A stretch of 64,000 nucleotides of DNA, taken from positions 124,001-188,000 of the forward strand of contig JBBFKQ010000003.1 in NCBI GenBank assembly GCA_037481935.1. The letters are read 5' to 3'. Shown here in pieces: positions 1-64,000 of the stretch. The stretch is from Aquificaceae bacterium. Lineage in GTDB: Bacteria > Aquificota > Aquificia > Aquificales > Aquificaceae. The notes under the pieces were generated by a model that made no database searches, was not told the origin of the DNA, and saw only the letters and a list, made by a program, of their open reading frames with translations. The position numbers and the translations under genes are program-made. The first letter of the stretch is position 1. Each line of letters starts with the position of its first letter.

Positions 1-1844
1 GCCACGTCTACCATACTTTTTACAAAGGTTCTGTCCGCATGGGATTTTTTCATGCTCTTTATGAACTCTCCTTCTATTTTGAGAAAGTCCACGGGCATGT
101 ATTTTAGGTAAAGAAAAGAGGCATAGCCAGAACCAAAATCATCTATGGCAAACTTAAAACCGGCTTCCTTCATCCCCTTTATGAAACTGCTGAGCTTTCC
201 TATGTCCTGTATTGCCTCCCTTTCTGTTATCTCAAAAACAATGTTCTGAGCTTTTACATTGTATACGCCTGCTTTGCGTATTACATCCTCTATGAACTCC
301 CCTGTCAGGTCTTGAGGTGAAAGGTTCAGAAATATAAACACGTCCTTATGGTTGTTATAGGAAGATACACGCCTGAAAACCTCCTCCACCATGACAAGGT
401 CAAGCTTCTGAACGAGACCCATCTCTTCCGCTATGTGTATGAACCTGCCTGCAGGCAGGAGTTCATCTTTTATTCTGAGCCTCATGAGGGCTTCAAAGCC
501 TTCCACCCTCTCAGTGCTGAGGTTAACGATATCCTGCATGAAAACCTCTATTGACCTTTTCTCAAAGCTCTCCAGTATTTCCCTCTCAACCCTTCTGAAG
601 GTTGTGTATAGCTCTCTTACGGATTCCTCCACCATTTTGACCTTTCCCTTACCCTCCCTCTTTATGGCATGCATAAGAGCCTCTCCCAGAGAAAGCATCT
701 CCTCCCTGCTTTTTGCATCCACCGGATAGCAAACTATACCTACGCTTAAGCTTGCATGAACCTCCATATCGCCTACGATAAGAGGTGTGTTTAAGACTTC
801 TTGTCTGAGCCTATCAGCTATGTATTCCACTACAGTCTTGTTTGATTTTGGAAGTATAACCCCAAACTCATCCCCACCCAGCCTGCCCGCCGTATCAAGC
901 CTTCTTATCCTTTTTCTGAGAATTTCCGCAACATGCTTGAGCACCATATCACCCACATGGTAGCCATAGGTATCGTTTATCACCTTGAAGTTATCCACAT
1001 CTATTAAGAGCATGCAGAGTGGCTCTCCAGAGCTGTCAGACCTTTCCATTTCATCTTTAAGGAGCTTTTCAAAGCTTTTTCTGTTGTATAGCATGGTAAG
1101 TGGGTCATACTCTGTGAGGAATTTTATGTTTGCCTGAGCCTTTTCCAGGTCTTCTATTACCTTCATGAGCTTGACTACATGGAAGAGCTGATTGCTGACA
1201 GTTTTCAAAAAGAGCAGTTCTTCCCTGTCAAAACCCCTCTCCCTTCTGAGCCCGACCACCCCTGACTGATATGAGTTGCTTTCAAACTTGCAGTAAAGGT
1301 AATTGTTTCCGGTTCCATACATCTCAGGGCTTTCCATTATCTTTTCCAAAAGCTGATGCAGTTTGAATTCGGGAAAGTTCTGTATAAAACCGCCTGAAAA
1401 TACCACTCTCTCAGGAAGCTCTGCGTTTTTGTTCCACATGTAGAAAAGGCTCCCATCCATTTTAAGCGTGTAATCAAGCCTTTCAAGAACCTGTTTTGAA
1501 AAGGTGTCTATGTTGTTGTATGCCTGAGTGGCGTATTCGGAAGTCTCTAAAAGAAGGTATAGCCTCTGGAGTTCCTTGCTTTTTTCCTCTATAATCCTCT
1601 CGAAGTTTATCCAATTCAGAAGATGATCAAGTATGATTCTCTCCACACTTATTACATGCAATCTGCCTATAGGGCTCTCTGGATACTCTTCAAGCTTACT
1701 AATTATTAAAAAATCGTCGTATATGTAGTAGTGAAAATCCCTGCCAAAGTATTGCCCTCCAAGTTCTCTGACAAACCTTTTTACCTCAGAAAGGTTAATG
1801 TTAGGAGCTTTACATTCTTTATTTTTCTTTATTTTTACAAACAA
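1..1844 (-). CDS. GAF-GGDEF-EAL c-di-GMP signalling protein, 3' end outside window
   Basis: Cyclic di-GMP synthesis/breakdown protein. Reading leftward, a GAF-like segment (about 1740-1200) is followed by a GGDEF domain with an intact GGDEF signature (complement of 864-878) and an EAL domain with FEALMR, FLNLSP, EITE and DDFGSGY motifs; the frame leaves the window at base 1. The EAL lysine motif reads LKIE rather than LKID. In this frame the first possible start after a stop codon is a TTG at 1844-1842 with no Shine-Dalgarno, and the reading begins in the middle of a GAF-like fold. It is therefore probably the 3' portion of one gene whose 5' portion is the ORF ending at 1819, separated by a 10-bp duplication. 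Domain calls are firm; the start is not. Confidence 0.85.
   Translation of the reverse strand, partial: MFVKIKKNKECKAPNINLSEVKRFVRELGGQYFGRDFHYYIYDDFLIISKLEEYPESPIGRLHVISVERIILDHLLNWINFERIIEEKSKELQRLYLLLETSEYATQAYNNIDTFSKQVLERLDYTLKMDGSLFYMWNKNAELPERVVFSGGFIQNFPEFKLHQLLEKIMESPEMYGTGNNYLYCKFESNSYQSGVVGLRRERGFDREELLFLKTVSNQLFHVVKLMKVIEDLEKAQANIKFLTEYDPLTMLYNRKSFEKLLKDEMERSDSSGEPLCMLLIDVDNFKVINDTYGYHVGDMVLKHVAEILRKRIRRLDTAGRLGGDEFGVILPKSNKTVVEYIADRLRQEVLNTPLIVGDMEVHASLSVGIVCYPVDAKSREEMLSLGEALMHAIKREGKGKVKMVEESVRELYTTFRRVEREILESFEKRSIEVFMQDIVNLSTERVEGFEALMRLRIKDELLPAGRFIHIAEEMGLVQKLDLVMVEEVFRRVSSYNNHKDVFIFLNLSPQDLTGEFIEDVIRKAGVYNVKAQNIVFEITEREAIQDIGKLSSFIKGMKEAGFKFAIDDFGSGYASFLYLKYMPVDFLKIEGEFIKSMKKSHADRTFVKSMVDV
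1815..1836. repeat. 10-bp tandem repeat (about 2.2 copies) causing a frameshift
   Basis: The unit ctttattttt occurs twice in tandem (1817-1826 and 1827-1836), with two further matching bases at 1815-1816. On the coding (minus) strand the unit is AAAAATAAAG. Removing one copy joins the frame of the 317-aa membrane ORF exactly to the frame of the GAF-GGDEF-EAL ORF, reading ..IVCKNKECKAPNINL... Ten bases are not a multiple of three, so each unit gained or lost shifts the frame. Confidence 0.9.
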
Positions 1845-2772
1845 TCGCTACTAGCTTATTCTCTCTAAGGTCATAAAGAAATAAAGCTGTCACTAAATAA
1901 GAAAGAGATTTTTCCACCTGCACAAGAAGAATATGGTCTTCCTTCACAGGCTTTTTCCTAGGCATTTCTGTTAAGAGTCTACGAGATGCATCCATAATTT
2001 TTACAGCCTCCTCCCTAATATTTTTATAAAGAACCACATACAGGATAATCCCGTAGGCGATAAGCCTATAGGCAGAGGCTAAAACAATCAGAAAATCATA
2101 AAAATGCTTGTAAAGAGCCAGACTTAAAGAGGAAAGACTCAAAAACACAAAGACGGTAAGCATATACAGGCGGTTTTCTTTCCCAAATATACTATTTTTA
2201 AATGTGTAAAAGGCAAGAAAAGCATATAAAACCACTGTTACCAAATCATACATATCTCTATACCACGGTTGACCTATGCCCTCAATGTATAGCGGTGGTA
2301 AATTATGATGAAACAATACTATAAGAAAGGAAGCAAGAACAGAAAAAAGAGTCAAGTATCTGTATGAATTTAATGGAATGCGCTGAAATATGTGTTTATG
2401 GAATATGGAGGCATAAAATGCAAAAAGGACTAAAGTCCTTGAAAGGAGAAACAAATAAGCAACTTTATTTCTTGTATTCTTTGTTATAAAATCTGGAAAG
2501 AAAACGAAAGAAAGTATGTGGAAAAGGTCGGGTATCAGGGAAGGTATAAGAAAAAGTCCGAGAATATAGAGCCTTTCACATATGAATCGTCTGCCTAGAG
2601 CGATGAGGGTTATAATCAAGAACAAAAGAAGCACAAAAGAGCTTATTCTAAGAGTTGCTATCCAGAAGGCAAAGTCAGTCCTTTCAAGGACAAGCTGGTC
2701 TCTGTATACATAGGAAAACATGAAGACAAAAACCCCTCCGAGAATAAGAACTATACTTATATGTTTGCCCAT
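1819..2772 (-). CDS. Multi-pass membrane sensor domain, 5' portion of split GGDEF/EAL gene
   Basis: 317 residues. About seven or eight hydrophobic segments fill residues 1-250, followed by a basic linker and the first strands of a GAF-like fold (..ALFLYDLRENKLVAIVC..), where the ORF stops abruptly after KNKEK. The stop lies inside the 10-bp tandem repeat. The architecture resembles integral-membrane sensor modules placed before GGDEF/EAL output domains. The ATG at 2772 lies 8 bp after the SDR stop, so the two are probably co-transcribed. I do not recognise the membrane domain as a named family. As it stands the product would be a membrane protein without an output domain. Confidence 0.7.
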   Translation of the reverse strand: MGKHISIVLILGGVFVFMFSYVYRDQLVLERTDFAFWIATLRISSFVLLLFLIITLIALGRRFICERLYILGLFLIPSLIPDLFHILSFVFFPDFITKNTRNKVAYLFLLSRTLVLFAFYASIFHKHIFQRIPLNSYRYLTLFSVLASFLIVLFHHNLPPLYIEGIGQPWYRDMYDLVTVVLYAFLAFYTFKNSIFGKENRLYMLTVFVFLSLSSLSLALYKHFYDFLIVLASAYRLIAYGIILYVVLYKNIREEAVKIMDASRRLLTEMPRKKPVKEDHILLVQVEKSLSYLVTALFLYDLRENKLVAIVCKNKEK

Positions 2773-2780
2773 GGGGACAA

Positions 2781-3461
2781 TTATACATAATCGTAAGAAC
2801 CACTCGGAGGTTTATGCCTGAGCAATTTTACAAGAAAATCTGCCACCTTTTCTGGCGGCTTCAGAGTTGTTGGGTCCTCCTGGGGGTATGCCCTTGCCCT
2901 CATCTGGGTTCTTGTGGCGCCGGGATTCAGGGCATAGACCTTTATGCCCCTATCTTTGAGCTCCTCAGCAAGAAGCAGGCTCAAACCTTCCACACCAAAC
3001 TTGGATACCGCATAGGCTCCCCAGTAAGGTGCTGGTCTTTTGCCGGCTCCAGAGGACATGTTGACAATAAAAGAGTCCTCCATCATGTATGGCAGGGTGT
3101 ATTTTGTTATGTAAAAGACGCCATTTATGTTAACCCTTATAACCTCCTCCCACACATCCTCCGGATAGTCCTGAAGAGGAACCCTCTCGCCCAGCACGCC
3201 TGCGTTGTTTACAAGAAGGTCCACACCGCCCATCTTCTCCACGCAAAAAAGCACAAACTCCCTGGCGGAGTCCCTGTCTGCTACATTGCAGGCTTTTATG
3301 TAGAGGGTGTCAGGATTTCCAATCTCCTCCTTCAGCCTCCTAAGGTCCTCTTCTCTCCTTGAACATGTGCAAACCTACCAGCCATCCTTTAAAAGCCTCT
3401 CCACTATAGCCCTTCCTATGCCCCTGCTTCCACCTGTCACTATCGCCCTTTTCCTCTCCAT
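2781..3461 (-). pseudogene. Short-chain dehydrogenase/reductase with in-frame amber codon
   Basis: NAD(P)-dependent oxidoreductase of the classical SDR family. From ATG 3461 the frame encodes the cofactor-binding TGGSRGIG (residues 9-16), then NNAG, a catalytic serine in NMSSGAG and YAVSK with the Tyr/Lys pair, ending normally at 2781; 226 codons is a usual SDR length. Codon 29 is TAG (complement of 3375-3377), between ..LKDGW and VCTCSR.., in the strand after the first helix. Everything before and after it looks intact and in frame, so the lesion is recent, a sequencing error, or read through. Translation restarting at ATG 3254 would lack the glycine-rich motif and should be inactive. Confidence 0.8.
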
Positions 3462-3477
3462 GCTTATATTTTAAGGA

Positions 3478-3500
3478 TATAATAAAGACCTTAAGGAGGT
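3478..3500 (+). promoter_or_regulatory. -10 box and ribosome binding site of the disulfide oxidoreductase gene
   Basis: TATAAT at 3478-3483 is followed by a strong AAGGAGGT at 3493-3500, six bases before ATG 3506. A -35 element is not evident. The leader would be very short. Confidence 0.5.
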
Positions 3501-3505
3501 AAAGC

Positions 3506-4180
3506 ATGCTCTTGAACCTTGAAGTGAGAACTCAGCTCAGAGACATATTCTCCAAGGAACTGAAAGAGCCGGTAAATCTCAAGCTCTTTTCTCAGGCAAT
3601 AGGATGTGAAACCTGTCAGATTGCAGAGGACCTTCTGAAAGAACTTGCTGATGTGGAGCCTGAAAAGATAAAGCTGGAGATTTACTCCCCACTGGTGGAC
3701 AGAGAAATCAGCCAGCAGTATGGCGTTGAGAGAGTGCCCACCATAGTGATAGAGGGCGACAGAGACTACGGGATAAGATACATAGGGCTTCCCGCAGGGC
3801 TTGAGTTTACCACTCTTGTTCAGGGTGTGGTTCAGGTCTCAAAGAGAGAGCCAAAGCTCTCAGAAAGAACTGTGGAGATGCTAAAAAGCATAGACCTTCC
3901 CATGGAAATAATGGTCTTTGTCACCACATCCTGCGGATACTGCCCCTCTGCAGCCATAACCGCCATGAACTTTGCCATGGCAAGCGAAAACATAAAGGCA
4001 CTCATAGTGGACGCCAGCGAAAACATGGACCTGGCTGAGAGGTTTCAGGTGGTAGGAGTGCCAAAGATAGTTATAAACAGGGGGCTTGCTGAGTTTGTGG
4101 GTGCACAGCCGGAGAACAACTTTCTTGGTTATGTGATATCCGCCTACGAGAAGCTGAGGAGAGAAAATGGACAGGCTTGA
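3506..4180 (+). CDS. Protein disulfide oxidoreductase (two thioredoxin folds, PDO)
   Basis: Cytoplasmic thiol-disulfide oxidoreductase of the thermophile PDO family, thought to form and shuffle disulfides in intracellular proteins. 224 residues hold two tandem thioredoxin-like folds, each with an active site: CETC (C34, C37) and CGYC (C143, C146), and each with a cis-proline motif (VPT near 77-79; VPK in the second half). Length and double CXXC agree with the Aquifex and archaeal enzymes. No signal peptide. A strong Shine-Dalgarno fixes the start. The following TPR gene overlaps by 14 bp, so they are co-transcribed. Confidence 0.92.
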   Translation: MLLNLEVRTQLRDIFSKELKEPVNLKLFSQAIGCETCQIAEDLLKELADVEPEKIKLEIYSPLVDREISQQYGVERVPTIVIEGDRDYGIRYIGLPAGLEFTTLVQGVVQVSKREPKLSERTVEMLKSIDLPMEIMVFVTTSCGYCPSAAITAMNFAMASENIKALIVDASENMDLAERFQVVGVPKIVINRGLAEFVGAQPENNFLGYVISAYEKLRRENGQA

Positions 4181-4490
4181 ATACTTCAGAGGCCTTCTTG
4201 AAAAACAGCCAGAAAATCCTATGATTCACTACTCCCTTGCCCTTGAATACTACAGGCTCAGGGATTACGAGAGGACCATTGAGCACATGGAGAGATATCT
4301 TAGCCTGAAAGAGGATGAAGGTGCAGGCTACCGCATTCTGGCAAAGTGCTACGAAGAGCTTGGAGATTACAGTAAAGCTATACAGGTGCTCCAGGAAGGC
4401 ATACAGAAAGCCCTTAAATACAAACATCCCAGTATGGCGGAGGAGTTCAGGTCTTGGGTAGAGCAGTTAAAGTCCTTGCAGTCCTTTTAG
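4167..4490 (+). CDS. Small TPR-repeat protein
   Basis: 107 residues with about two tetratricopeptide repeats (residues 15-85, e.g. NPMIHYSLALEYYRL and YRILAKCYEELGDYSKA), a helical scaffold for protein contacts. No signal peptide. It overlaps the PDO gene upstream by 14 bp and the DUF3108 gene downstream by 37 bp, so it sits in a translationally coupled three-gene unit. Partner and role are unknown. Confidence 0.75.
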   Translation: MDRLEYFRGLLEKQPENPMIHYSLALEYYRLRDYERTIEHMERYLSLKEDEGAGYRILAKCYEELGDYSKAIQVLQEGIQKALKYKHPSMAEEFRSWVEQLKSLQSF

Positions 4491-5215
4491 GACTTGCCGG
4501 TTTATCCATATCTCAGGAGCTTAAAGCCTGCTACAGGGCTTACCTTCTGTTTCTTCCCGTGGCTGAGACCTGCATAACATACAGGCAGGAAAACAACAAC
4601 CTGAAGATAAACAGCAATGTAAGGACGATAAACGTTGGAAAGGTGGTAAAGAGGGTTTACAACAGGGGAGGTGCAGTTATAGAGCTGCCAGAACTTAAAC
4701 CAAAACACTTTGTTTACTATCAGGAGGAGGGTGAGTTCAAGAGGTATCAGGAATACAGGTTCGGCAATGGCAGGATTAAGGTCACAGAGATAAAGTATGT
4801 AAAGTTAAGCGATGAGGTGGAAAAGAAAGAAGAGAAGGAATACGAATACAGGGGTTTTGTAGACCCATACACTGCAAGCCTTATTCTCTACAGAGATAGC
4901 TCTGTCAACCCTGCCGGCACTATAAAAATGTTCTACGATGATAAAGAATACTGGCTACCTTACAGTGTGGTTGGCAGAGAAAGATTAGAAACCCCCATTG
5001 GCTCCTTCAATACAAGGAAGCTGGAGGTCCATCCAAACATAGAAACAAAAGGGCTTTTAAAACCAAAGGGCGTATGGTATCTCTGGATAGATGAAGAGAC
5101 GGAGGTGCCCGTAAGGATGGAGCTTAAATTCCTTATAGGTTCTGCCACTGCAAGGCTTGAAAGGCTAGAAGGGAATAAAGACCTTTTGAAAAATCTTCTG
5201 ACTGCAAAAAGGTAG
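4454..5215 (+). CDS. DUF3108-family exported protein
   Basis: 253 residues starting at a TTG (4454) inside the preceding gene; an AGGAG lies upstream. The first 20 residues form a signal peptide (MGRAVKVLAVLLGLAGLSIS). The mature part is beta-rich, with paired strands and a C-terminal W/LW..E..PVRME segment that resembles DUF3108, a periplasmic family of unknown function often near envelope genes. Its TAG stop touches the first base of the hairpin at 5215-5230. Confidence 0.65.
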   Translation: MGRAVKVLAVLLGLAGLSISQELKACYRAYLLFLPVAETCITYRQENNNLKINSNVRTINVGKVVKRVYNRGGAVIELPELKPKHFVYYQEEGEFKRYQEYRFGNGRIKVTEIKYVKLSDEVEKKEEKEYEYRGFVDPYTASLILYRDSSVNPAGTIKMFYDDKEYWLPYSVVGRERLETPIGSFNTRKLEVHPNIETKGLLKPKGVWYLWIDEETEVPVRMELKFLIGSATARLERLEGNKDLLKNLLTAKR

Positions 5216-5230
5216 GGGGCTTGCGCCCCC
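5215..5230 (-). terminator. Rho-independent terminator between convergent genes
   Basis: GGGGGC (5215-5220), loop TTGC, GCCCCC (5225-5230). Read on the minus strand the stem is followed by TACCTTTTT, so it mainly ends the leftward unit that finishes with the small secreted peptide; it may also serve the rightward unit. Confidence 0.7.
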
Positions 5231-5238
5231 AGATAAGA

Positions 5239-5472
5239 TTACTTCTTCTGTTCTGCAGGAGCAGCTCCTTCCTTCTTCTCTTCCTTCTTGTGCTCTTGCT
5301 TGTGAGCCTTCTTTTTCTTTTTGTGCTCTGCCTTTTGCTCCTGCTTCTGCTCCTGCTTCTGCTCTTGCTTTTGCTCCTGCTTTTGCTCGGCAGGTTTTGC
5401 TGGCTGTGCCTGCTGTGCCATGGCTGCGCCTGTGAAGGCTACTGCAAGCAGTAGTGAAAGGACCTTCCTCAT
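5239..5472 (-). CDS. Small secreted Lys/Gln/Glu-repeat peptide
   Basis: 77 residues. Residues 1-19 are a clear signal peptide ending in AMA, after which comes a Pro/Ala/Gln stretch, about four to five KQEQ tetrapeptide repeats (12-bp DNA units), and a Lys/His/Glu-rich tail. There is no globular domain, so the mature peptide should be extended and highly charged. It is the last gene before a terminator. The function is unknown; metal or polyanion binding in the periplasm is only a guess from composition. Confidence 0.7.
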   Translation of the reverse strand: MRKVLSLLLAVAFTGAAMAQQAQPAKPAEQKQEQKQEQKQEQKQEQKAEHKKKKKAHKQEHKKEEKKEGAAPAEQKK

Positions 5473-5543
5473 GGTTGAACTTCCTTTTAGATTTTTGATG
5501 ATTAAAAGAATACACGGAAGAAGATGAAAATTTCATGAAAACT

Positions 5544-6392
5544 CTACAGCTTCTGCTTGAGGAGTAAAAGGGATATCTGATAGAGTATGGAGGTCAAACC
5601 CACAAAATAGTAGAAACTGTGATGGTGTTCCAGAAACCACACGAGCCTGTAAGCTATACCCATAAGAAAGAGGGGAGACAGTGCGTTCAGGATTCCGGCT
5701 ATGTAGTCTCTTGAAGAAGTTTTTTTGCTTTCATTAACTATTGTATTGAGGCTCAGCCTGTAAGTCTTAAAGTCTGTGGCGAAGGTTTTCCCCTCCCTCT
5801 GCGTCAGAAGCGACCCCCCCTCAAAGGTTATTTCTCCACCCCCCACCTTTGCCTTTTTTGCTATGACCACGCCTTCATTAAATTTGAAAAATATTCCTTC
5901 AAGATGGTTTCCATCTCTTTTCTCTGCATACAGTGTGAACTGTCCAAAGCTCTGAAAGCTCTTTGGGGGTATGGAGGTTATTATCAGGGCATAGTATTTC
6001 AGCATCAGCTGTCTCCTCACAAAGCCTATATCCTCCTCTCTAAGCATGTAAAACACAAAAGAGAGGGCAAGCAGTAGGGGGGAGAGCATTAAAAGGCTAT
6101 TTTTATAGATGCTGGCGGGGCTGAGTCCAAAAGACTGTATTATGTGCAACTTTTTGCTCTCTTTGAGTTCAAAAAGACTGAAGGCAAAGGATATGAAAAT
6201 TGCAGTCGGTAGCATGTAGGAAAAGTAAAATAAAAACCAAAGGAAAAAAAAGGGAAGGGAATCTCTTAAGGGCAACTGGAACACTATCTGGTCAAGTCTG
6301 ATTATCTGGAATATTAGGAACAGAAAGGTAAGCAAAAAGCTGATAAGTATCCCAAGCCTCAAAAACCTCCAGAAAAACCAGCGGAATATCAT
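5544..6392 (-). CDS. LptF/LptG-family permease
   Basis: Inner-membrane component of the lipopolysaccharide export (Lpt) transporter, YjgP/YjgQ family. 282 residues: N-terminal transmembrane helices (about 10-30 and 45-110), a periplasmic beta-jellyroll-like segment (about 130-235), and C-terminal helices. It is shorter than the usual roughly 350 residues, the C-terminal membrane part being reduced. Whether it is F or G cannot be told; only one copy is in the window. ATG 6392 overlaps the stop of the TPR gene (ATGA), showing coupling. Confidence 0.75.
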   Translation of the reverse strand: MIFRWFFWRFLRLGILISFLLTFLFLIFQIIRLDQIVFQLPLRDSLPFFFLWFLFYFSYMLPTAIFISFAFSLFELKESKKLHIIQSFGLSPASIYKNSLLMLSPLLLALSFVFYMLREEDIGFVRRQLMLKYYALIITSIPPKSFQSFGQFTLYAEKRDGNHLEGIFFKFNEGVVIAKKAKVGGGEITFEGGSLLTQREGKTFATDFKTYRLSLNTIVNESKKTSSRDYIAGILNALSPLFLMGIAYRLVWFLEHHHSFYYFVGLTSILYQISLLLLKQKL

Positions 6393-8026
6393 CTAAGCTT
6401 GAGTTTTCCCTTTAGCCTTTCCTTCTGGTTTGGCTCCCCCTTCTTACCCCCCATAAGAAGCTCATAAGCTTTTTTGTAGTATTCCTGAGCCTCCTTTTCC
6501 CTTCCAAGTTTAACCAGGACATCTCCCATGTGTTCGTAAAGCACAGGGTCTTCCTTTTCCTTTTCAAGAGCTTTGAGAAGTAGTTCCTCTGCCTTGAGGT
6601 AATCTCCGCGGTAATAGAGCACCCATGCCATGCTATCTATGTATGCTGGGTTTTCAGGCTCCTTTTCCAGAGCTCTTCTTATGAGCTTTTCCGCCTCATC
6701 AACCCTTGCACCCTCATACCACAGAAGGAGTGAATATCCAAGATGGTTCAACAGCTCCGGGTCGTCAGGGTTGAGCTCAAGAGCTTTTCTGAGGTCTTCC
6801 TCTGCGGAGATAATCCTGCCAGCCTTGTCCTGAACTATGGCTCTGAGAAAATAGCCCCTGTAATCCTGAGGATTTATCTGCAGAGCTTTGTTTATGTATC
6901 TGAGGGCTTCCTGGAACTCTTCCCTCTCGTTGTATAGGCTAGCCATGAGAAGATTGAGCTGATAGCTATTTGGCTCTACTGCGAGCCCAGTCTTGAGCAG
7001 TTCTTCCGCCTTAGAGTATTCCTTTTTATCTATGTATATGCCTGCCAGTCTCTCTATGATTTTGGGGTTGTTTCCAACCTTCCTCTGAAGGTCAAGGTAT
7101 ATGCTCAGGGCTTTATCTGTCTCCCTGTCATACTCAAGAAGAAGTGCGTATGTGTAAGCAATGTCCGGATTGTCCGGGTTCTCCCTGTATAGCTTCTCCA
7201 GAAGCTCCTTTGCCCTTTTTGCTTCTCCGGACCTTATGAGAAGGAGGCTATACTGATACAGGTAGCCCCCATCTGGATAAAGCTCAGCCAGCTTCTGGTA
7301 GACCTCCTTCGCTTCCTGAAACCTCCCTGTTATTGTATATATGTTTGCAAGCCTCTCCAGGGCACTCCGGTTGTTGGGGTCCTGCCTGAGTATATCTTTA
7401 TAAAGGTCCTCAGCCCTTGAGTATTCACCCCTCTGCTCGTATATGCTACCGAGGGTTATAAAGCCAGCCTCAAAGGTGCCCTTTACCTTGAGGGATTTTT
7501 CAAGGTAGTCTATGGCTTCTTGCTGTTTACCTTCAGAGAGGGCAATGCGCGCAAGCATAAAGTAAGGCAGCGGGTTGTCAGGGCTAATACTAGCCAGCTT
7601 AAGAAGCACACTGCGAGCCTTCACAAGCTCACCTCTTCTCAGGTATTCCTCCGCCAGAAAAACCATTATCTCCCTTGATTCAGGATTCTTTGAATATCCC
7701 TCCTCAAGCACCCTTAGAGCTTTATCCCCTTCTCTTCTCAAACTGTATACGTTGTGAAGGAGAAGGTATGGGTCTGGTATGTTGGGATACTTTGACTTGA
7801 ACTCGCTGGCAATCCTGAGGGCCATGTTGCTCTTTCTCAGCTGAAGCTGTAATCTTACTGTATCTACATACAGGGAAGGTGTGGGTGCTCTTTCAAGAGC
7901 TCTCAGGCAGTAAGCCTCTGCCTTTGAAGGCTCTCTCTCCTGATACAGCCTGCAGAAAACATAATCGGTGTAGGGATTGTAAGCCAGCGATATGCTGGCA
8001 AATATCAAAAAAAAGAACAATCTCAT
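6389..8026 (-). CDS. Exported TPR-repeat protein
   Basis: 545 residues. A signal peptide (about residues 1-15) is followed by around a dozen tetratricopeptide repeats from residue 30 to the end, e.g. NPLPYFMLARIALSEGKQQE and NPAYIDSMAWVLYYRGDY. Such proteins act as scaffolds in envelope assembly complexes. It lies between the universal stress protein and the LptF/G gene with 4-bp overlaps on both sides; a role alongside envelope biogenesis is plausible but not shown. Confidence 0.8.
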   Translation of the reverse strand: MRLFFFLIFASISLAYNPYTDYVFCRLYQEREPSKAEAYCLRALERAPTPSLYVDTVRLQLQLRKSNMALRIASEFKSKYPNIPDPYLLLHNVYSLRREGDKALRVLEEGYSKNPESREIMVFLAEEYLRRGELVKARSVLLKLASISPDNPLPYFMLARIALSEGKQQEAIDYLEKSLKVKGTFEAGFITLGSIYEQRGEYSRAEDLYKDILRQDPNNRSALERLANIYTITGRFQEAKEVYQKLAELYPDGGYLYQYSLLLIRSGEAKRAKELLEKLYRENPDNPDIAYTYALLLEYDRETDKALSIYLDLQRKVGNNPKIIERLAGIYIDKKEYSKAEELLKTGLAVEPNSYQLNLLMASLYNEREEFQEALRYINKALQINPQDYRGYFLRAIVQDKAGRIISAEEDLRKALELNPDDPELLNHLGYSLLLWYEGARVDEAEKLIRRALEKEPENPAYIDSMAWVLYYRGDYLKAEELLLKALEKEKEDPVLYEHMGDVLVKLGREKEAQEYYKKAYELLMGGKKGEPNQKERLKGKLKLR

Positions 8027-8901
8027 TCCATACTCCTGTGTATAAGAAGTGGTATGTCAAGAGACCTCAAAAGCTCTGAGGATGTGCTTCCAAGAAGCAC
8101 TCTCTTTAGACCGGACAGGCCCCTGCTTCCAAGAACCACCATGTCAATATGGGGATTTTCCTTCAAAAAGTTCTTTATGCCGTCCGCAGGCGACCTTTCT
8201 TCAAGCACATAGGAAGAAACCTCAAACCCAGAATCTCTCAACCAGCCCTCAATTTCCCCCATATGTTTTATCTTTTCTTCCCTGTATCTTTCACTCAGAA
8301 CATCCCTTATACCCTCAACTACGGGAAGCTCTATGGTTTCTTCCACGTGCAGGAGGACTATGTGTGGAGAAAGAGGCTTTAAAAGCCTTACTGCAAATTC
8401 AAGGGCTTTTCTGGCATACTCTGAAAAGTCGTATCCTACCAGAACCCTTTTTATGCTCTCAGGCTCTTTCCCTTTCAGCACGAACACAGGCCTTCTGGAA
8501 TACTTTACCACCTTTTCTGTGGTTGAGCCTACAATTATCCTCTCCACAAGACCCTTTTTATGGCTACCCATAAAAACAAGGTCAAAATCCTTCTCCTTTT
8601 CAAGCACCGCCTCCGCCGGATCTCCTACTTCAACAGAGACTTCCACCTTCAGAGGCTTCAGGAACTCTGCAAGAGCCTTTAACCTTTCTTTTGATTCCTC
8701 CTTTTTCCTCTCCTGAAGTTCTGCAAGCAGCTGAAGGTCCACTGTGCTCATCCCAAAGCTCTCCGGATATGGAAGGTAAAGGACTGGAGAGACCACATTG
8801 AGAAGATGGACCTCTGCAGAGTGGGCCTGACCGAACAGTTTAACAGTTCTGAGCAGCGGATTAGTTATCTCCGTAAAGTCAACGGGCACAAGAAACTTCA
8901 T
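8023..8901 (-). CDS. Tandem-domain universal stress protein
   Basis: 292 residues with two UspA folds (about 1-138 and 147-290). The second domain carries the ATP-binding signature G-S-R-G-L-S-G followed by GSTS; the first has GSHKKGL..GSTTEKV, also close to the G-X2-G-X9-G[ST] pattern. Universal stress proteins bind nucleotides and modulate survival under stress. GGAGGG precedes ATG 8901. It overlaps the downstream TPR gene by 4 bp. Confidence 0.88.
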   Translation of the reverse strand: MKFLVPVDFTEITNPLLRTVKLFGQAHSAEVHLLNVVSPVLYLPYPESFGMSTVDLQLLAELQERKKEESKERLKALAEFLKPLKVEVSVEVGDPAEAVLEKEKDFDLVFMGSHKKGLVERIIVGSTTEKVVKYSRRPVFVLKGKEPESIKRVLVGYDFSEYARKALEFAVRLLKPLSPHIVLLHVEETIELPVVEGIRDVLSERYREEKIKHMGEIEGWLRDSGFEVSSYVLEERSPADGIKNFLKENPHIDMVVLGSRGLSGLKRVLLGSTSSELLRSLDIPLLIHRSME

Positions 8902-8939
8902 ATCTATTCCCTCCAGCTTAATAACTTACCGGATACTTC

Positions 8940-9464
8940 TCAGCCAGACCCACCGAAGACCTCCTTAAAATTTATCTCAACTTCACACCTGCCAAGGCTA
9001 AATCTCTTGTCCATCTTTTCTCTGTATTTACCCACAGAAAGCTCAAAAACTTTAACCTCCTTCTCATCGGGATAAACCAAAACAAAATACTTCACACCTT
9101 CCCTTTCGCAGAGCTCAAACTTTAACCCTTCATCCATTTGCCTGCTGGAGGGTGAAACTATCTCCACAACCATTTCTGGAGGTCTTTCTACCCTTTCAGG
9201 AATCTCTCCGCACAGCACCATGAGGTCAGGCCTTATAACCGTATCGAAGGAGATAAACCAGTCAAGTTCAGCATAAACCTTGCATTCAGGACATTCTCTC
9301 AATGATAGGCGAAGAATTTCCACAAGAATTCCCAGAAGGTATTGATTAATTGGCCTTGGCGAGGCCATGGCGTAGGGCATACCTTCAACCAGCTCCCAGT
9401 CTCCCTGCCATTTTTCGTAATCCTCCACCGTGTAGTGGGGTCTGTGCTTATAGACTAAGCTCAT
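8940..9464 (-). CDS. Uma2-family (DUF820) restriction-endonuclease-fold protein
   Basis: About 174 residues from ATG 9464, which lies inside the 3' end of the preceding gene. It shows the Uma2 layout: YTVEDYEKW..WELVEG near the start, then a PD-(D/E)XK-like core with IRPDLMVL (Asp) and PEMVVEIVSPSS (Glu), then a C-terminal strand ending ..YFVLVYPDEKEVKVF. The family is common in thermophiles and cyanobacteria; its biological role is not settled. Seen: fold motifs. Inferred: possible nuclease activity. Confidence 0.8.
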   Translation of the reverse strand: MSLVYKHRPHYTVEDYEKWQGDWELVEGMPYAMASPRPINQYLLGILVEILRLSLRECPECKVYAELDWFISFDTVIRPDLMVLCGEIPERVERPPEMVVEIVSPSSRQMDEGLKFELCEREGVKYFVLVYPDEKEVKVFELSVGKYREKMDKRFSLGRCEVEINFKEVFGGSG

Positions 9465-10248
9465 GAAACTCCTCAAGGTTTAATTTAAGGACTTTTTCTA
9501 TAAAGGTAAAGCACATTTCATTGCCCGCATACACATCAGTTCCCATGGAAAAGCCCTTTGTTAGAGCTACTCTTGCGCCCGCTTCCTTTGCTATAAGAGA
9601 GCCCGCAACCACATCCCACGGGTTAAGTTCAAATTCCAGAAGACCATCAAAAACACCCTCCGCAAGAAGGCACAGATCTACCGCCGCAGCTCCCGGTCTT
9701 CTCATGGCACCCACTTTATCAAAGACTTCCCTGAATATGTTCCAGTAGGAGTTAAGGTCCCTCTTTGCCCTTGAAGGATAGCCGTAGGCAACATAACACT
9801 GCTTTAGCTGGCCTTTCTGCTTTACGCCTATGGGTTTCCCGTTTTTGAATGCTCCACCACTGTCCACCGCCCAGTAAAGGCTATCAAAAACAGGCAGGTA
9901 GACAGCCCCCACCAGAGGTCTTCCTCTGTATAAAAGCCCCACTGATGTTCCAAAGATGGGAAAGCCCGCCACGAAGTTCTTGGTTCCGTCCAGTGGGTCT
10001 ATATACCATACATAGTCACCATCTGCAGAGCCACCGTCCTCTTCTCCTACTACCAGATGGTCCGGCAGATACCTGCCTATGTGTTCCCTTATCCTTTCTT
10101 CAGAAAGTTTGTCCGCAAGGCTGTATATGTCCTTTTCCCCCTTCTCCATTACCGGGTTATCCTCCCTTCTGTAAAACTCTTTGAGCACCTGTCCGCCCAG
10201 AAGGCTTGCCTCCTTTGCCACTTTCAGAAATAGCTCAAGTTCATGCAT
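9448..10248 (-). CDS. Inositol monophosphatase family phosphatase
   Basis: 266 residues with the metal-binding motifs of the IMPase/FBPase/CysQ superfamily: GEEDGG (about residue 67), DPLDGTKNF (about 85-93) and WDVVAG (about 213). Mg-dependent sugar or nucleotide monophosphatase. In thermophiles these enzymes often hydrolyse both inositol phosphate and fructose 1,6-bisphosphate, so a gluconeogenic FBPase role next to pgk is plausible. ATG 10248 overlaps the pgk stop by 8 bp. Confidence 0.85.
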   Translation of the reverse strand: MHELELFLKVAKEASLLGGQVLKEFYRREDNPVMEKGEKDIYSLADKLSEERIREHIGRYLPDHLVVGEEDGGSADGDYVWYIDPLDGTKNFVAGFPIFGTSVGLLYRGRPLVGAVYLPVFDSLYWAVDSGGAFKNGKPIGVKQKGQLKQCYVAYGYPSRAKRDLNSYWNIFREVFDKVGAMRRPGAAAVDLCLLAEGVFDGLLEFELNPWDVVAGSLIAKEAGARVALTKGFSMGTDVYAGNEMCFTFIEKVLKLNLEEFHELSL

Positions 10249-11431
10249 CGTCCAGCACTTCTATGCAGGGTAGGCTGTTGCCCTCAAGAAGCTCAAGGAA
10301 GGCACCGCCCCCAGTAGAGACAAAGTCTATGGCGTTGTAAACCCCTGCCCTATGAATGGCGTGGTCCGTATCACCACCACCTGCTATGGTAAGTGCGGGC
10401 GACTGGGCAAGGAGTTTGGCGGTTTCGTAAGTTCCATCCTTGAACCTGTCAAGCTCAAACACACCCATGGGACCGTTCCATATTATGGTCTGGGCGTCCG
10501 CCACTATTTCCTTCAGAAGCCCCACAGAAACGGGTCCTATATCAAGACCCATCCATCCATCGGGTATCTCCTGCCAAGGGACAACCCTTGTGGGCGTGTT
10601 GTCTGAGATTTCCTTTCCTGTGACAAAGTCCACAGGAAGATATAAGCTCACATCAAGCTTTCTTGCTACCTCCATTATGTCCCTTGCAGTGGGAATTAGC
10701 TCCTCCTCCACAAGAGAGCCACCCACCCTGTAGCCCATAGCCTTTATGAAGGTAAAAGCCATAGCACCGCCTATGAAAAGCTTGTCAACCCTCTTTAAAA
10801 GGTTCTTTATTATGCCAAGCTTGGAGGAGACCTTGGCACCTCCTATTATGGCAACCACAGGCCTCTGGGGGTTCACCATAGCCTTTTCAAAGTAGCCTAT
10901 CTCTTTCTCAAGGAGAAAGCCCATAACTGCAGGCTTTAAAAGCTGTGGAACGAGATACACAGAGGCGTGCTTTCTATGACATGTGCCAAAAGCGTCGCTC
11001 ACGTAGACTTCTCCTAGCCTTGCAAGATTTTTGGCAAACTCCTCACTCCCCTTGCTTTCCCCTTCATGAAACCTCAGGTTTTCCAGAAGCACCACCTCTC
11101 CTTCTTTCATGCTGAACACTTCCCTCTCCACTTCTTCACCCACACAATCAGGAAGAACCTTTACCTCTCTGTTGAGATATCTTGAGAGTCTCTTTGCAAC
11201 TGGTGCAAGACTGAGCTTTTCATCCCTCCCCTTTGGTCTTCCAAGGTGAGACATGAGAATTATCTTTGCCCTGGCATCCAGCAGATAGTCTATGGTGGGA
11301 AGGCTTGCTCTAATTCTGGTGTCGTCCTCAATGTTTCCCAGCTCATCCATGGGCACATTAAAGTCCACTCTCACAAGCACCCTTTTGCCCCTGAGGTCTA
11401 CATCTCTGAGGGTCTTTTTCCTGAAAGGCAT
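10241..11431 (-). CDS. pgk: Phosphoglycerate kinase
   Basis: Interconverts 3-phosphoglycerate and 1,3-bisphosphoglycerate in gluconeogenesis/glycolysis. 396 residues, standard length. Visible signatures: RVDFNVPMD near residue 20, SHLGRPKG near 60, GGAKVSSK near 200, and the nucleotide-binding FVSTGGGA near the C terminus. AGGAGG precedes ATG 11431. It sits in a long leftward run between a small hypothetical gene and the IMPase-like gene. Confidence 0.97.
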   Translation of the reverse strand: MPFRKKTLRDVDLRGKRVLVRVDFNVPMDELGNIEDDTRIRASLPTIDYLLDARAKIILMSHLGRPKGRDEKLSLAPVAKRLSRYLNREVKVLPDCVGEEVEREVFSMKEGEVVLLENLRFHEGESKGSEEFAKNLARLGEVYVSDAFGTCHRKHASVYLVPQLLKPAVMGFLLEKEIGYFEKAMVNPQRPVVAIIGGAKVSSKLGIIKNLLKRVDKLFIGGAMAFTFIKAMGYRVGGSLVEEELIPTARDIMEVARKLDVSLYLPVDFVTGKEISDNTPTRVVPWQEIPDGWMGLDIGPVSVGLLKEIVADAQTIIWNGPMGVFELDRFKDGTYETAKLLAQSPALTIAGGGDTDHAIHRAGVYNAIDFVSTGGGAFLELLEGNSLPCIEVLDDA

Positions 11432-11442
11432 ACCAGACCTCC

Positions 11443-11775
11443 TTAAAGGTCAAAGTCTATATCCTCGTCATCAAATTCTGGACTTTCGCTGACCTCAAGC
11501 ACGCCCCTGAGGTTAAGGGCAAGCCTTTTCAGATTCTCAAGGTAAAAGACCACATCTTCGTAAACCTCCAGCATTGCCCTGTATCTTTTTATTTCTTCGT
11601 AGCCGAGCTTTCTTGTTTTGAGTAATTTTTTTACCGCTATCCTTGAAACAAAAGCTCTTGAATACTTTTCCTGCCATTCTTTCCAGAAGTCCTGACTGTT
11701 GACAGGGGCCTTAACTACGAAAAATTCTAAGTTTGATAACTCTTCCATGAGATTGAGGTCAAGGGTGTTTTTCAC
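11443..11775 (-). CDS. Hypothetical charged protein
   Basis: About 110 residues from GTG 11775, chosen because AAAGGAGG precedes it at ideal spacing; a TTG 18 bases further upstream would include that site. The protein is mostly helical and charged, with an acidic C terminus (FDDEDIDFDL). No recognised domain. It lies between trpC and pgk in the same transcription unit. Confidence 0.7.
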   Translation of the reverse strand: MKNTLDLNLMEELSNLEFFVVKAPVNSQDFWKEWQEKYSRAFVSRIAVKKLLKTRKLGYEEIKRYRAMLEVYEDVVFYLENLKRLALNLRGVLEVSESPEFDDEDIDFDL

Positions 11776-11789
11776 AGGTTTACCTCCTT

Positions 11790-12563
11790 TCAAAAATTAT
11801 AACCCATAAGCTCCCTGAGCTTTTTTACAGGGTCTTTGCTTTTCATGAGGCTTGTTCCCACAAGGAAGGCGTCTACGCCAAGGTTTTCGAGCCTCAGCAC
11901 CTGCTCTCTGTTTTCTATGCCACTTTCCGCTATTACAAACCTTGCACCCATCTCCTTTATCCTTGGAGCAAGTTTTTCTGAAAGACTTATGTCTACTCTG
12001 AGCGTGTCAAGGTCTCTGTTGTTTATGCCTATTATATCAGCACCTGCTGTGAGAGCCCTCTCTGACTCCTGGAGGCTGAAGACCTCCACCAGGTGAGAGA
12101 GTCCTAGCTCCTTAGAGTAATCAAGAAGGTCCTTCAGGAGCTTCTCCTCCAGAACCCTGACTATGAACAGCACAATGTCTGCGCCATAGGCTTTGGCTTC
12201 AAGAACCTGCACCGGGTCAAGGATAAAATCCTTCCTGAGAAGGGGGAGATTAACGCTTTTTCTGACCTCAAGGAGGTCTTCAAGAGAGCCACTGAAAAAC
12301 CTTCTGTCTGTAAGCACAGATATGGCAACAGCACCAGCCTCCCCATACAACTTTGCCTGTTCCTTTGCGGGTATATCCTTTATTTTCCCCTCGGAGGGTG
12401 AAGATTTCTTGACTTCCGCTATTATCCTTGTCCTGCAGGAGGTAAGAGCTTTTTCAAAGGAATAGATTTCTTCCCTCAACCCAGCTAGGTCTTCCAGCCT
12501 CCTGACATAATCTGGGTCTTTTCTTATCTCACTCTTCTTATGCTGAATTATCTCTTCCAGCAC
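11790..12563 (-). CDS. trpC: Indole-3-glycerol phosphate synthase
   Basis: Fourth step of tryptophan synthesis, ring closure of CdRP. 257 residues form a TIM barrel with IAEVKKSSPSEG (catalytic Glu/Lys near 45-56), LRKDFI (about 110), IGINNRDL (about 175) and ESGI (about 210). It starts at GTG 12563, two bases after the stop of the TusA-DUF3343 gene, with AGGAGGG upstream inside that gene. It is a stand-alone enzyme away from other trp genes, as is common in Aquificales. Confidence 0.96.
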   Translation of the reverse strand: MLEEIIQHKKSEIRKDPDYVRRLEDLAGLREEIYSFEKALTSCRTRIIAEVKKSSPSEGKIKDIPAKEQAKLYGEAGAVAISVLTDRRFFSGSLEDLLEVRKSVNLPLLRKDFILDPVQVLEAKAYGADIVLFIVRVLEEKLLKDLLDYSKELGLSHLVEVFSLQESERALTAGADIIGINNRDLDTLRVDISLSEKLAPRIKEMGARFVIAESGIENREQVLRLENLGVDAFLVGTSLMKSKDPVKKLRELMGYNF

Positions 12564-12565
12564 CC

Positions 12566-13150
12566 CTATGGATAAACCCTCCTGTATTCCTTGCCCTCTT
12601 TCTTATAAATAGCCTCCACACCAAAGCCTTCTTTCATAAGCTCTTCGTATATGTCCCTTGCCTTCTGGTAGCCATGAACTGCAAGCACCACGCCGCATCT
12701 GGGGTCTATCTCGTCAGGTATGGGTATAAGCTTGGCCCTGCCCCTGAGGTATTTCTCCGCCCTTGTGCCCTCCGATATGGCGCTGAAGGTTATAAAGTGG
12801 TCCGGCTTTTCAGTAAAGGGGTTGAGCTCCATGAGTATGTGCCTTATGTGCAGTTTTACACCAAGTGCATGAAACTTAATCCAGTAGAGGATGGAAGGCT
12901 CTATAGCTTCAGACCTCTTTCTCAGAACCGCAACCACTTTACCCTCTTCCCTTTTCAGGCTGAGAAGCTCGTTGCCCGTCTGGCTACACCAGCTCATTAT
13001 GTCTCTTTCAAAACCCGGGTCAGTAGATATAACTGTAAGCTTCTGCCCTTCGGCCAGCCTCTTCATTTTCTCAGAGGTCATAACAACGGGCAGTGGACAC
13101 ATAAGCCCCGTAAGGTCAAGAAGTTCTTCCTTCTCTTCTACCGCTCTCAT
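12566..13150 (-). CDS. TusA-like sulfur carrier fused to DUF3343 domain
   Basis: 194 residues. The N-terminal 75 residues match the TusA/SirA fold with its signature LTGLMCPLPV, in which C18 is the sulfur-accepting cysteine. After a helical linker (about 80-112), residues 117-194 resemble DUF3343, a putative Se/S carrier-like domain (..EGTRAEKYLRGRAKLIPIP.. then RCGVVL with C152). TusA proteins pass persulfide sulfur to tRNA thiolation, molybdenum cofactor synthesis or sulfur oxidation. Two carrier-type cysteines in one chain suggest intramolecular relay, an inference. SD GAGGTG precedes ATG 13150. Confidence 0.75.
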   Translation of the reverse strand: MRAVEEKEELLDLTGLMCPLPVVMTSEKMKRLAEGQKLTVISTDPGFERDIMSWCSQTGNELLSLKREEGKVVAVLRKRSEAIEPSILYWIKFHALGVKLHIRHILMELNPFTEKPDHFITFSAISEGTRAEKYLRGRAKLIPIPDEIDPRCGVVLAVHGYQKARDIYEELMKEGFGVEAIYKKEGKEYRRVYP

Positions 13151-13159
13151 TTCATCACC

Positions 13160-14011
13160 TCACACTGCTATAACCTTTGTCTGGGGTCTTTCTTCAAGAC
13201 CCTCAATGTATAAATTTATAAGCTTTCCTGCCCTTTCAAGGGTCTTGAGCAACTCCTTATCGTAGAGATGTAAGGGGTTGCTGAAGTAGAAAGAAACATT
13301 GACCTCCCCCTTTTCAAGTTTTACAGGCACATGCAGACAGCAGTTTGTCCTGTCAATAAGAGGTTCTCTGAAAAGGTTTGCCTGTAGAGGTGTTATGCTT
13401 ATGGTTTTGAGCTCAAACTTCTCCTTGATATTGGTGAGATATTCATGGAGGTTGTTGCTGTTCATAAGCTGGTCAAGAAGTATTCCAGCTCCGCCTGCAC
13501 TCTGTGAAGAGGCCTCAAGCCTTGCATACTCCCTTGTAAGTCTAGAGTATGACCTTCTCAGGTTCTTTATGTAAAACCTCTCTTTTTTCAGAGCCTCCAC
13601 AAGGTCTGGATGCATGGATGCTATGAAAAGGGCAAATAAGGCAGGCAGAAGGGCAAAGCCCCATGCACCGTAATAGTAAAAGCCAAAGCCTACAAGGAGC
13701 CAGAGGAACAGAATTCCCTCAAAGACCCTCCTGCTGGTGTAAAGAGCTACTGGTGCAAAAAGGGCGAGTATGGCTTCCTTCTGACCCAAGAGAAGAACAA
13801 GCAAAGGAAGGAAAGCCAGGTCTCCGTAATTTTTGAAAAGTTTCAGCCTGCCAGGATAGAGAAATACATACATGGCAAGGATAAGGTAGAGGACAGAGGG
13901 AATTACCACAAGAGCCTGATGCGAAGCTGGCTTACCCACGGAAAGGGCAAGGAAGAAAGCAAACAGAAGAACCCTTAATCCAAGAAATATAAGACCGACG
14001 TCCCTCAGCAC
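13160..14011 (-). CDS. Membrane protein with coiled coil and C-terminal GAF-like domain
   Basis: 283 residues starting at GTG 14011. Five or six hydrophobic segments occupy residues 5-140, a coiled-coil-like helix follows (about 145-180), and the cytoplasmic C-terminal part (190-270) has an alternating strand/helix pattern resembling a GAF-like sensory domain. No kinase or cyclase output is present. It is in the run between the coiled-coil gene and the TusA fusion. A sensory role is only an inference. Confidence 0.6.
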   Translation of the reverse strand: MLRDVGLIFLGLRVLLFAFFLALSVGKPASHQALVVIPSVLYLILAMYVFLYPGRLKLFKNYGDLAFLPLLVLLLGQKEAILALFAPVALYTSRRVFEGILFLWLLVGFGFYYYGAWGFALLPALFALFIASMHPDLVEALKKERFYIKNLRRSYSRLTREYARLEASSQSAGGAGILLDQLMNSNNLHEYLTNIKEKFELKTISITPLQANLFREPLIDRTNCCLHVPVKLEKGEVNVSFYFSNPLHLYDKELLKTLERAGKLINLYIEGLEERPQTKVIAV

Positions 14012-14020
14012 ATAAATATT

Positions 14021-14278
14021 TTACTCCACCTCTATCTTCTTTACCTTTTCCCTTTTTTCCTTTCCTTCTATTCTGTTTTCAAGCTTTCCAACTTCGTAGT
14101 CCACAAGAGTTTTGATTATCTTCCAGAAGGAAAGCTCCATAGTGTAGAGATTTTTCATAACCTCCCTCCTGACCTCTTTTGGAGGGAGTAAGAGCTCAAA
14201 AAACCTGAACATATCCCTTCTGAGCTCCTCCACCTGTTCCTCAAGGCTCTCCTGCCTGACTTCTTCCTTGTCTTTCAT
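14021..14278 (-). CDS. Small charged coiled-coil protein
   Basis: 85 residues, strongly helical, with heptad-like acidic/basic stretches at both ends and a more hydrophobic centre (..FFELLLPPKEVRREVMKNL). No known domain. Nine bases separate it from the membrane protein gene downstream and 15 from pdxJ upstream. Confidence 0.6.
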   Translation of the reverse strand: MKDKEEVRQESLEEQVEELRRDMFRFFELLLPPKEVRREVMKNLYTMELSFWKIIKTLVDYEVGKLENRIEGKEKREKVKKIEVE

Positions 14279-14293
14279 GCTTTTAAATATATC

Positions 14294-15022
14294 TCAGAGC
14301 CTCATGAGCTTCAAGAACTCTTCAACTGCCCTCTCCATACCCCAGAGAAGGGCATTGGAAACTATAGAATGCCCCACATTCAGCTCTTCCACAACGCCTG
14401 ATAGCTCCCTTACGAGAAGAGGAGTATTCTTGTAAGTGAGCCCGTGACCTGCATAAACCCTCAGCCCAAGAGATTTAGCCATGAGGCCTGCGTCCTTGAG
14501 CCTTTTGAGCTCATCAAGAGCCTCCTGCAGACGGTGGGCGTTAAAGAGATTTGCATACTTTCCAGTATGGAGCTCCACGGCATCAGCGCCCACGTTCTTG
14601 CTTGCGTAAAGCTGAGCCTCCTCAGGCTCTATGAAGAGAGATACCTCTATACATGCAACTTTAAAATCCTTCAGGTATTCCTTCAGGTATTCTTCCATGC
14701 TCACCACGTTCAGCCCACCTTCTGTGGTTATCTCTTCCCTTCTTTCTGGCACAAGGGTTATCCTGTTTGGCTTTACCTTCATGGCTATGTTTTTCATCTC
14801 CTCTGTGGGAGCCATTTCAAGGTTTACGGGAATATGCACCGCTCTCTTTATGAGCTGTAGGTCCTCTTCCTGTATATGTCTTCTGTCTTCTCTCAGGTGA
14901 AGGGTTATCTGGTCTGCCCCCGCCTGCTGGGCTATCAGCGCTGCAAAAAGAGGACTTGGCTCAAAGGTTTTCCTTGCCTGTCTGAGAGTTGCCACATGGT
15001 CTATGTTTACACCAAGCCTCAT
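14294..15022 (-). CDS. pdxJ: Pyridoxine 5'-phosphate synthase
   Basis: Final ring-forming step of DXP-dependent vitamin B6 synthesis. 242 residues, standard length, with NIDHVATLRQARKT at the N terminus, HLREDRRHI (about 41-49) and the C-terminal AGHGLTY and NVGHSIV loops. ATG 15022 has AAGGA upstream. It is placed directly after manC in the leftward run. Confidence 0.96.
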   Translation of the reverse strand: MRLGVNIDHVATLRQARKTFEPSPLFAALIAQQAGADQITLHLREDRRHIQEEDLQLIKRAVHIPVNLEMAPTEEMKNIAMKVKPNRITLVPERREEITTEGGLNVVSMEEYLKEYLKDFKVACIEVSLFIEPEEAQLYASKNVGADAVELHTGKYANLFNAHRLQEALDELKRLKDAGLMAKSLGLRVYAGHGLTYKNTPLLVRELSGVVEELNVGHSIVSNALLWGMERAVEEFLKLMRL

Positions 15023-15030
15023 GAAGGTCC

Positions 15031-16401
15031 TTATAAGAAAATTATATCCTCATCTTCAACGTATTCACCCATACTAATCTGCAGTAGCTCCGCCACTATA
15101 AAACCAGTATTCTCTATACTGTAAGGAGTAGTTCTGTATGCGTGAAAGGATTCACCAGAAGTGTAATAGGACTTCTCACTTCCTATGCTTATCTGCAGGG
15201 TGCCTCTGAGCACCGTCCAGCTCCTGCTGTGATGCATGTGCATACGAAGACCTGTGCCCCTGCCGGGAAGTATGCTCACCTTATGTATGCGGTAACCATC
15301 ACCGGACTCTAAGAGGAGTTCGGTTCCCCACTCGTAGCTTTTCTCAAGATGATAGTATGCCTCCCTGAGCCCCTTTTCTTTGAGAAGCCTGACGACATCT
15401 CTCACCTTAGCGGCACTTCCCCGCCTCATCACCAACACTGCATCTCTGTCCTCTACCACTACGGTGTCCTGAATATCTACAAGGCATACAAGTTTCCCGT
15501 TGCTGTATACCAGATTACCTTCACTGTCAAGGCAAATACCCCTTCCCACGCAGGCGTTGTCCCTTTCATCCTTCTCCATTATGGAATAAAGACCGTCAAA
15601 AGAGCCCACGTCACTCCAGAAAATATCCATAGGAACTACAGCGCCCCTTTTTGTTTTCTCCATTTCTATGTAGTCAAAGGATATATCTGGAAGCCTTGAG
15701 TAGTTTTCCAGAAAGCCGTGATAACCCTCCAGCATGAAGCCGTATATTTCTGGAGCATTCAGCCTGTATTCGTCAAAGACAACCCCCAGCTTGAAAACAA
15801 AATTCCCCGAGTTCCAGAAATAAAAGCCCTCCTTCAGCATTTTCTCCGCCCTTTCCCTCTCTGGCTTTTCGATAAACTCATCTATTGTGTAAGCCTTAAG
15901 CCTCCCGTACTCCTCTATAGTTCCTCCCGCCCTTATGTATCCAAAGTTGACCTCTGGCCTCGTGGGCTTTACACCAAAGGTAACCAGATAGCCCTCCTTG
16001 GCTATATCCTCTGCAAACTTCATATATTCCACGAAGGACTCCTCGGGCTTTATGAGATGGTCAGAAGCAAGTACTGCAACAACCTCTTCATCGTCAACCA
16101 TCAAAAATTCCTTGATGTATAGCAGTCCAAGAGCAACCGCCGGACCCGTATTTCTTCTGTAAGTCTCTACAATAACGCTGTATCCCTCGTAAGGATACAG
16201 GTCGTTTACAACCTTGTGCTGGTATTCCTCGTTAGTTACGATAACTATGTCCTTGTGGTCTACGAGCCTTAGAGCCCGCTCATAAGTTAGTTTGAGAAAA
16301 GACTTACCTTCAAAGAGTTTCAAAAACTGTTTGGGGTGCTTTTCTCTAGAGAGGGGCCACAATCTTGTTCCACTACCCCCTGCAAGTATAAGCACCTTCA
16401 T
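15031..16401 (-). CDS. manC: Mannose-1-phosphate guanylyltransferase / mannose-6-phosphate isomerase
   Basis: Bifunctional type II enzyme making GDP-mannose for envelope glycans. 456 residues: an N-terminal nucleotidyltransferase with GGSGTRLWPLSREKHPKQF (residues 8-26), FIEKP (about 180), and a C-terminal cupin isomerase domain with RMHMHHSRSW and a later FHAYRTTPYSIEN. GGAGGT precedes ATG 16401, which overlaps by 4 bp the stop of the broken upstream ORF, so the glycan enzyme belonged to the same operon as that locus. Confidence 0.93.
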   Translation of the reverse strand: MKVLILAGGSGTRLWPLSREKHPKQFLKLFEGKSFLKLTYERALRLVDHKDIVIVTNEEYQHKVVNDLYPYEGYSVIVETYRRNTGPAVALGLLYIKEFLMVDDEEVVAVLASDHLIKPEESFVEYMKFAEDIAKEGYLVTFGVKPTRPEVNFGYIRAGGTIEEYGRLKAYTIDEFIEKPERERAEKMLKEGFYFWNSGNFVFKLGVVFDEYRLNAPEIYGFMLEGYHGFLENYSRLPDISFDYIEMEKTKRGAVVPMDIFWSDVGSFDGLYSIMEKDERDNACVGRGICLDSEGNLVYSNGKLVCLVDIQDTVVVEDRDAVLVMRRGSAAKVRDVVRLLKEKGLREAYYHLEKSYEWGTELLLESGDGYRIHKVSILPGRGTGLRMHMHHSRSWTVLRGTLQISIGSEKSYYTSGESFHAYRTTPYSIENTGFIVAELLQISMGEYVEDEDIIFL

Positions 16402-16787
16402 AGTCCTACCTCCTTCAGGCTATTTCTGAAAATAAAAAGCCTTTCTAGACTGCCACATTTGTTTCCTTTCACAACATCGTAGTTCATAAGAAAAAAACTC
16501 CTCAGACCATAACCATATAAGTTTTTTATGTATTCTAGTCTATTTATGGAATCCATATTATCTACAATTACATCTGCACGCTCGTTGTTTGGCATGTAGT
16601 GAGCAGAATGAATAGGTTTGCCGTATTTGCTGAAAAACTGGCAGTTTTTGAGTATTCTCTGAGGGTTGCTGTATCCGCTGTTTTCAGACATCTTTAAGTC
16701 AAACTTTCTCTGGAAGGACACTGCATTGCCGACATTTATGACTGGCTCAAAGAACCTGATAAAGTTCATACCCTCCTTAAATTCCAC
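16398..16787 (-). pseudogene. 3' fragment of a broken unrecognised gene
   Basis: In the same reading frame as the ORF immediately upstream and separated from it only by TGA (complement of 16791-16793) and one CTA codon. Opened at GTG 16787 it would give 129 residues with no known domain. Replacing the TGA by a sense codon gives ..YGVCFGG-x-LVEFKEGMNF.., a smooth continuation, so I read this as the C-terminal part of a longer protein. It overlaps the manC start by 4 bp. Selenocysteine is not excluded, but I see no convincing SECIS stem directly after the TGA. Confidence 0.55.
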
Positions 16788-16790
16788 TAG

Positions 16791-17495
16791 TCATCCTCCA
16801 AAACAAACTCCGTAATCTGCGTCAAGCTTACTATTCCTTATGAGCTCTACAGCCATAAGGAGATCTTCTTGTAGTCTTGAATAATAAGCTTCATTGAGCT
16901 GATTGATGCTATCGGTGTAGGATGGTTTGTGCTCGCAGTTAGAGCTAAGCCTACAGGCGGTATAAGTGGACTGCTCTGTAGTCAGGGCTATGTATCCCTT
17001 TGTCCTTACCTGAGACTTCAGGATAGATAGCGCTTCCTGAAGGTTTTGAAGAAAAGTTTCAGATATGTAGTATTCTCCAAGAATGGCTGGTCCAAGCTCT
17101 GGATTCTGTCCATCGTAGTTTTCCCATATTTCGAGCATGAGACTGTAGCCTCTCTGAAGTGCCTGCAGGATTTTTTCGCTAATATAAAGGGCATTGCCCT
17201 CAAGTCTAGTCTTTGTGAGGGATAGAACAATCACCTTTTCACAGTTCTCCTTCAACCTCCATTCAAACACTGGTGGTATAATCCTTATCTTGGAGAGGTA
17301 ATAAACAAGGGGTAGCAGACGTTTATCCTGCATGCGGAAATTCCTTCCATAGTCCATCAGAAAAGTATTTATGTCCTCCTCCGGTCTGCGTATAAACCTC
17401 AGGGTGCTACCTGCACCTATAACAATATATGGTCTATCGTAAAATGTATCCTCACATACATTATTGGAAAGCCTAAGACTTCCCCTTATGGACAC
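16791..17495 (-). pseudogene. Central fragment of the same broken gene
   Basis: 234 residues from GTG 17495, ending at an in-frame TGA. No recognised family; the mixed helix/strand pattern (..KVIVLSLTKTRLEGNALYI.., ..ILGEYYISETF..) would suit an alpha/beta barrel such as a glycoside-hydrolase-like fold, but this is a guess. There is no signal peptide or good Shine-Dalgarno. It overlaps the upstream ORF by 10 bp in another frame, which suggests a frameshift between an exported N terminus and this body. Confidence 0.5.
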
Positions 17496-17842
17496 TTTTG
17501 CAAAGTTCCTTCCACTTTGTCATCACTGAGAAAGTTTATATCCCTGAAGCTGTATTCCGCCACTCTGTAGCCAGCTGAAATTTCCCTGTCCTCCTCACTA
17601 ATTTCCCTTTTCCGCTGATTCTTACCCTGCCACCTATTTATATAGGGAACTCCTGCTTTGGCTTTTTGCCTTGCAGGATTTACCAAATCAACGTTGATAT
17701 TCACCAATCCTTCAGATGCGGAAGGAGCCTGATTACTTGTATTATTACCGAAAACATGTTCTTTGCCTAGCGGTCTTTGAAGCAAGCCAAGTGCAAGGAC
17801 AAACCATACACCTGCAAGTATAAAGCTGAGAATACGGAGCAT
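17486..17842 (-). CDS. Membrane-anchored N-terminal fragment, probably frameshifted
   Basis: 118 residues: an N-terminal hydrophobic anchor or signal (MLRILSFILAGVWFVLALGLL), then a polar, Asn/Ser/Arg-rich linker, and a stop shortly after ..RDINFLSDDK. It has no domain of its own. With the two following ORFs it would make one exported protein of roughly 480 residues interrupted by a frameshift near 17495-17515 and a TGA at 16791. As a free-standing gene it would encode a short anchored peptide. Confidence 0.5.
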   Translation of the reverse strand: MLRILSFILAGVWFVLALGLLQRPLGKEHVFGNNTSNQAPSASEGLVNINVDLVNPARQKAKAGVPYINRWQGKNQRKREISEEDREISAGYRVAEYSFRDINFLSDDKVEGTLQKCP

Positions 17843-17941
17843 TATGTGATTATAGCACGGACTTAAAGTGAGCCAAACTTTGCTCCAAGCCAGTCTGACT
17901 ATAATCTTTCATTCTCAGTCTGCTTAGATTATATTATACCT
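17843..17941. promoter_or_regulatory. Divergent promoter region
   Basis: 99 bp between two divergently transcribed units. For the rightward gene there is a TATAAT near 17901-17906 and a second AT-rich TATATTATA directly before ATG 17942, with no Shine-Dalgarno, so a very short leader or leaderless message is possible. Elements for the leftward unit (ATAATC/GATTATAG) are weaker. Confidence 0.4.
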
Positions 17942-18820
17942 ATGCTGGAAATAAAGGAAAGAGACCCTCTGAGCAATCTTTTTCTTGAGGTGCTGGACGA
18001 CCCCTCAAAAAAGGAAATGGTCTTTTACATCATGTGCTATTCACAAATCGTAAGGAGGGAGGGAAATCCATATGTGGAGCTTGAGAAGTTCCTCTCCTGT
18101 GCCTACAGAAACTTCCGGAGCGCAAGGAATTACTGGAAGGATGTGCTTGTGGAGATGAACCTCTTTGTCATATCTGACCTGTATGGAAATCTTTACATGG
18201 GCAAGGACATATACAGGGTAGAAGAAGGTGGCATATACCTTATAACTATAAGAAGCGAATACCTCAACCTCTTTGATAACATAAGCCAGAAGGCTCTCAG
18301 GCTCTGGAACATACTCAGCAGAACAGTGCTTTATAGAAAGCATGTGACCGCTCAGGATGCTGTAATCATCTCAACCTTGATGTTCAACGAGGGTCTTTAC
18401 GATGAGTTAAAGAATTACTGTGAAGTCTGTATTGAAAGATATCCAAGCGAGAAGAAATATTTTAGAATGCTTGACAGGCTTGCAAGTGTGTATTCAGGTG
18501 AGAGAAAGGATTTGATAAGGGAAATAAGAGAGGTCCTTCAGGAGGCTCAAGCCCTGGGAGATGTTTACTATGGGCTTAACCTTTTCAAGCTGAGAAAAGA
18601 CCTGGAGGCCCTGCTCAGAAGGGTGGAGGCAGGGAAGAGTATAAGCCTACTGAAGATAGAGTTTATAAACCAGAAAAGGAAAGGGGGAAGCTGGCTAAGA
18701 AGATTCCTTAAGAGGTTTAAGGATGTGATAGATAAAATATTTAGAAGGGACAATAACCTCCACCTATTTGAGGGGGCTTTATGTTCAAAGAATTTTCAGA
18801 CCCCATACATCAACTCATAA
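17942..18820 (+). CDS. Hypothetical protein, helical
   Basis: 292 residues, soluble, mainly helical. The middle part (about 120-215) looks like degenerate TPR-type helical pairs (..VIISTLMFNEGLYDELKNYCEVCIERYPSEKKYF..). A very basic stretch (residues 245-265) precedes the C terminus. No family recognised. Its 3' end overlaps the HD-domain gene by 40 bp, so the pair is translationally coupled. Confidence 0.65.
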   Translation: MLEIKERDPLSNLFLEVLDDPSKKEMVFYIMCYSQIVRREGNPYVELEKFLSCAYRNFRSARNYWKDVLVEMNLFVISDLYGNLYMGKDIYRVEEGGIYLITIRSEYLNLFDNISQKALRLWNILSRTVLYRKHVTAQDAVIISTLMFNEGLYDELKNYCEVCIERYPSEKKYFRMLDRLASVYSGERKDLIREIREVLQEAQALGDVYYGLNLFKLRKDLEALLRRVEAGKSISLLKIEFINQKRKGGSWLRRFLKRFKDVIDKIFRRDNNLHLFEGALCSKNFQTPYINS

Positions 18821-19890
18821 AGGCCTACGACTGTGAACTGAAGGTTATAGACAGTTTTCCCCTTCAGAGACTCAGGTTCATAAATCAGCTTGGCATAGCT
18901 TACCTGGTCTTTCCCTCTGCCCAGCACAGTCGGTTTGAACACTCCCTCGGAACTATGGAGCTCGCAGGGCGCATATTTGAAAGTCTGGGGCTCAGGGACA
19001 AAAGGCTATATCAGCTTGTCAGGCTTGCCGGTCTCCTGCATGACGTGGGGCACACGCCCTTTTCCCATACAACAGAGGTCCTTCTTGGAGACAAAAGCCA
19101 TGAGTCCATAGGGGAAAGGGTGGTCTATGAGGAGGGAATACTGGATACACTCAGAAATTGTGGATATTCTTATGAAGATATAGAGCTTATTGTAGAGCTT
19201 GCCTTTAAGAAAGGAGGAAATCTGCCAAAGATAATCACCGGAGAGTTTGGGGCAGACAGAATGGATTATCTCAGAAGAGATGCCTACTTCTGCGGGACTT
19301 CATACGGCTTTTTTGACTACAGCAGGCTTTTAGAAAATATGGTGCTGGTGGATGGCAGAAAATGTGTTCACATAAGCGCCCTAAGGTCTCTGGAGAGTTT
19401 TATACTTGGAAGGTATTTTATGTATTCCCAGGTCTACTTTCACAAGGTGGTGCGTATACTCAACATACACTTAGAGGAGGTGGTGCAGGACTTTCTGGAA
19501 AGGGGGCTTTTGAGCCGGGAGGATTTTTACAGGAAAACTGACCAGCACATTCTCCATTTGATGATAGACAGACAGGGAGAGGAAAAGGTGAGGAGGGTGC
19601 TGGGAAGGGAGCATTTCAGGCAGGTCTTTTCCACTTCATCAAAGGGTATGTTTGAATTTGTCAGAGATAGAATTCTTGAGAAGTATGAGGAAAGCCTTTT
19701 CAGGTTTGACCGCGTGAGCAAAAGGGTGCTGGATGAGGACATACCTATATGGGACGGGCATGACATGCTCAGCCTGAAGGAGGAGTCTTATCTTGTGGCC
19801 TCCCTCAGGGATATAGAGGTTTACAGGATATACGCACATCCCGAGCACAGGGACGAGGTAAGGGAATATGTTCGCAAGGTATCTAAGTAA
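18781..19890 (+). CDS. HD-domain phosphohydrolase (dGTPase-like)
   Basis: 369 residues. Metal-binding HD motif: H in SRFEHSLG (about 54), HDVGHTPFSH (about 89-98) and the distal aspartate in GEFGADRMDYLRRD (about 157-170). This layout matches the dNTP triphosphohydrolase-related group (COG1078-like), which hydrolyse nucleotides or cyclic nucleotides. The substrate is not predictable by eye. ATG 18781 falls within the previous gene; its 3' end overlaps the transglutaminase gene by 23 bp. Confidence 0.85.
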   Translation: MFKEFSDPIHQLIKAYDCELKVIDSFPLQRLRFINQLGIAYLVFPSAQHSRFEHSLGTMELAGRIFESLGLRDKRLYQLVRLAGLLHDVGHTPFSHTTEVLLGDKSHESIGERVVYEEGILDTLRNCGYSYEDIELIVELAFKKGGNLPKIITGEFGADRMDYLRRDAYFCGTSYGFFDYSRLLENMVLVDGRKCVHISALRSLESFILGRYFMYSQVYFHKVVRILNIHLEEVVQDFLERGLLSREDFYRKTDQHILHLMIDRQGEEKVRRVLGREHFRQVFSTSSKGMFEFVRDRILEKYEESLFRFDRVSKRVLDEDIPIWDGHDMLSLKEESYLVASLRDIEVYRIYAHPEHRDEVREYVRKVSK

Positions 19891-21793
19891 TTCACGCCTG
19901 ACCACCATAATGCTGGTTCGTCTCACTACCCTTGTAGGTATACTTTCCCTGTGGAATGTATCAGAGCCATTTTACCTTTTTGTTTTCTCACTCCTGTATC
20001 TTCTCGGTGTTCCCATGGACATAAAGGGTGTGTATCCTGTAAGAAGGCTTTTCCTGAACTTTCTTGGTATAGCTCTCAGCCTTTATTTCCTCTCTTCTCT
20101 CAGCCTTGAGGACCTTCTCAGACCCTTTTCCCACGTGGTTCTTCTGCTTATCTCCATAAAAAGTCTGGAGGAGAAAAAGCCAAGAGACCTGTATCAGATG
20201 CTTCTTCTCAGCCTTTTTGCAGTGTCCATATCCACAGCCTACAACCTGAGCCTGAGTTTCCTTCTTGTCTTTCTTCTCCATAGCCTTCTCGGTGTTTCTT
20301 CTCTTATCTTCCTCAACCTCTACAGAACTGCTGGAGAGAAAAGGTTTGACCTTAATATTTACAGGTATTTTGTCGTATCAGGAGTATCCCTTTTCTTTAT
20401 GGTCGCCCTTTTCACCCTCCCCTTCTTCTTTCTGCTTCCGAGAACTCAGGCTCCTCTTTTTGACCTTTTCTCCAGAGGCAGTGGTCTCAAAACTGGTCTT
20501 GCCGAGAGCGTAAGCCTCGGGAAGGTAGGGGAGATACAGGAGGACAACACAGTTGTCCTGAGGGCATACGGGCTCCCTCAGCACATGAAGGAGCCCTACT
20601 GGAGAGCTGTGGTCTTTGGGAGTTATGTCAAAGGCACATGGCTGAGGGTAAAGGAAGAGGCCTTTCAAATGCCTGCAGGAGGCGGAAACCTCCTTTACAC
20701 CCTAGTGCTTGAACCCTCTTTTGACAACATGATACCAGCCCTTGATTATCCCTACAGAGTTCTCAGCGTAGAGGGTATGTCTTCCAACGCCTACATGACA
20801 ACAGGAAACACCCTGCGCCTTGACAGGGAGATAAACAGAGCTATAAGGGTAAAGGTAAGTTCCTCAAACAGCCTATATCTTGAGGAAGACCCCGGGGATT
20901 ACCTGCAGGTGCCTCAGGATGTGAGCCCCAATCTGAAAAGGCTGGCAGAAGACTTGTCCAGAGATACGAAGAGCGACGCTGAAAAACTCAGAAGGGTAGT
21001 GGAGCATTTTTCAAAAGGCTACCAGTACAGCCTCAAGCTTGAAAAGTATGAGGGCGACCCACTTGACTACTTCCTCTTCGTATCAAGGAAGGGGAACTGC
21101 GAATACTATGCCAGTGCAACTGCACTACTCCTGAGGCTTATGGGAGTTCCTGCAAGGGTTGTGGGGGGCTACAGAGGTGCACTGTGGAACCAGTATGGAG
21201 GTTATCACATAGTGACAAACTCCATGGCACACGTGTGGGTTGAGGCTTATGTAAACGGAAGATGGCTGAGGGTGGACACAACACCCTCTTATACCTCACC
21301 CGCAGTCAGAAAAATCTCATCCCTTGCCCTCATAAGGGATTCCATAGTGAGCTTCTGGTATTCAAACATAGTGGGCTATTCCTCACAGAAACAGATAAGG
21401 CTTTTCAAAGGCATAGGAGAAGGCATAAAGGCAGAGTTCAGCATAAGCAACCTCAGAAAAAGGTTCTTTGAGTTAACTCAGCTTATCTTTCTGGCTCTTA
21501 CCTTCTATCTTGCCTTCTACCTCTTTCAGAGGTCCAAGAAAACGCCTGAAAACCTTTATCGCAGAACAAGGGAACTTCTTCACAGAGAGGGAATAGTGGG
21601 GGAAGATGCTCTACCCGAAGATATCATATCCGCCTGCAGAGATACAGAGTTGCACAGGTATGTGAAGTTCATAATCTCCATCTACCAGAGGCACAGATAT
21701 TCTCCCTACAGGGTTTATCCCGATGAGATAGAGGAAGGCTACAGGACCCTGAAAAGGCTGAAAGAACTCATCCGTAATTCTCGTCACTCCTGA
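19868..21793 (+). CDS. Membrane-anchored transglutaminase-like protein (TgpA-type)
   Basis: 641 residues. Six or so transmembrane helices fill the N-terminal third (residues 10-185, DUF3488-like), then a periplasmic region with a transglutaminase-like core: C411 in [10 protein letters not shown]455 in HVWVEA and D470 in RVDTTPS, the expected Cys-His-Asp triad. One further transmembrane helix (about 540-555) is followed by a cytoplasmic DUF4129-like tail. It probably acts as a peptidase or crosslinker at the cell surface. It runs 26 bp into the convergent queF gene. Confidence 0.87.
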
Positions 21794-22148
21794 CCTTTAT
21801 GACCGTGTGCACGTTCCCTCTTGGGTTGAAATCCCCAATAACCTCAAGAAATCTGGGTTTGAGAGTTTCCTGAAGGGCTGTGTATATTTCATTGGTCGCC
21901 TGCTCATGGGAGATGTAGCGGTTTCTGAACTTGTTGAGCCAGAGCTTTAGAGACCTGAGCTCCACGATGTATTTATCCGGTATGTATCTTATCCTTATGG
22001 TGGCATAGTCGGGATAACCTGAGCGTGGGCAGAGGCATGAGAATTCAGGGAAGGTTATTTCAATCATGTAGTTCCTTTCAGGCGTAGGGTTTTCCCAGGG
22101 TTCAAGCTGGGCCTCTTCTATGGCAATCTCTCCGTATTTTCTCTCCAT
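21768..22148 (-). CDS. queF: NADPH-dependent preQ0 reductase
   Basis: Reduces 7-cyano-7-deazaguanine to preQ1 for tRNA queuosine. 126 residues, unimodular type. The catalytic cysteine C40 is in LCPRSGYPD with Asp47; E63 in [11 protein letters not shown] and H81-E82 complete the binding site. It is somewhat shorter than Bacillus QueF. The 3' ends of this gene and the transglutaminase gene overlap by 26 bp. Confidence 0.92.
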
Positions 22149-22189
22149 AGGCTTCTATTTTAGGCTCTGTATGAAATAAATTCAATCCT

Positions 22190-23443
22190 CTAAGGGCACA
22201 TGAGTAGAACATAAACCCCATCAAACTCTCTTCCTTTTAACACGGGTCTGCACTGACTGAGCTCATCCATGTATTTTTCCCTTGTTATTACCATCCCCCT
22301 TGCCTGCAGTGGCTCTTCCAGCCCTTTTATGCACTTACCCGAGTAAAAAACAAGGGCAGAATCCTCAGCCCTGTAAAAGTGGAGAAGACCATGGTAGGAC
22401 TTAAGCACCGGATAGGCTTTTGGTGCGAACCTTTCCCTTTCGTAGAGATAGAGGGGTGGCATGAGAAGAAGCAGGGCTACGAGGGACAGTCCTGTTATAA
22501 CCTTCATGTATCTTTCGCTTACCACATGAGCCAGCATGATTGCAAGGGGCGGGTAGGAAAGAAGTATGTAGTGATGAAGCTTGTTTCTGGCAAGGCTGAA
22601 AAACACCAGGACGAAGGAAAACCAGAGCAGAAGGGGGATCCAATCTCTCCTGAAGCTTTTTATAAGTTTTGGATACAGGGGTATATACCAGAGGGTTGCC
22701 ACCGCAATAACAACAAGATAGTAGTAGAAGGGTGCGGGATGCGTTGACCTCTGCCCCGTGTATCTCATAAAGTTTTCGTATACAAAAAATCTGTAGAAAT
22801 ACTCGTATCCATGCTGGGCAACCATGAAAACATACCAGGAGGAACCAAGCAGGAGAAAGATGGCTACGCCAACTGGACTGAGAAAGTTGAAACTTCTTCT
22901 CCAGAGAAAGTATATGCCCAGGGCAAGCACTACCCCCACAGGACCCTTTGTAAGGAAGGCAAGGGCAAGGGCAATCCATCCCAGAGTGAACCTTCTCTTC
23001 AAGAAGGCATAGAGCCCTTGCATGGCAAAGAAGGTGTTGAGCATCTCTGGCACAAAGGCCCTTGACTCAAGCCACATGTGAGGGAAGGTAGCAAGAATAA
23101 GGGCACTTTTGAGGGCTATGTCTCTTGAAAAGAACTCAAGAGCTATCCTGTAAGTAAGGAATACAACACCAATCGCAGAAAGACCTGAGACCAGCCTTGC
23201 AGAAAACTCATTAAGGCCAAAAAGGTATGAGCTAAGAATCGCCATCCAGTAGAGCATAGGTGGTTTTTCAAAGCGGGGCTGGCAGTTATACATGGGGGAC
23301 AGAAGGTCTCCACTTTTCAGCATATTCTGGACTGCATCTGCATTTCTTCCTTCGTCAATAGAAGTAAAAGAGAGTATCCAGTTTCCTACTATGAAAAATA
23401 CGAGCGAAAGGATTAAAACATGACGCAAACCATAAGGAAACAT
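22190..23443 (-). CDS. GT39-family (ArnT-like) polyprenyl-phosphate-sugar glycosyltransferase
   Basis: 417 residues, ten or more transmembrane helices. The N-terminal periplasmic loop has the Asp-Glu pair typical of GT39/GT83 enzymes (SIDEGRNADAV, near residue 30) and a FEKPPMLYW segment as in ArnT. These enzymes transfer a sugar from an undecaprenyl-phosphate carrier to lipid A or protein on the outer face of the inner membrane. It overlaps the PAP2 gene by 31 bp; together with the GT2 gene at 33580 this could form a carrier-linked sugar pathway (inference). Confidence 0.85.
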   Translation of the reverse strand: MFPYGLRHVLILSLVFFIVGNWILSFTSIDEGRNADAVQNMLKSGDLLSPMYNCQPRFEKPPMLYWMAILSSYLFGLNEFSARLVSGLSAIGVVFLTYRIALEFFSRDIALKSALILATFPHMWLESRAFVPEMLNTFFAMQGLYAFLKRRFTLGWIALALAFLTKGPVGVVLALGIYFLWRRSFNFLSPVGVAIFLLLGSSWYVFMVAQHGYEYFYRFFVYENFMRYTGQRSTHPAPFYYYLVVIAVATLWYIPLYPKLIKSFRRDWIPLLLWFSFVLVFFSLARNKLHHYILLSYPPLAIMLAHVVSERYMKVITGLSLVALLLLMPPLYLYERERFAPKAYPVLKSYHGLLHFYRAEDSALVFYSGKCIKGLEEPLQARGMVITREKYMDELSQCRPVLKGREFDGVYVLLMCP

Positions 23444-23916
23444 AAGGCACCTATGGACCAGCCAGCGAGCACGTCCAGTGGAAAGTGAGCACCCATGTAG
23501 ACCCTGCCATAACCCACAAGAAGAGGGTAGGCAAACAGAAGGGGCTTTAACAGAAGGGGTGAACCCTTCAGGAGACAGAGGGCTACGGTTATGGACATGG
23601 CCGAGTCCCCTGAGGGAAAAGATTTCAGCCTGAGCTTTTCAAGGAGGTATACATCTTCAAGAACCGCAGAGGGCCTCTTTGCCCTTACCGTATACTTGAG
23701 AGCCTTGACTATAAGAGCCTGAAGGAGCATGGCAAGGACATACTTCATAAACCTCGGGTCTCCAAGAATAAAAAGAAAAAGACCCACGGAAGCACCAAAC
23801 CAGCCCTTACCGAGAAGGTAAAAGTATCTGTAAAAAACATCTAATAGTGGATGTCTGCTGTGGTTTATGATGTAGAAAAGCTGGTGATTGAAAGGGACCT
23901 TCTCTATGTTTATCAT
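23413..23916 (-). CDS. PAP2-superfamily membrane phosphatase
   Basis: 167 residues, about five transmembrane helices, with the three PAP2 motifs in order: KALKYTVRAKRPS (about 90-102), FPSGDSA (about 119) and YGRVYMGAHFPLDVLAG (about 146-162). Substrates are lipid phosphates; next to a GT39 enzyme, recycling of undecaprenyl diphosphate or trimming of lipid A phosphate is the likeliest role. Overlaps both neighbours, so co-translated with them. Confidence 0.88.
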   Translation of the reverse strand: MINIEKVPFNHQLFYIINHSRHPLLDVFYRYFYLLGKGWFGASVGLFLFILGDPRFMKYVLAMLLQALIVKALKYTVRAKRPSAVLEDVYLLEKLRLKSFPSGDSAMSITVALCLLKGSPLLLKPLLFAYPLLVGYGRVYMGAHFPLDVLAGWSIGALCFLMVCVMF

Positions 23917-24338
23917 GTGTATCTGTAGACTATCCTGCCCCTTTGGACCTCTTCTGGCACAAGAACCACCTTCTGGTCGCTCATGAAGGAAACAAAGCCC
24001 TCTATGAGCCCTGCAAAGAAGTAGACCACAGGAGAATTGATAAGGTCCTCGCCCACAATTGCATCTGTGAATATATCCTCCTCTGCGATAACTCTTCCCT
24101 CCTCTTTTCTCAAAGATTTTGAAAACCCAAGGTCTTCAAGTATTACACATGCGCGTCTCAGAGCCTCCTCCTTTGGCAGGTTCTCTGGAAAGTGTCCTAT
24201 AAGACTTTCCAGTAGCTTTGGTCCTGCCTGTTTGCCCGCATCACGCATCACAGCCTTTGCACCTTTATCTCCAATAAGATTTTTTACACCCTCCGCCATA
24301 TTGACTATGGCAAGAAGAAGAATATCTGCATCAATCAT
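23913..24338 (-). CDS. Hypothetical protein, possibly V4R-like
   Basis: 141 residues from ATG 24338, chosen because GAGGAGGG precedes it; a longer reading from 24368 would place this site inside the coding region. The segment GDKGAKAVMRDAGKQAGPKL resembles the first helices of 4-vinyl-reductase (V4R) small-molecule-binding folds, but the match is weak and the terminal Cys/His features are absent. It leads the operon with PAP2 and GT39. Confidence 0.6.
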   Translation of the reverse strand: MIDADILLLAIVNMAEGVKNLIGDKGAKAVMRDAGKQAGPKLLESLIGHFPENLPKEEALRRACVILEDLGFSKSLRKEEGRVIAEEDIFTDAIVGEDLINSPVVYFFAGLIEGFVSFMSDQKVVLVPEEVQRGRIVYRYT

Positions 24339-24396
24339 TCCTTTACCCTCCTCTATTAATTGTAGCATGCTCCCTCTTTTTCTGTAGATTAGGGGT

Positions 24397-24415
24397 GCTT
24401 ATAAAAGCTATAAGC
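24397..24415 (-). terminator. Possible terminator after the TatD-radical SAM gene
   Basis: Perfect inverted repeat GCTTATA (24397-24403) / TATAAGC (24409-24415) with a 5-base loop, a few bases past the stop codon of the leftward TatD-radical SAM gene. There is no T run after the stem, so termination may be weak. Confidence 0.4.
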
Positions 24416-24420
24416 TTTGC

Positions 24421-25785
24421 TTAACCTACAGACTCGTAAATTCTTCCCCTGAACTTTGCACCCAGAGAAAGAGCAAGTTCTTCTGTTTTTTTCATATCTA
24501 CACCTTCATAATCTACAGCGGTGGCTATCACCTCAAAGCCCTCCATTACTGCGGTTTTTATAAAGTCTATCACCTTTTCAAAGGCGTCAGGCTGTGCTGG
24601 TTTGCAGACCCTGTCGTAGGTTTCCCTGTCGGGTGCATTCAGACTCACAGACCATACATCTACAAGACCTTTAAGCTCTTTGAGCTTTTCCTTCGGGAGG
24701 AAGGTAAACATGAGACCATTGGTGTCAACCCTTACCCTTCCACCCCTTTCCTTTATCCATTTTGCTATCTCCTTAAGGGCGGAGAACCTTAGAGTTGGCT
24801 CCCCGTATCCGCAGAAGACAACTTCCTGGTATTTCTTGGGGTCTCCTATTTGCCTTATGACTTCTTCCACTGTGGGGTCCCTTGAGACCCAGACCCAGTA
24901 GCCCTTAACCATGAAGTTTCTCTCCCTCTCTCTCTGACAGAAGGTGCAGTGAAGATTGCACTTGTTGGTGAGGTTTATGTATAGCTTGTTGGTTATTACG
25001 TAGGTTATGGTCTCCTCCTGACCCTTGGTAGAAAGGTTAAAGAGGAGCTTTGCATTTTCTGAGGTCATCCTCTCCACGTCCTCTAAAGAGCAGTTAGGTA
25101 TGAGCTGAGCCATGACCTCTGCGGTATAGCGAATATAGGGGGGCTTGTTGGGTCTTCCCCTCACTGGCTGGGGTGCAAGGAAGGGTGCATCTGTTTCTAT
25201 GAGGATTCTTGTGGTAGGCGTCCTTTTTACAACCTCTCTCAGGTCCTGGGCGTTGGGGTAGGTAATTATGCCCGAATAGGAAATGTAGAAGCCAAGGTCC
25301 ACGCAGGCTTTCATAAATTCATAGGAGCCAGTAAAACAGTGCATCACACCACCCACTTCGTAAGCCTTCTCCTCCTTCAGAATTCTCAGGGTTTCCTCCT
25401 CTGCATCCCTTGAGTGCACCACTATGGGAAGCCCAAGCTCTCTGGCTATGGCTATCTGCTTTCTGAAGATGTCTTCCTGCCTCTTTCTGTCAGAATAGTC
25501 CTTGTAGAAGTCAAGACCCATCTCTCCAAGGGCTTTTACCTTAGGATGTTTTTGAGCCAGCTCTCTGAGCCAGAGAAGGTCTTCATCCCTGACCTTATCC
25601 GCCTCATGTGGATGAAAGCCCACCGCACAGAAAACATGAGAGTGCTCCTCTGAGAGCCTCAGGGCATTCTTTATGGTTTTTCTGTCATAGCCCACCGTTA
25701 TTAGATATTCAAGACCCCGGTCCTGAAGGGTCTCTTCAAGGTCATCTTTTTTTAAAAGGTCAAGATGGCAGTGGGTGTCTATCAT
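24421..25785 (-). CDS. TatD-family nuclease fused to a radical SAM domain
   Basis: 454 residues. Residues 1-255 are a complete TatD metal-dependent hydrolase: H5 and H7 in THCHLD, E88 in GEMGLD, H124, H149 and D199 (ETDAPFL). Residues 260-454 are a compact radical SAM domain with C276-x3-C280-x2-C283 and GYGEP at 326-330; this half resembles the TatD-linked radical SAM family, usually a separate neighbouring gene. The substrate of the radical SAM half is unknown. No frameshift separates the halves. It lies 46 bp downstream of tkt. Confidence 0.88.
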   Translation of the reverse strand: MIDTHCHLDLLKKDDLEETLQDRGLEYLITVGYDRKTIKNALRLSEEHSHVFCAVGFHPHEADKVRDEDLLWLRELAQKHPKVKALGEMGLDFYKDYSDRKRQEDIFRKQIAIARELGLPIVVHSRDAEEETLRILKEEKAYEVGGVMHCFTGSYEFMKACVDLGFYISYSGIITYPNAQDLREVVKRTPTTRILIETDAPFLAPQPVRGRPNKPPYIRYTAEVMAQLIPNCSLEDVERMTSENAKLLFNLSTKGQEETITYVITNKLYINLTNKCNLHCTFCQRERERNFMVKGYWVWVSRDPTVEEVIRQIGDPKKYQEVVFCGYGEPTLRFSALKEIAKWIKERGGRVRVDTNGLMFTFLPKEKLKELKGLVDVWSVSLNAPDRETYDRVCKPAQPDAFEKVIDFIKTAVMEGFEVIATAVDYEGVDMKKTEELALSLGAKFRGRIYESVG

Positions 25786-25831
25786 GGCAAGAAAAAGATA
25801 AGGGGTAGGAAAATCCTTTCAATGGCGATTG

Positions 25832-27814
25832 TCATAGCCTGAAGTGCTCTTTTATCCTTTTGATTATACTTTCTGCGGTAAAGCCAAAGTACTCCATAAG
25901 CACATCACCCGGTGCGGATTTTCCAAAGGTTTCAAGCCCTATCACCAGTCCCTCCGTCCCCACATACCTGTGCCAGCAAAGGCCCCTTCCTGCCTCAACC
26001 GCCACCCTCCTTTTTATCTCTGGCGGTAGAAGGGCCTTTTTATAGTCCTCTTCCTGCTCCTCAAAAACCTCAAAACTTGCCATGTTAATAACCCTGACCT
26101 TAAGACCTTCCTGCTGGAGCATTTCGCCTGCCTTTAGGGCCGGATGCACCTCTGAGCCGCTTGCAAGGATTATGAGCTCTGGAAACCCATCGCAATCAAG
26201 AAGCGTGTAGGCACCCCTCCTTATGCCTTCAGCGGGTGGATACTTTGCCCTGTCTATGAGAGGCAATTTCTGCCTTGTGAGTATGAGGGCTGTTGGTCCT
26301 TCCTTTCTCTGTATAGCCATGTCCCAGGCTATGGCCGTCTCCTCTGCATCCGCAGGCCTTATAACTCTGAGGTTTGGAATCAGCCTCAGGGAGCTCAGAT
26401 GCTCCACTGGCTGGTGAGTGGGTCCGTCCTCACCAAGTCCTATAGAGTCGTGGGTAAAAACATACACCACCTGAAGGCCTGCCATACTGGCCAGCCTTAT
26501 GGAGGGCCTCATGTAGTCAGAAAAGACGAGAAAGGTTCCACCATAAGGAATTATGCCCCCATGGTATGCCATGCCGTTCAGGATTGTGCCCATTCCATGC
26601 TCTCTCACGCCAAAGTGGATGTTTCTTCCAGTGGGGTTTTCCCCAGAAAAATCGCCCATACCATGCAGGTATGTGTTGTTGGACTCAGAAAGGTCTGCAG
26701 AGCCCCCAAAGAGGGTGGGTAGATGGGGAGCTATGGCGTTTAGCACCTTCCCACTTGCCTGACGGGTGGCCATAGGTTCGGTAAAGACCGGAATGTGCTT
26801 TCTGTATTCCTCGCCCCAGTCTTTTTTGAAGGCTTTCAGAAGAAGCTCTGCCTCCTGAGGATACTTCTCCCTGTAGGCTTCAAAAAGCCTGTTCCATTCT
26901 TCTTCCAGCTCTCTACCCTTCCTTATCCTCTCTTCTCTATATGCCAGTGCCTCCTCCGGCACATAAAACTCTTCTTCTGGCCAGCCAAAATTTCTCTTTG
27001 TCTGAAGAGCATTTTCTCTTCCAAGGGGTGCACCGTGAACGCTGGCATCATCCTGCTTTGGTGAGCCATAGCCCAGATGCGTTCTCACCGATATGAAGGA
27101 GGGCCTTTCCTTCTGCCTTAGGGCATTCTCTATTGCCTTTTCTATATGCTGCAAGTTGTAGCCATCCTCTATGTGCTGAACATACCAGCCAAAGGCCTCA
27201 AACCTCTTGCAAACATCCTCTGACCAGGCAAGGGATGTGGGCCCATCTATGGAGACTCCGTTGTTGTCGTATATTACCACAAGCTTATTTAGCCTCCAGT
27301 GAGCTGCCAGCTCCCCAACTTCGCAGGAAACCCCCTCCATCAGGTCCCCATCGCTCACCAGTGCAAAAGTGTAGTGGTCAATTACAGGAAACCCTTCCCT
27401 GTTAAAGAGGGATGAAAGATACTTTTCCGCAAGAGCCATGCCAACCGCGTTTCCTATACCCTGGCCCAGGGGTCCTGTGGTTGCCTCCACACCGGGGGTC
27501 AGAAAGTTTTCAGGGTGTCCGGGCGTTCTGCTACCGAGCTGTCTGAAGCCTCTGAGGTCTTCAAGGCTGAGGTCATAGCCCATCACAAAAAGAAGAGAAT
27601 AGAGCATGGCGCTGGCATGACCTGCAGAGAGCACAAAGCGGTCTCTGTTTATCCAGCCCGGGTTTTCTGGGTTAAAGCGCAGAAAGCGGTCAAATATAAG
27701 ATATGCTATATGGCTTGCTCCCAGGGGCATACCCGGATGCCCTGACTTTGCCCTCTCTACCTGGTCAACGCTCAGAAATCTTATGGTGTTTATAAGAAGC
27801 TCGTCCCTATTCAT
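25832..27814 (-). CDS. tkt: Transketolase
   Basis: Thiamine-diphosphate enzyme of the non-oxidative pentose phosphate pathway. 660 residues from ATG 27814, which overlaps the metE stop as ATGA; an in-frame extension upstream to 27889 lies within metE and has no family counterpart. Typical segments are present: SGHPGMPLG near the N terminus, the ThDP-binding GDGDLMEG variant SDGDLMEG, and the pyrimidine-domain [15 protein letters not shown]. Confidence 0.97.
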
Positions 27815-30087
27815 GCCCTGACAAGCTCCTCCCTTAGTTCCTTTGCGGTCTCCACCATGTTTTTCAGTGAAGGAATAACCTCTTCCCATCTTCTGGTCTT
27901 TAGGCCGCAGTCGGGGTTTACCCAGAGGAGTTCCACAGGAAGCACCCTCATGGACCTTTCAAGAACAGCTTTGATTTGCTCCTTTGTGGGGATAGCCGGT
28001 GAGTGTATGTCGTATACACCTATGCCTATCTGTCTGTCCCATCCTCTGAAGTTTTCAAAGGCGGATATTATCTCTCCCTTGCTGCGAGAAGCCTCTATGG
28101 ATATGACATCAAAGTCCATCTGGTAGATGTAATGGAGAACTTCATTGAACTCACTGTAGCACATATGGGTGTGTATCTGAGTTTCTGGCCTTGCCTTTGA
28201 GCATAGCCTGAAGGCCTTTACCGCCCAGTCAAAATACTCTGGCCAGTCCCTTCTCTTGAGAGGCGCTCCCTCTCTGAAAGCCGGTTCATCAATCTGAATC
28301 ACCTTTATGCCAGCCTGCTCAAGGTCTCTCACTTCCTCAAGAAGGGCAAGAGCAATCTGGTAGGCTATCTCCCTTTTTGGGATGTCTTCCCTGTAGTAGC
28401 TCCAATTGAGGATGGTGACAGGTCCAGTGAGCATGCCCTTGACGGGCTTTTCTGTCAGGGACTGGGCATAGGCAATCTCCTCCACTGTCATGGGCTCTGG
28501 TCTGTGCACATCGCCGTATATGATGGGCGGCCTGTAAACCCTTGAGCCGTAGGAGAGCACCCAGCCATGTTTTGTGGTGGCAATGCCTTCCAGCTTCTGG
28601 GCAAAGAACTCCACCATGTCTGTCCTTTCAAACTCGCCGTGAACCAACACATCAAGCCCAATTTCTTCCTGAACCTTTATAAGGTCTTCTATCTGCTTTC
28701 TGATAAATTCCCTGTATTCCTCCTCCGTAATCTTTCCGGAGGTGTATGCAGTCCTCGTTTTTCTTACCTCCTCCGTCTGTGGAAAGGAGCCTATGGTGGT
28801 GGTAGGAAGGAGAGGAAGCCTGAGAATATCCTGCTGAAGCCTTATCCTCTCCGCATATGGCATTTCCCTCTCAAAGTCCTTATGGGTAAGACGTGCTACC
28901 CTTTTTCTTACCTCCTCCCTTATGCCAAAGGCCTGGAGGGCAAGCCTTTCTGATTCTTCCACTTCCCTAAGAGCCTCCTCCTTCCCTTCAAAGGCCTCTC
29001 TGAGAACTTTCAGCTCTCTGAGCTTTTCCCTTGCAAAGGAAAGTCTTTCCCTGAGACCCTCTGGAAGGGCATCTTCGGGAGCTACGCTCACAGGAAGGTG
29101 GAAAAGGGGGCAGGAATTGGAGATTATAAGGTCTTCTGCGTATTTTGAAAGTTCCTCTACAAGCCCTAACTTTTCTCTGAGGTTTGCCCTCCATACGTTC
29201 CTTCCGTTTATTATGCCCGCTATGAGTGCCTTACCTTTGGGAAAGCCCTCCCTTCTGAGGTTCTGGAGGTTTTCTCCGTTGGAAACAAGGTCAAGCCCAA
29301 GGGCTTTTACTGGCAGGTCCACAAACCTTCTGTAATCTGAAAGGCTATCGTAATAGGTAAGCACATATACATCAAGATGCTTGCTCAGACATCCGTAAGT
29401 TTCGTGCACCAGCTCCCACTCCCATCCTTCCATCTCAAGACACAGGGCTGGGTCTTCCATGAGCACCGCCTGAGCACCAGCACCTTTCAGGCTCTTTAAA
29501 AGCTCCTCGTATACGGGGAAGACTGCATTCAAGTATTCTTCAAAGTCCTTCTGGCTTTCCAGTTTTGAAAGCTCGTAGAGGGGTAGTTGGGAGGTGGAGG
29601 ATTTTTTGAGGACCTTTGAGAGCTTGAGGAAGGTGAAGGGAGCTACAAGCTTTGGAAGGGGGCTGTATCCTCTGTTTTTAAAATGGCTGAACTCCTCAAG
29701 TGGTATGTTTTTCAAAAGCCTGAAACTTTTGCTCTCGAGCTCTGGAACAAGGTAGTGGTAGTTGGTGTTGAAGTATTTGGTCATCTCAAGAGCCTGACCC
29801 CCCCTTGCCATCTGGAAGTAAGTCTCGAGCCCTCTGTAATCTCCAAACCTCTTGGGAACCGCACCCAGCGTTATTGCCGTATCAAGCACAAAGTCGTAAT
29901 AAGAGAGCTCTCCAGAGGGGAAAAGGTCCACATGGGAGCTGTAAAGCTCTGCCATCCAGTCCCTGAGAGAGTTCATACCATCTATGAAATCAGCTTCTGA
30001 AATCTTGCCCTTCCAGAAGTTCTCCAGAAGGCTCTTGAACTCCCTCTTCTCTCCCAGCTTTGGGAAACCATAGGCGAGGGTTTTCAT
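27811..30087 (-). CDS. metE: Cobalamin-independent methionine synthase
   Basis: Transfers methyl from 5-methyl-THF-polyglutamate to homocysteine. 758 residues with both barrel halves: N-terminal YGFPKLG and C-terminal core [46 protein letters not shown] (zinc His and Cys) and NPDCGLKTR (zinc Cys). ATG 30087 follows GGAGGTG; a GTG nine bases upstream overlaps that site and is less likely. The presence of MetE means methionine synthesis here does not need B12. Confidence 0.97.
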
Positions 30088-30107
30088 GACAGGCACCTCC
30101 GAGAGTG

Positions 30108-31127
30108 TTAGGTTAATAAATTATAAGCTATCTCCTCTATCTGATTTACATCTGGATGTGAGCTGGGTTTTGCAAAGACAAAACCCTGAAGCAGTTCTAC
30201 CTCAAGACTCATGAGATATTTCAACTCTTCAACCTTCTCAACACCTTCTGCGAGAACCTTTACTCCGGTTTCTCTGCACGCCTTTACCAGTCCACTGAGA
30301 ATGGCCTGTTTAACCTGGTTTTTATGAATGTCTCTAATCAGGGATATGTCAAGCTTTGCTATGTCTGGATGTATCTCAGTCAGATGGTATAATCCAGAAT
30401 ACCCAGCCCCCACATCATCAAGGGCTACCTGCACCCCCTCAGCCTTGAGAAAATCTCTTATAAGCTTTATGCTGTGTATGTCCATCCCCTCGTATTCATC
30501 TATCTCAACCACAACCTTTGAGGGTTCAATACTCCTGCCCATAAGGCTTGTCATGAGTTCACCCACGTTTTCCAGCGGATTTTTCAGGAACTTGGGATGA
30601 AAATTCAGGAAAAGGTGGTAGGAAGATAGTGACCTGTTAATGTATTCAAGCAGAGCTCTTTCTCTGCAGAATTTATCTGCAATGTAGGAAATTCTATCGC
30701 TTACCTTGAAAAGTTTGTTTATTGGTATGGATAATCTGCATAGGGCTTCAAACCCATATACCCTCCTGCTTCTGGTATCTATGATTGGATGGAATTGCGT
30801 CTCACCCGTGTTCAGTATGCCCAACAGACTCTGAAAAAGGTATTCTTCAACAAACTCTTCGAGGGTGACTGACCTGAAACCTATCTCAATAAGGTCCTCT
30901 ATTTTTGATATTTCATCTTTTTTTGCCACGTATATCTTCATTTTCCCTACAATCTCCCTGGGAAAATTATCTACCATGCTTATGAATTTTTCCCTGTCCA
31001 TGTTCAGAACAAAAACATTTCCAGCACTTTTAAAGGGCACTTTCAGGGAAAAAAGCACCTGCTTTAGCTTGTCTGGGGAATCCTTCAGATATAGAACAAT
31101 CATATCCCTTCCACGTCTGCCATGCAA
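30108..31127 (-). CDS. EAL-domain c-di-GMP phosphodiesterase
   Basis: 339 residues. The first 100 residues form an unassigned alpha/beta domain; the EAL domain (about 105-335) keeps the catalytic set: FEALCR, FLNFHP, VEIDEYE in place of [25 protein letters not shown] and the QGF glutamine. It should be able to hydrolyse c-di-GMP. It starts an operon with metE, an odd pairing. An alternative start is the ATG at 31103, but its SD spacing is too short. Confidence 0.88.
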
Positions 31128-31165
31128 AAGAAAAGCTTCTCCGGCATGCTATAATTTTAAAACAT

Positions 31166-31786
31166 ATGGAAAAGGTTCATGAAATAATACTGAGGCTTGA
31201 GAGGGTTTTCCCCAACAGGCTTGAGCTCCACTATTCAAACCCGCTTGAGCTCCTCGTAGCCGTCATACTTGCGGCGCAGGCAACAGACAAAAAGGTGAAC
31301 GAGCTTACAGAAAGCCTCTTTAAAAAATACAGAAGCTGTGAAGATTATCTGAAGATCCCACTTGAAGAGCTTGAGAGGGACATAAGCTCCATAAACTACT
31401 ACAGGAACAAGGCAAAGTTCATAAAGTCTGCATGCCAGAAAATAATGGAAGATTTTGGAGGGAAGGTGCCGGATACTATGGAAGCTCTCACGAGCCTTCC
31501 CGGTATTGGCAGGAAAAGCGCCAACATAATTTTATACAACGCCTTTGGTAAAAACGAGGGCATTGCAGTAGACACTCATGTGGCAAGAGTAAGCCAGAGG
31601 CTGGGCCTTACGCAGGAGAAAAAGCCAGAAAAGATAGAGGGAGACCTGATGAAGCAGATCCCAAAAGAGCACTGGGGAAAGTTCTCAAACCTACTCATAC
31701 TCCTTGGAAGATACGTATGCACCGCCCAGAAGCCAAAACATCATGAATGTCCCCTCTATGACCTGTGTCCATCAAGGGAACTATGA
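31166..31786 (+). CDS. nth: Endonuclease III
   Basis: DNA glycosylase/AP lyase for oxidised pyrimidines. 206 residues with the helix-hairpin-helix [10 protein letters not shown] (catalytic K117) and AVDTHVAR (D136). The iron-sulfur loop reads C185-x6-H192-x2-C195-x5-C201, i.e. the second of the four usual cysteines is histidine. No Shine-Dalgarno before ATG 31166. It is coupled to mtnP by an ATGA overlap. Confidence 0.94.
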
Positions 31787-32616
31787 TAGGCGTAATAGGT
31801 GGAAGTGGGCTTTACAGGCTTGAGGGTGTGGAGGTTGTGGAAAGAGTAAGAATCAGGACGCCCTTTGGTGAGCCCTCTTCGGATGTGGTTATAGCTCGGA
31901 TAGAGGGAAAAGAGCTGGCTTTCCTGTCCAGGCACGGGGAGGGACATGTATACCCACCGCACCTTGTGCCTTACAGGGCAAACCTCTGGGCTTTCAGAGA
32001 GCTTGGAATAAAAAGGGTTCTTGCCGTATCCGCAGTAGGTGCCATAAATAGAAGGTTCAAGCCCGGGGACTTTGTGCTCGTGGATGACCTTCTTGATTTT
32101 ACAAAGGGTAGGAAAGATACCTACTACGAGGGGAAGTTTTCACTGCCAGTGAAGGGGGACGACAGGGTGGCAGAGCTTCTCAGCAAGGGCAAGGTGGTGC
32201 ACATAGACGCAGGTCAGCTTTACTGTCCCCAGATGAGGTCGGTGCTTATGGAAACCCTTGAAGGGCTTAAACTTCCCTATCACCCCTCTGGCGTATACGC
32301 CTGCACGGAGGGACCAAGGTTTGAAACGCCGGCGGAGATAAGGGCTATAGAAAAGTTTGGGGGTGATGTGGTGGGTATGACGGGGTATCCTGAAGTGGTT
32401 CTTGCCCGCGAGCTTACCATGTGCTACGCGAGCCTTTGCGTGGTGGCAAACCCTGCGGCGGGCATAGCGGGCTACAGGCTCACCAGCGAGGAAGTCATAA
32501 GCCTGATGAAGAAGAGGGAAGAGGAAATTGGGAAATTAATTCTGGAGTTTATAGAAAGATTGCCTGAGGATAGAACCTGCGGTTGTGACCGAATACTGGA
32601 AGGTGCAGAGGTTTAG
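31783..32616 (+). CDS. mtnP: S-methyl-5'-thioadenosine phosphorylase
   Basis: Phosphorolysis of MTA, the by-product of spermidine synthesis, which ties it to speE at 35952. 277 residues from ATG 31783, overlapping the nth stop. PNP/MTAP family motifs: IGGSGLY (about 5-11), LSRHGEGH (about 50-57), [15 protein letters not shown] (about 172-186) and GMTGYPE (about 199). The 3' end overlaps the convergent LysR gene by 4 bp. Confidence 0.93.
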
Positions 32617-33521
32617 ACCCTCACCTCCTGCAGGAATCTGCCAAACTCCTCAAGAAAGTTTCTCACCGCTGGGCTCTGTGGCCTGTCTTTGCTGTAAACC
32701 ATGTAGAACTTTCTAACAGGCGTTTCCATACCTCTTACTTTCAGGACCCTGACCTCTGGGCTGTCAAGCCCCTTCAATACATGAGATGAAAGATAGGAAA
32801 CAGCCCTTATACTTCTTAGCACTTCCAGTATAACCTCGTTTTTGTTCACAACAAGGACCACGTTAAGGTCCCTTACATCTACGCCCAGCGACCTGAGAAA
32901 GCTCTCCATAAACCTCCTCGTGCCAGAGGTCTCCTCTCTCAGGATGAAGGGCATACTTGTAAGCTCTTCAAGAGTAAGCCATTCTCCAACACCTCTGCCA
33001 CCCACAAAAAGAATACTGTCCTCCCAAACTTCCCTTACTTCCATTCTCTGGTCATAATGGACAAAACCAGTAAAGCCAAGGTCAATCTCCCCAGATTCAA
33101 CCTTTCTGAGCACTATTTCAGAGTCTTCCACCGTCAGGTCTATCTTGGTGCTGGGATTTTTGCTGATATACCTGCTTATAAACTCTGGCAGGAGATAGCT
33201 CCCCGGTATGGAGCTTGCGCCTATTTTTATGTAGCCCTTGTATGAGCCGGTTAGAAGTTTTATCTCCTCTATTACAGAGAGCTTTAGCTCAAGCAACTTT
33301 CTTGCGTAGGGATAGAGCATATGGGCGTTGCTGGTGGGAAGTAGTTTCCTGCCCTTTCTGTAAAAGAGCTTGAGACCTATGGACTTTTCAAGCTGATGCA
33401 TGTGAAAGCTTATGGTGGACTGAGAGAGATGAAGACAGTTTGAGCTTTCAGAAAGGCTCCCCTTTTCATACACACAGCAGAAAAGTTCAAGCAGTCGCAG
33501 GTCCACATCGATGTTTTTCAT
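32613..33521 (-). CDS. LysR-family transcriptional regulator
   Basis: 302 residues. N-terminal winged helix-turn-helix (about 8-65) with [18 protein letters not shown], and a C-terminal periplasmic-binding-like effector domain (about 90-295) with [17 protein letters not shown] and the GEIDLGFTG motif. The target is unknown: genes around it face away or converge. In autotrophs LysR proteins (CbbR, CysB types) often govern carbon or sulfur assimilation; nothing here decides between them. Confidence 0.9.
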
Positions 33522-33579
33522 GGTATTAGCTTAAGCATAATCCATCAGAGCTTCAATGAAGGTGGTCATAGGTTTTTGT

Positions 33580-34536
33580 TCACAGGTTGACCTTTTCTTC
33601 CACCACAAAGGGTTTGTCTTCCCTCGTTCTGTAGTATACCCTTACAAGAAGCTCTGCTATTACACCAGTGGATATGAGCTGGATGCCCGCAAGAGTAAAG
33701 AGCACGCTGAGAATGAGCAGGGGTCTCCTGCCTATGTCTTCCTGGAGAAAGAGCTTGATGAAAATAAGGTAGAGGAGCATAATCAGGCCAAGGCTCAGGA
33801 GAACAAAGCCAAAGGTCCCAAAAACATACATGGGCTTGTTTATGTATTCGTTGAGGAATTTAACCAGGAATATGTCCAGTAAAACCCTTATGGTTCTACC
33901 TATGCCATACTTTGACCTTCCGTAGATTCTGGGATGATGTCGGACTGGAATCTCCGTAATCTTTGCACCGAGCCTTTTTGTAAGGGCAGGCAGAAACCTG
34001 TGCATGTCTCCATAAAGCTCAAGCCTCTTTATTATTCCCGCTCTGTAAGCTTTCAATGTGCAGCCATAGTCATGAAGCTCAACTCCGGTGACCTTTGATA
34101 TGACCCAGTTGGCTATGATGGAGGGAAGTCTTCTTGAAAGGAAGGGGTCTTTGCGGTCCTTTCTCCAACCGCTCACTATGTCATAGCCCTCTTCCAGCTT
34201 TCGCAGAAGCACTGGTATGTCTTCAGGGTCGTTCTGAAGGTCCGCATCCATGGTTATGACAACTTCACCGCTGGCGTGCTGAAAGCCAGCATACATGGCC
34301 GCTGTCTGACCATAGTTCTTCCTGAAGCGGATGAGTTTTACCTTCGGGTCTCTTTCTGCTATTTCCTTAAGTCTTTCCCAGGTGTGGTCTGCAGAACCAT
34401 CATCCACAAAGATGACTTCGTATTCTCTTCCAAGGTTTTCAAGAACCTTTCTGAGCTTTTCATAAAGTATGGGGATGTTTTCCTCTTCATTGTAAGCAGG
34501 AATGACTACGGAAAGGTAAGGGTCCTTATAGCTCAT
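33580..34536 (-). CDS. GT2 glycosyltransferase, polyprenyl-phosphate sugar transferase type
   Basis: 318 residues of the DPM1/ArnC-like group. Catalytic domain (1-225): PAYNEEENIP near 14, DDGSADHTW near 46, the DxD motif MDADLQNDPEDIP near 97, and ISGWRKDRKDP. Two C-terminal transmembrane helices (about 235-258, 268-290). It would load a sugar onto undecaprenyl phosphate on the cytoplasmic face, the donor for GT39-type enzymes such as the one at 22190. It overlaps the YaaA-like gene by 11 bp. Confidence 0.9.
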   Translation of the reverse strand: MSYKDPYLSVVIPAYNEEENIPILYEKLRKVLENLGREYEVIFVDDGSADHTWERLKEIAERDPKVKLIRFRKNYGQTAAMYAGFQHASGEVVITMDADLQNDPEDIPVLLRKLEEGYDIVSGWRKDRKDPFLSRRLPSIIANWVISKVTGVELHDYGCTLKAYRAGIIKRLELYGDMHRFLPALTKRLGAKITEIPVRHHPRIYGRSKYGIGRTIRVLLDIFLVKFLNEYINKPMYVFGTFGFVLLSLGLIMLLYLIFIKLFLQEDIGRRPLLILSVLFTLAGIQLISTGVIAELLVRVYYRTREDKPFVVEEKVNL

Positions 34537-35188
34537 ACCTTCCCTCCGACCTCATAACTACTAGGAGGTTTCTGCCCTCTTTCTTCACTTCCTCCACCCT
34601 GTAGTCGTAGAAGTTTATCCTGTGCAGGTCTGAGAAGGTCAACTTCCATTCGGCCATGAATCGCAACACATAGGCATGATGTCTTGCTGGATTTTTAACT
34701 CTCATGTCTTTTCTGTAAAACTCAAAACTCAGAACAGACTCTGCGAAGCTAAAGTCAAAAAGGCTCATGTAGGTCTTGCCAAAAAAGGGGACCACATGCT
34801 TTCCACCAAAAAGTCTTTCAGAAAAATTTTTAAAATGCCCTTTCCAGAAGTCTATGAGCTTCCAGCCCTTATACAGGCTATTCCAGGATACAGGTGCAAA
34901 GGGCACACAGGCAGAGGGCTTTAAAAGACCATAAAGTGGTGTGAGCACCCATGAATTTTCCTCTATGTATTTAACTACCCCCGGAGGCAGGACCCACAAC
35001 TCCAGACTTTCCCAGAAGGGGCCACCAAACCTCCTGTAGAGAGGTGCAAGAGAGCCATCTTTTACAAAGTCTTTCTCAATGGACCTTGCAAGGGGTTCAA
35101 ACTCCTCAAGGCTGAACCTGCTCTTATCACAATTCTTAAAAGCCAGCCTCTTCTGAAGAGGGCTGTAAGGAAGGAGAAAAAGGAACAT
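34526..35188 (-). CDS. YaaA-like (DUF328) protein
   Basis: 220 residues with the YaaA layout: VLTPLYGLLKPSACVPFAP, then LYKGWKLIDFWKG, and a late ..ARHHAYVLRFMAEW..INFYDYRVEE.. block. YaaA proteins bind DNA and limit peroxide damage in E. coli. The protein is divergent from the enterobacterial family. Its start is only 17 bp from the divergent rsmA start, so one promoter must lie within the other gene or the start is further in. Confidence 0.65.
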   Translation of the reverse strand: MFLFLLPYSPLQKRLAFKNCDKSRFSLEEFEPLARSIEKDFVKDGSLAPLYRRFGGPFWESLELWVLPPGVVKYIEENSWVLTPLYGLLKPSACVPFAPVSWNSLYKGWKLIDFWKGHFKNFSERLFGGKHVVPFFGKTYMSLFDFSFAESVLSFEFYRKDMRVKNPARHHAYVLRFMAEWKLTFSDLHRINFYDYRVEEVKKEGRNLLVVMRSEGRYEL

Positions 35189-35205
35189 GTCTAAAATTAT
35201 AAGGC

Positions 35206-35955
35206 ATGAGGCTCAAAAAACATCTCGGTCAGCATCTTCTGGTAGCAAAGGGTGTGCTGGAACGAATAGCAGACTTCCTGCAGGTGGAAGAGGGGGATGT
35301 GGTGGTTGAAATAGGTCCGGGCACGGGTAATCTTACAAAGGAATTACTCAAAAAACCCCTCAAAGAGCTTCACCTTCTGGAGGTAGACCCCCAGATGGTA
35401 GGGATACTTGAAGGAAACATAAGGGACAGCAGGGTAATTATACACAGGGCGGATGCAACCCTTTTTGACCTCTGCTCTCTGGGAGAAAGGCTTAAGGTGA
35501 CAGGAAACCTTCCTTACAATGTGGCAAGCCTGATACTGGAAAACACAGTCTTTCATCACGGGTGCATACCCCTGGCAGTATACATGCTACAGAAGGAAGT
35601 GGCTGAGAAGCTCCAGAAGGGCCCTTCCTGGCTCTCCACCTTTGTCCGAACCTTTTACAGAGTAGAGTATCTCATGAGCCTGCCAGGCAGGTTTTTTAGG
35701 CCACCTCCCAGAGTTCAGTCTGGACTCGTCAGGCTCCTGAGAAAGGAGACCATCCCGGAGATTGACCTGAGAGACTACAAGAAATTTCTTACAGGGCTTT
35801 ACTCCATGAGAAGGAAGGCACTCAAGAACAAACTTCCAGAGGAACTTCTCTTTCAGACAGGTATTGACCCCATGCGTAGAGTGGACTCTCTACAGCCAGA
35901 TGAAGTTTTTATGCTTTATAATATCCAGAAAAAACCAAGAGGTGAAAGACCATGA
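35206..35955 (+). CDS. rsmA: 16S rRNA dimethyladenosine transferase
   Basis: Dimethylates two adjacent adenines near the 3' end of 16S rRNA. 249 residues with KHLGQHLL (4-11), SAM-binding EIGPGTGNLT (about 36-45) and the catalytic NLPYNVAS (about 104). The 3' end overlaps speE by 4 bp. Confidence 0.95.
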   Translation: MRLKKHLGQHLLVAKGVLERIADFLQVEEGDVVVEIGPGTGNLTKELLKKPLKELHLLEVDPQMVGILEGNIRDSRVIIHRADATLFDLCSLGERLKVTGNLPYNVASLILENTVFHHGCIPLAVYMLQKEVAEKLQKGPSWLSTFVRTFYRVEYLMSLPGRFFRPPPRVQSGLVRLLRKETIPEIDLRDYKKFLTGLYSMRRKALKNKLPEELLFQTGIDPMRRVDSLQPDEVFMLYNIQKKPRGERP

Positions 35956-36794
35956 TGGACACCTTCTTCATGGAAAGAGACCCATATGCTCCCATAAGAC
36001 ACTGCTATCCCATAAGCAATGTGCTTTACCACGGCAAGAGTGAGTATCAGGAGATAATGGTGGTGGAGTCACCCCACTTTGGAAGAATCCTTGTCCTTGA
36101 CGGCGTAGCTCAGTGCGATGAACGCTATGAGTTCATATACCACGAGTTTATGGCGCATGTCCCCCTCTACGCACACCCAAACCCCGAGAACGTTCTTATA
36201 ATAGGTGGTGGGGATGGTGGAGTTCTCAGAGAGGTGCTCAAGCATCCAGAAGTCAAGAGGGCAGTGCTGGTAGACATAGACAGGGAGGTTATAGAAGTAT
36301 CCAAAAGGTTTCTTCCCACAATGGCAGGTGCCTTTGAAGACCCGAGGGCGATAGTGCTGAACGAGGACGGCTACAGATACATACAGGACTATGAATCTGA
36401 GTTTGATGTGATAATAGTGGACTCTACAGACCCGGTGGGCTTCGCCCATGTGCTTACAACGGAGGAGTTTTTCAAGTATGTATACAGAGCTCTCAAGGAG
36501 GATGGTATTTACGTGGGTCAGACAGAGTCCATACACTACCACATTGAGATAGTAAGGAGAATACAGAAGGCGCTGAAAAAGGTTTTTCCCGTGGTAGACC
36601 TATATACGGCGGTAATACCGGGCTACGCAGGCTACTGGTGGACCATGTCCATAGGTTCAAAAAAGCATCCTGTAAGGGAGCCCTCAAGGGAAGTAAAAGT
36701 TCATACAAAGCTTTATTCTGCAGACATGCACAGGTATGCCTTTTTGCCTGAAAGTTTTTACAGCAGGCTCATATCAGGCGAGTATGTGTTTTAA
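35952..36794 (+). CDS. speE: Spermidine (polyamine) synthase
   Basis: Transfers aminopropyl groups from decarboxylated SAM to a diamine. 280 residues with LDGVAQCDERYEFIYHE (about 49-65), the GGGDGG nucleotide motif (about 80-85), VDIDREV and DSTDPVG (about 156). AGGTGAAAG lies before ATG 35952. Thermophile enzymes of this type may also accept triamines; agmatine or putrescine use cannot be read off. The product MTA is recycled by mtnP. Confidence 0.94.
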   Translation: MMDTFFMERDPYAPIRHCYPISNVLYHGKSEYQEIMVVESPHFGRILVLDGVAQCDERYEFIYHEFMAHVPLYAHPNPENVLIIGGGDGGVLREVLKHPEVKRAVLVDIDREVIEVSKRFLPTMAGAFEDPRAIVLNEDGYRYIQDYESEFDVIIVDSTDPVGFAHVLTTEEFFKYVYRALKEDGIYVGQTESIHYHIEIVRRIQKALKKVFPVVDLYTAVIPGYAGYWWTMSIGSKKHPVREPSREVKVHTKLYSADMHRYAFLPESFYSRLISGEYVF

Positions 36795-37231
36795 TACTTG
36801 CCGGTGATGTAGTCTGCTACGGTTTTCGCTGCTATGGAATGGGGCTTTACCACCGGCTTTAGTCCCTGTGCAAGCACGTAGCCAATGGCTTCTTTGAGTA
36901 TGACGCTGGAGTTATGTTCTGGGTTGGGGTTTATGTCGAGGTGGACCTCAAAGGGTCTTTTGCCCACCACCTCCGATATTTCAAGGGCGAGGTAAACTGC
37001 CCTGCTCACCTCCTCCAGAAGCCTCTGTCTGAGAGACCTTATCCTGCTTACCCTGTCCACCCTCCAGAATATTTTTGCACCCCTGCAGGAATCTATGTGG
37101 ACAACCACAACGGAGACAAAGACTGTGTAATTTTTCACCTGTCTTGAGTCACAACCTACGTAGACTGCAGTTTTTTCTGATGTCCTTTTTATGAACTCTT
37201 TTATCTCATCAACATCCCTTATCAGGGGCAT
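36791..37231 (-). CDS. RNase H-like YkuK family (DUF458) protein
   Basis: 146 residues; VYVGCDSRQVKNYT at the N terminus and HLDINPNPEHNSS in the middle supply the acidic residues of an RNase H-like fold, followed by VKPHSIAAKTVADYIT at the C terminus, typical of the YkuK family. Biochemical role not established. It converges on speE with a 4-bp overlap. Confidence 0.8.
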   Translation of the reverse strand: MPLIRDVDEIKEFIKRTSEKTAVYVGCDSRQVKNYTVFVSVVVVHIDSCRGAKIFWRVDRVSRIRSLRQRLLEEVSRAVYLALEISEVVGKRPFEVHLDINPNPEHNSSVILKEAIGYVLAQGLKPVVKPHSIAAKTVADYITGKY

Positions 37232-37240
37232 GTAAATATT

Positions 37241-37576
37241 TTAGCTCTTATCCGGGTAGGGTTTGAAGTCCACATCCTTGTAGTATGTGGGACGGAAAAA
37301 TATCCAGTGTTTGAGGTTTTCAGGAGTCTTTGAGTAGCAGATTTCGCACAGAAGCCCTTCCTCCACTAGCTTTGAGTTGTCATCGCAACAGTCAGTCAGG
37401 TTCCAGAACTCGTAGTTGTCATGGAATATGAGCCTGCTGCAGCCAAGGCACTCATATAGCCTGCAGTCCTTTGAGGAGAGAAACTCCTCAAGCTCCATGC
37501 CTTCTGGAAGCTCTTCCAGCTCAAAGACATTCTTTAAAAACTCCTTCTGCTTTGTGCTGAGCTCACCTACTTTCAT
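37241..37576 (-). CDS. Hypothetical cysteine-rich small protein
   Basis: 111 residues, acidic and Leu-rich at the N terminus, then cysteines at C38, C43, C46, C63-C64, C77 and C80 (..YECLGCSRLIF.., ..LTDCCDD.., ..LLCEICYSK). Two CXXC pairs suggest a zinc or iron-sulfur site. It lies between the lytic transglycosylase and YkuK genes. No family recognised. Confidence 0.65.
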   Translation of the reverse strand: MKVGELSTKQKEFLKNVFELEELPEGMELEEFLSSKDCRLYECLGCSRLIFHDNYEFWNLTDCCDDNSKLVEEGLLCEICYSKTPENLKHWIFFRPTYYKDVDFKPYPDKS

Positions 37577-37582
37577 GACACC

Positions 37583-38098
37583 TCACCTGAAAAGGGATAC
37601 TTTCTCAAACACCCCTCTAACGTAATCCCAGTTCTGGGCTCTGAGCCCGTTGTATGCCTTCACCGCCATGACCCAGTTGCCAAACCTCTGGAAGTTCTCG
37701 TATAGTATCCTTGCACCGAGCTCTATGTTGGTCTCTACGTCAAAGAGCTGGTCGGGGTCTGTGATACCGTATTCTTTCATGAGCCTTAAGTTGTGCTGGT
37801 AGTTTACCTGCATAAGACCTCTGTCCTCTGTGCCATCCCTGTTTCTGTTGTAGGCGCTAGGGTTGAAGTTGCTCTCTTGCTTTATTATGGCAAGGATTAG
37901 CTCTTCTGGGATGTTATACTTCTGGGAGACCTCCTCCACCTTTGCCCTTATTCTGGCATCCACGGGAAGGCTCTCTTTTTTGATAAGCTCCTGCTGTTTT
38001 TCTATGGCTGAGCTGAGGTAGGAAATAAAGTCTTGTCCAGACCTTATGTGCTCTGCCCTTGTGGTCTTAAGCTCTAACCTCCATCCTTCTATTCTCAT
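37583..38098 (-). CDS. SLT-domain lytic transglycosylase, no signal peptide
   Basis: 171 residues from ATG 38098 (AAGGAAG just upstream), which lies inside the fur gene by 32 bp. The SLT domain covers about 60-165: LILAIIKQESNFNP with the catalytic glutamate, RGLMQVN, and VKAYNG. It cleaves peptidoglycan glycan strands. The N terminus is polar with no hydrophobic export signal, so it is either delivered by another route (for example flagellar export) or the longer start at 38200, which overlaps fur more, is used; that extension has no signal either. Confidence 0.85.
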   Translation of the reverse strand: MRIEGWRLELKTTRAEHIRSGQDFISYLSSAIEKQQELIKKESLPVDARIRAKVEEVSQKYNIPEELILAIIKQESNFNPSAYNRNRDGTEDRGLMQVNYQHNLRLMKEYGITDPDQLFDVETNIELGARILYENFQRFGNWVMAVKAYNGLRAQNWDYVRGVFEKVSLFR

Positions 38099-38540
38099 GC
38101 TTCCTTTCCTTGCATTCAGAACATATGCCGAAAATCTCAAGCCTGTGATTGATGGGCGTAAAGTTGTGTTCTTCACATACCCTGTCCTGAAGCTCCTCAA
38201 TCTCTTCCCTGTAGAACTCTATTATCTTTCCACACTCAACGCATATGAGATGTTCATGGTGTGGCTTGCCTGCCACAAACTCGTAGATGGTTCTGTTGCC
38301 CAGCTTTATAACTTCCCTTATGGCTCCAAACTCCTGAAGAAGTCTGACTGTTCTGTAGACGGTGGACCTGCTGGCAATGGACCTGTCCTGGTTGGCAATC
38401 CAGCGCACAAGCTCTTCTATCTCAAAGTGGGGACCATAGCTGGCTATCTTGTCTATTATCTCAAACCTCCCTTTTGTTATCTTATGACCACTCTGTCTCA
38501 GAAACTGCTCAAACTTCTGCTTTAACTCTTCAAGCTGCAT
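38067..38540 (-). CDS. fur: Fur-family metalloregulator
   Basis: 157 residues. N-terminal winged helix (about 1-85) with SRSTVYRTVRLLQEFGAI, then the dimerisation/metal domain with HHEHLICVECGKI (about 94-106) and a second CXXC, CSEC (about 143), the structural zinc site. The exact metal (Fe, Zn, peroxide sensing as PerR) cannot be told. It is divergent from thiE with a 48-bp gap holding TATAAT-like sequence; autoregulation is likely but no clear Fur box is visible. Confidence 0.9.
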   Translation of the reverse strand: MQLEELKQKFEQFLRQSGHKITKGRFEIIDKIASYGPHFEIEELVRWIANQDRSIASRSTVYRTVRLLQEFGAIREVIKLGNRTIYEFVAGKPHHEHLICVECGKIIEFYREEIEELQDRVCEEHNFTPINHRLEIFGICSECKERKHENRRMEVRA

Positions 38541-38588
38541 GGCATATAATATAAGCTAACTGAATATCATTTGCAACAGGAGGAAAGG

Positions 38589-39251
38589 ATGAAAAAGCCA
38601 GAGCTTACCCTCTATCTTGTTACCGACGACAAGTTCTTTCAGGACAGAGACCTTGTGTCCACTATAGAGTCTGCCATAAGGGGAGGTATCACCGCCCTTC
38701 AATACAGGTTCAAAAACAAGCCTGCAAGGCAGATGTACGAGGAGCTTCTTGTCCTGAGAGAGCTCACAAAAAGATACAATGTTGACCTTGTAGTCAACGA
38801 CAGGGTTGACCTTGCCCTTGCGGTGGAGGCGGATGGGGTGCATGTGGGTCAGCAGGACCTTCCACCCGATGTGGTCAGAAAGCTCGTGGGAGACAGGATG
38901 TATATAGGATACTCTGTCAATTCTGTGGACAAGCTGAGGGAGGTGGAGCACCTTCCCATAGACTACATAGGCTTTGGCTCCGTTTACGAGACTACCACAA
39001 AGGAAAACTACAGGCTGGTTGGGCTTGAGGGACTGCGTCAGGCAGTAAAGCTCACCTCCAAGCCCGTAGTTGCCATAGGAGGCATAACCCACTACAGGGT
39101 AGCGGAGGTGCTTTCTGCAGGTGCAAAGGGCATTGCGGTGGTCTCTGCGATCCTCGGTTTTGAGGATGTGGAAAAAGCCACAAGAAGCCTTGTGGAGGCA
39201 ATGAAAGGCTACTACAGGAAGTCTCTTCATGAAGGTGCTTTATCTCCTTGA
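38589..39251 (+). CDS. thiE: Thiamine phosphate synthase
   Basis: Joins HMP-PP and thiazole phosphate to thiamine phosphate. 220 residues from ATG 38589, chosen since AGGAGG precedes it; the ORF can be opened 18 bases earlier. Family motifs: LYLVTD, ALQYRFKN, VNDRVDLALAVEADGVHVGQ, IGYSVNS, YIGFGSVYETTTK and AIGGITH. The 3' end overlaps the exonuclease gene by 23 bp. Confidence 0.95.
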   Translation: MKKPELTLYLVTDDKFFQDRDLVSTIESAIRGGITALQYRFKNKPARQMYEELLVLRELTKRYNVDLVVNDRVDLALAVEADGVHVGQQDLPPDVVRKLVGDRMYIGYSVNSVDKLREVEHLPIDYIGFGSVYETTTKENYRLVGLEGLRQAVKLTSKPVVAIGGITHYRVAEVLSAGAKGIAVVSAILGFEDVEKATRSLVEAMKGYYRKSLHEGALSP

Positions 39252-40098
39252 CGGTTCAGCCTTTCTCTACAGGAGCTTTTTTGCCCTTCCTCTCCTTTCC
39301 ACTAAGTCTGGCTTTCCAACCGGTGCCATATACGGCTTTATGAGAGCTGTTTTTGCCCTTCTGAAAACGGAAAAGCCTCTATACTTTGCCGTAGCCTTTG
39401 ACTACCCAGCACCCACAAAAAGAGAAGAGTTTTACAGGGAATACAAGGCAAAAAGACCTGCCATGCCCGACCCCCTCAGAGTGCAGATACCCGTGATAAA
39501 GGAGCTCACAGGGCTTATGGGAATAAGAATATACGAAGTTGAAGGTTACGAGGCGGACGATATAATAGCCACTTTGTGCTGGTGGGCTCTTGAGAGGGAT
39601 TTTTCAGCAAAGGTATATTCGCCTGACAAGGATATCCTTCAGCTCGTGAGTGAGAGGTTTGTGGTGATAAATCCCATAAGCGGTGAAGTCTTTGACAGGA
39701 AGAAGGTTATGGAAAAGTTTGGCGTCCCGCCTGAGAAACTGAGAGACTACCTTGCCCTTGTGGGCGACAAGGTGGACAACATAGAGGGAGTTAAGGGCAT
39801 AGGTCCAAAGACCGCCATTAGGGTTCTTGAAAGGTATGGAAGCGTTGAGAATATTCTCAGAAACTGGGATGAGTTTTCTTCAGCCTTTCCTTATGCAAAG
39901 AAAGAAAGCCTTGAGCTGGCACTGAACCTGCTGGAGCTTCAGAAGGTGGAAGGGCTCGCCGTAGAGGAGGAGGACCTCATGCTGAGAAAGCCAGATTACG
40001 AGGCTCTCAGAAGAAGGCTTGAAGAGCTTGAAATGAAAAGCCTTATAAAGGAGCTGGAAAACCTTTCAAAGGTTCAGGTGCAGAAGAGCCTCTTTTAG
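39229..40098 (+). CDS. Stand-alone 5'-3' exonuclease (PolA N-terminal type)
   Basis: 289 residues equal to the 5' nuclease domain of DNA polymerase I: LLDGSAFLYRSFFA, FDYPAPTKREEFYREYKAKRP region, the acidic EGYEADDIIAT, SPDKDILQL and VGDKVDNIEGVKGIGPKTA with the helix-3-turn motif. No polymerase part follows. In Aquifex the Pol I lacks this domain, so a separate gene fits the group; it would remove RNA primers and repair flaps. Confidence 0.92.
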   Translation: MKVLYLLDGSAFLYRSFFALPLLSTKSGFPTGAIYGFMRAVFALLKTEKPLYFAVAFDYPAPTKREEFYREYKAKRPAMPDPLRVQIPVIKELTGLMGIRIYEVEGYEADDIIATLCWWALERDFSAKVYSPDKDILQLVSERFVVINPISGEVFDRKKVMEKFGVPPEKLRDYLALVGDKVDNIEGVKGIGPKTAIRVLERYGSVENILRNWDEFSSAFPYAKKESLELALNLLELQKVEGLAVEEEDLMLRKPDYEALRRRLEELEMKSLIKELENLSKVQVQKSLF

Positions 40099-40817
40099 AA
40101 GCTCTGGTTGAACCTCTCGTATATGGCGTCAAGAGACCTTATGAGATTTGAATAAACCTCGTGAGCTCTGTGAGTCTGAATAAGCTGAGCCATCTCAAGG
40201 ATGGGGCTGGCGTTGGAGAGCTCAAGAAAGCCCTGCCTGAGCCCGAAGCCCTGAGCGGGCTGAGCCTGACCGGTAAAGAGGTCTCTTCCTGCCTTCTGGG
40301 GGTTCTGGAGGTCAAAGATACCCAGCGTGGCAACCTGCTGACCGTTCACAAAAACGGAGCCATCCACACCAAAGGTAGGCTGACCTTCCAGCCTTATCTC
40401 GTTGAGATTGCTGTCCAATACCCTGTAGCCCAGCTCGTTCACAAGAAAGCCCTCACTGTCCAACCTGAGGTTTCCCTTTCTGGTGTAAAACACCTCCTGA
40501 CCCCTTCTCACTGCAAAAAAGCCCCTTCCTTCTATGGCAAGGTCAAGGGGATTGCCCGTCTGCCTTATGGCACCCTGAGAGAGGTCTGTAAAGACCCTTT
40601 CTACTACCGGGTAGAGGAAGTTGTTGGTAGGGTTCTGAGGGTCTGTGTCCTGAATCCTCTGACCGCCAGGGGTTTCCCACAGGCTGGCAAGAAGAAGGTC
40701 TCTTTTGAAGGCTGGAGTGTCTGCGTTGGCAAGGTTGTTGGTAATAACATCCAGCTTTCTCTGCTGAAGTAGCATCCCACTTGAGAGTATGTAGAGGGGC
40801 TGATATTCAATAGCCAT
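40095..40817 (-). CDS. flgF: Flagellar basal-body rod protein FlgF/FlgG
   Basis: 240 residues. N-terminal rod motif with ITNNLANADTPAFKRD (about 25-40), central DLSQGAIRQTGNPLDLAIEGRGFFAV (split by position 78-103), and C-terminal LIQTHRAHEVYSNLIRSLD. The size and NPLDLAIEG.GFF pattern favour FlgF (proximal rod) over the 260-residue FlgG. It stands alone, as is typical of scattered flagellar genes in this group. Confidence 0.85.
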   Translation of the reverse strand: MAIEYQPLYILSSGMLLQQRKLDVITNNLANADTPAFKRDLLLASLWETPGGQRIQDTDPQNPTNNFLYPVVERVFTDLSQGAIRQTGNPLDLAIEGRGFFAVRRGQEVFYTRKGNLRLDSEGFLVNELGYRVLDSNLNEIRLEGQPTFGVDGSVFVNGQQVATLGIFDLQNPQKAGRDLFTGQAQPAQGFGLRQGFLELSNASPILEMAQLIQTHRAHEVYSNLIRSLDAIYERFNQSF

Positions 40818-41182
40818 CCCTTACCCTCTTCAGATAGATTTACCCTTAAGTTAGGTCTGAGCTCCTTCAGTGTCAAGAGCTTCATCTCCCAGCCTTGCGA
40901 GGATTTCCGCCCCGAGCTCTGCGGATGGAAAGGAAGTAGGGAGGAGCTCTCTTACTGGTCTCTTTTGAGGACATTGGGTAAGTCTAACACAGACAGCGTA
41001 ATATCCCTTACGGTGGGCTTAAAACCCGAAAATGCACCTCAATTGAAACCGCATTTATAAAGGCTCGTCTATACCCCACCCCCTTCAAAAAGGGTTTCTT
41101 TGCCGAAGACCGGCGGTCGTGCAAATCTGAGCATGTTATTGTCAAATTCAAAACCTTGATAATCAAAGACCCAAAACCTGCA

Positions 41183-41214
41183 GCATCAAAGCATAAAAGC
41201 ATCACAGCATCATG
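41183..41214. repeat. Four tandem 8-bp near-repeats GCATNANN
   Basis: GCATCAAA, GCATAAAA, GCATCACA and GCATCATG follow each other without gap, and two further related units (GGCATCAG, ACATCAGC) occur just downstream to 41238. Function unknown; could be a protein binding cluster. Confidence 0.6.
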
Positions 41215-41265
41215 ATACTCTGGCATCAGAACATCAGCCCACCCTATTCAGTTGCCAAAATGTCA

Positions 41266-41282
41266 AGGGGCTTTCTGCCCCT
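41266..41282 (-). terminator. Terminator of the argH/LapA-like unit
   Basis: AGGGGC (41266-41271), 5-base loop, GCCCCT (41277-41282), placed 26 bp after the LapA-like stop on the minus strand. Read leftward the stem is followed by TGACATTTT, a weak T tract. Confidence 0.6.
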
Positions 41283-41308
41283 TATATGCACCCTAAATTA
41301 TAGCACCT

Positions 41309-41539
41309 TCAAAGGTGTTTCAGCAATCTGCTTATCAGTGCAAGCACATAGCCTGTAAGTATTCCCAGTAAAAAGCTCAGCACTACAAGAAGTCCCAGAG
41401 ACATCTCCGGAACCATGTAATAGATGCCCCTGTAGGCAGGAGTAAGCACAAGCACCACCTTCTGCTGGTTGAGGAACACAAGCATTCCAAGAAAACCTGC
41501 AAATAGGAAGAGCAGTATAAAGCCTAAGAGCATTTTCAT
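41309..41539 (-). CDS. LapA-like small membrane protein (DUF1049)
   Basis: 76 residues with two transmembrane helices (about 3-23 and 45-68) flanking a short periplasmic loop and a basic C-terminal end, the LapA (YciS/DUF1049) pattern. In E. coli, LapA-LapB regulate LPS synthesis; here no LapB follows. ATG 41539 overlaps the argH stop by 4 bp. Confidence 0.7.
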   Translation of the reverse strand: MKMLLGFILLFLFAGFLGMLVFLNQQKVVLVLTPAYRGIYYMVPEMSLGLLVVLSFLLGILTGYVLALISRLLKHL

Positions 41540-42912
41540 GGCATGCCCTCCTCCCTTTTTGATACCTGCAGTCTTTTCATAAGCTCTTCCTTTGCAGTTC
41601 CGCCGTAGGTCTTTCTTCTGTCTGCTACCTTCTGGGGGTCAAGGAGCTCAAGGGCATCCTCCTCGTATAGCTCAGAAAAACTCTTTAGCTCCTCAAGGGT
41701 TAGCTCTTCCGGTCTTTTGCCCTTTTCAAGAAGGTATGCGGTAATGGAGCCTGCTATTGCGTGTGCCTGACGGAAGGGAAGTCCCTTATGCACCAGGTAG
41801 TTGGCAAGGTCTGTCATGAGGGTAAAGCCTCCGCTTGCTTCTCTCATACGGTCCGCTCTTATACTCATGCCTTCCAGCACAAGTCTCATGCCCTCAAGGC
41901 AGTCCTTAATGGTTTTCAGGCTGTCAAATAGAGGCTCTTTGTCCTCCTGCAGGTCTCTGTTGTATGCCATTGGTAGCCCTTTCAGCACAGTCAGAAGGCT
42001 CATCAGATTTCCGTAAAGCCTTCCCGTCTTTCCTCTTATGAGTTCAAGCACGTCGGGATTTTTCTTCTGAGGCATTATGGAGCTTCCTGTGCAGAGCCTG
42101 TCGGGCAGATCTATAAAGCCAAACTCTTCTGTGGACCACAGAATGAGGTCTTCTGAGAGTCTTGACAGGTGCATGCCACAGACAGCACAGGCATAAAGCA
42201 CATCCAGAATAAAGTCCCTGTCAGCAGTCGCCTGCATGGAGTTTCTGCAGACTCTGCCAAAGCCCAAAAGCTCCGCCGTGTAGAACCTGTCGAGGGGAAA
42301 GTCAACCCCGGCAACGGCGCCAGAACCAAGTGGAAGGCAATCTGCAGACCTGTAGGCATTCATAAACCTGCTCTCATCCACAAGGAAGATTTCCCTGTAT
42401 GCCAGAAAGTAGTGGGCAAGCCTTATGGGCTGAGCTCTCTGAAGGTGTGTGTAAGAGGGCATTATTATATCAAGGCTGTTTTCTGCAAGCTTTATGAGCT
42501 CTCTTCTGAGAGCTCTGAGAGCCTCTATCACCTCAAGGAGTCTGTCTTTTATGTATAGCCTCTCATCGGTTGCCACCTGGTCGTTCCTGCTCCTGGCTGT
42601 GTGTAGCTTTCCTCCCACATCCCCCAGTCTCCTTATGAGCTCTGCCTCTATGTTCATGTGCACGTCCTCAAGCTCATCTCTGAAGACAAACCTGCCCTGC
42701 AGTATGTCTTCCTCTATGCTCTGAAGACCTTCAAGGAGCTTTTTTGCCTCATCTTCTGAGAGCACGCCTGCCCTCTGCAGGGTTTTCACGTGAGCCTTGC
42801 TCTGGCGGATGTCCCAGAGGGCAAGCTCCCTGTCAAAACTTACCGACTGGGTAAACCTCTCCACAAACTCTTCTGTCTTTTCTCTGAAGCGTCCTTCCCA
42901 GGGCTTTTGCAT
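41536..42912 (-). CDS. argH: Argininosuccinate lyase
   Basis: Last step of arginine synthesis. 458 residues, standard, with the fumarase/aspartase superfamily signature GSSIMPQKKNPDV (about 277-289), TARSRNDQVATDERL (about 107) and SYTHLQRAQP (about 154). It begins just 7 bp from the ACR3 gene stop. Confidence 0.97.
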   Translation of the reverse strand: MQKPWEGRFREKTEEFVERFTQSVSFDRELALWDIRQSKAHVKTLQRAGVLSEDEAKKLLEGLQSIEEDILQGRFVFRDELEDVHMNIEAELIRRLGDVGGKLHTARSRNDQVATDERLYIKDRLLEVIEALRALRRELIKLAENSLDIIMPSYTHLQRAQPIRLAHYFLAYREIFLVDESRFMNAYRSADCLPLGSGAVAGVDFPLDRFYTAELLGFGRVCRNSMQATADRDFILDVLYACAVCGMHLSRLSEDLILWSTEEFGFIDLPDRLCTGSSIMPQKKNPDVLELIRGKTGRLYGNLMSLLTVLKGLPMAYNRDLQEDKEPLFDSLKTIKDCLEGMRLVLEGMSIRADRMREASGGFTLMTDLANYLVHKGLPFRQAHAIAGSITAYLLEKGKRPEELTLEELKSFSELYEEDALELLDPQKVADRRKTYGGTAKEELMKRLQVSKREEGMP

Positions 42913-42919
42913 GGGAAAA

Positions 42920-43852
42920 TTATAAGCCCAACCTCCTGAGGAACAAAAGCCCTCTGGCGGTTATAAAAAGCACCGGCAGTTCAATCAAAGGTCCGATGAC
43001 GAGGGCAAGCGCCACCAGTGGCTCATCCTCAAAGGCTGTCAGGGCTATGGCTAAGGCTATGGGCGAGTTTCTTGCCATGAGGGTAAAGGTGAGGCTTGCA
43101 GTATCCCTGTAGCTTTTGAGAAAAAGCCTTCCCAGCAACATGCCCGACAAAAAGGCAAAAAGGAAGAAGAAGAATAGCGGTGGGAGCATTTTGAGAAAGA
43201 GGAGAGGGTTTGCCTTTATGGCTTCTCCCTGAGAGGCAAACATGGCTGTTATGGCAAGAGCGAGAAAGAGAGTCTGACCTTTTTCTAAGAGGGATAGCTT
43301 GCCTGCAAGACCTGTCCTTCTGAGAATCTGTGTCAGCAGGAGGGGTATGAGGATGACTATTACTATTCCCCTGAGTATGCTCCACATATCAACAGAACCC
43401 TCCTCTGCAAAGAAAAGCTCAAGGTAGACGGGCAAAAGAGCTACCTGAAGCAGGAAGTTTACGGGGAGGATTGACAGGCTCAGAGGCAGATTCCCCCCGG
43501 CCATGGCGGTAAACACCAGATACCAGTCAGTGCAGGGAGTCACCAGTAGCATGAGAAAGCCTATCCACAGGGCGGGCTCCTCCCGCAAAAAGAAAAGCCC
43601 CAGAAGATACGCCACCGCAGGTGTCGCCAAAAAGTTGACCGCAAGGCTCAGCAGAAAAAACCTGCCCCCTCTGTAGGCTCTGGAAATCTCTCCGATGGGG
43701 ATATTCAGAAAAATGCCAAGGAGCATGAGAAAGAGAAAGGGCGTTATGAGATGCTCTGAAAGCCACCTTATGGTTTCAAACCTGCCAAGATAAATGCCCA
43801 CAAAAATAGCAAGAAAGACACACAGACTCTGAAAACTTCCAGACACAAACAT
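42920..43852 (-). CDS. ACR3-type arsenite efflux transporter
   Basis: 310 residues, ten transmembrane helices of the bile-acid:sodium symporter/ACR3 superfamily. The segment TPCTDWYLVFTAMAGGN (about 107-123) contains the cysteine conserved for arsenite transport in ACR3. No arsR or arsC is adjacent; arsenite is abundant in geothermal water, so constitutive export is plausible. Confidence 0.87.
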   Translation of the reverse strand: MFVSGSFQSLCVFLAIFVGIYLGRFETIRWLSEHLITPFLFLMLLGIFLNIPIGEISRAYRGGRFFLLSLAVNFLATPAVAYLLGLFFLREEPALWIGFLMLLVTPCTDWYLVFTAMAGGNLPLSLSILPVNFLLQVALLPVYLELFFAEEGSVDMWSILRGIVIVILIPLLLTQILRRTGLAGKLSLLEKGQTLFLALAITAMFASQGEAIKANPLLFLKMLPPLFFFFLFAFLSGMLLGRLFLKSYRDTASLTFTLMARNSPIALAIALTAFEDEPLVALALVIGPLIELPVLFITARGLLFLRRLGL

Positions 43853-43961
43853 ACTGGGCTAAAAGGTTAATCCAGTCATGCAAAGACCAACCTGACACAT
43901 ATCAGCAAAAAGGGGCCCTGTAGAGCCTAAAATTTACCATCAACTCACATAGGAGGCGAGC

Positions 43962-46142
43962 ATGTGGCGTGTTGTATACACCGGACAGAGACCTCACTAC
44001 GAAAACATAGCCCTTGACAGGATAATGCTTGACCTTATGGCGGAGGGGAAGATTCCTCCCACTGTAAGGTTTTTGCAGTTTAGGCCCGAGTGTGTGCTGG
44101 TGGGATTTCATCAGGCAGTGGAGCAAGAAGTCCGTCTTGAATACACGCAGAGGGAAGGCATTCAGGTGGGGAGAAGAATCACCGGAGGGGGTGCCATATA
44201 CTTTGACGAGACCCAGATAGGCTGGGAGGTGATAGCCAGCACGGAGCACCTTAGAAGCCTGAGCTACGAAGAGCTGACAAGAAAAATATGCACCGGTGTC
44301 GCAAAGGGCCTTCAGAAGCTTGGCGTAAAGGCAGAGTTCAGACCAAGAAACGATATAGAGGTAGAAGGAAAAAAGATTTCAGGCACTGGCGGTGTCTTTG
44401 AAGGAAAGGCCTTTCTCTATCAGGGCACCGTGCTTATGGACTTTAACGTGGAGCGCATGCTAAAGTCTCTGCAGATTCCTGTGGAAAAGCTCACCTCCAA
44501 AGGCATAAAGTCCGCAGAGGACAGGGTAGAGTGGGTAAAGAGGGCTCTGGGCTATATGCCTCAGAAGGAAGAGGTCTTCAGGGCAATCCTTGAAGGCCTA
44601 AAGGAGGAGCTCCAGATAGATGCTCAGTGGGAGGAGCTCACTGAGGAGGAGCTCAGGCTCTTTGAAGAGAAGAAGGATTACTTCAGGAGCGACGAGTGGG
44701 TCTACCATGTGAAGAGGGCTCCCACCGACAGCGAGATGCTTTTTGGCATATACAGGTGTCCGGGTGGAACCTTCAGGGTTTCTGCCAAGGTGGACCTTCA
44801 GAGCAAGGTGCTACAGCAGGTAATAATAAACGGGGACTTCTTTGTCTGCCCTCAGAGGCTCATCTACGACCTTGAGGCCTATCTCAAGCATAGCCCCCTT
44901 GTGGATGTGGAAAAGAGAATAAGGGAGTTCTTCTCACAGAGAGATTGGGAAGGTCTGAACCTGAAGGTGGAAGACTTTGTGGAGGCAGTCCTCTTTCCCC
45001 TGCGCAAGGTGGAGGGCATAGAGCTGGGTATTGAAAAAAAAAGACTGAATAACATCATAGCCTCCATAGGTGGAGGACTTGTGGAAAACCTCCAGAAGGC
45101 AAAGGTGATGCTCCTGCCCTACTGTGCCAAGCCAAGATGGTGCGACTACAGGCATCTGGACGACTGCGGAGAGTGTGGGGGATGCACGGTGGGAGATGCC
45201 TACAGGCTTGCCTACCAGAAGGGCATGATACCCATAACCATAACCTCCTTTGAGCTACTCAGAGACACTCTCTTGTGGTGTGCTCAAAATGGATACACCT
45301 ACATAGGACACTGCTGTTATGAGTTTTATGAAAAGAGATACGAAATATTTAGAAGGGCGTCGGAGGAGGGAGCAAAGGGCGTACTCTTTGACATTGTGGG
45401 AACCACCTGCTACAGCCTGGGCGTGGAGGAGGAAGAGAGGGCATACCACGGAGAGTTCACCGTAGAACTTGACCTTATAAAGGAAGACCTGTACAACAGC
45501 CTTTCTATAAAGGAAGATGCGGAGGAAAAGGAAAACAGAAGGGAGACAAGTTTTGGCTTTTCTCCTTACCTTGCGGACTTTAGGCCAGAATACTACAGAA
45601 AGCCTAAGGCGGTGCCGACACCTCAGGAAGATAGGACAAGGACCTCCATGCAGAGAGAGGTCTTCCTTGGAGAGGCAACCATAGGAGAAGAGGTTGTAGG
45701 CTATCGGGAAGCCTTTGATACCCTTGCCCGATGGCTAAAGGAATCTGAAAGACCTACCATAGTGCTGGGACCTCTGGTCTTCTGGGACTTTGGAGAGAAG
45801 GAGCTTCAGGAAAAGGCAAGGCTCCTCAGGGAACTTATTGAGAAGGTGGGAAGGTTCAACGTGAAAGTCCTGCCTGACTACAGACCAAAGCTAAAAAAAT
45901 ACGACCCTTCTGTAGAAATGGACCCTCCTAACCCGCACCATGCAGTGCTCCATGGCAGGCACGACCTTACGGTGCTTGTGGGAGTGCACTGCTACAGAAC
46001 AGACTTTGTGATAAGACTTCTGAGAAAGTATACGGATACAAAGGTGGTTGCCCTCTGCGGGCTCTATGGACATCCTACCGCACACCTCTCAACGAGCTTT
46101 ACGGATGCGGAAAAACTGGAAGATTTTACAAAACTCCTTTGA
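43962..46142 (+). CDS. Lipoate ligase-like / DUF116 / CODH-beta-like three-module protein
   Basis: 726 residues. Residues 1-250: lipoate/biotin ligase-like catalytic domain with RRITGGGAIYF (71-81) and the lysine of GKKISGTGG (K138). Residues 255-345: LplA accessory-like domain. Residues 380-510: cysteine-rich DUF116 (C388, C394, C402, C405, C408, C440, C451-C452, C483). Residues 590-726: a Rossmann-like part with IVLGPLVF, DLTVLVGVHCY and ALCGLYGHPTAHLS, resembling the small CODH subunit CdhB family. AGGAGG precedes ATG 43962. It may attach or build lipoyl groups on a dedicated carrier, as in sulfur-oxidising Hdr systems, an inference. Confidence 0.8.
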   Translation: MWRVVYTGQRPHYENIALDRIMLDLMAEGKIPPTVRFLQFRPECVLVGFHQAVEQEVRLEYTQREGIQVGRRITGGGAIYFDETQIGWEVIASTEHLRSLSYEELTRKICTGVAKGLQKLGVKAEFRPRNDIEVEGKKISGTGGVFEGKAFLYQGTVLMDFNVERMLKSLQIPVEKLTSKGIKSAEDRVEWVKRALGYMPQKEEVFRAILEGLKEELQIDAQWEELTEEELRLFEEKKDYFRSDEWVYHVKRAPTDSEMLFGIYRCPGGTFRVSAKVDLQSKVLQQVIINGDFFVCPQRLIYDLEAYLKHSPLVDVEKRIREFFSQRDWEGLNLKVEDFVEAVLFPLRKVEGIELGIEKKRLNNIIASIGGGLVENLQKAKVMLLPYCAKPRWCDYRHLDDCGECGGCTVGDAYRLAYQKGMIPITITSFELLRDTLLWCAQNGYTYIGHCCYEFYEKRYEIFRRASEEGAKGVLFDIVGTTCYSLGVEEEERAYHGEFTVELDLIKEDLYNSLSIKEDAEEKENRRETSFGFSPYLADFRPEYYRKPKAVPTPQEDRTRTSMQREVFLGEATIGEEVVGYREAFDTLARWLKESERPTIVLGPLVFWDFGEKELQEKARLLRELIEKVGRFNVKVLPDYRPKLKKYDPSVEMDPPNPHHAVLHGRHDLTVLVGVHCYRTDFVIRLLRKYTDTKVVALCGLYGHPTAHLSTSFTDAEKLEDFTKLL

Positions 46143-46172
46143 AATTTTTCCAGAGACCTGATTTGTGAGCTT

Positions 46173-46202
46173 CTCTCTCTGGCAACATTGCAAAAGAGAG
46201 AG
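46173..46202. promoter_or_regulatory. Inverted repeat in the leader of the DegT aminotransferase gene
   Basis: CTCTCTCT (46173-46180) pairs with AGAGAGAG (46195-46202), with an inner GCAA/TTGC pairing in between (46182-46185 with 46188-46191). No T run follows, so it is not a standard terminator; it sits 18 bp before ATG 46221 and could affect translation or message stability. Confidence 0.55.
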
Positions 46203-46220
46203 GCATATATTACAAAACCC

Positions 46221-47279
46221 ATGATAAGAATAATAGAACCAAGGTTTTCAGAAGAGGAGAAAAACATAGTTCTTGAGATACTCCAGAGTGGACAGATAAC
46301 CAGAGGTAAGTGGACAGCCCTCTTTCAGGAGGAGTTTGCCAGATATCTGGGTGTAAAGCATGTCTTTACAGTATGCTCTGGAACAGTTGCCCTCTTTGTG
46401 GCACTAAAAGCTCTGGGGGTAGAAGGAGAGAGGGTGGTAGTGCCAGCCATGAGTTTTATGGCAACCATAGATGCGGTCTACCTCGCAGGTGGCGTGCCTG
46501 TGGTGGTGGACGTGGACCAGCACTACACTATGGACCCAAACCAGCTTGAGGATGCGGTAAAGAGATACAGACCAAAGGTGGTAGTGCCCGTGCACCTTTA
46601 TGGGCAGACCGCAGACATGGACGCCATAATGCAGCTCTCAGAAAGGTATGGCTTTTATGTGTTGGAGGACTCCGCTCAGGCACACGGTGCCATGTGGAAG
46701 GGCAAAAAGGCGGGCTCTCTGGGGCATATATCAGCCTTTAGCTTCTATGCCTCCAAAAACCTGCCCATGGGAGAGGGTGGTGCGGTCGCCACCAGCGATG
46801 ACAGGCTCGCCGCTGAAATTAAAAAGTGGATAGACTTTGGAGAGCATCCAGCTTTCAATGTGAGAATTACTGAGTTTCAGGCAGGCGTAGGATACGTGCA
46901 GCTCAGAAAGCTGGATGAAAACAACCAGAGGAGAAGAGAAATAGCCCACAAATACATGCAGTCTCTGAACGGCGCCTTTGTGCACCCTGTCGAAAGAGAG
47001 GGAGCTTACCATATCTATCACCTGTATACCCTGAGGCATCCTCAGAGGGAACAGATAGTGGAAAGGCTCAGGGGAAAGGGCATAGATGCAAGGGTATACT
47101 ACCCTTATCTTCTTCATGAGCTAAGAAATGCAGAGCATCTTCCTACTCCCAACGCAGAGAGGTTCAGGAAAGAGGTTTTTTCCATCCCCGTTCACCCCTA
47201 TCTCTCTGATGAGGAGGTGAACTTTATGGTTGAGATTCTCCTGTCTGAGGTCGGGTTAGCTCCGCACCCCTTATGTTGA
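46221..47279 (+). CDS. DegT/DnrJ/EryC1/StrS-type sugar aminotransferase
   Basis: 352 residues from ATG 46221; an in-frame TTG at 46188 lies inside a hairpin and is less likely. PLP enzyme: VCSGTVALFVAL near 50, EDSAQAHGA near 150, and the PLP lysine in FYASKNLPMGEGGAV (about 178-192). It makes amino sugars for surface glycans or the cap of lipid A-like structures. Its 3' end overlaps the convergent motB by 56 bp, unusually long. Confidence 0.88.
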   Translation: MIRIIEPRFSEEEKNIVLEILQSGQITRGKWTALFQEEFARYLGVKHVFTVCSGTVALFVALKALGVEGERVVVPAMSFMATIDAVYLAGGVPVVVDVDQHYTMDPNQLEDAVKRYRPKVVVPVHLYGQTADMDAIMQLSERYGFYVLEDSAQAHGAMWKGKKAGSLGHISAFSFYASKNLPMGEGGAVATSDDRLAAEIKKWIDFGEHPAFNVRITEFQAGVGYVQLRKLDENNQRRREIAHKYMQSLNGAFVHPVEREGAYHIYHLYTLRHPQREQIVERLRGKGIDARVYYPYLLHELRNAEHLPTPNAERFRKEVFSIPVHPYLSDEEVNFMVEILLSEVGLAPHPLC

Positions 47280-47967
47280 GTATGACGATTTCCACCCTTC
47301 TGTTCTGGGCTCTGCCCTCTGGAGTTGTGTTGGAAGCTATGGGTCTGGTATCAGCATAACCCGAAGCCTTTAATCTCTCAGGGTTTACACCCTTTGCTAT
47401 AAAATACCTAACTATGGAACCAGCCCTTGCAGTAGAAAGCTCCCAGTTGGAGGGAAACCTCTCCGTTGATATGGGTATGTTATCCGTATGCCCCTCCACT
47501 TCCACAGGATTTGGAAGGTCTTTGACTATCTCATACAGTCTGTCAAGAATAGGTCTCATCTCCGGCTTTATGTCTGCGCTTCCCGGTTCAAAGAGAAGCT
47601 TCTCCTGAAGAATAAGCCTTATACCTATGGCCTCGTAGGCTATTTTTAATTCCCCTTCAAGACCCATCTTTTTCAGCATTTCCTGAAGCTCCTGAAGCTG
47701 CCTCTGCAGTCTTCTTCCCTTTTCTGTGGGTTCAGCTCTTTTTAGCACTGGCTCTGGGAGTATCTGCCTTGGCAAAGTTTCCTGAAAGGGGACAAGCCTC
47801 ATACCGAAGGCTTTTGCAAAAGCCTGAGCATATTCAAGCGCCGCCTGCTTGCCCGCCTGAGCCATGGCAAAGAGGGCTATGAAAAGACACAGAAGCAGCG
47901 TGAGAAAGTCTGCATATGGTATTGCCCATTTCTCTGAAACTTCCTCGGGGCACTTTTTCTTCTTCAT
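47224..47967 (-). CDS. motB: Flagellar motor stator protein MotB
   Basis: 247 residues. One N-terminal transmembrane helix with the proton-binding D20 in AIPYADFLTLLL, a plug/linker, and a C-terminal OmpA-like peptidoglycan-binding domain (about 120-235) with VEGHTDNIPI and NRRVEIVI. The start overlaps the motA stop by one base. Co-transcribed with motA. Confidence 0.93.
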   Translation of the reverse strand: MKKKKCPEEVSEKWAIPYADFLTLLLCLFIALFAMAQAGKQAALEYAQAFAKAFGMRLVPFQETLPRQILPEPVLKRAEPTEKGRRLQRQLQELQEMLKKMGLEGELKIAYEAIGIRLILQEKLLFEPGSADIKPEMRPILDRLYEIVKDLPNPVEVEGHTDNIPISTERFPSNWELSTARAGSIVRYFIAKGVNPERLKASGYADTRPIASNTTPEGRAQNRRVEIVILNIRGAELTRPQTGESQP

Positions 47968-48713
47968 TATTTGACCTCAACGTAAGAGCTGAGCCTTTCT
48001 TCTATAAGCCTGGGATTTTCGCCCCTCACCATCATCCTGCAGGCATCCAGTATCATATACATTCTGAGCGTCTCCTCTTTTGACTTTATCTTAATCTTCT
48101 TGGAGAGCGGACCAAAAACGAGATAGGAAAAGGTTATCCCGTAAACGGTTGCCACAAAAGCGGCAGATATTCCCGCAGCAAGCTCCTGAGCGTTGTCAAG
48201 GCTCTTGAGGGCTTTCATCAATCCGAAGACGGCTCCCACAAGACCAAAGGTGGGTGCACTTTCCGCAGAGTTCTTCCAGTATTCCACCGCTATTTCAAAG
48301 TCCTCTTCCTTCTTTGCTATCTCCGCTTCTAAGCTCTCCACGAGCACGTTTTCATCCACACCGAGAACCATAAGGTCTATTGCTCTCCTGAGAAAGGGGT
48401 CCTCTATCTCCTCCGCCCTGGTTTCAAGGGCAAGCATACCCTCTTTTCTCACGATGTTTGCTAGCTCAACAAGCTGAGCTTTGGTCTCAAGAGCTTCATT
48501 CCCACCACCCTTAAAGGCTATTTTAAGGCCTTCTATGATAAGAGAAAACTTTGCTATGGGCATGGTTACAAGGCTTGCAAAAAGAGTGGTTGGAACCACT
48601 ATAACAAAGGCAGCCGGCTGTATGAGAAACAGAATGCTCGCACCCTTGAGAACTGCACCTATGAGAAGAGCCACCAGTCCCCCCACAATGCCTATAACTG
48701 TAAGAAGGTCCAT
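47967..48713 (-). CDS. motA: Flagellar motor stator protein MotA
   Basis: 248 residues with four transmembrane helices (about 2-22, 30-50, 150-172, 182-205) and the cytoplasmic loop between helices 2 and 3. Typical segments: VVPTTLFASLVTMP and SAPTFGLVGAVFGLM. With MotB it forms the ion channel driving rotation. Its ATG is 42 bp from trpS in divergent orientation. Confidence 0.93.
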   Translation of the reverse strand: MDLLTVIGIVGGLVALLIGAVLKGASILFLIQPAAFVIVVPTTLFASLVTMPIAKFSLIIEGLKIAFKGGGNEALETKAQLVELANIVRKEGMLALETRAEEIEDPFLRRAIDLMVLGVDENVLVESLEAEIAKKEEDFEIAVEYWKNSAESAPTFGLVGAVFGLMKALKSLDNAQELAAGISAAFVATVYGITFSYLVFGPLSKKIKIKSKEETLRMYMILDACRMMVRGENPRLIEERLSSYVEVK

Positions 48714-48755
48714 GGTAGATATTATAATCGTCAGCTGTGTTTTAATATTTAGACC
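48714..48755. promoter_or_regulatory. Divergent promoter between motA and trpS
   Basis: 42 bp with a palindromic ATTATAAT (48721-48728) that supplies a TATAAT on each strand. For motA it ends about 7 bp from the ATG (very short leader); for trpS a further TTTAATATTTAG lies nearer the start. Confidence 0.45.
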
Positions 48756-49940
48756 ATGAGAGTTCTCAGCGGTATGAGACCTACGGGAAAACTACACCTT
48801 GGACATTACTTTGGCGTCATAAAAAACTGGGTAAGGCTTCAGGAAGAGTATGAAACCCTCTACATGGTGGCAGACTGGCATGCCCTTACCACAGGCTACA
48901 AAAGGGTGGGGGAGATACCCCAGAATGTGGAAGAGATGCTCATAGACTGGCTTGCTCTGGGCATTGACCCGCAAAAAAGCGTCATATTTCAGCAATCAAA
49001 GGTAAAGGAGCACGCTGAGCTTTTTCTCATATTCTCAATGATAACCCCCAAAAGCTGGCTTGAGTGGAACCCCACCTACAAGGATACAAAGTATAATCTT
49101 CTGAGGATTGCAGACCTCAGTCTCATGTTCAAGGGTGGTCTGAGAGACCATATAAAGACCTTTGTCGCTAAACTACCCTACAGGGTTGAAGACTTTGAAG
49201 CCCTCGAGGAACTCCTCCTTGATACTCTGTCTGACGCACTTATCGGTGCACTCTTTGAAGGATATCTGGATAAGGAAATGCTCAAGGAACTCAACGTCTC
49301 AAAGAGGGATTTTTATGACACAGATACCTATGGCTTCCTGGGCTATCCAGTGCTTCAGGCGGTGGACATACTCATATACAAGGCTCAGGCGGTTCCCGTG
49401 GGAGAAGACCAGCTACCCCACATAGAGCTATCAAGGGAGATAGCAAGAAGGTTCAACAACCTCTATGGAGAAACTTTCCCGGAGCCTCAGGCTATGCTCA
49501 CAGAGACTCCAAAACTTCCCGGAACCGACGGGAGGAAGATGAGCAAATCCTACGGCAACGCCATATACTTCGCAGACAGCGAGGAAGAGGTGAAAAGGAA
49601 GGTTATGAGCTTTTACACAGACCCCCAGAAGCTCAGAAAGGGAGACCCGGGAAGACCAGAGATATGCCCCGTCTTTTTCTACCACAAAATATTTTCCCCA
49701 TCGGAAAGAGTTGAGGAGGTGGAGAGAGACTGCAGAAGTGGCAAGCTTGGCTGTGTGGACTGTAAGAAAATGATGCTGGAGGGACTGGAAAGCTTTTTAA
49801 AGCCTATGAGAGAAAGAAGGGAAGAGGTGGCCAGAGACAGGGAGTTTCTCAGGAAAGTGCTTGAAGAGGGTTCCGAGAGGGCAAGGAAAACGGCTTCAGA
49901 AACTATGGAAGAAGTAAGAAGAAAAATAAAAGTGGGATGA
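48756..49940 (+). CDS. trpS: Tryptophanyl-tRNA synthetase
   Basis: Class Ic synthetase. 394 residues, about 60 longer than many bacterial TrpRS, the extra length lying in the middle (about 115-165) and C terminus. MRPTGKLHLGHYFG (7-20) holds the HIGH-type motif and DGRKMSKSYGNAI (about 256-268) the KMSKS loop. AAPRPLQ-type tRNA contacts cannot be judged. The stop overlaps the PHP gene by 4 bp. Confidence 0.96.
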   Translation: MRVLSGMRPTGKLHLGHYFGVIKNWVRLQEEYETLYMVADWHALTTGYKRVGEIPQNVEEMLIDWLALGIDPQKSVIFQQSKVKEHAELFLIFSMITPKSWLEWNPTYKDTKYNLLRIADLSLMFKGGLRDHIKTFVAKLPYRVEDFEALEELLLDTLSDALIGALFEGYLDKEMLKELNVSKRDFYDTDTYGFLGYPVLQAVDILIYKAQAVPVGEDQLPHIELSREIARRFNNLYGETFPEPQAMLTETPKLPGTDGRKMSKSYGNAIYFADSEEEVKRKVMSFYTDPQKLRKGDPGRPEICPVFFYHKIFSPSERVEEVERDCRSGKLGCVDCKKMMLEGLESFLKPMRERREEVARDREFLRKVLEEGSERARKTASETMEEVRRKIKVG

Positions 49941-50986
49941 CCTACTTACTTCTTGCCATCTTCTTTTTTTTACTTTACTTACTTGTGGCTGAGCTGTATC
50001 CTGTAAGGTTTTTAAGGGCAAAAAGCGTAAAAAAAAGTCCGTCAAAACTGCCCCCATTGTACATATACTCCTTTGAGCTGCATATCCACACGCAGTTTTC
50101 CTACGATTCTCTGGGCAAGCCGGAGGACCTGATAAGGTCTTCGAAAGAGGAGGACATAGACTTCCTAATAGTCACAGACCATGACAGGGATGATATAAGG
50201 CACTTTGCTGGCGAGAAAATTCTGGCGGGAAAAGAAGTAAAGCTCACAGACGAGAAGGGAAATATCATGGGGGACCTTCTTGAAGCTGGAAATGTAAGAG
50301 TTGTAGCCCATCCTTTCAAGGAAAAATACAGATGGCGCCTTCCACTTCCCGAAGACTACCTCTTTGAAATAATAGACCTTAAAGATGCGCTACTTGAAAG
50401 AAAACTTCTTCTTTTATTCCTTATCCCTTACCTTTTCATAGCTGGACTCTTCTCCATAAGGTTTTCCATTTCAGCTCTGAAAAGGCTCGTAGATATAAGA
50501 AAATACGCCCTGCTCTATCTCAACATGGGAATCAACAATCCGGTGGTTGCAGGACTTGACCATCATGTGAAGGTATACGTAAGGGAAGTGGGCGTGAGAT
50601 TTCTGTTTCCAGACTACAGGCATAGCTTTAGAGTTCTGCGCAACTTTCTCATAACGGACAGAAAGGTCAGGGACTCAGAGGACTTCCTCAGAGAATTGCA
50701 GAGGGGTAGCATCCTCATATCCTTCAGTAAAAAGCCGACCCTTTTCTGGAAAGAGGGCTCAGTGCTTAAGGTTTTACCCCCTGTGCAGTGTATCCTCTAC
50801 AGGCTAAAGGAGAAGGGAGAGGAGCTTTACACAGGGTCTTACTTTGAACTATCGCAATGTTCTGGAAGAACTCTCTTACTGGGATATACTTATAAATTCA
50901 GAGTATGGAACTTTTACTTTGGGCTTACACCTCTTTTTCTATTTACCTGCAAGGAGGAAAAGTATGGAAGAGATGCCACTTCCTGA
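49937..50986 (+). CDS. Membrane-anchored PHP-domain protein
   Basis: 349 residues. A hydrophobic anchor (about 2-22), a PHP metal-dependent hydrolase core with ELHIHTQFSYDSLG (about 47-60), VTDHDRDD and VVAHP, and a second pair of hydrophobic helices (about 155-175) followed by GLDHHVK. Substrate unknown (phosphoesterase or DNA). Its 3' end overlaps the next small gene by 23 bp. Confidence 0.8.
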   Translation: MTYLLLAIFFFLLYLLVAELYPVRFLRAKSVKKSPSKLPPLYIYSFELHIHTQFSYDSLGKPEDLIRSSKEEDIDFLIVTDHDRDDIRHFAGEKILAGKEVKLTDEKGNIMGDLLEAGNVRVVAHPFKEKYRWRLPLPEDYLFEIIDLKDALLERKLLLLFLIPYLFIAGLFSIRFSISALKRLVDIRKYALLYLNMGINNPVVAGLDHHVKVYVREVGVRFLFPDYRHSFRVLRNFLITDRKVRDSEDFLRELQRGSILISFSKKPTLFWKEGSVLKVLPPVQCILYRLKEKGEELYTGSYFELSQCSGRTLLLGYTYKFRVWNFYFGLTPLFLFTCKEEKYGRDATS

Positions 50987-51194
50987 GGAGATAAAGGAAA
51001 AGATACTTGAGAGGGTTTCAAACAGGGCACTCGCCCTGAGAGCCTTTGAATACATAAAGCTGGTAAGAAGAGAAGATGGCACCCTCTGGGTAAAGGAGGA
51101 ATTTGAAGATACAAACAACCACGCCCTGTGGTTTATGGTGCTCGCGTGTGTAAACTATGCCCAGAGGCTCATAAGAGGGGAGGAGCTGGACTGA
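50964..51194 (+). CDS. Small hypothetical protein
   Basis: 76 residues from ATG 50964, chosen for the strong AAGGAGG upstream; the ORF can be read 40 codons earlier, but that part overlaps the PHP gene. Acidic helical protein (..LPEEIKEKILERVSNRALALRAFEYI..). Its TGA is overlapped by the ATG of the PTPS-family gene (TGATG). Function unknown. Confidence 0.65.
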   Translation: MEEMPLPEEIKEKILERVSNRALALRAFEYIKLVRREDGTLWVKEEFEDTNNHALWFMVLACVNYAQRLIRGEELD

Positions 51195-51541
51195 TGCCCT
51201 GGAATGTGATAGTAAAGAAAAAATTTAACTGGGCACATTTCCTTACAGACTACCACGGCGCTCCAGAGCCCATTCATGGACACACCTGGACTGTAGAGGT
51301 TCATATAAGGGCGGACAGCGTAGATGCGGGTGGTATGGGCTATGACTTTCTGGAGATAGACAGTTTTCTGAGGGAGCTCCTGCCCGATTACAGGCTTCTG
51401 AATGAGCTGGTGGATTTCTCACCAAGTGCAGAGAACATGGCAAGGTGGATTTACCAGAAGGTGAAGGAGAGATACCCCACAGTCTCAAGGATAATCGTGT
51501 GGGAGAAGGAAGACTGTGGGGCGGAATACTGGGAGGATTAA
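51194..51541 (+). CDS. 6-pyruvoyltetrahydropterin synthase-family protein (QueD/PTPS-III-like)
   Basis: 115 residues from ATG 51194 overlapping the previous stop; GAGGGGAGGAG lies upstream. The zinc histidines are H15, H28 and H30 (NWAHFL..PIHGHTW). QueD has Cys four residues before the HGH motif; here that place is P24 and Glu25 sits at -3, as in folate-type PTPS-III enzymes. It may thus make 6-hydroxymethyl-dihydropterin (replacing FolB, ahead of folP at 61025) rather than preQ0 precursor. This is an inference from one motif. Confidence 0.78.
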   Translation: MPWNVIVKKKFNWAHFLTDYHGAPEPIHGHTWTVEVHIRADSVDAGGMGYDFLEIDSFLRELLPDYRLLNELVDFSPSAENMARWIYQKVKERYPTVSRIIVWEKEDCGAEYWED

Positions 51542-51993
51542 CAGCTGACACAGTTAGCCTGCTTTGCCTCCCTTGCCTTCTTTGCCATCTCAGGGTCGTA
51601 GGCTTTGCCTTGCCAGAGCATCTGATAGACCACCTCGTGTGTGCTCTCTGCAAGCTCCGTTAGCTCTTTAAAGAGCCTGTTGAAGCCCTCGCTCCTATGA
51701 GATTCCTCGTGGTCTTCCAGAGACCTCCAGAAGGTAATTATGAGCACTTCTCTTTCCTTCAGCGGATGCTCTGTAGTCTGACCTGCTGTGGATCCCTCAA
51801 GGGATACACCACCCGTATTCAGTGCAACAAAGCCTCCATAGAAGCCCGTGTCGGAGTGGTAAGTTTTCACATGCTCGCAGAGGTATGCCACCCTTTCAGC
51901 CACATCGTCAATGGTGACACCCTCCTTTAGCACCACGTAGTTTATGTTAACTATGGCATCCTCTGGAACGTCTACTATGTAGTTTCCATACAT
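51538..51993 (-). CDS. Short sulfur oxygenase reductase-like protein
   Basis: 151 residues. The segment FWRSLEDHEESHR (88-100) followed by LF (107-108) and HEVVY (119-123) resembles the iron site of sulfur oxygenase reductase (SOR), where His86, His90 and Glu114 bind non-haem iron and Cys31 is catalytic; here H95, H99, E120 and C39 are the counterparts. Full SOR is about 310 residues, so this would be a single half. The C terminus adds CVSC (148-151). The strong AGGAGGTG gives a clear start at ATG 51993. The fold alone also fits antibiotic-monooxygenase-type proteins; family call tentative. Confidence 0.55.
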   Translation of the reverse strand: MYGNYIVDVPEDAIVNINYVVLKEGVTIDDVAERVAYLCEHVKTYHSDTGFYGGFVALNTGGVSLEGSTAGQTTEHPLKEREVLIITFWRSLEDHEESHRSEGFNRLFKELTELAESTHEVVYQMLWQGKAYDPEMAKKAREAKQANCVSC

Positions 51994-52072
51994 GGTTGCA
52001 CCTCCTGCAAGTTTTTTAACGATTTTCTAATATAATAAAATCCTTAAAAGAGTGCTATGCGTTAAATCATAA

Positions 52073-52089
52073 ATACTGACATTCAGTAT
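52073..52089 (-). terminator. Weak terminator-like hairpin at the alcohol dehydrogenase stop
   Basis: ATACTGA (52073-52079) / TCAGTAT (52083-52089) with a 3-base loop, spanning the TGA stop of the leftward dehydrogenase, followed on the minus strand by TTATGATTT. Confidence 0.35.
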
Positions 52090-53243
52090 CCTTCGTATGC
52101 CCGCTCATAGAGCCTGTAGACATCCTCAAGGGATGGCTCTACCGGGTTTATTCCAAAGAGTCCCCTTGAGAGCATATAGACATCCTCCGTAAGTCTGTCC
52201 AGTTTTTCCCTCTCCACTCCAAGGTCTTTGAGGCTCACCCTCAGTCCCACCCTATGCAGAAAGTCCTCAAGGGCTTTTACTGCCATGTGGGGCTCTGCAG
52301 GATAGCCCATAAGCTCTGCAAAGAGGGCATACTTCTGAGGGCTTCCCCTGTAGTTGAAGTCCGTTACCGCCACAGCAAGGGCTGCAAGGCCTTCAGCATG
52401 GGCTACATGGGGGTAGTGGGCCGAGACGGGATGTTCCATGCCATGTATGAGGGCAACCCTTTTTCTGTCTATGGCAATACCTGCCAGCATGGCCGCATAG
52501 CTCATATAAGACCTTGCCCTGAGGTTGTCTGGCTCTTCCAGGGCTATGGGAAGCCACTCTCTGATAAGTGCTACAGCCCTTATTGCAAGCTCCTCCGCAA
52601 ACTGGTTGGAAAGCCTGTTGGTAAGGGACTCAAGGGCATGCATGAGGGCATCTACGCCTGTAATGGCGGTGAGCTTTCTGTCCATGCTTACCGTAAGGGA
52701 AGGGTCTATTATGGCAGCCCTCGGGTAATTGAGGGAGTGGGAAATTACCAGCTTTTCCTTTCTTATGGGATTGGAAAGGACCGAATACCTGTTTACCTCG
52801 CTACCGGTGCCCGCGGTGGTGGGGATGCATATGACAGGCCTGTTCAGAAAAGGTATGAGCCTTGGACCTTCGGGGTAGTTCACGTAGTCCCATGCGTAGC
52901 CTTCATTGGAGGAGACTATGGATATGGCCTTCGCAGAGTCCAGGCTGCTACCTCCACCAAGACCCACTATGTAGTCTATCTTCTCTCTCACCACAAGCTC
53001 ACTGGCAAGGTTAACCACCTTGTCCGTGGGGTTTGGCTCAATCTGGTCAAAGAGGAGGACCTCCTCTGCACCGCTTCTTTTCAGAGAATCAACGACCCTC
53101 TGAAGGGCTCCACTTTCCCTTGTGCTTCTTTTACCCGTGACCACAAGAGCCCTGTAGCCAAAGCGCCTGCCCACCTCCCCAACCTTTTCTAAAGTGCCCG
53201 TGCCAAATATTACCTCAACAGGGAGATAAAACTCAAAGTTCAT
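52083..53243 (-). CDS. Iron-containing alcohol dehydrogenase
   Basis: 386 residues of the group III ADH family. NAD-binding loop GLGGGSSLDSAKAI (about 94-107), TTAGTGSEVNRYSV (about 141) and metal ligands in ALMHALESL, LIHGMEHPVSAHYPHVAHAEG (split; His-rich at about 265-285). Acts on alcohols/aldehydes with NAD(P). ATG 53243 overlaps the dksA stop by 4 bp. The natural substrate is unknown. Confidence 0.92.
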   Translation of the reverse strand: MNFEFYLPVEVIFGTGTLEKVGEVGRRFGYRALVVTGKRSTRESGALQRVVDSLKRSGAEEVLLFDQIEPNPTDKVVNLASELVVREKIDYIVGLGGGSSLDSAKAISIVSSNEGYAWDYVNYPEGPRLIPFLNRPVICIPTTAGTGSEVNRYSVLSNPIRKEKLVISHSLNYPRAAIIDPSLTVSMDRKLTAITGVDALMHALESLTNRLSNQFAEELAIRAVALIREWLPIALEEPDNLRARSYMSYAAMLAGIAIDRKRVALIHGMEHPVSAHYPHVAHAEGLAALAVAVTDFNYRGSPQKYALFAELMGYPAEPHMAVKALEDFLHRVGLRVSLKDLGVEREKLDRLTEDVYMLSRGLFGINPVEPSLEDVYRLYERAYEGY

Positions 53244-53683
53244 GCCTCTGTTATGTCTTCCCTCTGGAGCTCAACCTCTTCCGGTATGGTTGCCTCAAAG
53301 GTTACTGCAGGATAGGTGGGCACTATGCCCTCTTCCTCTGCCTTTTCTGCACAGTGGGCGTGGTATCTCGTCCAGGGTATTACCATGAGCCTTTCAAAGG
53401 GTATTTCTTCGTTGCAGTATTCACATATACCGTAGGTGCCAGCCTGCATCTTGCCCAGGGCATGGTCAATTTCCTTAATTATGAAAAATTCTCTTGAGGA
53501 GAGGGTATCAAGAAGCTCCTGTGTGTAGGTCATCTGACCTATATCCTCAAGGTCCCTTGGCTCCTTTACCTCCTCCCCAATGCGCGCCTGGGTGTCTTCC
53601 TTCTTCCTGTAGCGTTCAAGAAGCTTCGCCTTCTCCTCAAGCAGCTTGTCTCTCAGAACCTCAAGCTGTTCTCTGCTCAGCAT
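53240..53683 (-). CDS. dksA: DksA/TraR-type zinc finger regulator
   Basis: 147 residues. Coiled-coil N-terminal part (about 5-80) and a zinc finger CEYCNEEIPFERL followed by YHAHC, i.e. C-x2-C...H-x2-C rather than four Cys. Binds RNA polymerase in the secondary channel and mediates ppGpp response. Divergent from the SurA/PpiD gene with 52 bp between starts. Confidence 0.85.
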   Translation of the reverse strand: MLSREQLEVLRDKLLEEKAKLLERYRKKEDTQARIGEEVKEPRDLEDIGQMTYTQELLDTLSSREFFIIKEIDHALGKMQAGTYGICEYCNEEIPFERLMVIPWTRYHAHCAEKAEEEGIVPTYPAVTFEATIPEEVELQREDITEA

Positions 53684-53735
53684 GTCAGCCCTCCTAAAAG
53701 GAATTCAGAATAATATATGCTAAAATTTTCTCCCG

Positions 53736-55070
53736 ATGTATTCCCTTCTTCACAGATACAAAAGTATAACAGTAGCCATTATAGCAGTTGCAACAGGGGG
53801 TTTTTTTCTGTGGCTGTTCTTTGCAGGAGGTGTGAGTGATATAACTTCACCCTCAAAGAGATGTGTGGTGGAGGTAGGCTCAGGCTGTGTAACTCTAAAG
53901 GATTACAGAAGAGAGCTTCTGAGATTTTCTGAACTTCTGAAAAATCCACAGATGGAAGAGCTTGTCAGAGAGCAGGTGCTGTCAAACCTTACGGCTCAGG
54001 AGCTCCTGTATCAGAAGGCAAAGAGCCTTTCCTTCATCGCCAGCGATGAGGAGGTGGTGGAGGTAATAAAGTCTGACCCATCCTTTCAGGAGGGTGGTCT
54101 TTTCACCTCATCTAAATACAGGGAGGTGCTGTCAAGGATAGGGCTGACGCCGGAAGAATACGAAGAATACATAAGGAAAGTCCTGAGCATCCAGAAGCTT
54201 CTTAGTTTTTTGAGCAACGGTGTATACCTTTCAGAAAAAGAGCTGGAGATAAACCTGCTTGCGGAAAACACGCTTCTGAGTGGAAGTTTGTATCTTATAA
54301 CTCCTGCAGATGTATCCCAGGGCTACAGCCCTTCAGAGCAGGAAATGCTGGAATACTACCAGAAGAACAGAGAGCTCTTCAAAAGGCCTGAGGGGAAGCT
54401 CATATGGGTATGGAGAGAGAGGGAAAAGGAGAAGGCTCTGTCCATATACAATGAGCTAAAAAAAGGAAAGGAAAGTCAGGGCTATCAGGAATATAGACTG
54501 CCGGAGGACACCCAGAAGATGGGAAGCCTCCTGGAAAAGGAAGCTCAGAAGCTTAGCCCTCAGGAAAGGTTCAGCATCACAAAGGATGGAGAAGATTATG
54601 TGGTCCTGTATCTAAAACAGGTCATTCCCGCAGGGTATGAAGAGTTTGAGAAGGTGAAGGAAAAGGTGAAAGAGAGACTGGTGGAGGAAAAGTCGCAGTC
54701 CATCCTGCTACAGAAGGCACAGGAGGTGGCAAAGGAGCTAAGAGAGGGGAAAAAGCCCGCTGTGAGGGCTCTGAACTTCTCTGACACGCCAGCCATGCAA
54801 CTCAATGCAGTGGTCAACATGGACCAGAACAGTCTGGTTCGCATTGTGCTATCTGGGGAAAGGGTCTTTGGTCCCTATCCTCTAAGGCAAGGCTACGGGG
54901 TGCTTCTTGTGGAAAAGAGGAGCAGAAAGGAGCTAAGACCTGAAGAAAGGGAGGAAGTAGTCAGGGACATACTCAGCCTCAAGTCTCAGGCTATGCTCAC
55001 CCAGTATGTGGAACACCTGAAAAAGAACACAAAAATACGCATAAACAAGGAACTGCTTGGAGGTGTATGA
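53736..55070 (+). CDS. SurA/PpiD-like membrane-anchored periplasmic folding protein
   Basis: 444 residues. One N-terminal transmembrane helix (about 12-32) is followed by a SurA_N-like helical chaperone domain (about 50-185, VEVGSGCVTLKDYRRELLRF..) and a parvulin-like region that is reduced; a second part at 285-345 (..GEDYVVLYLKQVIPAGYEEFEKVKEK..) matches the end of PpiC domains. Periplasmic foldase for outer membrane or secreted proteins. Followed with a one-base gap by citryl-CoA lyase. Confidence 0.8.
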   Translation: MYSLLHRYKSITVAIIAVATGGFFLWLFFAGGVSDITSPSKRCVVEVGSGCVTLKDYRRELLRFSELLKNPQMEELVREQVLSNLTAQELLYQKAKSLSFIASDEEVVEVIKSDPSFQEGGLFTSSKYREVLSRIGLTPEEYEEYIRKVLSIQKLLSFLSNGVYLSEKELEINLLAENTLLSGSLYLITPADVSQGYSPSEQEMLEYYQKNRELFKRPEGKLIWVWREREKEKALSIYNELKKGKESQGYQEYRLPEDTQKMGSLLEKEAQKLSPQERFSITKDGEDYVVLYLKQVIPAGYEEFEKVKEKVKERLVEEKSQSILLQKAQEVAKELREGKKPAVRALNFSDTPAMQLNAVVNMDQNSLVRIVLSGERVFGPYPLRQGYGVLLVEKRSRKELRPEEREEVVRDILSLKSQAMLTQYVEHLKKNTKIRINKELLGGV

Positions 55071-55071
55071 A

Positions 55072-55851
55072 ATGGAAAAGAAGTGGAGGACAGCCATAAC
55101 CCAGCATGTGGGGCATGAAACTTACATAAGGGGCTACAGGCTTCTGGACCTTGTGGGAAACCTGAGCTTTGCCCAGGCCATATACCTGATACTCAAAGGA
55201 GAGCTTCCCGGCGAAAAGGAATCAAAGATGATGGAAGCCATCTTTGTCTCCGTAATTGACCACGGAATAGCACCACCTTCTGTTATAGCTGCAAGGTCCG
55301 TGGCTTCAGGCGGTAATTCTCTCAACGTGGGCGTTGCTGCAGGTGTTCTGGCCTTTGGTTCTGCCCATGGCGGAGCCCTTGAGGATGCCATGAAGTTTAT
55401 TCAGGAAGGAGTGGCAAGCCAGAAAAGTGTGGAGGATATAGTAAAAGAACATCTTGAAGCTAAAAAGCCCATACCTGGCTATGGACACAGATACTACAAG
55501 GACTTTGACCCCAGGACCAAGAGGCTCATGGATGTAGCCAGAAGTCTTGGCTTTTACGGAAAACACTGTGAGTTTGCAGAGGCGGTTCAGGAGGAGATTG
55601 GTAGGCAGAAGGGCAAAAGGCTTGTGCTCAACGTGGATGGGGGCATTGCTGCGGTTGCATCAGAGATGGGCTTTGACTGGAGGCTTGGAAAGGGCTTTTT
55701 CATAATAGGAAGGGTTCCAGGGCTTGTGGCGCATGTCTATGAAGAGCTCACCACAGAAAAGCCCTTCTCCAAGAGGCTTGATGAAGAGGCAGAGACAGAA
55801 TACACGGGTGTGCCTCCAAGAGAATTGCCCGAAGAGTTCAGGAGGGTATGA
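55072..55851 (+). CDS. ccl: Citryl-CoA lyase
   Basis: Cleaves citryl-CoA to acetyl-CoA and oxaloacetate, second half of the two-step citrate cleavage in the reductive TCA cycle of Hydrogenobacter and Aquifex. 259 residues from ATG 55072 (GGAGGTG upstream), i.e. the compact citrate-synthase-like family. Active-site regions: SAHGGALEDAM (about 102-112), PGYGHRYYKDFDPR (about 137-150) and GRVPGLVAHVYEE (about 217-229). A short citrate synthase is an alternative; the size favours Ccl. Confidence 0.88.
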   Translation: MEKKWRTAITQHVGHETYIRGYRLLDLVGNLSFAQAIYLILKGELPGEKESKMMEAIFVSVIDHGIAPPSVIAARSVASGGNSLNVGVAAGVLAFGSAHGGALEDAMKFIQEGVASQKSVEDIVKEHLEAKKPIPGYGHRYYKDFDPRTKRLMDVARSLGFYGKHCEFAEAVQEEIGRQKGKRLVLNVDGGIAAVASEMGFDWRLGKGFFIIGRVPGLVAHVYEELTTEKPFSKRLDEEAETEYTGVPPRELPEEFRRV

Positions 55852-56264
55852 GCCTGCAGGAGAGCATACTTAGGCTTTACAGGTTTTTTACCGGTATAGT
55901 CTTCAATGTGGCAATAATTATACTTCTCTTTTCTCTCTTCGTAGGTCTTGGAAGAACCATTCTGGAGCTTGGCCTGGTCTTTACAGAGGCAACGGTAAGG
56001 CTCAGCATAAAGGAGCTTGTTACCAACGTTCTTTCCATAGTAATACTCCTTGAACTTGTAAGGGCCTTTGTGGACTACTTTGAACATGAGAGAGTTAGAG
56101 TTGAAATACTCATAGAAATAGCCGTAGCCTTCATGATAAGGGAGTTGATGATATACATTTTTGCCGGCAACTTAAAGGGGACAGATGTGATTCTCTGGAC
56201 GCTGGGTATAGCCCTTCTGGTTGGGGCAAGGACGCTTACGGTTGTGTTCAAACCCACAAAATAG
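55848..56264 (+). CDS. PsiE-family membrane protein
   Basis: 138 residues with four transmembrane helices (about 15-38, 50-75, 85-105, 115-132) and the PsiE features EHERVRVEILIEIAVAFMIRELM. Phosphate-starvation-inducible family of unknown function. It overlaps the ccl stop by 4 bp. A second PsiE-like gene is partly seen at the right end of the window. Confidence 0.8.
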   Translation: MSLQESILRLYRFFTGIVFNVAIIILLFSLFVGLGRTILELGLVFTEATVRLSIKELVTNVLSIVILLELVRAFVDYFEHERVRVEILIEIAVAFMIRELMIYIFAGNLKGTDVILWTLGIALLVGARTLTVVFKPTK

Positions 56265-56266
56265 CT

Positions 56267-56509
56267 CTAAACTTCGTAGATAAGGTCAAGAAGTTCCTTT
56301 GCCTTCTGCTGGTCAATGAGCTTCAGCCTTTTATAGACCTCCCTTGCCTCTGATACCTTTCCGGCCCTGACGCAGGCAACTCCAAGTTTAAGGAGAAGCT
56401 CCGGGTCTTCAGGCTTCTCCTGAAGCTCTTTCTTTAAATCTTCAATAAACCTCTCCAGAAGGCTCTCTCCCATCCTGCTGAAGACTCCCTTATAGCCTCT
56501 CTCCATCAT
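56267..56509 (-). CDS. Small TPR-like protein
   Basis: 80 residues; one tetratricopeptide unit (DPELLLKLGVACVRAGKVSEA..) after a helical lead-in. ATG 56509 overlaps the stop of the upstream gene by 4 bp. No further function visible. Confidence 0.65.
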   Translation of the reverse strand: MMERGYKGVFSRMGESLLERFIEDLKKELQEKPEDPELLLKLGVACVRAGKVSEAREVYKRLKLIDQQKAKELLDLIYEV

Positions 56510-57015
56510 GGTCTTGCTCCATAAAATCTATAACTGAGACTGCATATCCTCTCCAGATTTTCCAGAACAAGGTCCTCCACGAATGGGTTATGAGATATAA
56601 GAACCACGTTCAGTCCAAAGCCTCCCTCCTCAAGTAATCTTCTTGAGTTTTTTAAAAACTCTCTCAGCACCTCATCATGTTCTATCTCAAAGGGTGCACC
56701 TAGGAAGTGATGGCTTATACCCAGAAAACTGCCGGGCTTTACCCTCACCGTTAGCCGTATGGGATTGAGGCTCTCTATGAGCCTTTCTCTCTCAACTGCA
56801 TACTCAAGCCCAAACATGAGCATGGCGTCGGTGACCAGATGCCTGGAGGATAGAGAAACAAACTGTCTGAAACCGCTTTCTCTGAAGTCCAGCTTGAGGT
56901 TGTCCTTTACGGTCTCAACCCAGTGGGGGTGTGGGTTTTCCAGTAGCCAGAATATTTTCTCAGGATAAAAGCTCTGACCTTCCTGCCTTCCCCACAGCAT
57001 GGTGACTAGGGGCAT
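56506..57015 (-). CDS. Hypothetical protein
   Basis: 169 residues, soluble alpha/beta protein (..FLGISHHFLGAPFEIEHDEV.., ..LNVVLISHNPFVEDLVLENL..). No family recognised. It leads a two-gene unit with the TPR-like gene and is divergent from glcD. Confidence 0.6.
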   Translation of the reverse strand: MPLVTMLWGRQEGQSFYPEKIFWLLENPHPHWVETVKDNLKLDFRESGFRQFVSLSSRHLVTDAMLMFGLEYAVERERLIESLNPIRLTVRVKPGSFLGISHHFLGAPFEIEHDEVLREFLKNSRRLLEEGGFGLNVVLISHNPFVEDLVLENLERICSLSYRFYGARP

Positions 57016-57051
57016 TGTTATAAATATAGGCTGGGTTTATATTTTTATGCC

Positions 57052-58449
57052 ATGTTTGGAGTGCTCAGAAAAAAACCCCTTGACAAACTTGTGGAAGCTC
57101 TCGGGAAGGAGAAGGTGAATACATCCCTCGTTGAAAGAAAACTCTATTCCTACGATGCAACTCCCATACCCGTTGAGAGGGCTTTACCCTCCGCTGTGGT
57201 CTTTCCAGAGAGCCATGAGGATGTGGTTAAACTGGTAAAGGCATGCTATGAAGAAGGAATACCCATCTTCCCGAGAGGTGCCGGCTCAGGCCTGACGGGT
57301 GGTGCAGTGCCAACCTCTGAGAGGGGCGTGGTTGTATCCTTTGAGAGGATGAAGCGATTTGAGGTGAACGTGGACAACGCCACTGCAGAGGTCCAGCCAG
57401 GCGTTATAACTGCACAGTTTCAGGAGTATGTGGAAAGGCTGGGGCTCTTCTATCCACCAGACCCCTCTTCTTTCAAGTATTCAACCCTTGGGGGGAACAT
57501 TGCAGAAAACGCCGGCGGACCAAGATGCCTCAAGTATGGTGTAACGAGGGAATATGTGCTGGGGCTTACCGCAGTGATAAAAGATGGGGAGGCTATAAAG
57601 ACGGGAAACCCTGTCATAAAGGATGTGGCAGGCTACGATATTACCAAGCTTTTTGTAGGGTCTGAAGGGACACTGGGTCTGATAACCTCTGCAACCCTCA
57701 AGCTGATACCCAAGCCAAAGGCAAGGGCAACCGCACTGGCGCTCTTTGACAGACTTGAGCATGTGGGCAGGGCGGTTACAAAGATATTCACCTCTGGCAT
57801 ATTCCCCTCCGCCCTTGAGTTTATGGATGAGGATGCCATAAGGGCTGTGGAGGACTACAAGCCAGTGGGACTGCCAAAGGTATCAGCACTGCTTCTCATA
57901 GAGGTGGATGGCTCACCTCAGAGCGTGCAGGAGGATATAAGGGATATTAAAGAGCTGCTTCATTCCATGGGAGTGGAGGTAAGGACTGCAAACAGCAGGG
58001 AAGAAGAGGAAAGGCTCTGGAGTGCAAGAAAAAGCCTGGGGCCGGCCCTTGGAAACCTGAGAACAGGCAAAATAAACGAGGACATAGTAATTCCGAGAAT
58101 ACATCTCTCAGAAGCAATTCCAGAGTTCAGGAAGGTTGCAAAGAAATACGACCTTCTAATGGTCATATTTGGACACATAGGAGACGGGAACCTTCATGTG
58201 AACCTGCTCTATGACAAAGCTAACAGAGAAGAGGAAGAAAGGGCAGAGAAGGCAGTGGACGAGGTTTTTGAAATTGCCCTCAGATACAACGGCTCCATAA
58301 CGGGAGAGCATGGCGTTGGGCTCACAAAGAAGAAGTTTCTCCAGTGGCAGTTTGGAAATGCGGGATATGAACTGCTCAAAGGTATAAAGAGGCTCTTTGA
58401 CCCCAAAAACCTTTTTAATCCGGGTAAAGTGGTGGAGCTTGAACCATGA
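57052..58449 (+). CDS. glcD: FAD-linked oxidase, glycolate/lactate dehydrogenase GlcD-type
   Basis: 465 residues of the VAO/PCMH flavoprotein family: FPRGAGSGLTGGAVP (about 78-92), the phosphate-binding stretch GGNIAENAGGPRCLKYG (about 147-163), GSEGTLGLIT (about 203-212) and the C-terminal HIGDGNLHVNL and GEHGVGLTKK. Oxidises 2-hydroxy acids such as glycolate, a by-product of oxygen sensitivity in autotrophs. No glcE/glcF partner is next to it. Confidence 0.9.
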   Translation: MFGVLRKKPLDKLVEALGKEKVNTSLVERKLYSYDATPIPVERALPSAVVFPESHEDVVKLVKACYEEGIPIFPRGAGSGLTGGAVPTSERGVVVSFERMKRFEVNVDNATAEVQPGVITAQFQEYVERLGLFYPPDPSSFKYSTLGGNIAENAGGPRCLKYGVTREYVLGLTAVIKDGEAIKTGNPVIKDVAGYDITKLFVGSEGTLGLITSATLKLIPKPKARATALALFDRLEHVGRAVTKIFTSGIFPSALEFMDEDAIRAVEDYKPVGLPKVSALLLIEVDGSPQSVQEDIRDIKELLHSMGVEVRTANSREEEERLWSARKSLGPALGNLRTGKINEDIVIPRIHLSEAIPEFRKVAKKYDLLMVIFGHIGDGNLHVNLLYDKANREEEERAEKAVDEVFEIALRYNGSITGEHGVGLTKKKFLQWQFGNAGYELLKGIKRLFDPKNLFNPGKVVELEP

Positions 58450-59330
58450 TAAGGGTCCTATTGATGCTTACGATGCTTGCAGGTCTAAGCAATGCAAGCG
58501 ATGAGTTTGTGAAAGGCCTCGTGGATAAGCTTATGGAAAAGGGGCAGTCAGCATGGTGGTGGGATTCTAAGTGGTGGGATGAGGGCTACATAGAAAATGT
58601 GCCCAACTACAGGGTGAGAGTGGAAACCGCTGTAGTTAAGAAAAGAGATGTGGAAGTGCCCGTCTTCATATACAGGCCAGATGACAGGGAAAGGTATCCA
58701 GGAGTTCTTTTTATACATGGAAGGCGTGGGCTTGACGACCTGTTTAAACTTCATGCAAAAAGGCTTGCCAGCAAGGGGTTTGTTGTGATAGCGCCAGACC
58801 TCTACACTGGCAGGCTTATACCCCAGTTTCCCATAGAGCATGACCCCGTGCTTGAGGAGGACCTTGATGCAGTCCTGGTGTATGCCCTTAACAGAGATGA
58901 CTTAAAAGGAAAAAGAATCTGTGCCTACGGACTTACAAGGGGTGGATACTACGCTATCAGGCTTCTCGTGACCTTTAAAAGGCAGGAGAAGAACATAGCC
59001 TGCTTTGTGGCCTACTATCCCCATATGCAAAACCCCAACGCCCCAGAGCCTGAACAGGTTTACCGCTACGCCCCAGAGTGGGAAAGCCTTAGAATACCCA
59101 CCCTGATACTTGTGGGTGAAAATGAGCAGTATCAGAGGATAAGACCTGCGCTTGTGGCGGTAGAACACCTCAGGGCAAAGGGCGTGCCTATATGGATACT
59201 GGTTTACCCGGGCGTGGGAAGGGGCTTTGACTTCAGACTTGACAGGAGAACCTTTGCCGATGACCTGGCATCAAAGGATGCTCTTATAAGGTCTTCACTT
59301 TTCATGAAGAGGCACCTTGAGAAGGAATAG
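58446..59330 (+). CDS. Dienelactone hydrolase-like protein lacking the usual triad
   Basis: 294 residues. N-terminal signal-like peptide (about 1-17), then an alpha/beta-hydrolase core: PGVLFIHGRRGLDDL (about 85-99), nucleophile elbow GLTRGG where Cys/Ser is replaced by T164, LVGENEQY with E227 at the Asp place, and YPGVGRGFDF with R259 at the His place. All three triad positions are thus changed, so hydrolase activity is doubtful. Overlaps glcD by 4 bp; 3' end overlaps the Nudix gene. Confidence 0.82.
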   Translation: MIRVLLMLTMLAGLSNASDEFVKGLVDKLMEKGQSAWWWDSKWWDEGYIENVPNYRVRVETAVVKKRDVEVPVFIYRPDDRERYPGVLFIHGRRGLDDLFKLHAKRLASKGFVVIAPDLYTGRLIPQFPIEHDPVLEEDLDAVLVYALNRDDLKGKRICAYGLTRGGYYAIRLLVTFKRQEKNIACFVAYYPHMQNPNAPEPEQVYRYAPEWESLRIPTLILVGENEQYQRIRPALVAVEHLRAKGVPIWILVYPGVGRGFDFRLDRRTFADDLASKDALIRSSLFMKRHLEKE

Positions 59331-59712
59331 CCTTTAAAGCCCTGTGGAATATCTCTCTATCTCCCCTGTATTTCAGCAACCTCTCCACCTCTTCAGCAGG
59401 GAAAAACTTTGCATCCTTCACCTCCCAGGATGGCTCCGGCTCCCCATCCACATACGCCATAAGATAGTAAACAACGCTCTTTCTTATCTTCTCCCCCTCC
59501 CTCACATACCAGTAGTTTATCTTACCAAGCTCTGAAATTATCTTCCCCCTTACTCCTGTCTCTTCGTAAACTTCCCTGACTGCAGTATCCTCTGGCTTTT
59601 CTCCTTCTTCCACAAGACCTTTGGGAAAAGTCCACACATCAGAAGGATTCTTGATAAGCAGAATCTGTCCTTCCCTAATAAGCACACCTCCCGCAGAGAA
59701 TTCCTCCTTCAC
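59302..59712 (-). CDS. Nudix hydrolase
   Basis: 136 residues with the Nudix box GLVEEGEKPEDTAVREVYEETGVRG split at residues 35-59 (Gly..Glu..REVYEETG). Likely an Ap4A or sugar-nucleotide pyrophosphatase (bacterial MutT/Ap4A group). Converges on the hydrolase-like gene with a 29-bp overlap and overlaps the flgA stop by 4 bp. Confidence 0.9.
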   Translation of the reverse strand: MKEEFSAGGVLIREGQILLIKNPSDVWTFPKGLVEEGEKPEDTAVREVYEETGVRGKIISELGKINYWYVREGEKIRKSVVYYLMAYVDGEPEPSWEVKDAKFFPAEEVERLLKYRGDREIFHRALKAIPSQGASS

Positions 59713-60329
59713 GGAAGCACCTCCACCCTTCCCCTTGAGAGGACCCTTCCCCTCAGCATTCTGTCCTCCCTCCTTATGCGTATTACTTTCCCAACTCCGC
59801 CAGTATCCACAGCCACTGCCTGAAAGCCCACCTCAATGGAACCGCTCCTGTAAACAGCCTCCACAGCCTCACCAGCCTTCACCGCAGGAACTTCCTTCAG
59901 CAGGGACCTTCTGAGTATGGTCCCCTTTGTTATGCGGGTTGAAGCCACAAAGTTCCCAAAATCCTCGGGGCTGAGCCTCAGGTCTGAGGGTATGGTCTTC
60001 ATCAGTCTCTCCTCCACCCTGAAATGCTCAGGTCTTATTGGACTTCCCTGTGGTATGTCCTCAAGGGCTATGTAGACCTTTGCCTTCCAAAGGGCATCTA
60101 TGATAGCCTGATACCTTTCTCTGCCCGAATAGAGGTATGCAACTGCCCTGCTTCTGCCGTATTCCATATCCAGCTCAACCCTCTCAATTTCCATGCCTCT
60201 GGGAGAGGGTATCCTGACCTTCTGAACCTTCACGCTATCGCCGAAGCGCCTGTATACCTCTGACTCCACGAGCCTTTCAGGACTTGCAAAGGCAAGGCAT
60301 AGGGCAAACAGAAGGCTAAGAAGCCACAT
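59709..60329 (-). CDS. flgA: Flagellar P-ring formation protein FlgA
   Basis: 206 residues: signal peptide (about 1-15), an N-terminal beta domain, and a SAF domain (about 90-150) with PIRPEHFRVEERL..FVASTRITKGTILRRSLL, as in FlgA. Periplasmic chaperone for P-ring assembly. Overlaps frdB by 14 bp. Confidence 0.88.
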   Translation of the reverse strand: MWLLSLLFALCLAFASPERLVESEVYRRFGDSVKVQKVRIPSPRGMEIERVELDMEYGRSRAVAYLYSGRERYQAIIDALWKAKVYIALEDIPQGSPIRPEHFRVEERLMKTIPSDLRLSPEDFGNFVASTRITKGTILRRSLLKEVPAVKAGEAVEAVYRSGSIEVGFQAVAVDTGGVGKVIRIRREDRMLRGRVLSRGRVEVLP

Positions 60330-60999
60330 GCATTGTCTGCATCAGTTCTCTTATAAGGGTTGCCGGCTCCACTTCCTTTGGACACACCAGGTTGCACTTG
60401 TTGCAGGAAAGGCAGTGATAAAGGTTTCCTTCCCTTACCGCCTGATAGGCTCTTAGCTCTTTGTTTTCCTCCCTCGGGTCTTCGTAGAACCTGAAAAGTT
60501 TGGCAAAAAACAGAGGACCCGCATAGTTCTCTTCAAGCACCTGTGGGCAGAAGGACTGACAGGCAAGGCATAGAATGCAGTCCGCAGAATTCTCTATCTT
60601 TCTGCTAAGTTCTGGCTCTATTCTCGGGTCTTTGCTCTGCTCTTTTATCCAGAGTCGCATGCTCTTGATTTTCCCCACAACCTCTTCGTTGTCCACAACC
60701 AGGTCTTTTATTACCCTGAAGTTCCTTATGGGTTCTATGAGCACTTCCTCACCGAAAAGGGCATAGGGCAGTGCCTGCTCCTTGCAGGCAAGCCTGGGAA
60801 AGCCATTCACAATTATGGTGCAGGTTCCACATATGCCTGCCCTGCAAAAGTGTCTGAAGCTGAGCGTTGGGTCAAGGTCTTCTTTTATTCTCTGAAGCGC
60901 CATAAGAAGGGTCATACCCTCCTGATAGGGAACTTCAAAGGTCTGATAGTAGGATTTTCCAGAATCTTCCTGCCTCTTTATCTTCAGCCTTAAAACCAT
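60316..60999 (-). CDS. frdB: Fumarate reductase/succinate dehydrogenase iron-sulfur subunit
   Basis: 227 residues from ATG 60999; an extension upstream would enter the divergent folP gene. [2Fe-2S] motif CRAGICGTC plus a later AC, then CILCLACQSFCP for one [4Fe-4S], then CLSCNKCNLVCPKEVEP with four cysteines, which in classical enzymes has three and binds [3Fe-4S]. It probably carries a second [4Fe-4S]. Reverse TCA direction reduces fumarate to succinate. The flavin subunit is not in the window. Confidence 0.92.
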   Translation of the reverse strand: MVLRLKIKRQEDSGKSYYQTFEVPYQEGMTLLMALQRIKEDLDPTLSFRHFCRAGICGTCTIIVNGFPRLACKEQALPYALFGEEVLIEPIRNFRVIKDLVVDNEEVVGKIKSMRLWIKEQSKDPRIEPELSRKIENSADCILCLACQSFCPQVLEENYAGPLFFAKLFRFYEDPREENKELRAYQAVREGNLYHCLSCNKCNLVCPKEVEPATLIRELMQTMHVAS

Positions 61000-61024
61000 G
61001 GTTAAATAATGTATTCTATTGTGT

Positions 61025-62203
61025 ATGCTGGTCAAGCACTTTGAGAGCAGGGAGGCCTTCTACAGATTCCTCAAGGAGAAAATGGGTGTTTTTTTCAGAG
61101 AAGCCTACGAAAGGGCCTTTGAGGGGGTCTTCCATGTGATATATACGAAGGGGGTAAAGACTGAAGTTATTGTCCCTCTTGCAAAAAGAGCCTGCCTGCA
61201 TGCCTTTTACAGTGAAGACTCTGTTGTCCTGTGTGGTTCAGAAACTCAGCTAAAGGATTTTTGCTCCCTTCTTGTTAAAGAGGACAGAAGCCTTGCCCTT
61301 GAAATCCTTCAGAAGCTCCAGAGCTACAGAAAGAGGTCCTTTAAGCTCCAGTTCAACCAGAAAATACTGCCCCTGGGTATAAAGACTGCGGTAATGGGCA
61401 TTCTCAACATAACACCCGACTCCTTTTCTGACGGTGGTCTTTACCTTGAGCCTTCAAAGGCAATAGAGAGGGCGGTGCAGATGGTGGAAGAAGGTGCGGA
61501 TATAATAGATATAGGAGCAGAGTCCACAAGGCCAGGCTCTGAGAGAATAAGCGCAGAGGAGGAGCTCAGAAGGCTTATCCCTGTGCTGAAGGAAGTAAGA
61601 AAAGAGCTCCCCAATGTCTGGATTTCCATAGATACATACAAGGCGAAGGTGGCACAGGCATGCCTTGAGGAGGGGGCAGACATAATAAACGATATAAGCG
61701 GTGGAACCTTTGACGGAGAGATGTTCAGGGTCGTGGCATCCTATGGCTGTCCTTACGTGCTCACGCATATAAAGGGAAGACCGGAGACATGGAGAGAAAA
61801 ACCACCCGTCTACGAGGATGTAGTGGAGGAGATAGTGCTGTGGTTTGAGGAGAGGCTGAGGGCTCTGAAAGATACTGGCTATAATGGACAGGTAATCCTT
61901 GACCCGGGCATAGGCTTTGGGAAACTCCCTGAGCATAACGTGGAAATACTCAAGAGGTTTGAAGAGCTCAGAATATTGGGTCTTCCGCTTCTTGTGGGCG
62001 TCTCAAGAAAGTCCTTTATAGGTCTTGTGATGGAGGGGCTTCTCAGGAAGAAAACTGAGCCTGTGGAGAGGCTGTATGGCAGTCTGGGTGCCCTTGCACC
62101 TGCCGTAATCAAGGGGGCAAACATAGCAAGAGTCCACGATGTAAGACAGACAAGGGAGTTTCTGGCACTTCTTGACACGGTAAGAACGTATGGTGAATTT
62201 TAA
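61025..62203 (+). CDS. folP: Dihydropteroate synthase with N-terminal extension
   Basis: 392 residues from ATG 61025 (a TTG six bases earlier is also possible). The catalytic barrel is residues about 115-392: MGILNITPDSFSDGG, DIGAESTRPG, SIDTYKAKVA, DPGIGFGK and GVSRKSF. Residues 1-110 are an extra domain not in E. coli or S. aureus enzymes (..KHFESREAFYRFLKEKMGVFF..). It forms dihydropteroate from pABA and DHPPP. Start-to-start distance to frdB is about 25 bp, divergent. Confidence 0.93.
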   Translation: MLVKHFESREAFYRFLKEKMGVFFREAYERAFEGVFHVIYTKGVKTEVIVPLAKRACLHAFYSEDSVVLCGSETQLKDFCSLLVKEDRSLALEILQKLQSYRKRSFKLQFNQKILPLGIKTAVMGILNITPDSFSDGGLYLEPSKAIERAVQMVEEGADIIDIGAESTRPGSERISAEEELRRLIPVLKEVRKELPNVWISIDTYKAKVAQACLEEGADIINDISGGTFDGEMFRVVASYGCPYVLTHIKGRPETWREKPPVYEDVVEEIVLWFEERLRALKDTGYNGQVILDPGIGFGKLPEHNVEILKRFEELRILGLPLLVGVSRKSFIGLVMEGLLRKKTEPVERLYGSLGALAPAVIKGANIARVHDVRQTREFLALLDTVRTYGEF

Positions 62204-62960
62204 CTGGGAACTTATAAGGCTCTTTTCATGGAGAGACATTGTTGATATACTGGCAGTTTCTGCTTTTATTTATGGCATTCTGTATTTTCTAAGAATAACA
62301 AAGGGTCTTCAGATTTTCAGGGGAATTATGGTGCTTGCAGCCTTCTGGCTTCTTGCGGAGCTTCTCAGTCTGAGAACCCTTTCCTGGGTCTTTGAAAAGC
62401 TGTGGACTGTGGGGCTTTTTTCACTTGTGGTTATATTCCAGCCGGAGATAAGGAAAACGCTCAGCAGGCTTGGACAGAAGACAGGAATATCCGTAATAAA
62501 GCCTGTGGAGGAGAGGGTGGTGGACAGGGTGGTGAGGGCATGCTCCTTTCTCTCAGATAGACAGATAGGTGCGCTCATAGTGATTGAAAGGGGACAGAAT
62601 GTGGAAGGCGTTGTAGAGGGTTGTGTCCTCATAGACAGCCTTGTATCTGTTGAGCTGCTGATAACCATATTCAACCCCATATCTCCATTGCACGACGGTG
62701 CGGTAGTGGTGAGGGGAGACAGAGTCCTCTATGCCTCTTGCATACTGCCCCTTTCAAAGTCCGCAGAACTCCCAAAGAAATACGGAACCAGGCACAGGGC
62801 TGCCCTGGGTATCTCGGAAGAAACGGATGCTCTGTGCGTGGTAGTTTCTGAAGAGACCGGAGAGATTTCCCTTGCTGTAGGTGGTAAGCTGCAGAGGAAC
62901 CTTGACCCGGAAATGCTGAGAGAACTACTTTTAAAGGAGTTGAGAATTGAAAAGGCTTGA
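62190..62960 (+). CDS. cdaA: Diadenylate cyclase CdaA
   Basis: Makes cyclic di-AMP. 256 residues: three N-terminal transmembrane helices (about 17-35, 40-60, 68-84), then the DAC/DisA_N domain with the catalytic DGA at 169-171 (SPLHDGAVVV) and RHR at 201-203. Overlaps the folP stop. Followed by the YbbR-like regulator gene, the standard cdaA-cdaR pair. Confidence 0.93.
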   Translation: MVNFNWELIRLFSWRDIVDILAVSAFIYGILYFLRITKGLQIFRGIMVLAAFWLLAELLSLRTLSWVFEKLWTVGLFSLVVIFQPEIRKTLSRLGQKTGISVIKPVEERVVDRVVRACSFLSDRQIGALIVIERGQNVEGVVEGCVLIDSLVSVELLITIFNPISPLHDGAVVVRGDRVLYASCILPLSKSAELPKKYGTRHRAALGISEETDALCVVVSEETGEISLAVGGKLQRNLDPEMLRELLLKELRIEKA

Positions 62961-63339
62961 GGTCTTTTTATTCAGGGACTGGCAATACAAGATCCTTTCC
63001 CTTCTGATTGGCATAGCAATGTGGTTTTTTATCAATTTAGGGGAGAGGGTTCCCATGAGCATAGAAAGAAGCATTGAAGTTTACAACAGGGAGCAGGGCT
63101 ACGACTACAGGCTTGAAAGGAAAAAGGCAAGGATAAGGCTCAGAGTGATGGAGAGGTTCGTTTCTGAGGAAATGCTGGAAGGAGCCAGCGCAGGCGTGAA
63201 TGTGAAGGGCATGAGGGAAGGTGAATACACTCTCAAGGTAGAGACCAGAAATCTACCAAAATTTGTTGTATCTGTTGATAGGATTGAACCTGAGTACGTC
63301 AAGGTGAGAATAATAAAAGCCCCCGAAGGGGGCCAGTAG
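62947..63339 (+). CDS. cdaR: YbbR-domain protein, reduced CdaR
   Basis: 130 residues from TTG 62947, AAGGAG upstream. One N-terminal transmembrane helix (about 12-30) and a single YbbR-like beta domain (about 35-125), where Gram-positive CdaR carry several. CdaR regulates CdaA. Overlaps cdaA by 14 bp. Its last codons contain the terminator of the opposite-strand gene. Confidence 0.8.
   Translation: MKRLEVFLFRDWQYKILSLLIGIAMWFFINLGERVPMSIERSIEVYNREQGYDYRLERKKARIRLRVMERFVSEEMLEGASAGVNVKGMREGEYTLKVETRNLPKFVVSVDRIEPEYVKVRIIKAPEGGQ
63319..63333 (-). terminator. Terminator of the A-type Fe-S carrier gene, inside the cdaR coding region
   Basis: GCCCCC (63319-63324), GAA loop, GGGGGC (63328-63333). 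Read on the minus strand the stem is followed by TTTTATTATT, a classic T tract. It lies within the last codons of the convergent cdaR gene. Confidence 0.75.
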
Positions 63340-63341
63340 TC

Positions 63342-63686
63342 TTATCCGCAGGAGAAGGAACTACCGCAACCGCAGGAGCCAGAAACGTTGGGATTCCTTA
63401 TGGTGAAGCCGCCACCCATAAAGTCCATCACGTAGTCAAGCTCTGCGTTGTTCACATAGGGCATGGAGAACTGGTCTATGGCAATTCTCAACCCCCCAAA
63501 CTCAAAGACGTTGTCTCCCTCTTCTATTGTATCATCAAAGCCCATGGCATACTGAAAACCGGAACATCCTCCGGGAACAACCCTTATCCTGAGTATGGGC
63601 TCAGTGATGCTGTTTTCCTGGGCAATTCTCAGCACCTCCTGAACCGCTTTTTCTGTAGCAAAGAAGTTAAAGGCTACCTTTTGCAT
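63342..63686 (-). CDS. A-type iron-sulfur carrier protein (IscA/ErpA family)
   Basis: 114 residues of the HesB/IscA family with C45-equivalent in PGGCSGFQYAMGFD and the C-terminal NVSGSCGCGSSFSCG, whose CGC pair is the second cluster ligand set; an extra terminal Cys follows. Delivers Fe-S clusters to apo-proteins. GGTAGTGTT before the ATG is a weak Shine-Dalgarno. Confidence 0.9.
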   Translation of the reverse strand: MQKVAFNFFATEKAVQEVLRIAQENSITEPILRIRVVPGGCSGFQYAMGFDDTIEEGDNVFEFGGLRIAIDQFSMPYVNNAELDYVMDFMGGGFTIRNPNVSGSCGCGSSFSCG

Positions 63687-63767
63687 AACACTACCTCCTA
63701 TAAGAATTTCTTAAGAATATGATAAGCTTGGGGCAGGCTTTTTCAAGGGGAAGCTATATGACCATTC

Positions 63768-64000
63768 TCATGGAGAGCTTTCCACCCTGTGAATCAGCCA
63801 GTAGACCACACCAAGGGCTGTAAGAACCAGTGCAAGAGTTATGAGCTCCTGAAACTTCTCGGGGGATAGGGAGATGATAAGAACCTTTCTTATGACTGCA
63901 GCAAGGGCAACCCCCACAAAAGCCTTTATACTTACAGCTCCTCCCCTTATGTGTTTTATCTCTTCCGATAGAAGCTCGGATATGGCATAGAGAATAAGCA
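63768..64000 (-). CDS. PsiE-like membrane protein, 5' end outside window
   Basis: Only the last 76 codons are seen; the stop is TGA at 63768-63770. The visible part reads ..ISELLSEEIKHIRGGAVSIKAFVGVALAAVIRKVLI.. followed by a final transmembrane helix (ALVLTALGVVYWLI) and ends in HRVESSP. The charge and helix pattern resembles the PsiE gene at 55848. Confidence 0.6.
   Translation of the reverse strand, partial: LILYAISELLSEEIKHIRGGAVSIKAFVGVALAAVIRKVLIISLSPEKFQELITLALVLTALGVVYWLIHRVESSP

Follow-up and report, generated by a model that had tools for sequence, protein, structure and literature searches.

What would a lipoate ligase joined to a cysteine-rich module and a carbon monoxide dehydrogenase (CODH)-like domain do, and does its gene have one product or two? 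These questions are raised by the gene at positions 43962 to 46142 of the window, the whole 64,000-nucleotide stretch of Aquificaceae DNA analyzed here. The first-pass annotation described it as a single protein of three modules and suggested an unusual lipoyl assembly or repair factor. The open reading frame is real and encodes 726 amino acids, with homologs across the heat-loving Aquificaceae; since the fusion is kept throughout this family, it is no assembly chimera. The first-pass annotation overlooked, however, a run of nine adenines (A9) at the border between the first two modules and, with it, a probable second product.

Modules of the fusion protein

The gene contains the following features, listed by position.

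43962..46142, + strand: whole gene, sLpl(AB)-DUF116-CO_dh fusion, 726 aa (predicted long product); open reading frame, profiles, and full-length homologs
43995..44600, + strand: LplA catalytic domain, aa 12-213; PF21948 (LplA-B_cat), 152.6 bits; 3r07, Z 31.8
44172-44192, + strand: ligase motif RRITGGG, aa 71-77; motif position
44370-44375, + strand: KKISG lysines, aa 137-138; motif position
44745..44990, + strand: LplB accessory domain, aa 262-343; NCBIfam NF053749, 43.5 bits; 5ij6 alignment
45034..45042, + strand: putative A9 slippage tract, GAA AAA AAA AGA, aa 358-361, at the ligase/DUF116 border; conservation
45045..45491, + strand: DUF116-like module, aa 362-510; PF01976 and eight invariant cysteines
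45046..45048, + strand: TGA that would terminate the short form after the loss of one A (...EKKD*); reading frames
45050..45052, + strand: TAA that would terminate the short form after the gain of one A or a -1 ribosomal shift (...EKKKTE*); reading frames
45675..46133, + strand: CO_dh (CODH epsilon-like) domain, aa 572-724; PF02552, 109.6 bits (cut-off, 21); 1ytl

The ligase half retains the RRITGGG motif and the KKISG lysines, as the first-pass annotation had said of the lipoyl ligase motif and its lysine. All three modules named there are present, and the LplB accessory domain makes a fourth. In the AlphaFold model (mean pLDDT of 82.8 for the whole protein, with lower confidence in the DUF116 part), residues 1 to 345 match the complete lipoate ligase 5ij6 (Z 29.9, 309 residues). 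Judged by its sequence, this half is the sLpl(AB) of the Aquificaceae, sLpl(AB) being the ligase that works in lipoate assembly with LipS1 and LipS2. Specifically, it is 42 to 47% identical to sLpl(AB) of sulfur-oxidizing Proteobacteria and shares the LplA-LplB order and the ligase motifs with the enzymes of Hyphomicrobium and Thioalkalivibrio (PMC10332631, PMC6067878). In the ligase tree, the fusion ligases, sLpl(AB), and the ligases of Lpl-DUF116 proteins group together, apart from five other ligases (93/84), a grouping whose support is moderate owing to long outgroup branches. Unlike sLpl(AB), the Aquificaceae gene adds the DUF116 and CO_dh domains and the A9 site, and it is located apart from the sHdr operon.

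The second module matches DUF116 (Pfam ID PF01976) at residues 355 to 427, scoring 24.2 bits on the single protein (cut-off, 25) and 26.8 bits in the genome search. Among 32 related downstream modules, all match DUF116 at an E value of ≤0.01 (best, 3e-12), and 25 match CO_dh. Eight cysteines (C388, C394, C402, C405, C408, C451, C452, and C483) are invariant in the 32 relatives and are common to the proteins of Aquificaceae, Thermoplasmatales, Hydrothermarchaeota, Caldisericia, and Thioalkalivibrio. Judging from these cysteines alone, an iron-sulfur cluster in this module is plausible.

The last domain had been likened to CdhB, the small subunit of CODH. This likeness extends to the PF02552 profile and to the fold, as the last ~150 residues of the model of the second half match CODH epsilon (1ytl; Z 12.1, 120 residues), but not to the cdhB equivalog family TIGR00315 (13.7 bits versus a cut-off of 101.2). 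Match lists of PDB fold searches with the models are taken up by the CO_dh and ligase domains. When compared with the PDB by sequence, the downstream half gives no match as a single sequence and weak CODH epsilon matches only as a profile. The CO_dh domain is 32 to 36% identical to Aquificota CO_dh-family proteins, and the same PF02552 domain and fold are found in CdhB and in the CO_dh-family proteins of Aquificaceae POR operons. In contrast to CdhB, it is part of a ligase fusion, and its relatives in this genome adjoin POR-type subunits. Two CO_dh-family proteins, encoded at L115:5623-6336 (contig C9) and at positions 206322-206807 of contig C2, lie in POR-type 2-oxoacid:ferredoxin oxidoreductase operons, and proteins of this kind are a possible source of the last domain of the fusion. 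A role in CO metabolism is not supported, as the homologs here sit in these operons.

The A9 tract and its frames

The sequence at the ligase/DUF116 border is AAAAAAAAA. In 46 distinct Aquificaceae genes from outside Hydrogenobaculum, the tract is A9 in 44, A10 in one, and A8 in one. Its first A may occupy any codon position, and the residues encoded are EKK(R/S/T/N), KKKE, DKKK, or GKKN; therefore, the length of the run is kept while its codon phase and the encoded amino acids change. No further run of at least nine A's is found within these fusion coding sequences, where lysine codons are mostly AAG (AAA, 945 of 2656) and 44 of the 238 KK pairs are written AAAAAA. Across 470 kb of Aquificaceae loci, 31 of the 32 A/T runs of at least nine are the junction site, and the remaining one belongs to a copy of this gene that has been rearranged. 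For 238 kb of this genome, a first-order Markov model predicts ~6.4 such runs; the junction tract is the one found. Counted genome-wide on either strand, A9 runs number four in this genome. The complete 1.7-Mb genome G036 contains a single A9 run, at the junction site, as does G041; such runs are commoner in other members of the family, above all the AT-richer ones, with up to 130 counted positions in G063. Resampling of synonymous codons gives a median chance of 0.05 per gene for a run of at least nine A's, and the product over seven genera, with the genera treated as independent, is ~5e-11. Shared ancestry does not explain the tract, because synonymous sites are near saturation between species even within a genus (dS of 1.6).

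In the in-frame genes, both slipped frames reach stop codons 3 to 11 codons from the start of the run. The slipped product predicted here would be 361 to 363 aa long; ordinary sLpl(AB) proteins have about 343 to 371 aa. In eight genes of four genera (labeled g1, g3, g7, and g8), the DUF116 half is in the -1 frame, and the ligase frame stops soon after the run. In each of the seven that can be aligned at the junction, one more base would restore the frame. The two halves remain intact and evolve under strong purifying selection, with downstream dN/dS values of 0.03 to 0.08 where computable against in-frame relatives and 0.19 in L149, a divergent gene of g7. Every out-of-frame gene is from a draft or metagenome assembly; complete genomes have the fusion in frame. 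Annotation would label such genes as pseudogenes or as two unrelated open reading frames.

The split form in L149 (contig C144 of genome G049) has an A9 tract and a shorter, divergent DUF116 reading frame of 152 aa that ends without CO_dh. Another unusual copy, L039:8001-9987 of Thermocrinis sp. Bin P10, is rearranged, with the junction and the first DUF116 cysteines deleted and a new A9 run and a frame shift at codon ~231; it is either a pseudogene or an assembly artifact.

In the fusion of Hydrogenobaculum, the A run, RRITGGG, and the catalytic lysine are gone, and DUF116 and CO_dh are kept. Hydrogenobaculum also encodes a separate, intact sLpl(AB) of 343 aa, which is the sister group of the fusion ligases in the tree (100/99). 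This pattern, seen in the sequences, is the one expected if a single gene normally supplies both a free ligase and the fusion, and may serve as a natural control. The family as a whole would then present an evolutionary natural experiment, in which the run is kept, the frame is flipped, and the run is lost once the ligase is encoded elsewhere.

Similar ligase fusions occur in other lineages. Some Thioalkalivibrio members have two genes, one for sLpl(AB) and one for Lpl-DUF116, and some Proteobacteria have sLpl(AB) and lack Lpl-DUF116. The archaeal and Caldisericia genes (L049, L051, and L053) share the LplAB-DUF116 order with the Aquificaceae gene; unlike it, they have no CO_dh domain and no A run of this kind. 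The idea that Lpl-DUF116 must always be accompanied by a free ligase was considered and rejected as a general rule, as no close free sLpl accompanies the fusion in archaeal and Caldisericia genomes. In the Thermoplasmatales and Hydrothermarchaeota genomes searched, no second close sLpl was found; therefore, a free ligase is not universally needed. A second, divergent Lpl-DUF116 (~31% identity) is encoded in Thioalkalivibrio on the - strand (L056:4896-6452, L059:5068-6603, L060:4670-6229, and L067:1899-3446), opposite to the adjoining lipS1-sLpl-lipT-lipS2 cluster. The usual G-x-H-Q region is missing from this protein, but GGG and a lysine are kept.

Readings of the A9 tract

Taken together, the sequences make it likely that this gene encodes an sLpl(AB) with DUF116 and CO_dh domains behind a programmed slippage site, at which slippage, probably transcriptional, would produce a free ligase as well as the fusion. 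Slippage in vivo, and a need for both products, we infer from what the sequences show: the tract is conserved, frames have flipped with both halves left intact, stops lie close by, and Hydrogenobaculum has lost the run. Speaking against this reading are the draft or metagenome origin of all the out-of-frame genes, the absence of the run from the archaeal and Caldisericia fusion genes, the lack of a second close sLpl in the Thermoplasmatales and Hydrothermarchaeota genomes searched, and the Proteobacteria with sLpl(AB) alone. In the proposed mechanism, RNA polymerase (or, less likely, the ribosome) would slip on the A9 tract, so that a share of the messages would carry one A more or one A less. 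In the in-frame genes, the unslipped message would specify the 726-aa fusion and the slipped one the free ligase of ~361 to 363 aa. In the out-of-frame species, the roles would be reversed, with normal reading giving the free ligase and slippage giving the fusion. A broader version, for which the odds are favorable if less so, is that A9 slippage yields free and fused ligase from one gene throughout the family, with RNA polymerase slippage setting their ratio and so linking the loading of octanoate to the insertion of sulfur by LipS1/LipS2 on LbpA, and that Hydrogenobaculum has met the same need by gene duplication.

The closest known system is dnaX of Thermus thermophilus, where transcriptional slippage on A9 makes the short product account for about half of the output (PMC1088944). 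As in that gene (tau/gamma), the A9 run here is inside the gene, the slipped frames end early, and the predicted products share their N-terminal part. The two cases differ in gene and function, in that several species here have the fusion out of frame, and in that the present one is known from sequence. Conserved dual-output slippage is rare among cellular metabolic genes, dnaX being the classic case. A literature search found no link of a lipoate ligase with transcriptional slippage and none of DUF116 with lipoate; DUF116 itself was named in a single paper.

The same two products could instead be made by the ribosome, through a -1 frameshift on A_AAA_AAA like that in dnaX of Escherichia coli. 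Every A9 run has this heptamer in phase, and all of the out-of-frame genes are in the -1 frame. However, no conserved hairpin is found downstream of the tract (mean z of -0.2) and no Shine-Dalgarno-like element at a consistent position near it, the length is fixed at nine where seven would suffice, and a shift is needed in only some of the orthologs. In the GeneTack survey, the lack of a fixed shift direction among orthologs was linked to transcriptional slippage (PMC3711429), and the direction is not fixed here. Frameshifting, whose biological outcome would be the same, thus appears unlikely; transcriptional slippage is favored because the length is nine, the shift varies among orthologs, and there is no conserved downstream structure.

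A plain single-product fusion, in which Glu/Asp-Lys-Lys codons happen to create A9 and the genes with a shifted frame are assembly errors or pseudogenes, is quite improbable. It would account for the conserved lysines at the tract and for the confinement of the out-of-frame cases to draft and metagenome assemblies, homopolymers being error-prone. However, it is at odds with the near absence of A9 elsewhere, the preference for AAG and the resampling result over seven genera, and with a run that survives amino acid changes and is followed by sequence of low dN/dS in the shifted genes. Slightly less probable again is a contingency locus, at which DNA slippage during replication would toggle between fusion and ligase-only genotypes (phase variation). 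The frames of related species do differ by exactly one A, but the length of the tract is nearly constant across genera, whereas contingency tracts usually vary, and a dual output would explain equally well or better why both slipped frames soon stop and why Hydrogenobaculum has lost the run.

Lipoate assembly and the candidate role of DUF116 and CO_dh

The genome (G000; Aquificaceae, 1.69 Mb in 26 contigs) has a lipoate-dependent sulfur system, as expected from the proposed role in lipoyl assembly: sHdr, LbpA, LipS1, LipS2, and a LipT-like protein were all found. The sHdr-type cluster on contig C9 (L114:9994-19793) encodes two LbpA proteins of the GcvH family, DsrE-like and HdrB/HdrC/HdrA-like proteins, and LipS1 (232 bits; cut-off, 230). 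A LipS2-like protein is encoded on C1 (196 bits, below the cut-off of 270), and a LipT-like flavoprotein is encoded on C11. The fusion gene is alone on C3, outside the shdr/lbpA cluster. In L053, from Thermoplasmatales archaeon bin14, genes for Lpl-DUF116, a LipT-like protein, LipS1 (245 bits), and LipS2 (238 bits, also below the cut-off) are consecutive on one strand; in L051, lipT is likewise downstream of Lpl-DUF116. The gene order in L053 is operon-like and is the strongest evidence that DUF116 probably serves LipS1/LipS2 lipoate assembly. A small MoaD/ThiS-like protein encoded just upstream of these genes (L053:7286-7609) is a possible carrier of sulfur in lipoate assembly.

The fusion, in full or split form, is present in 55 of 64 genomes of the family and absent from all 72 Aquificota genomes outside it. 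Of the 34 family genomes that are at least 95% complete, 31 have the fusion and LipS1 together and the other three have neither; LipS2 is present in 30 of those 31. Members of genus g10 lack the fusion, LipS1, and LipS2. Like sLpl(AB) in its pathway, the fusion is found together with LipS1, LipS2, a LipT-like gene, and LbpA/sHdr. The alternative of a metal-cluster protein dedicated to lipoyl repair, suggested by the fusion of a cysteine-rich DUF116 to a lipoate ligase, is highly improbable, as the operon and this co-occurrence favor de novo assembly with LipS1/LipS2 and nothing specific to repair was found.

Under the dual-output reading, the ligase half would load octanoate or lipoate onto LbpA for LipS1/LipS2. 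These enzymes take the sulfur from their own auxiliary clusters and, with ferredoxin, complete only about one turnover (PMC9585515); because the clusters are spent, a cysteine-rich domain beside the octanoylated carrier could resupply them. More tentatively, the long form may hold the octanoylated carrier and may give LipS1/LipS2 a replacement iron-sulfur cluster, through the DUF116 cysteines, and/or electrons, through CO_dh. Given its kinship to proteins encoded with POR-type subunits, the CO_dh domain could dock a POR-type complex or mediate electron transfer. The two domains probably serve sulfur insertion by LipS1/LipS2, which would make them candidates for an open step of this pathway, the rebuilding of the sacrificial clusters or the delivery of electrons, and would assign a pathway to the uncharacterized DUF116 family. 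CO_dh as an electron source in place of LipT, the donor proposed for this pathway, was rejected, as a LipT-like protein is found in most of the family genomes searched.

The sHdr operon of L114, with its two LbpA genes and LipS1 and without the ligase, LipS2, or LipT, departs from the published Group I description for Aquificae. L027 (RFFP01000022.1), titled Acidobacteria bacterium J001, is 84% identical here to Aquificaceae and is likely mislabeled. Besides GcvH and the two LbpA proteins, the genome encodes two more GcvH-like proteins (C7:98239-98607 and C11:24691-25038), which may be extra lipoyl carriers; one of their genes adjoins an FdhE-like gene.
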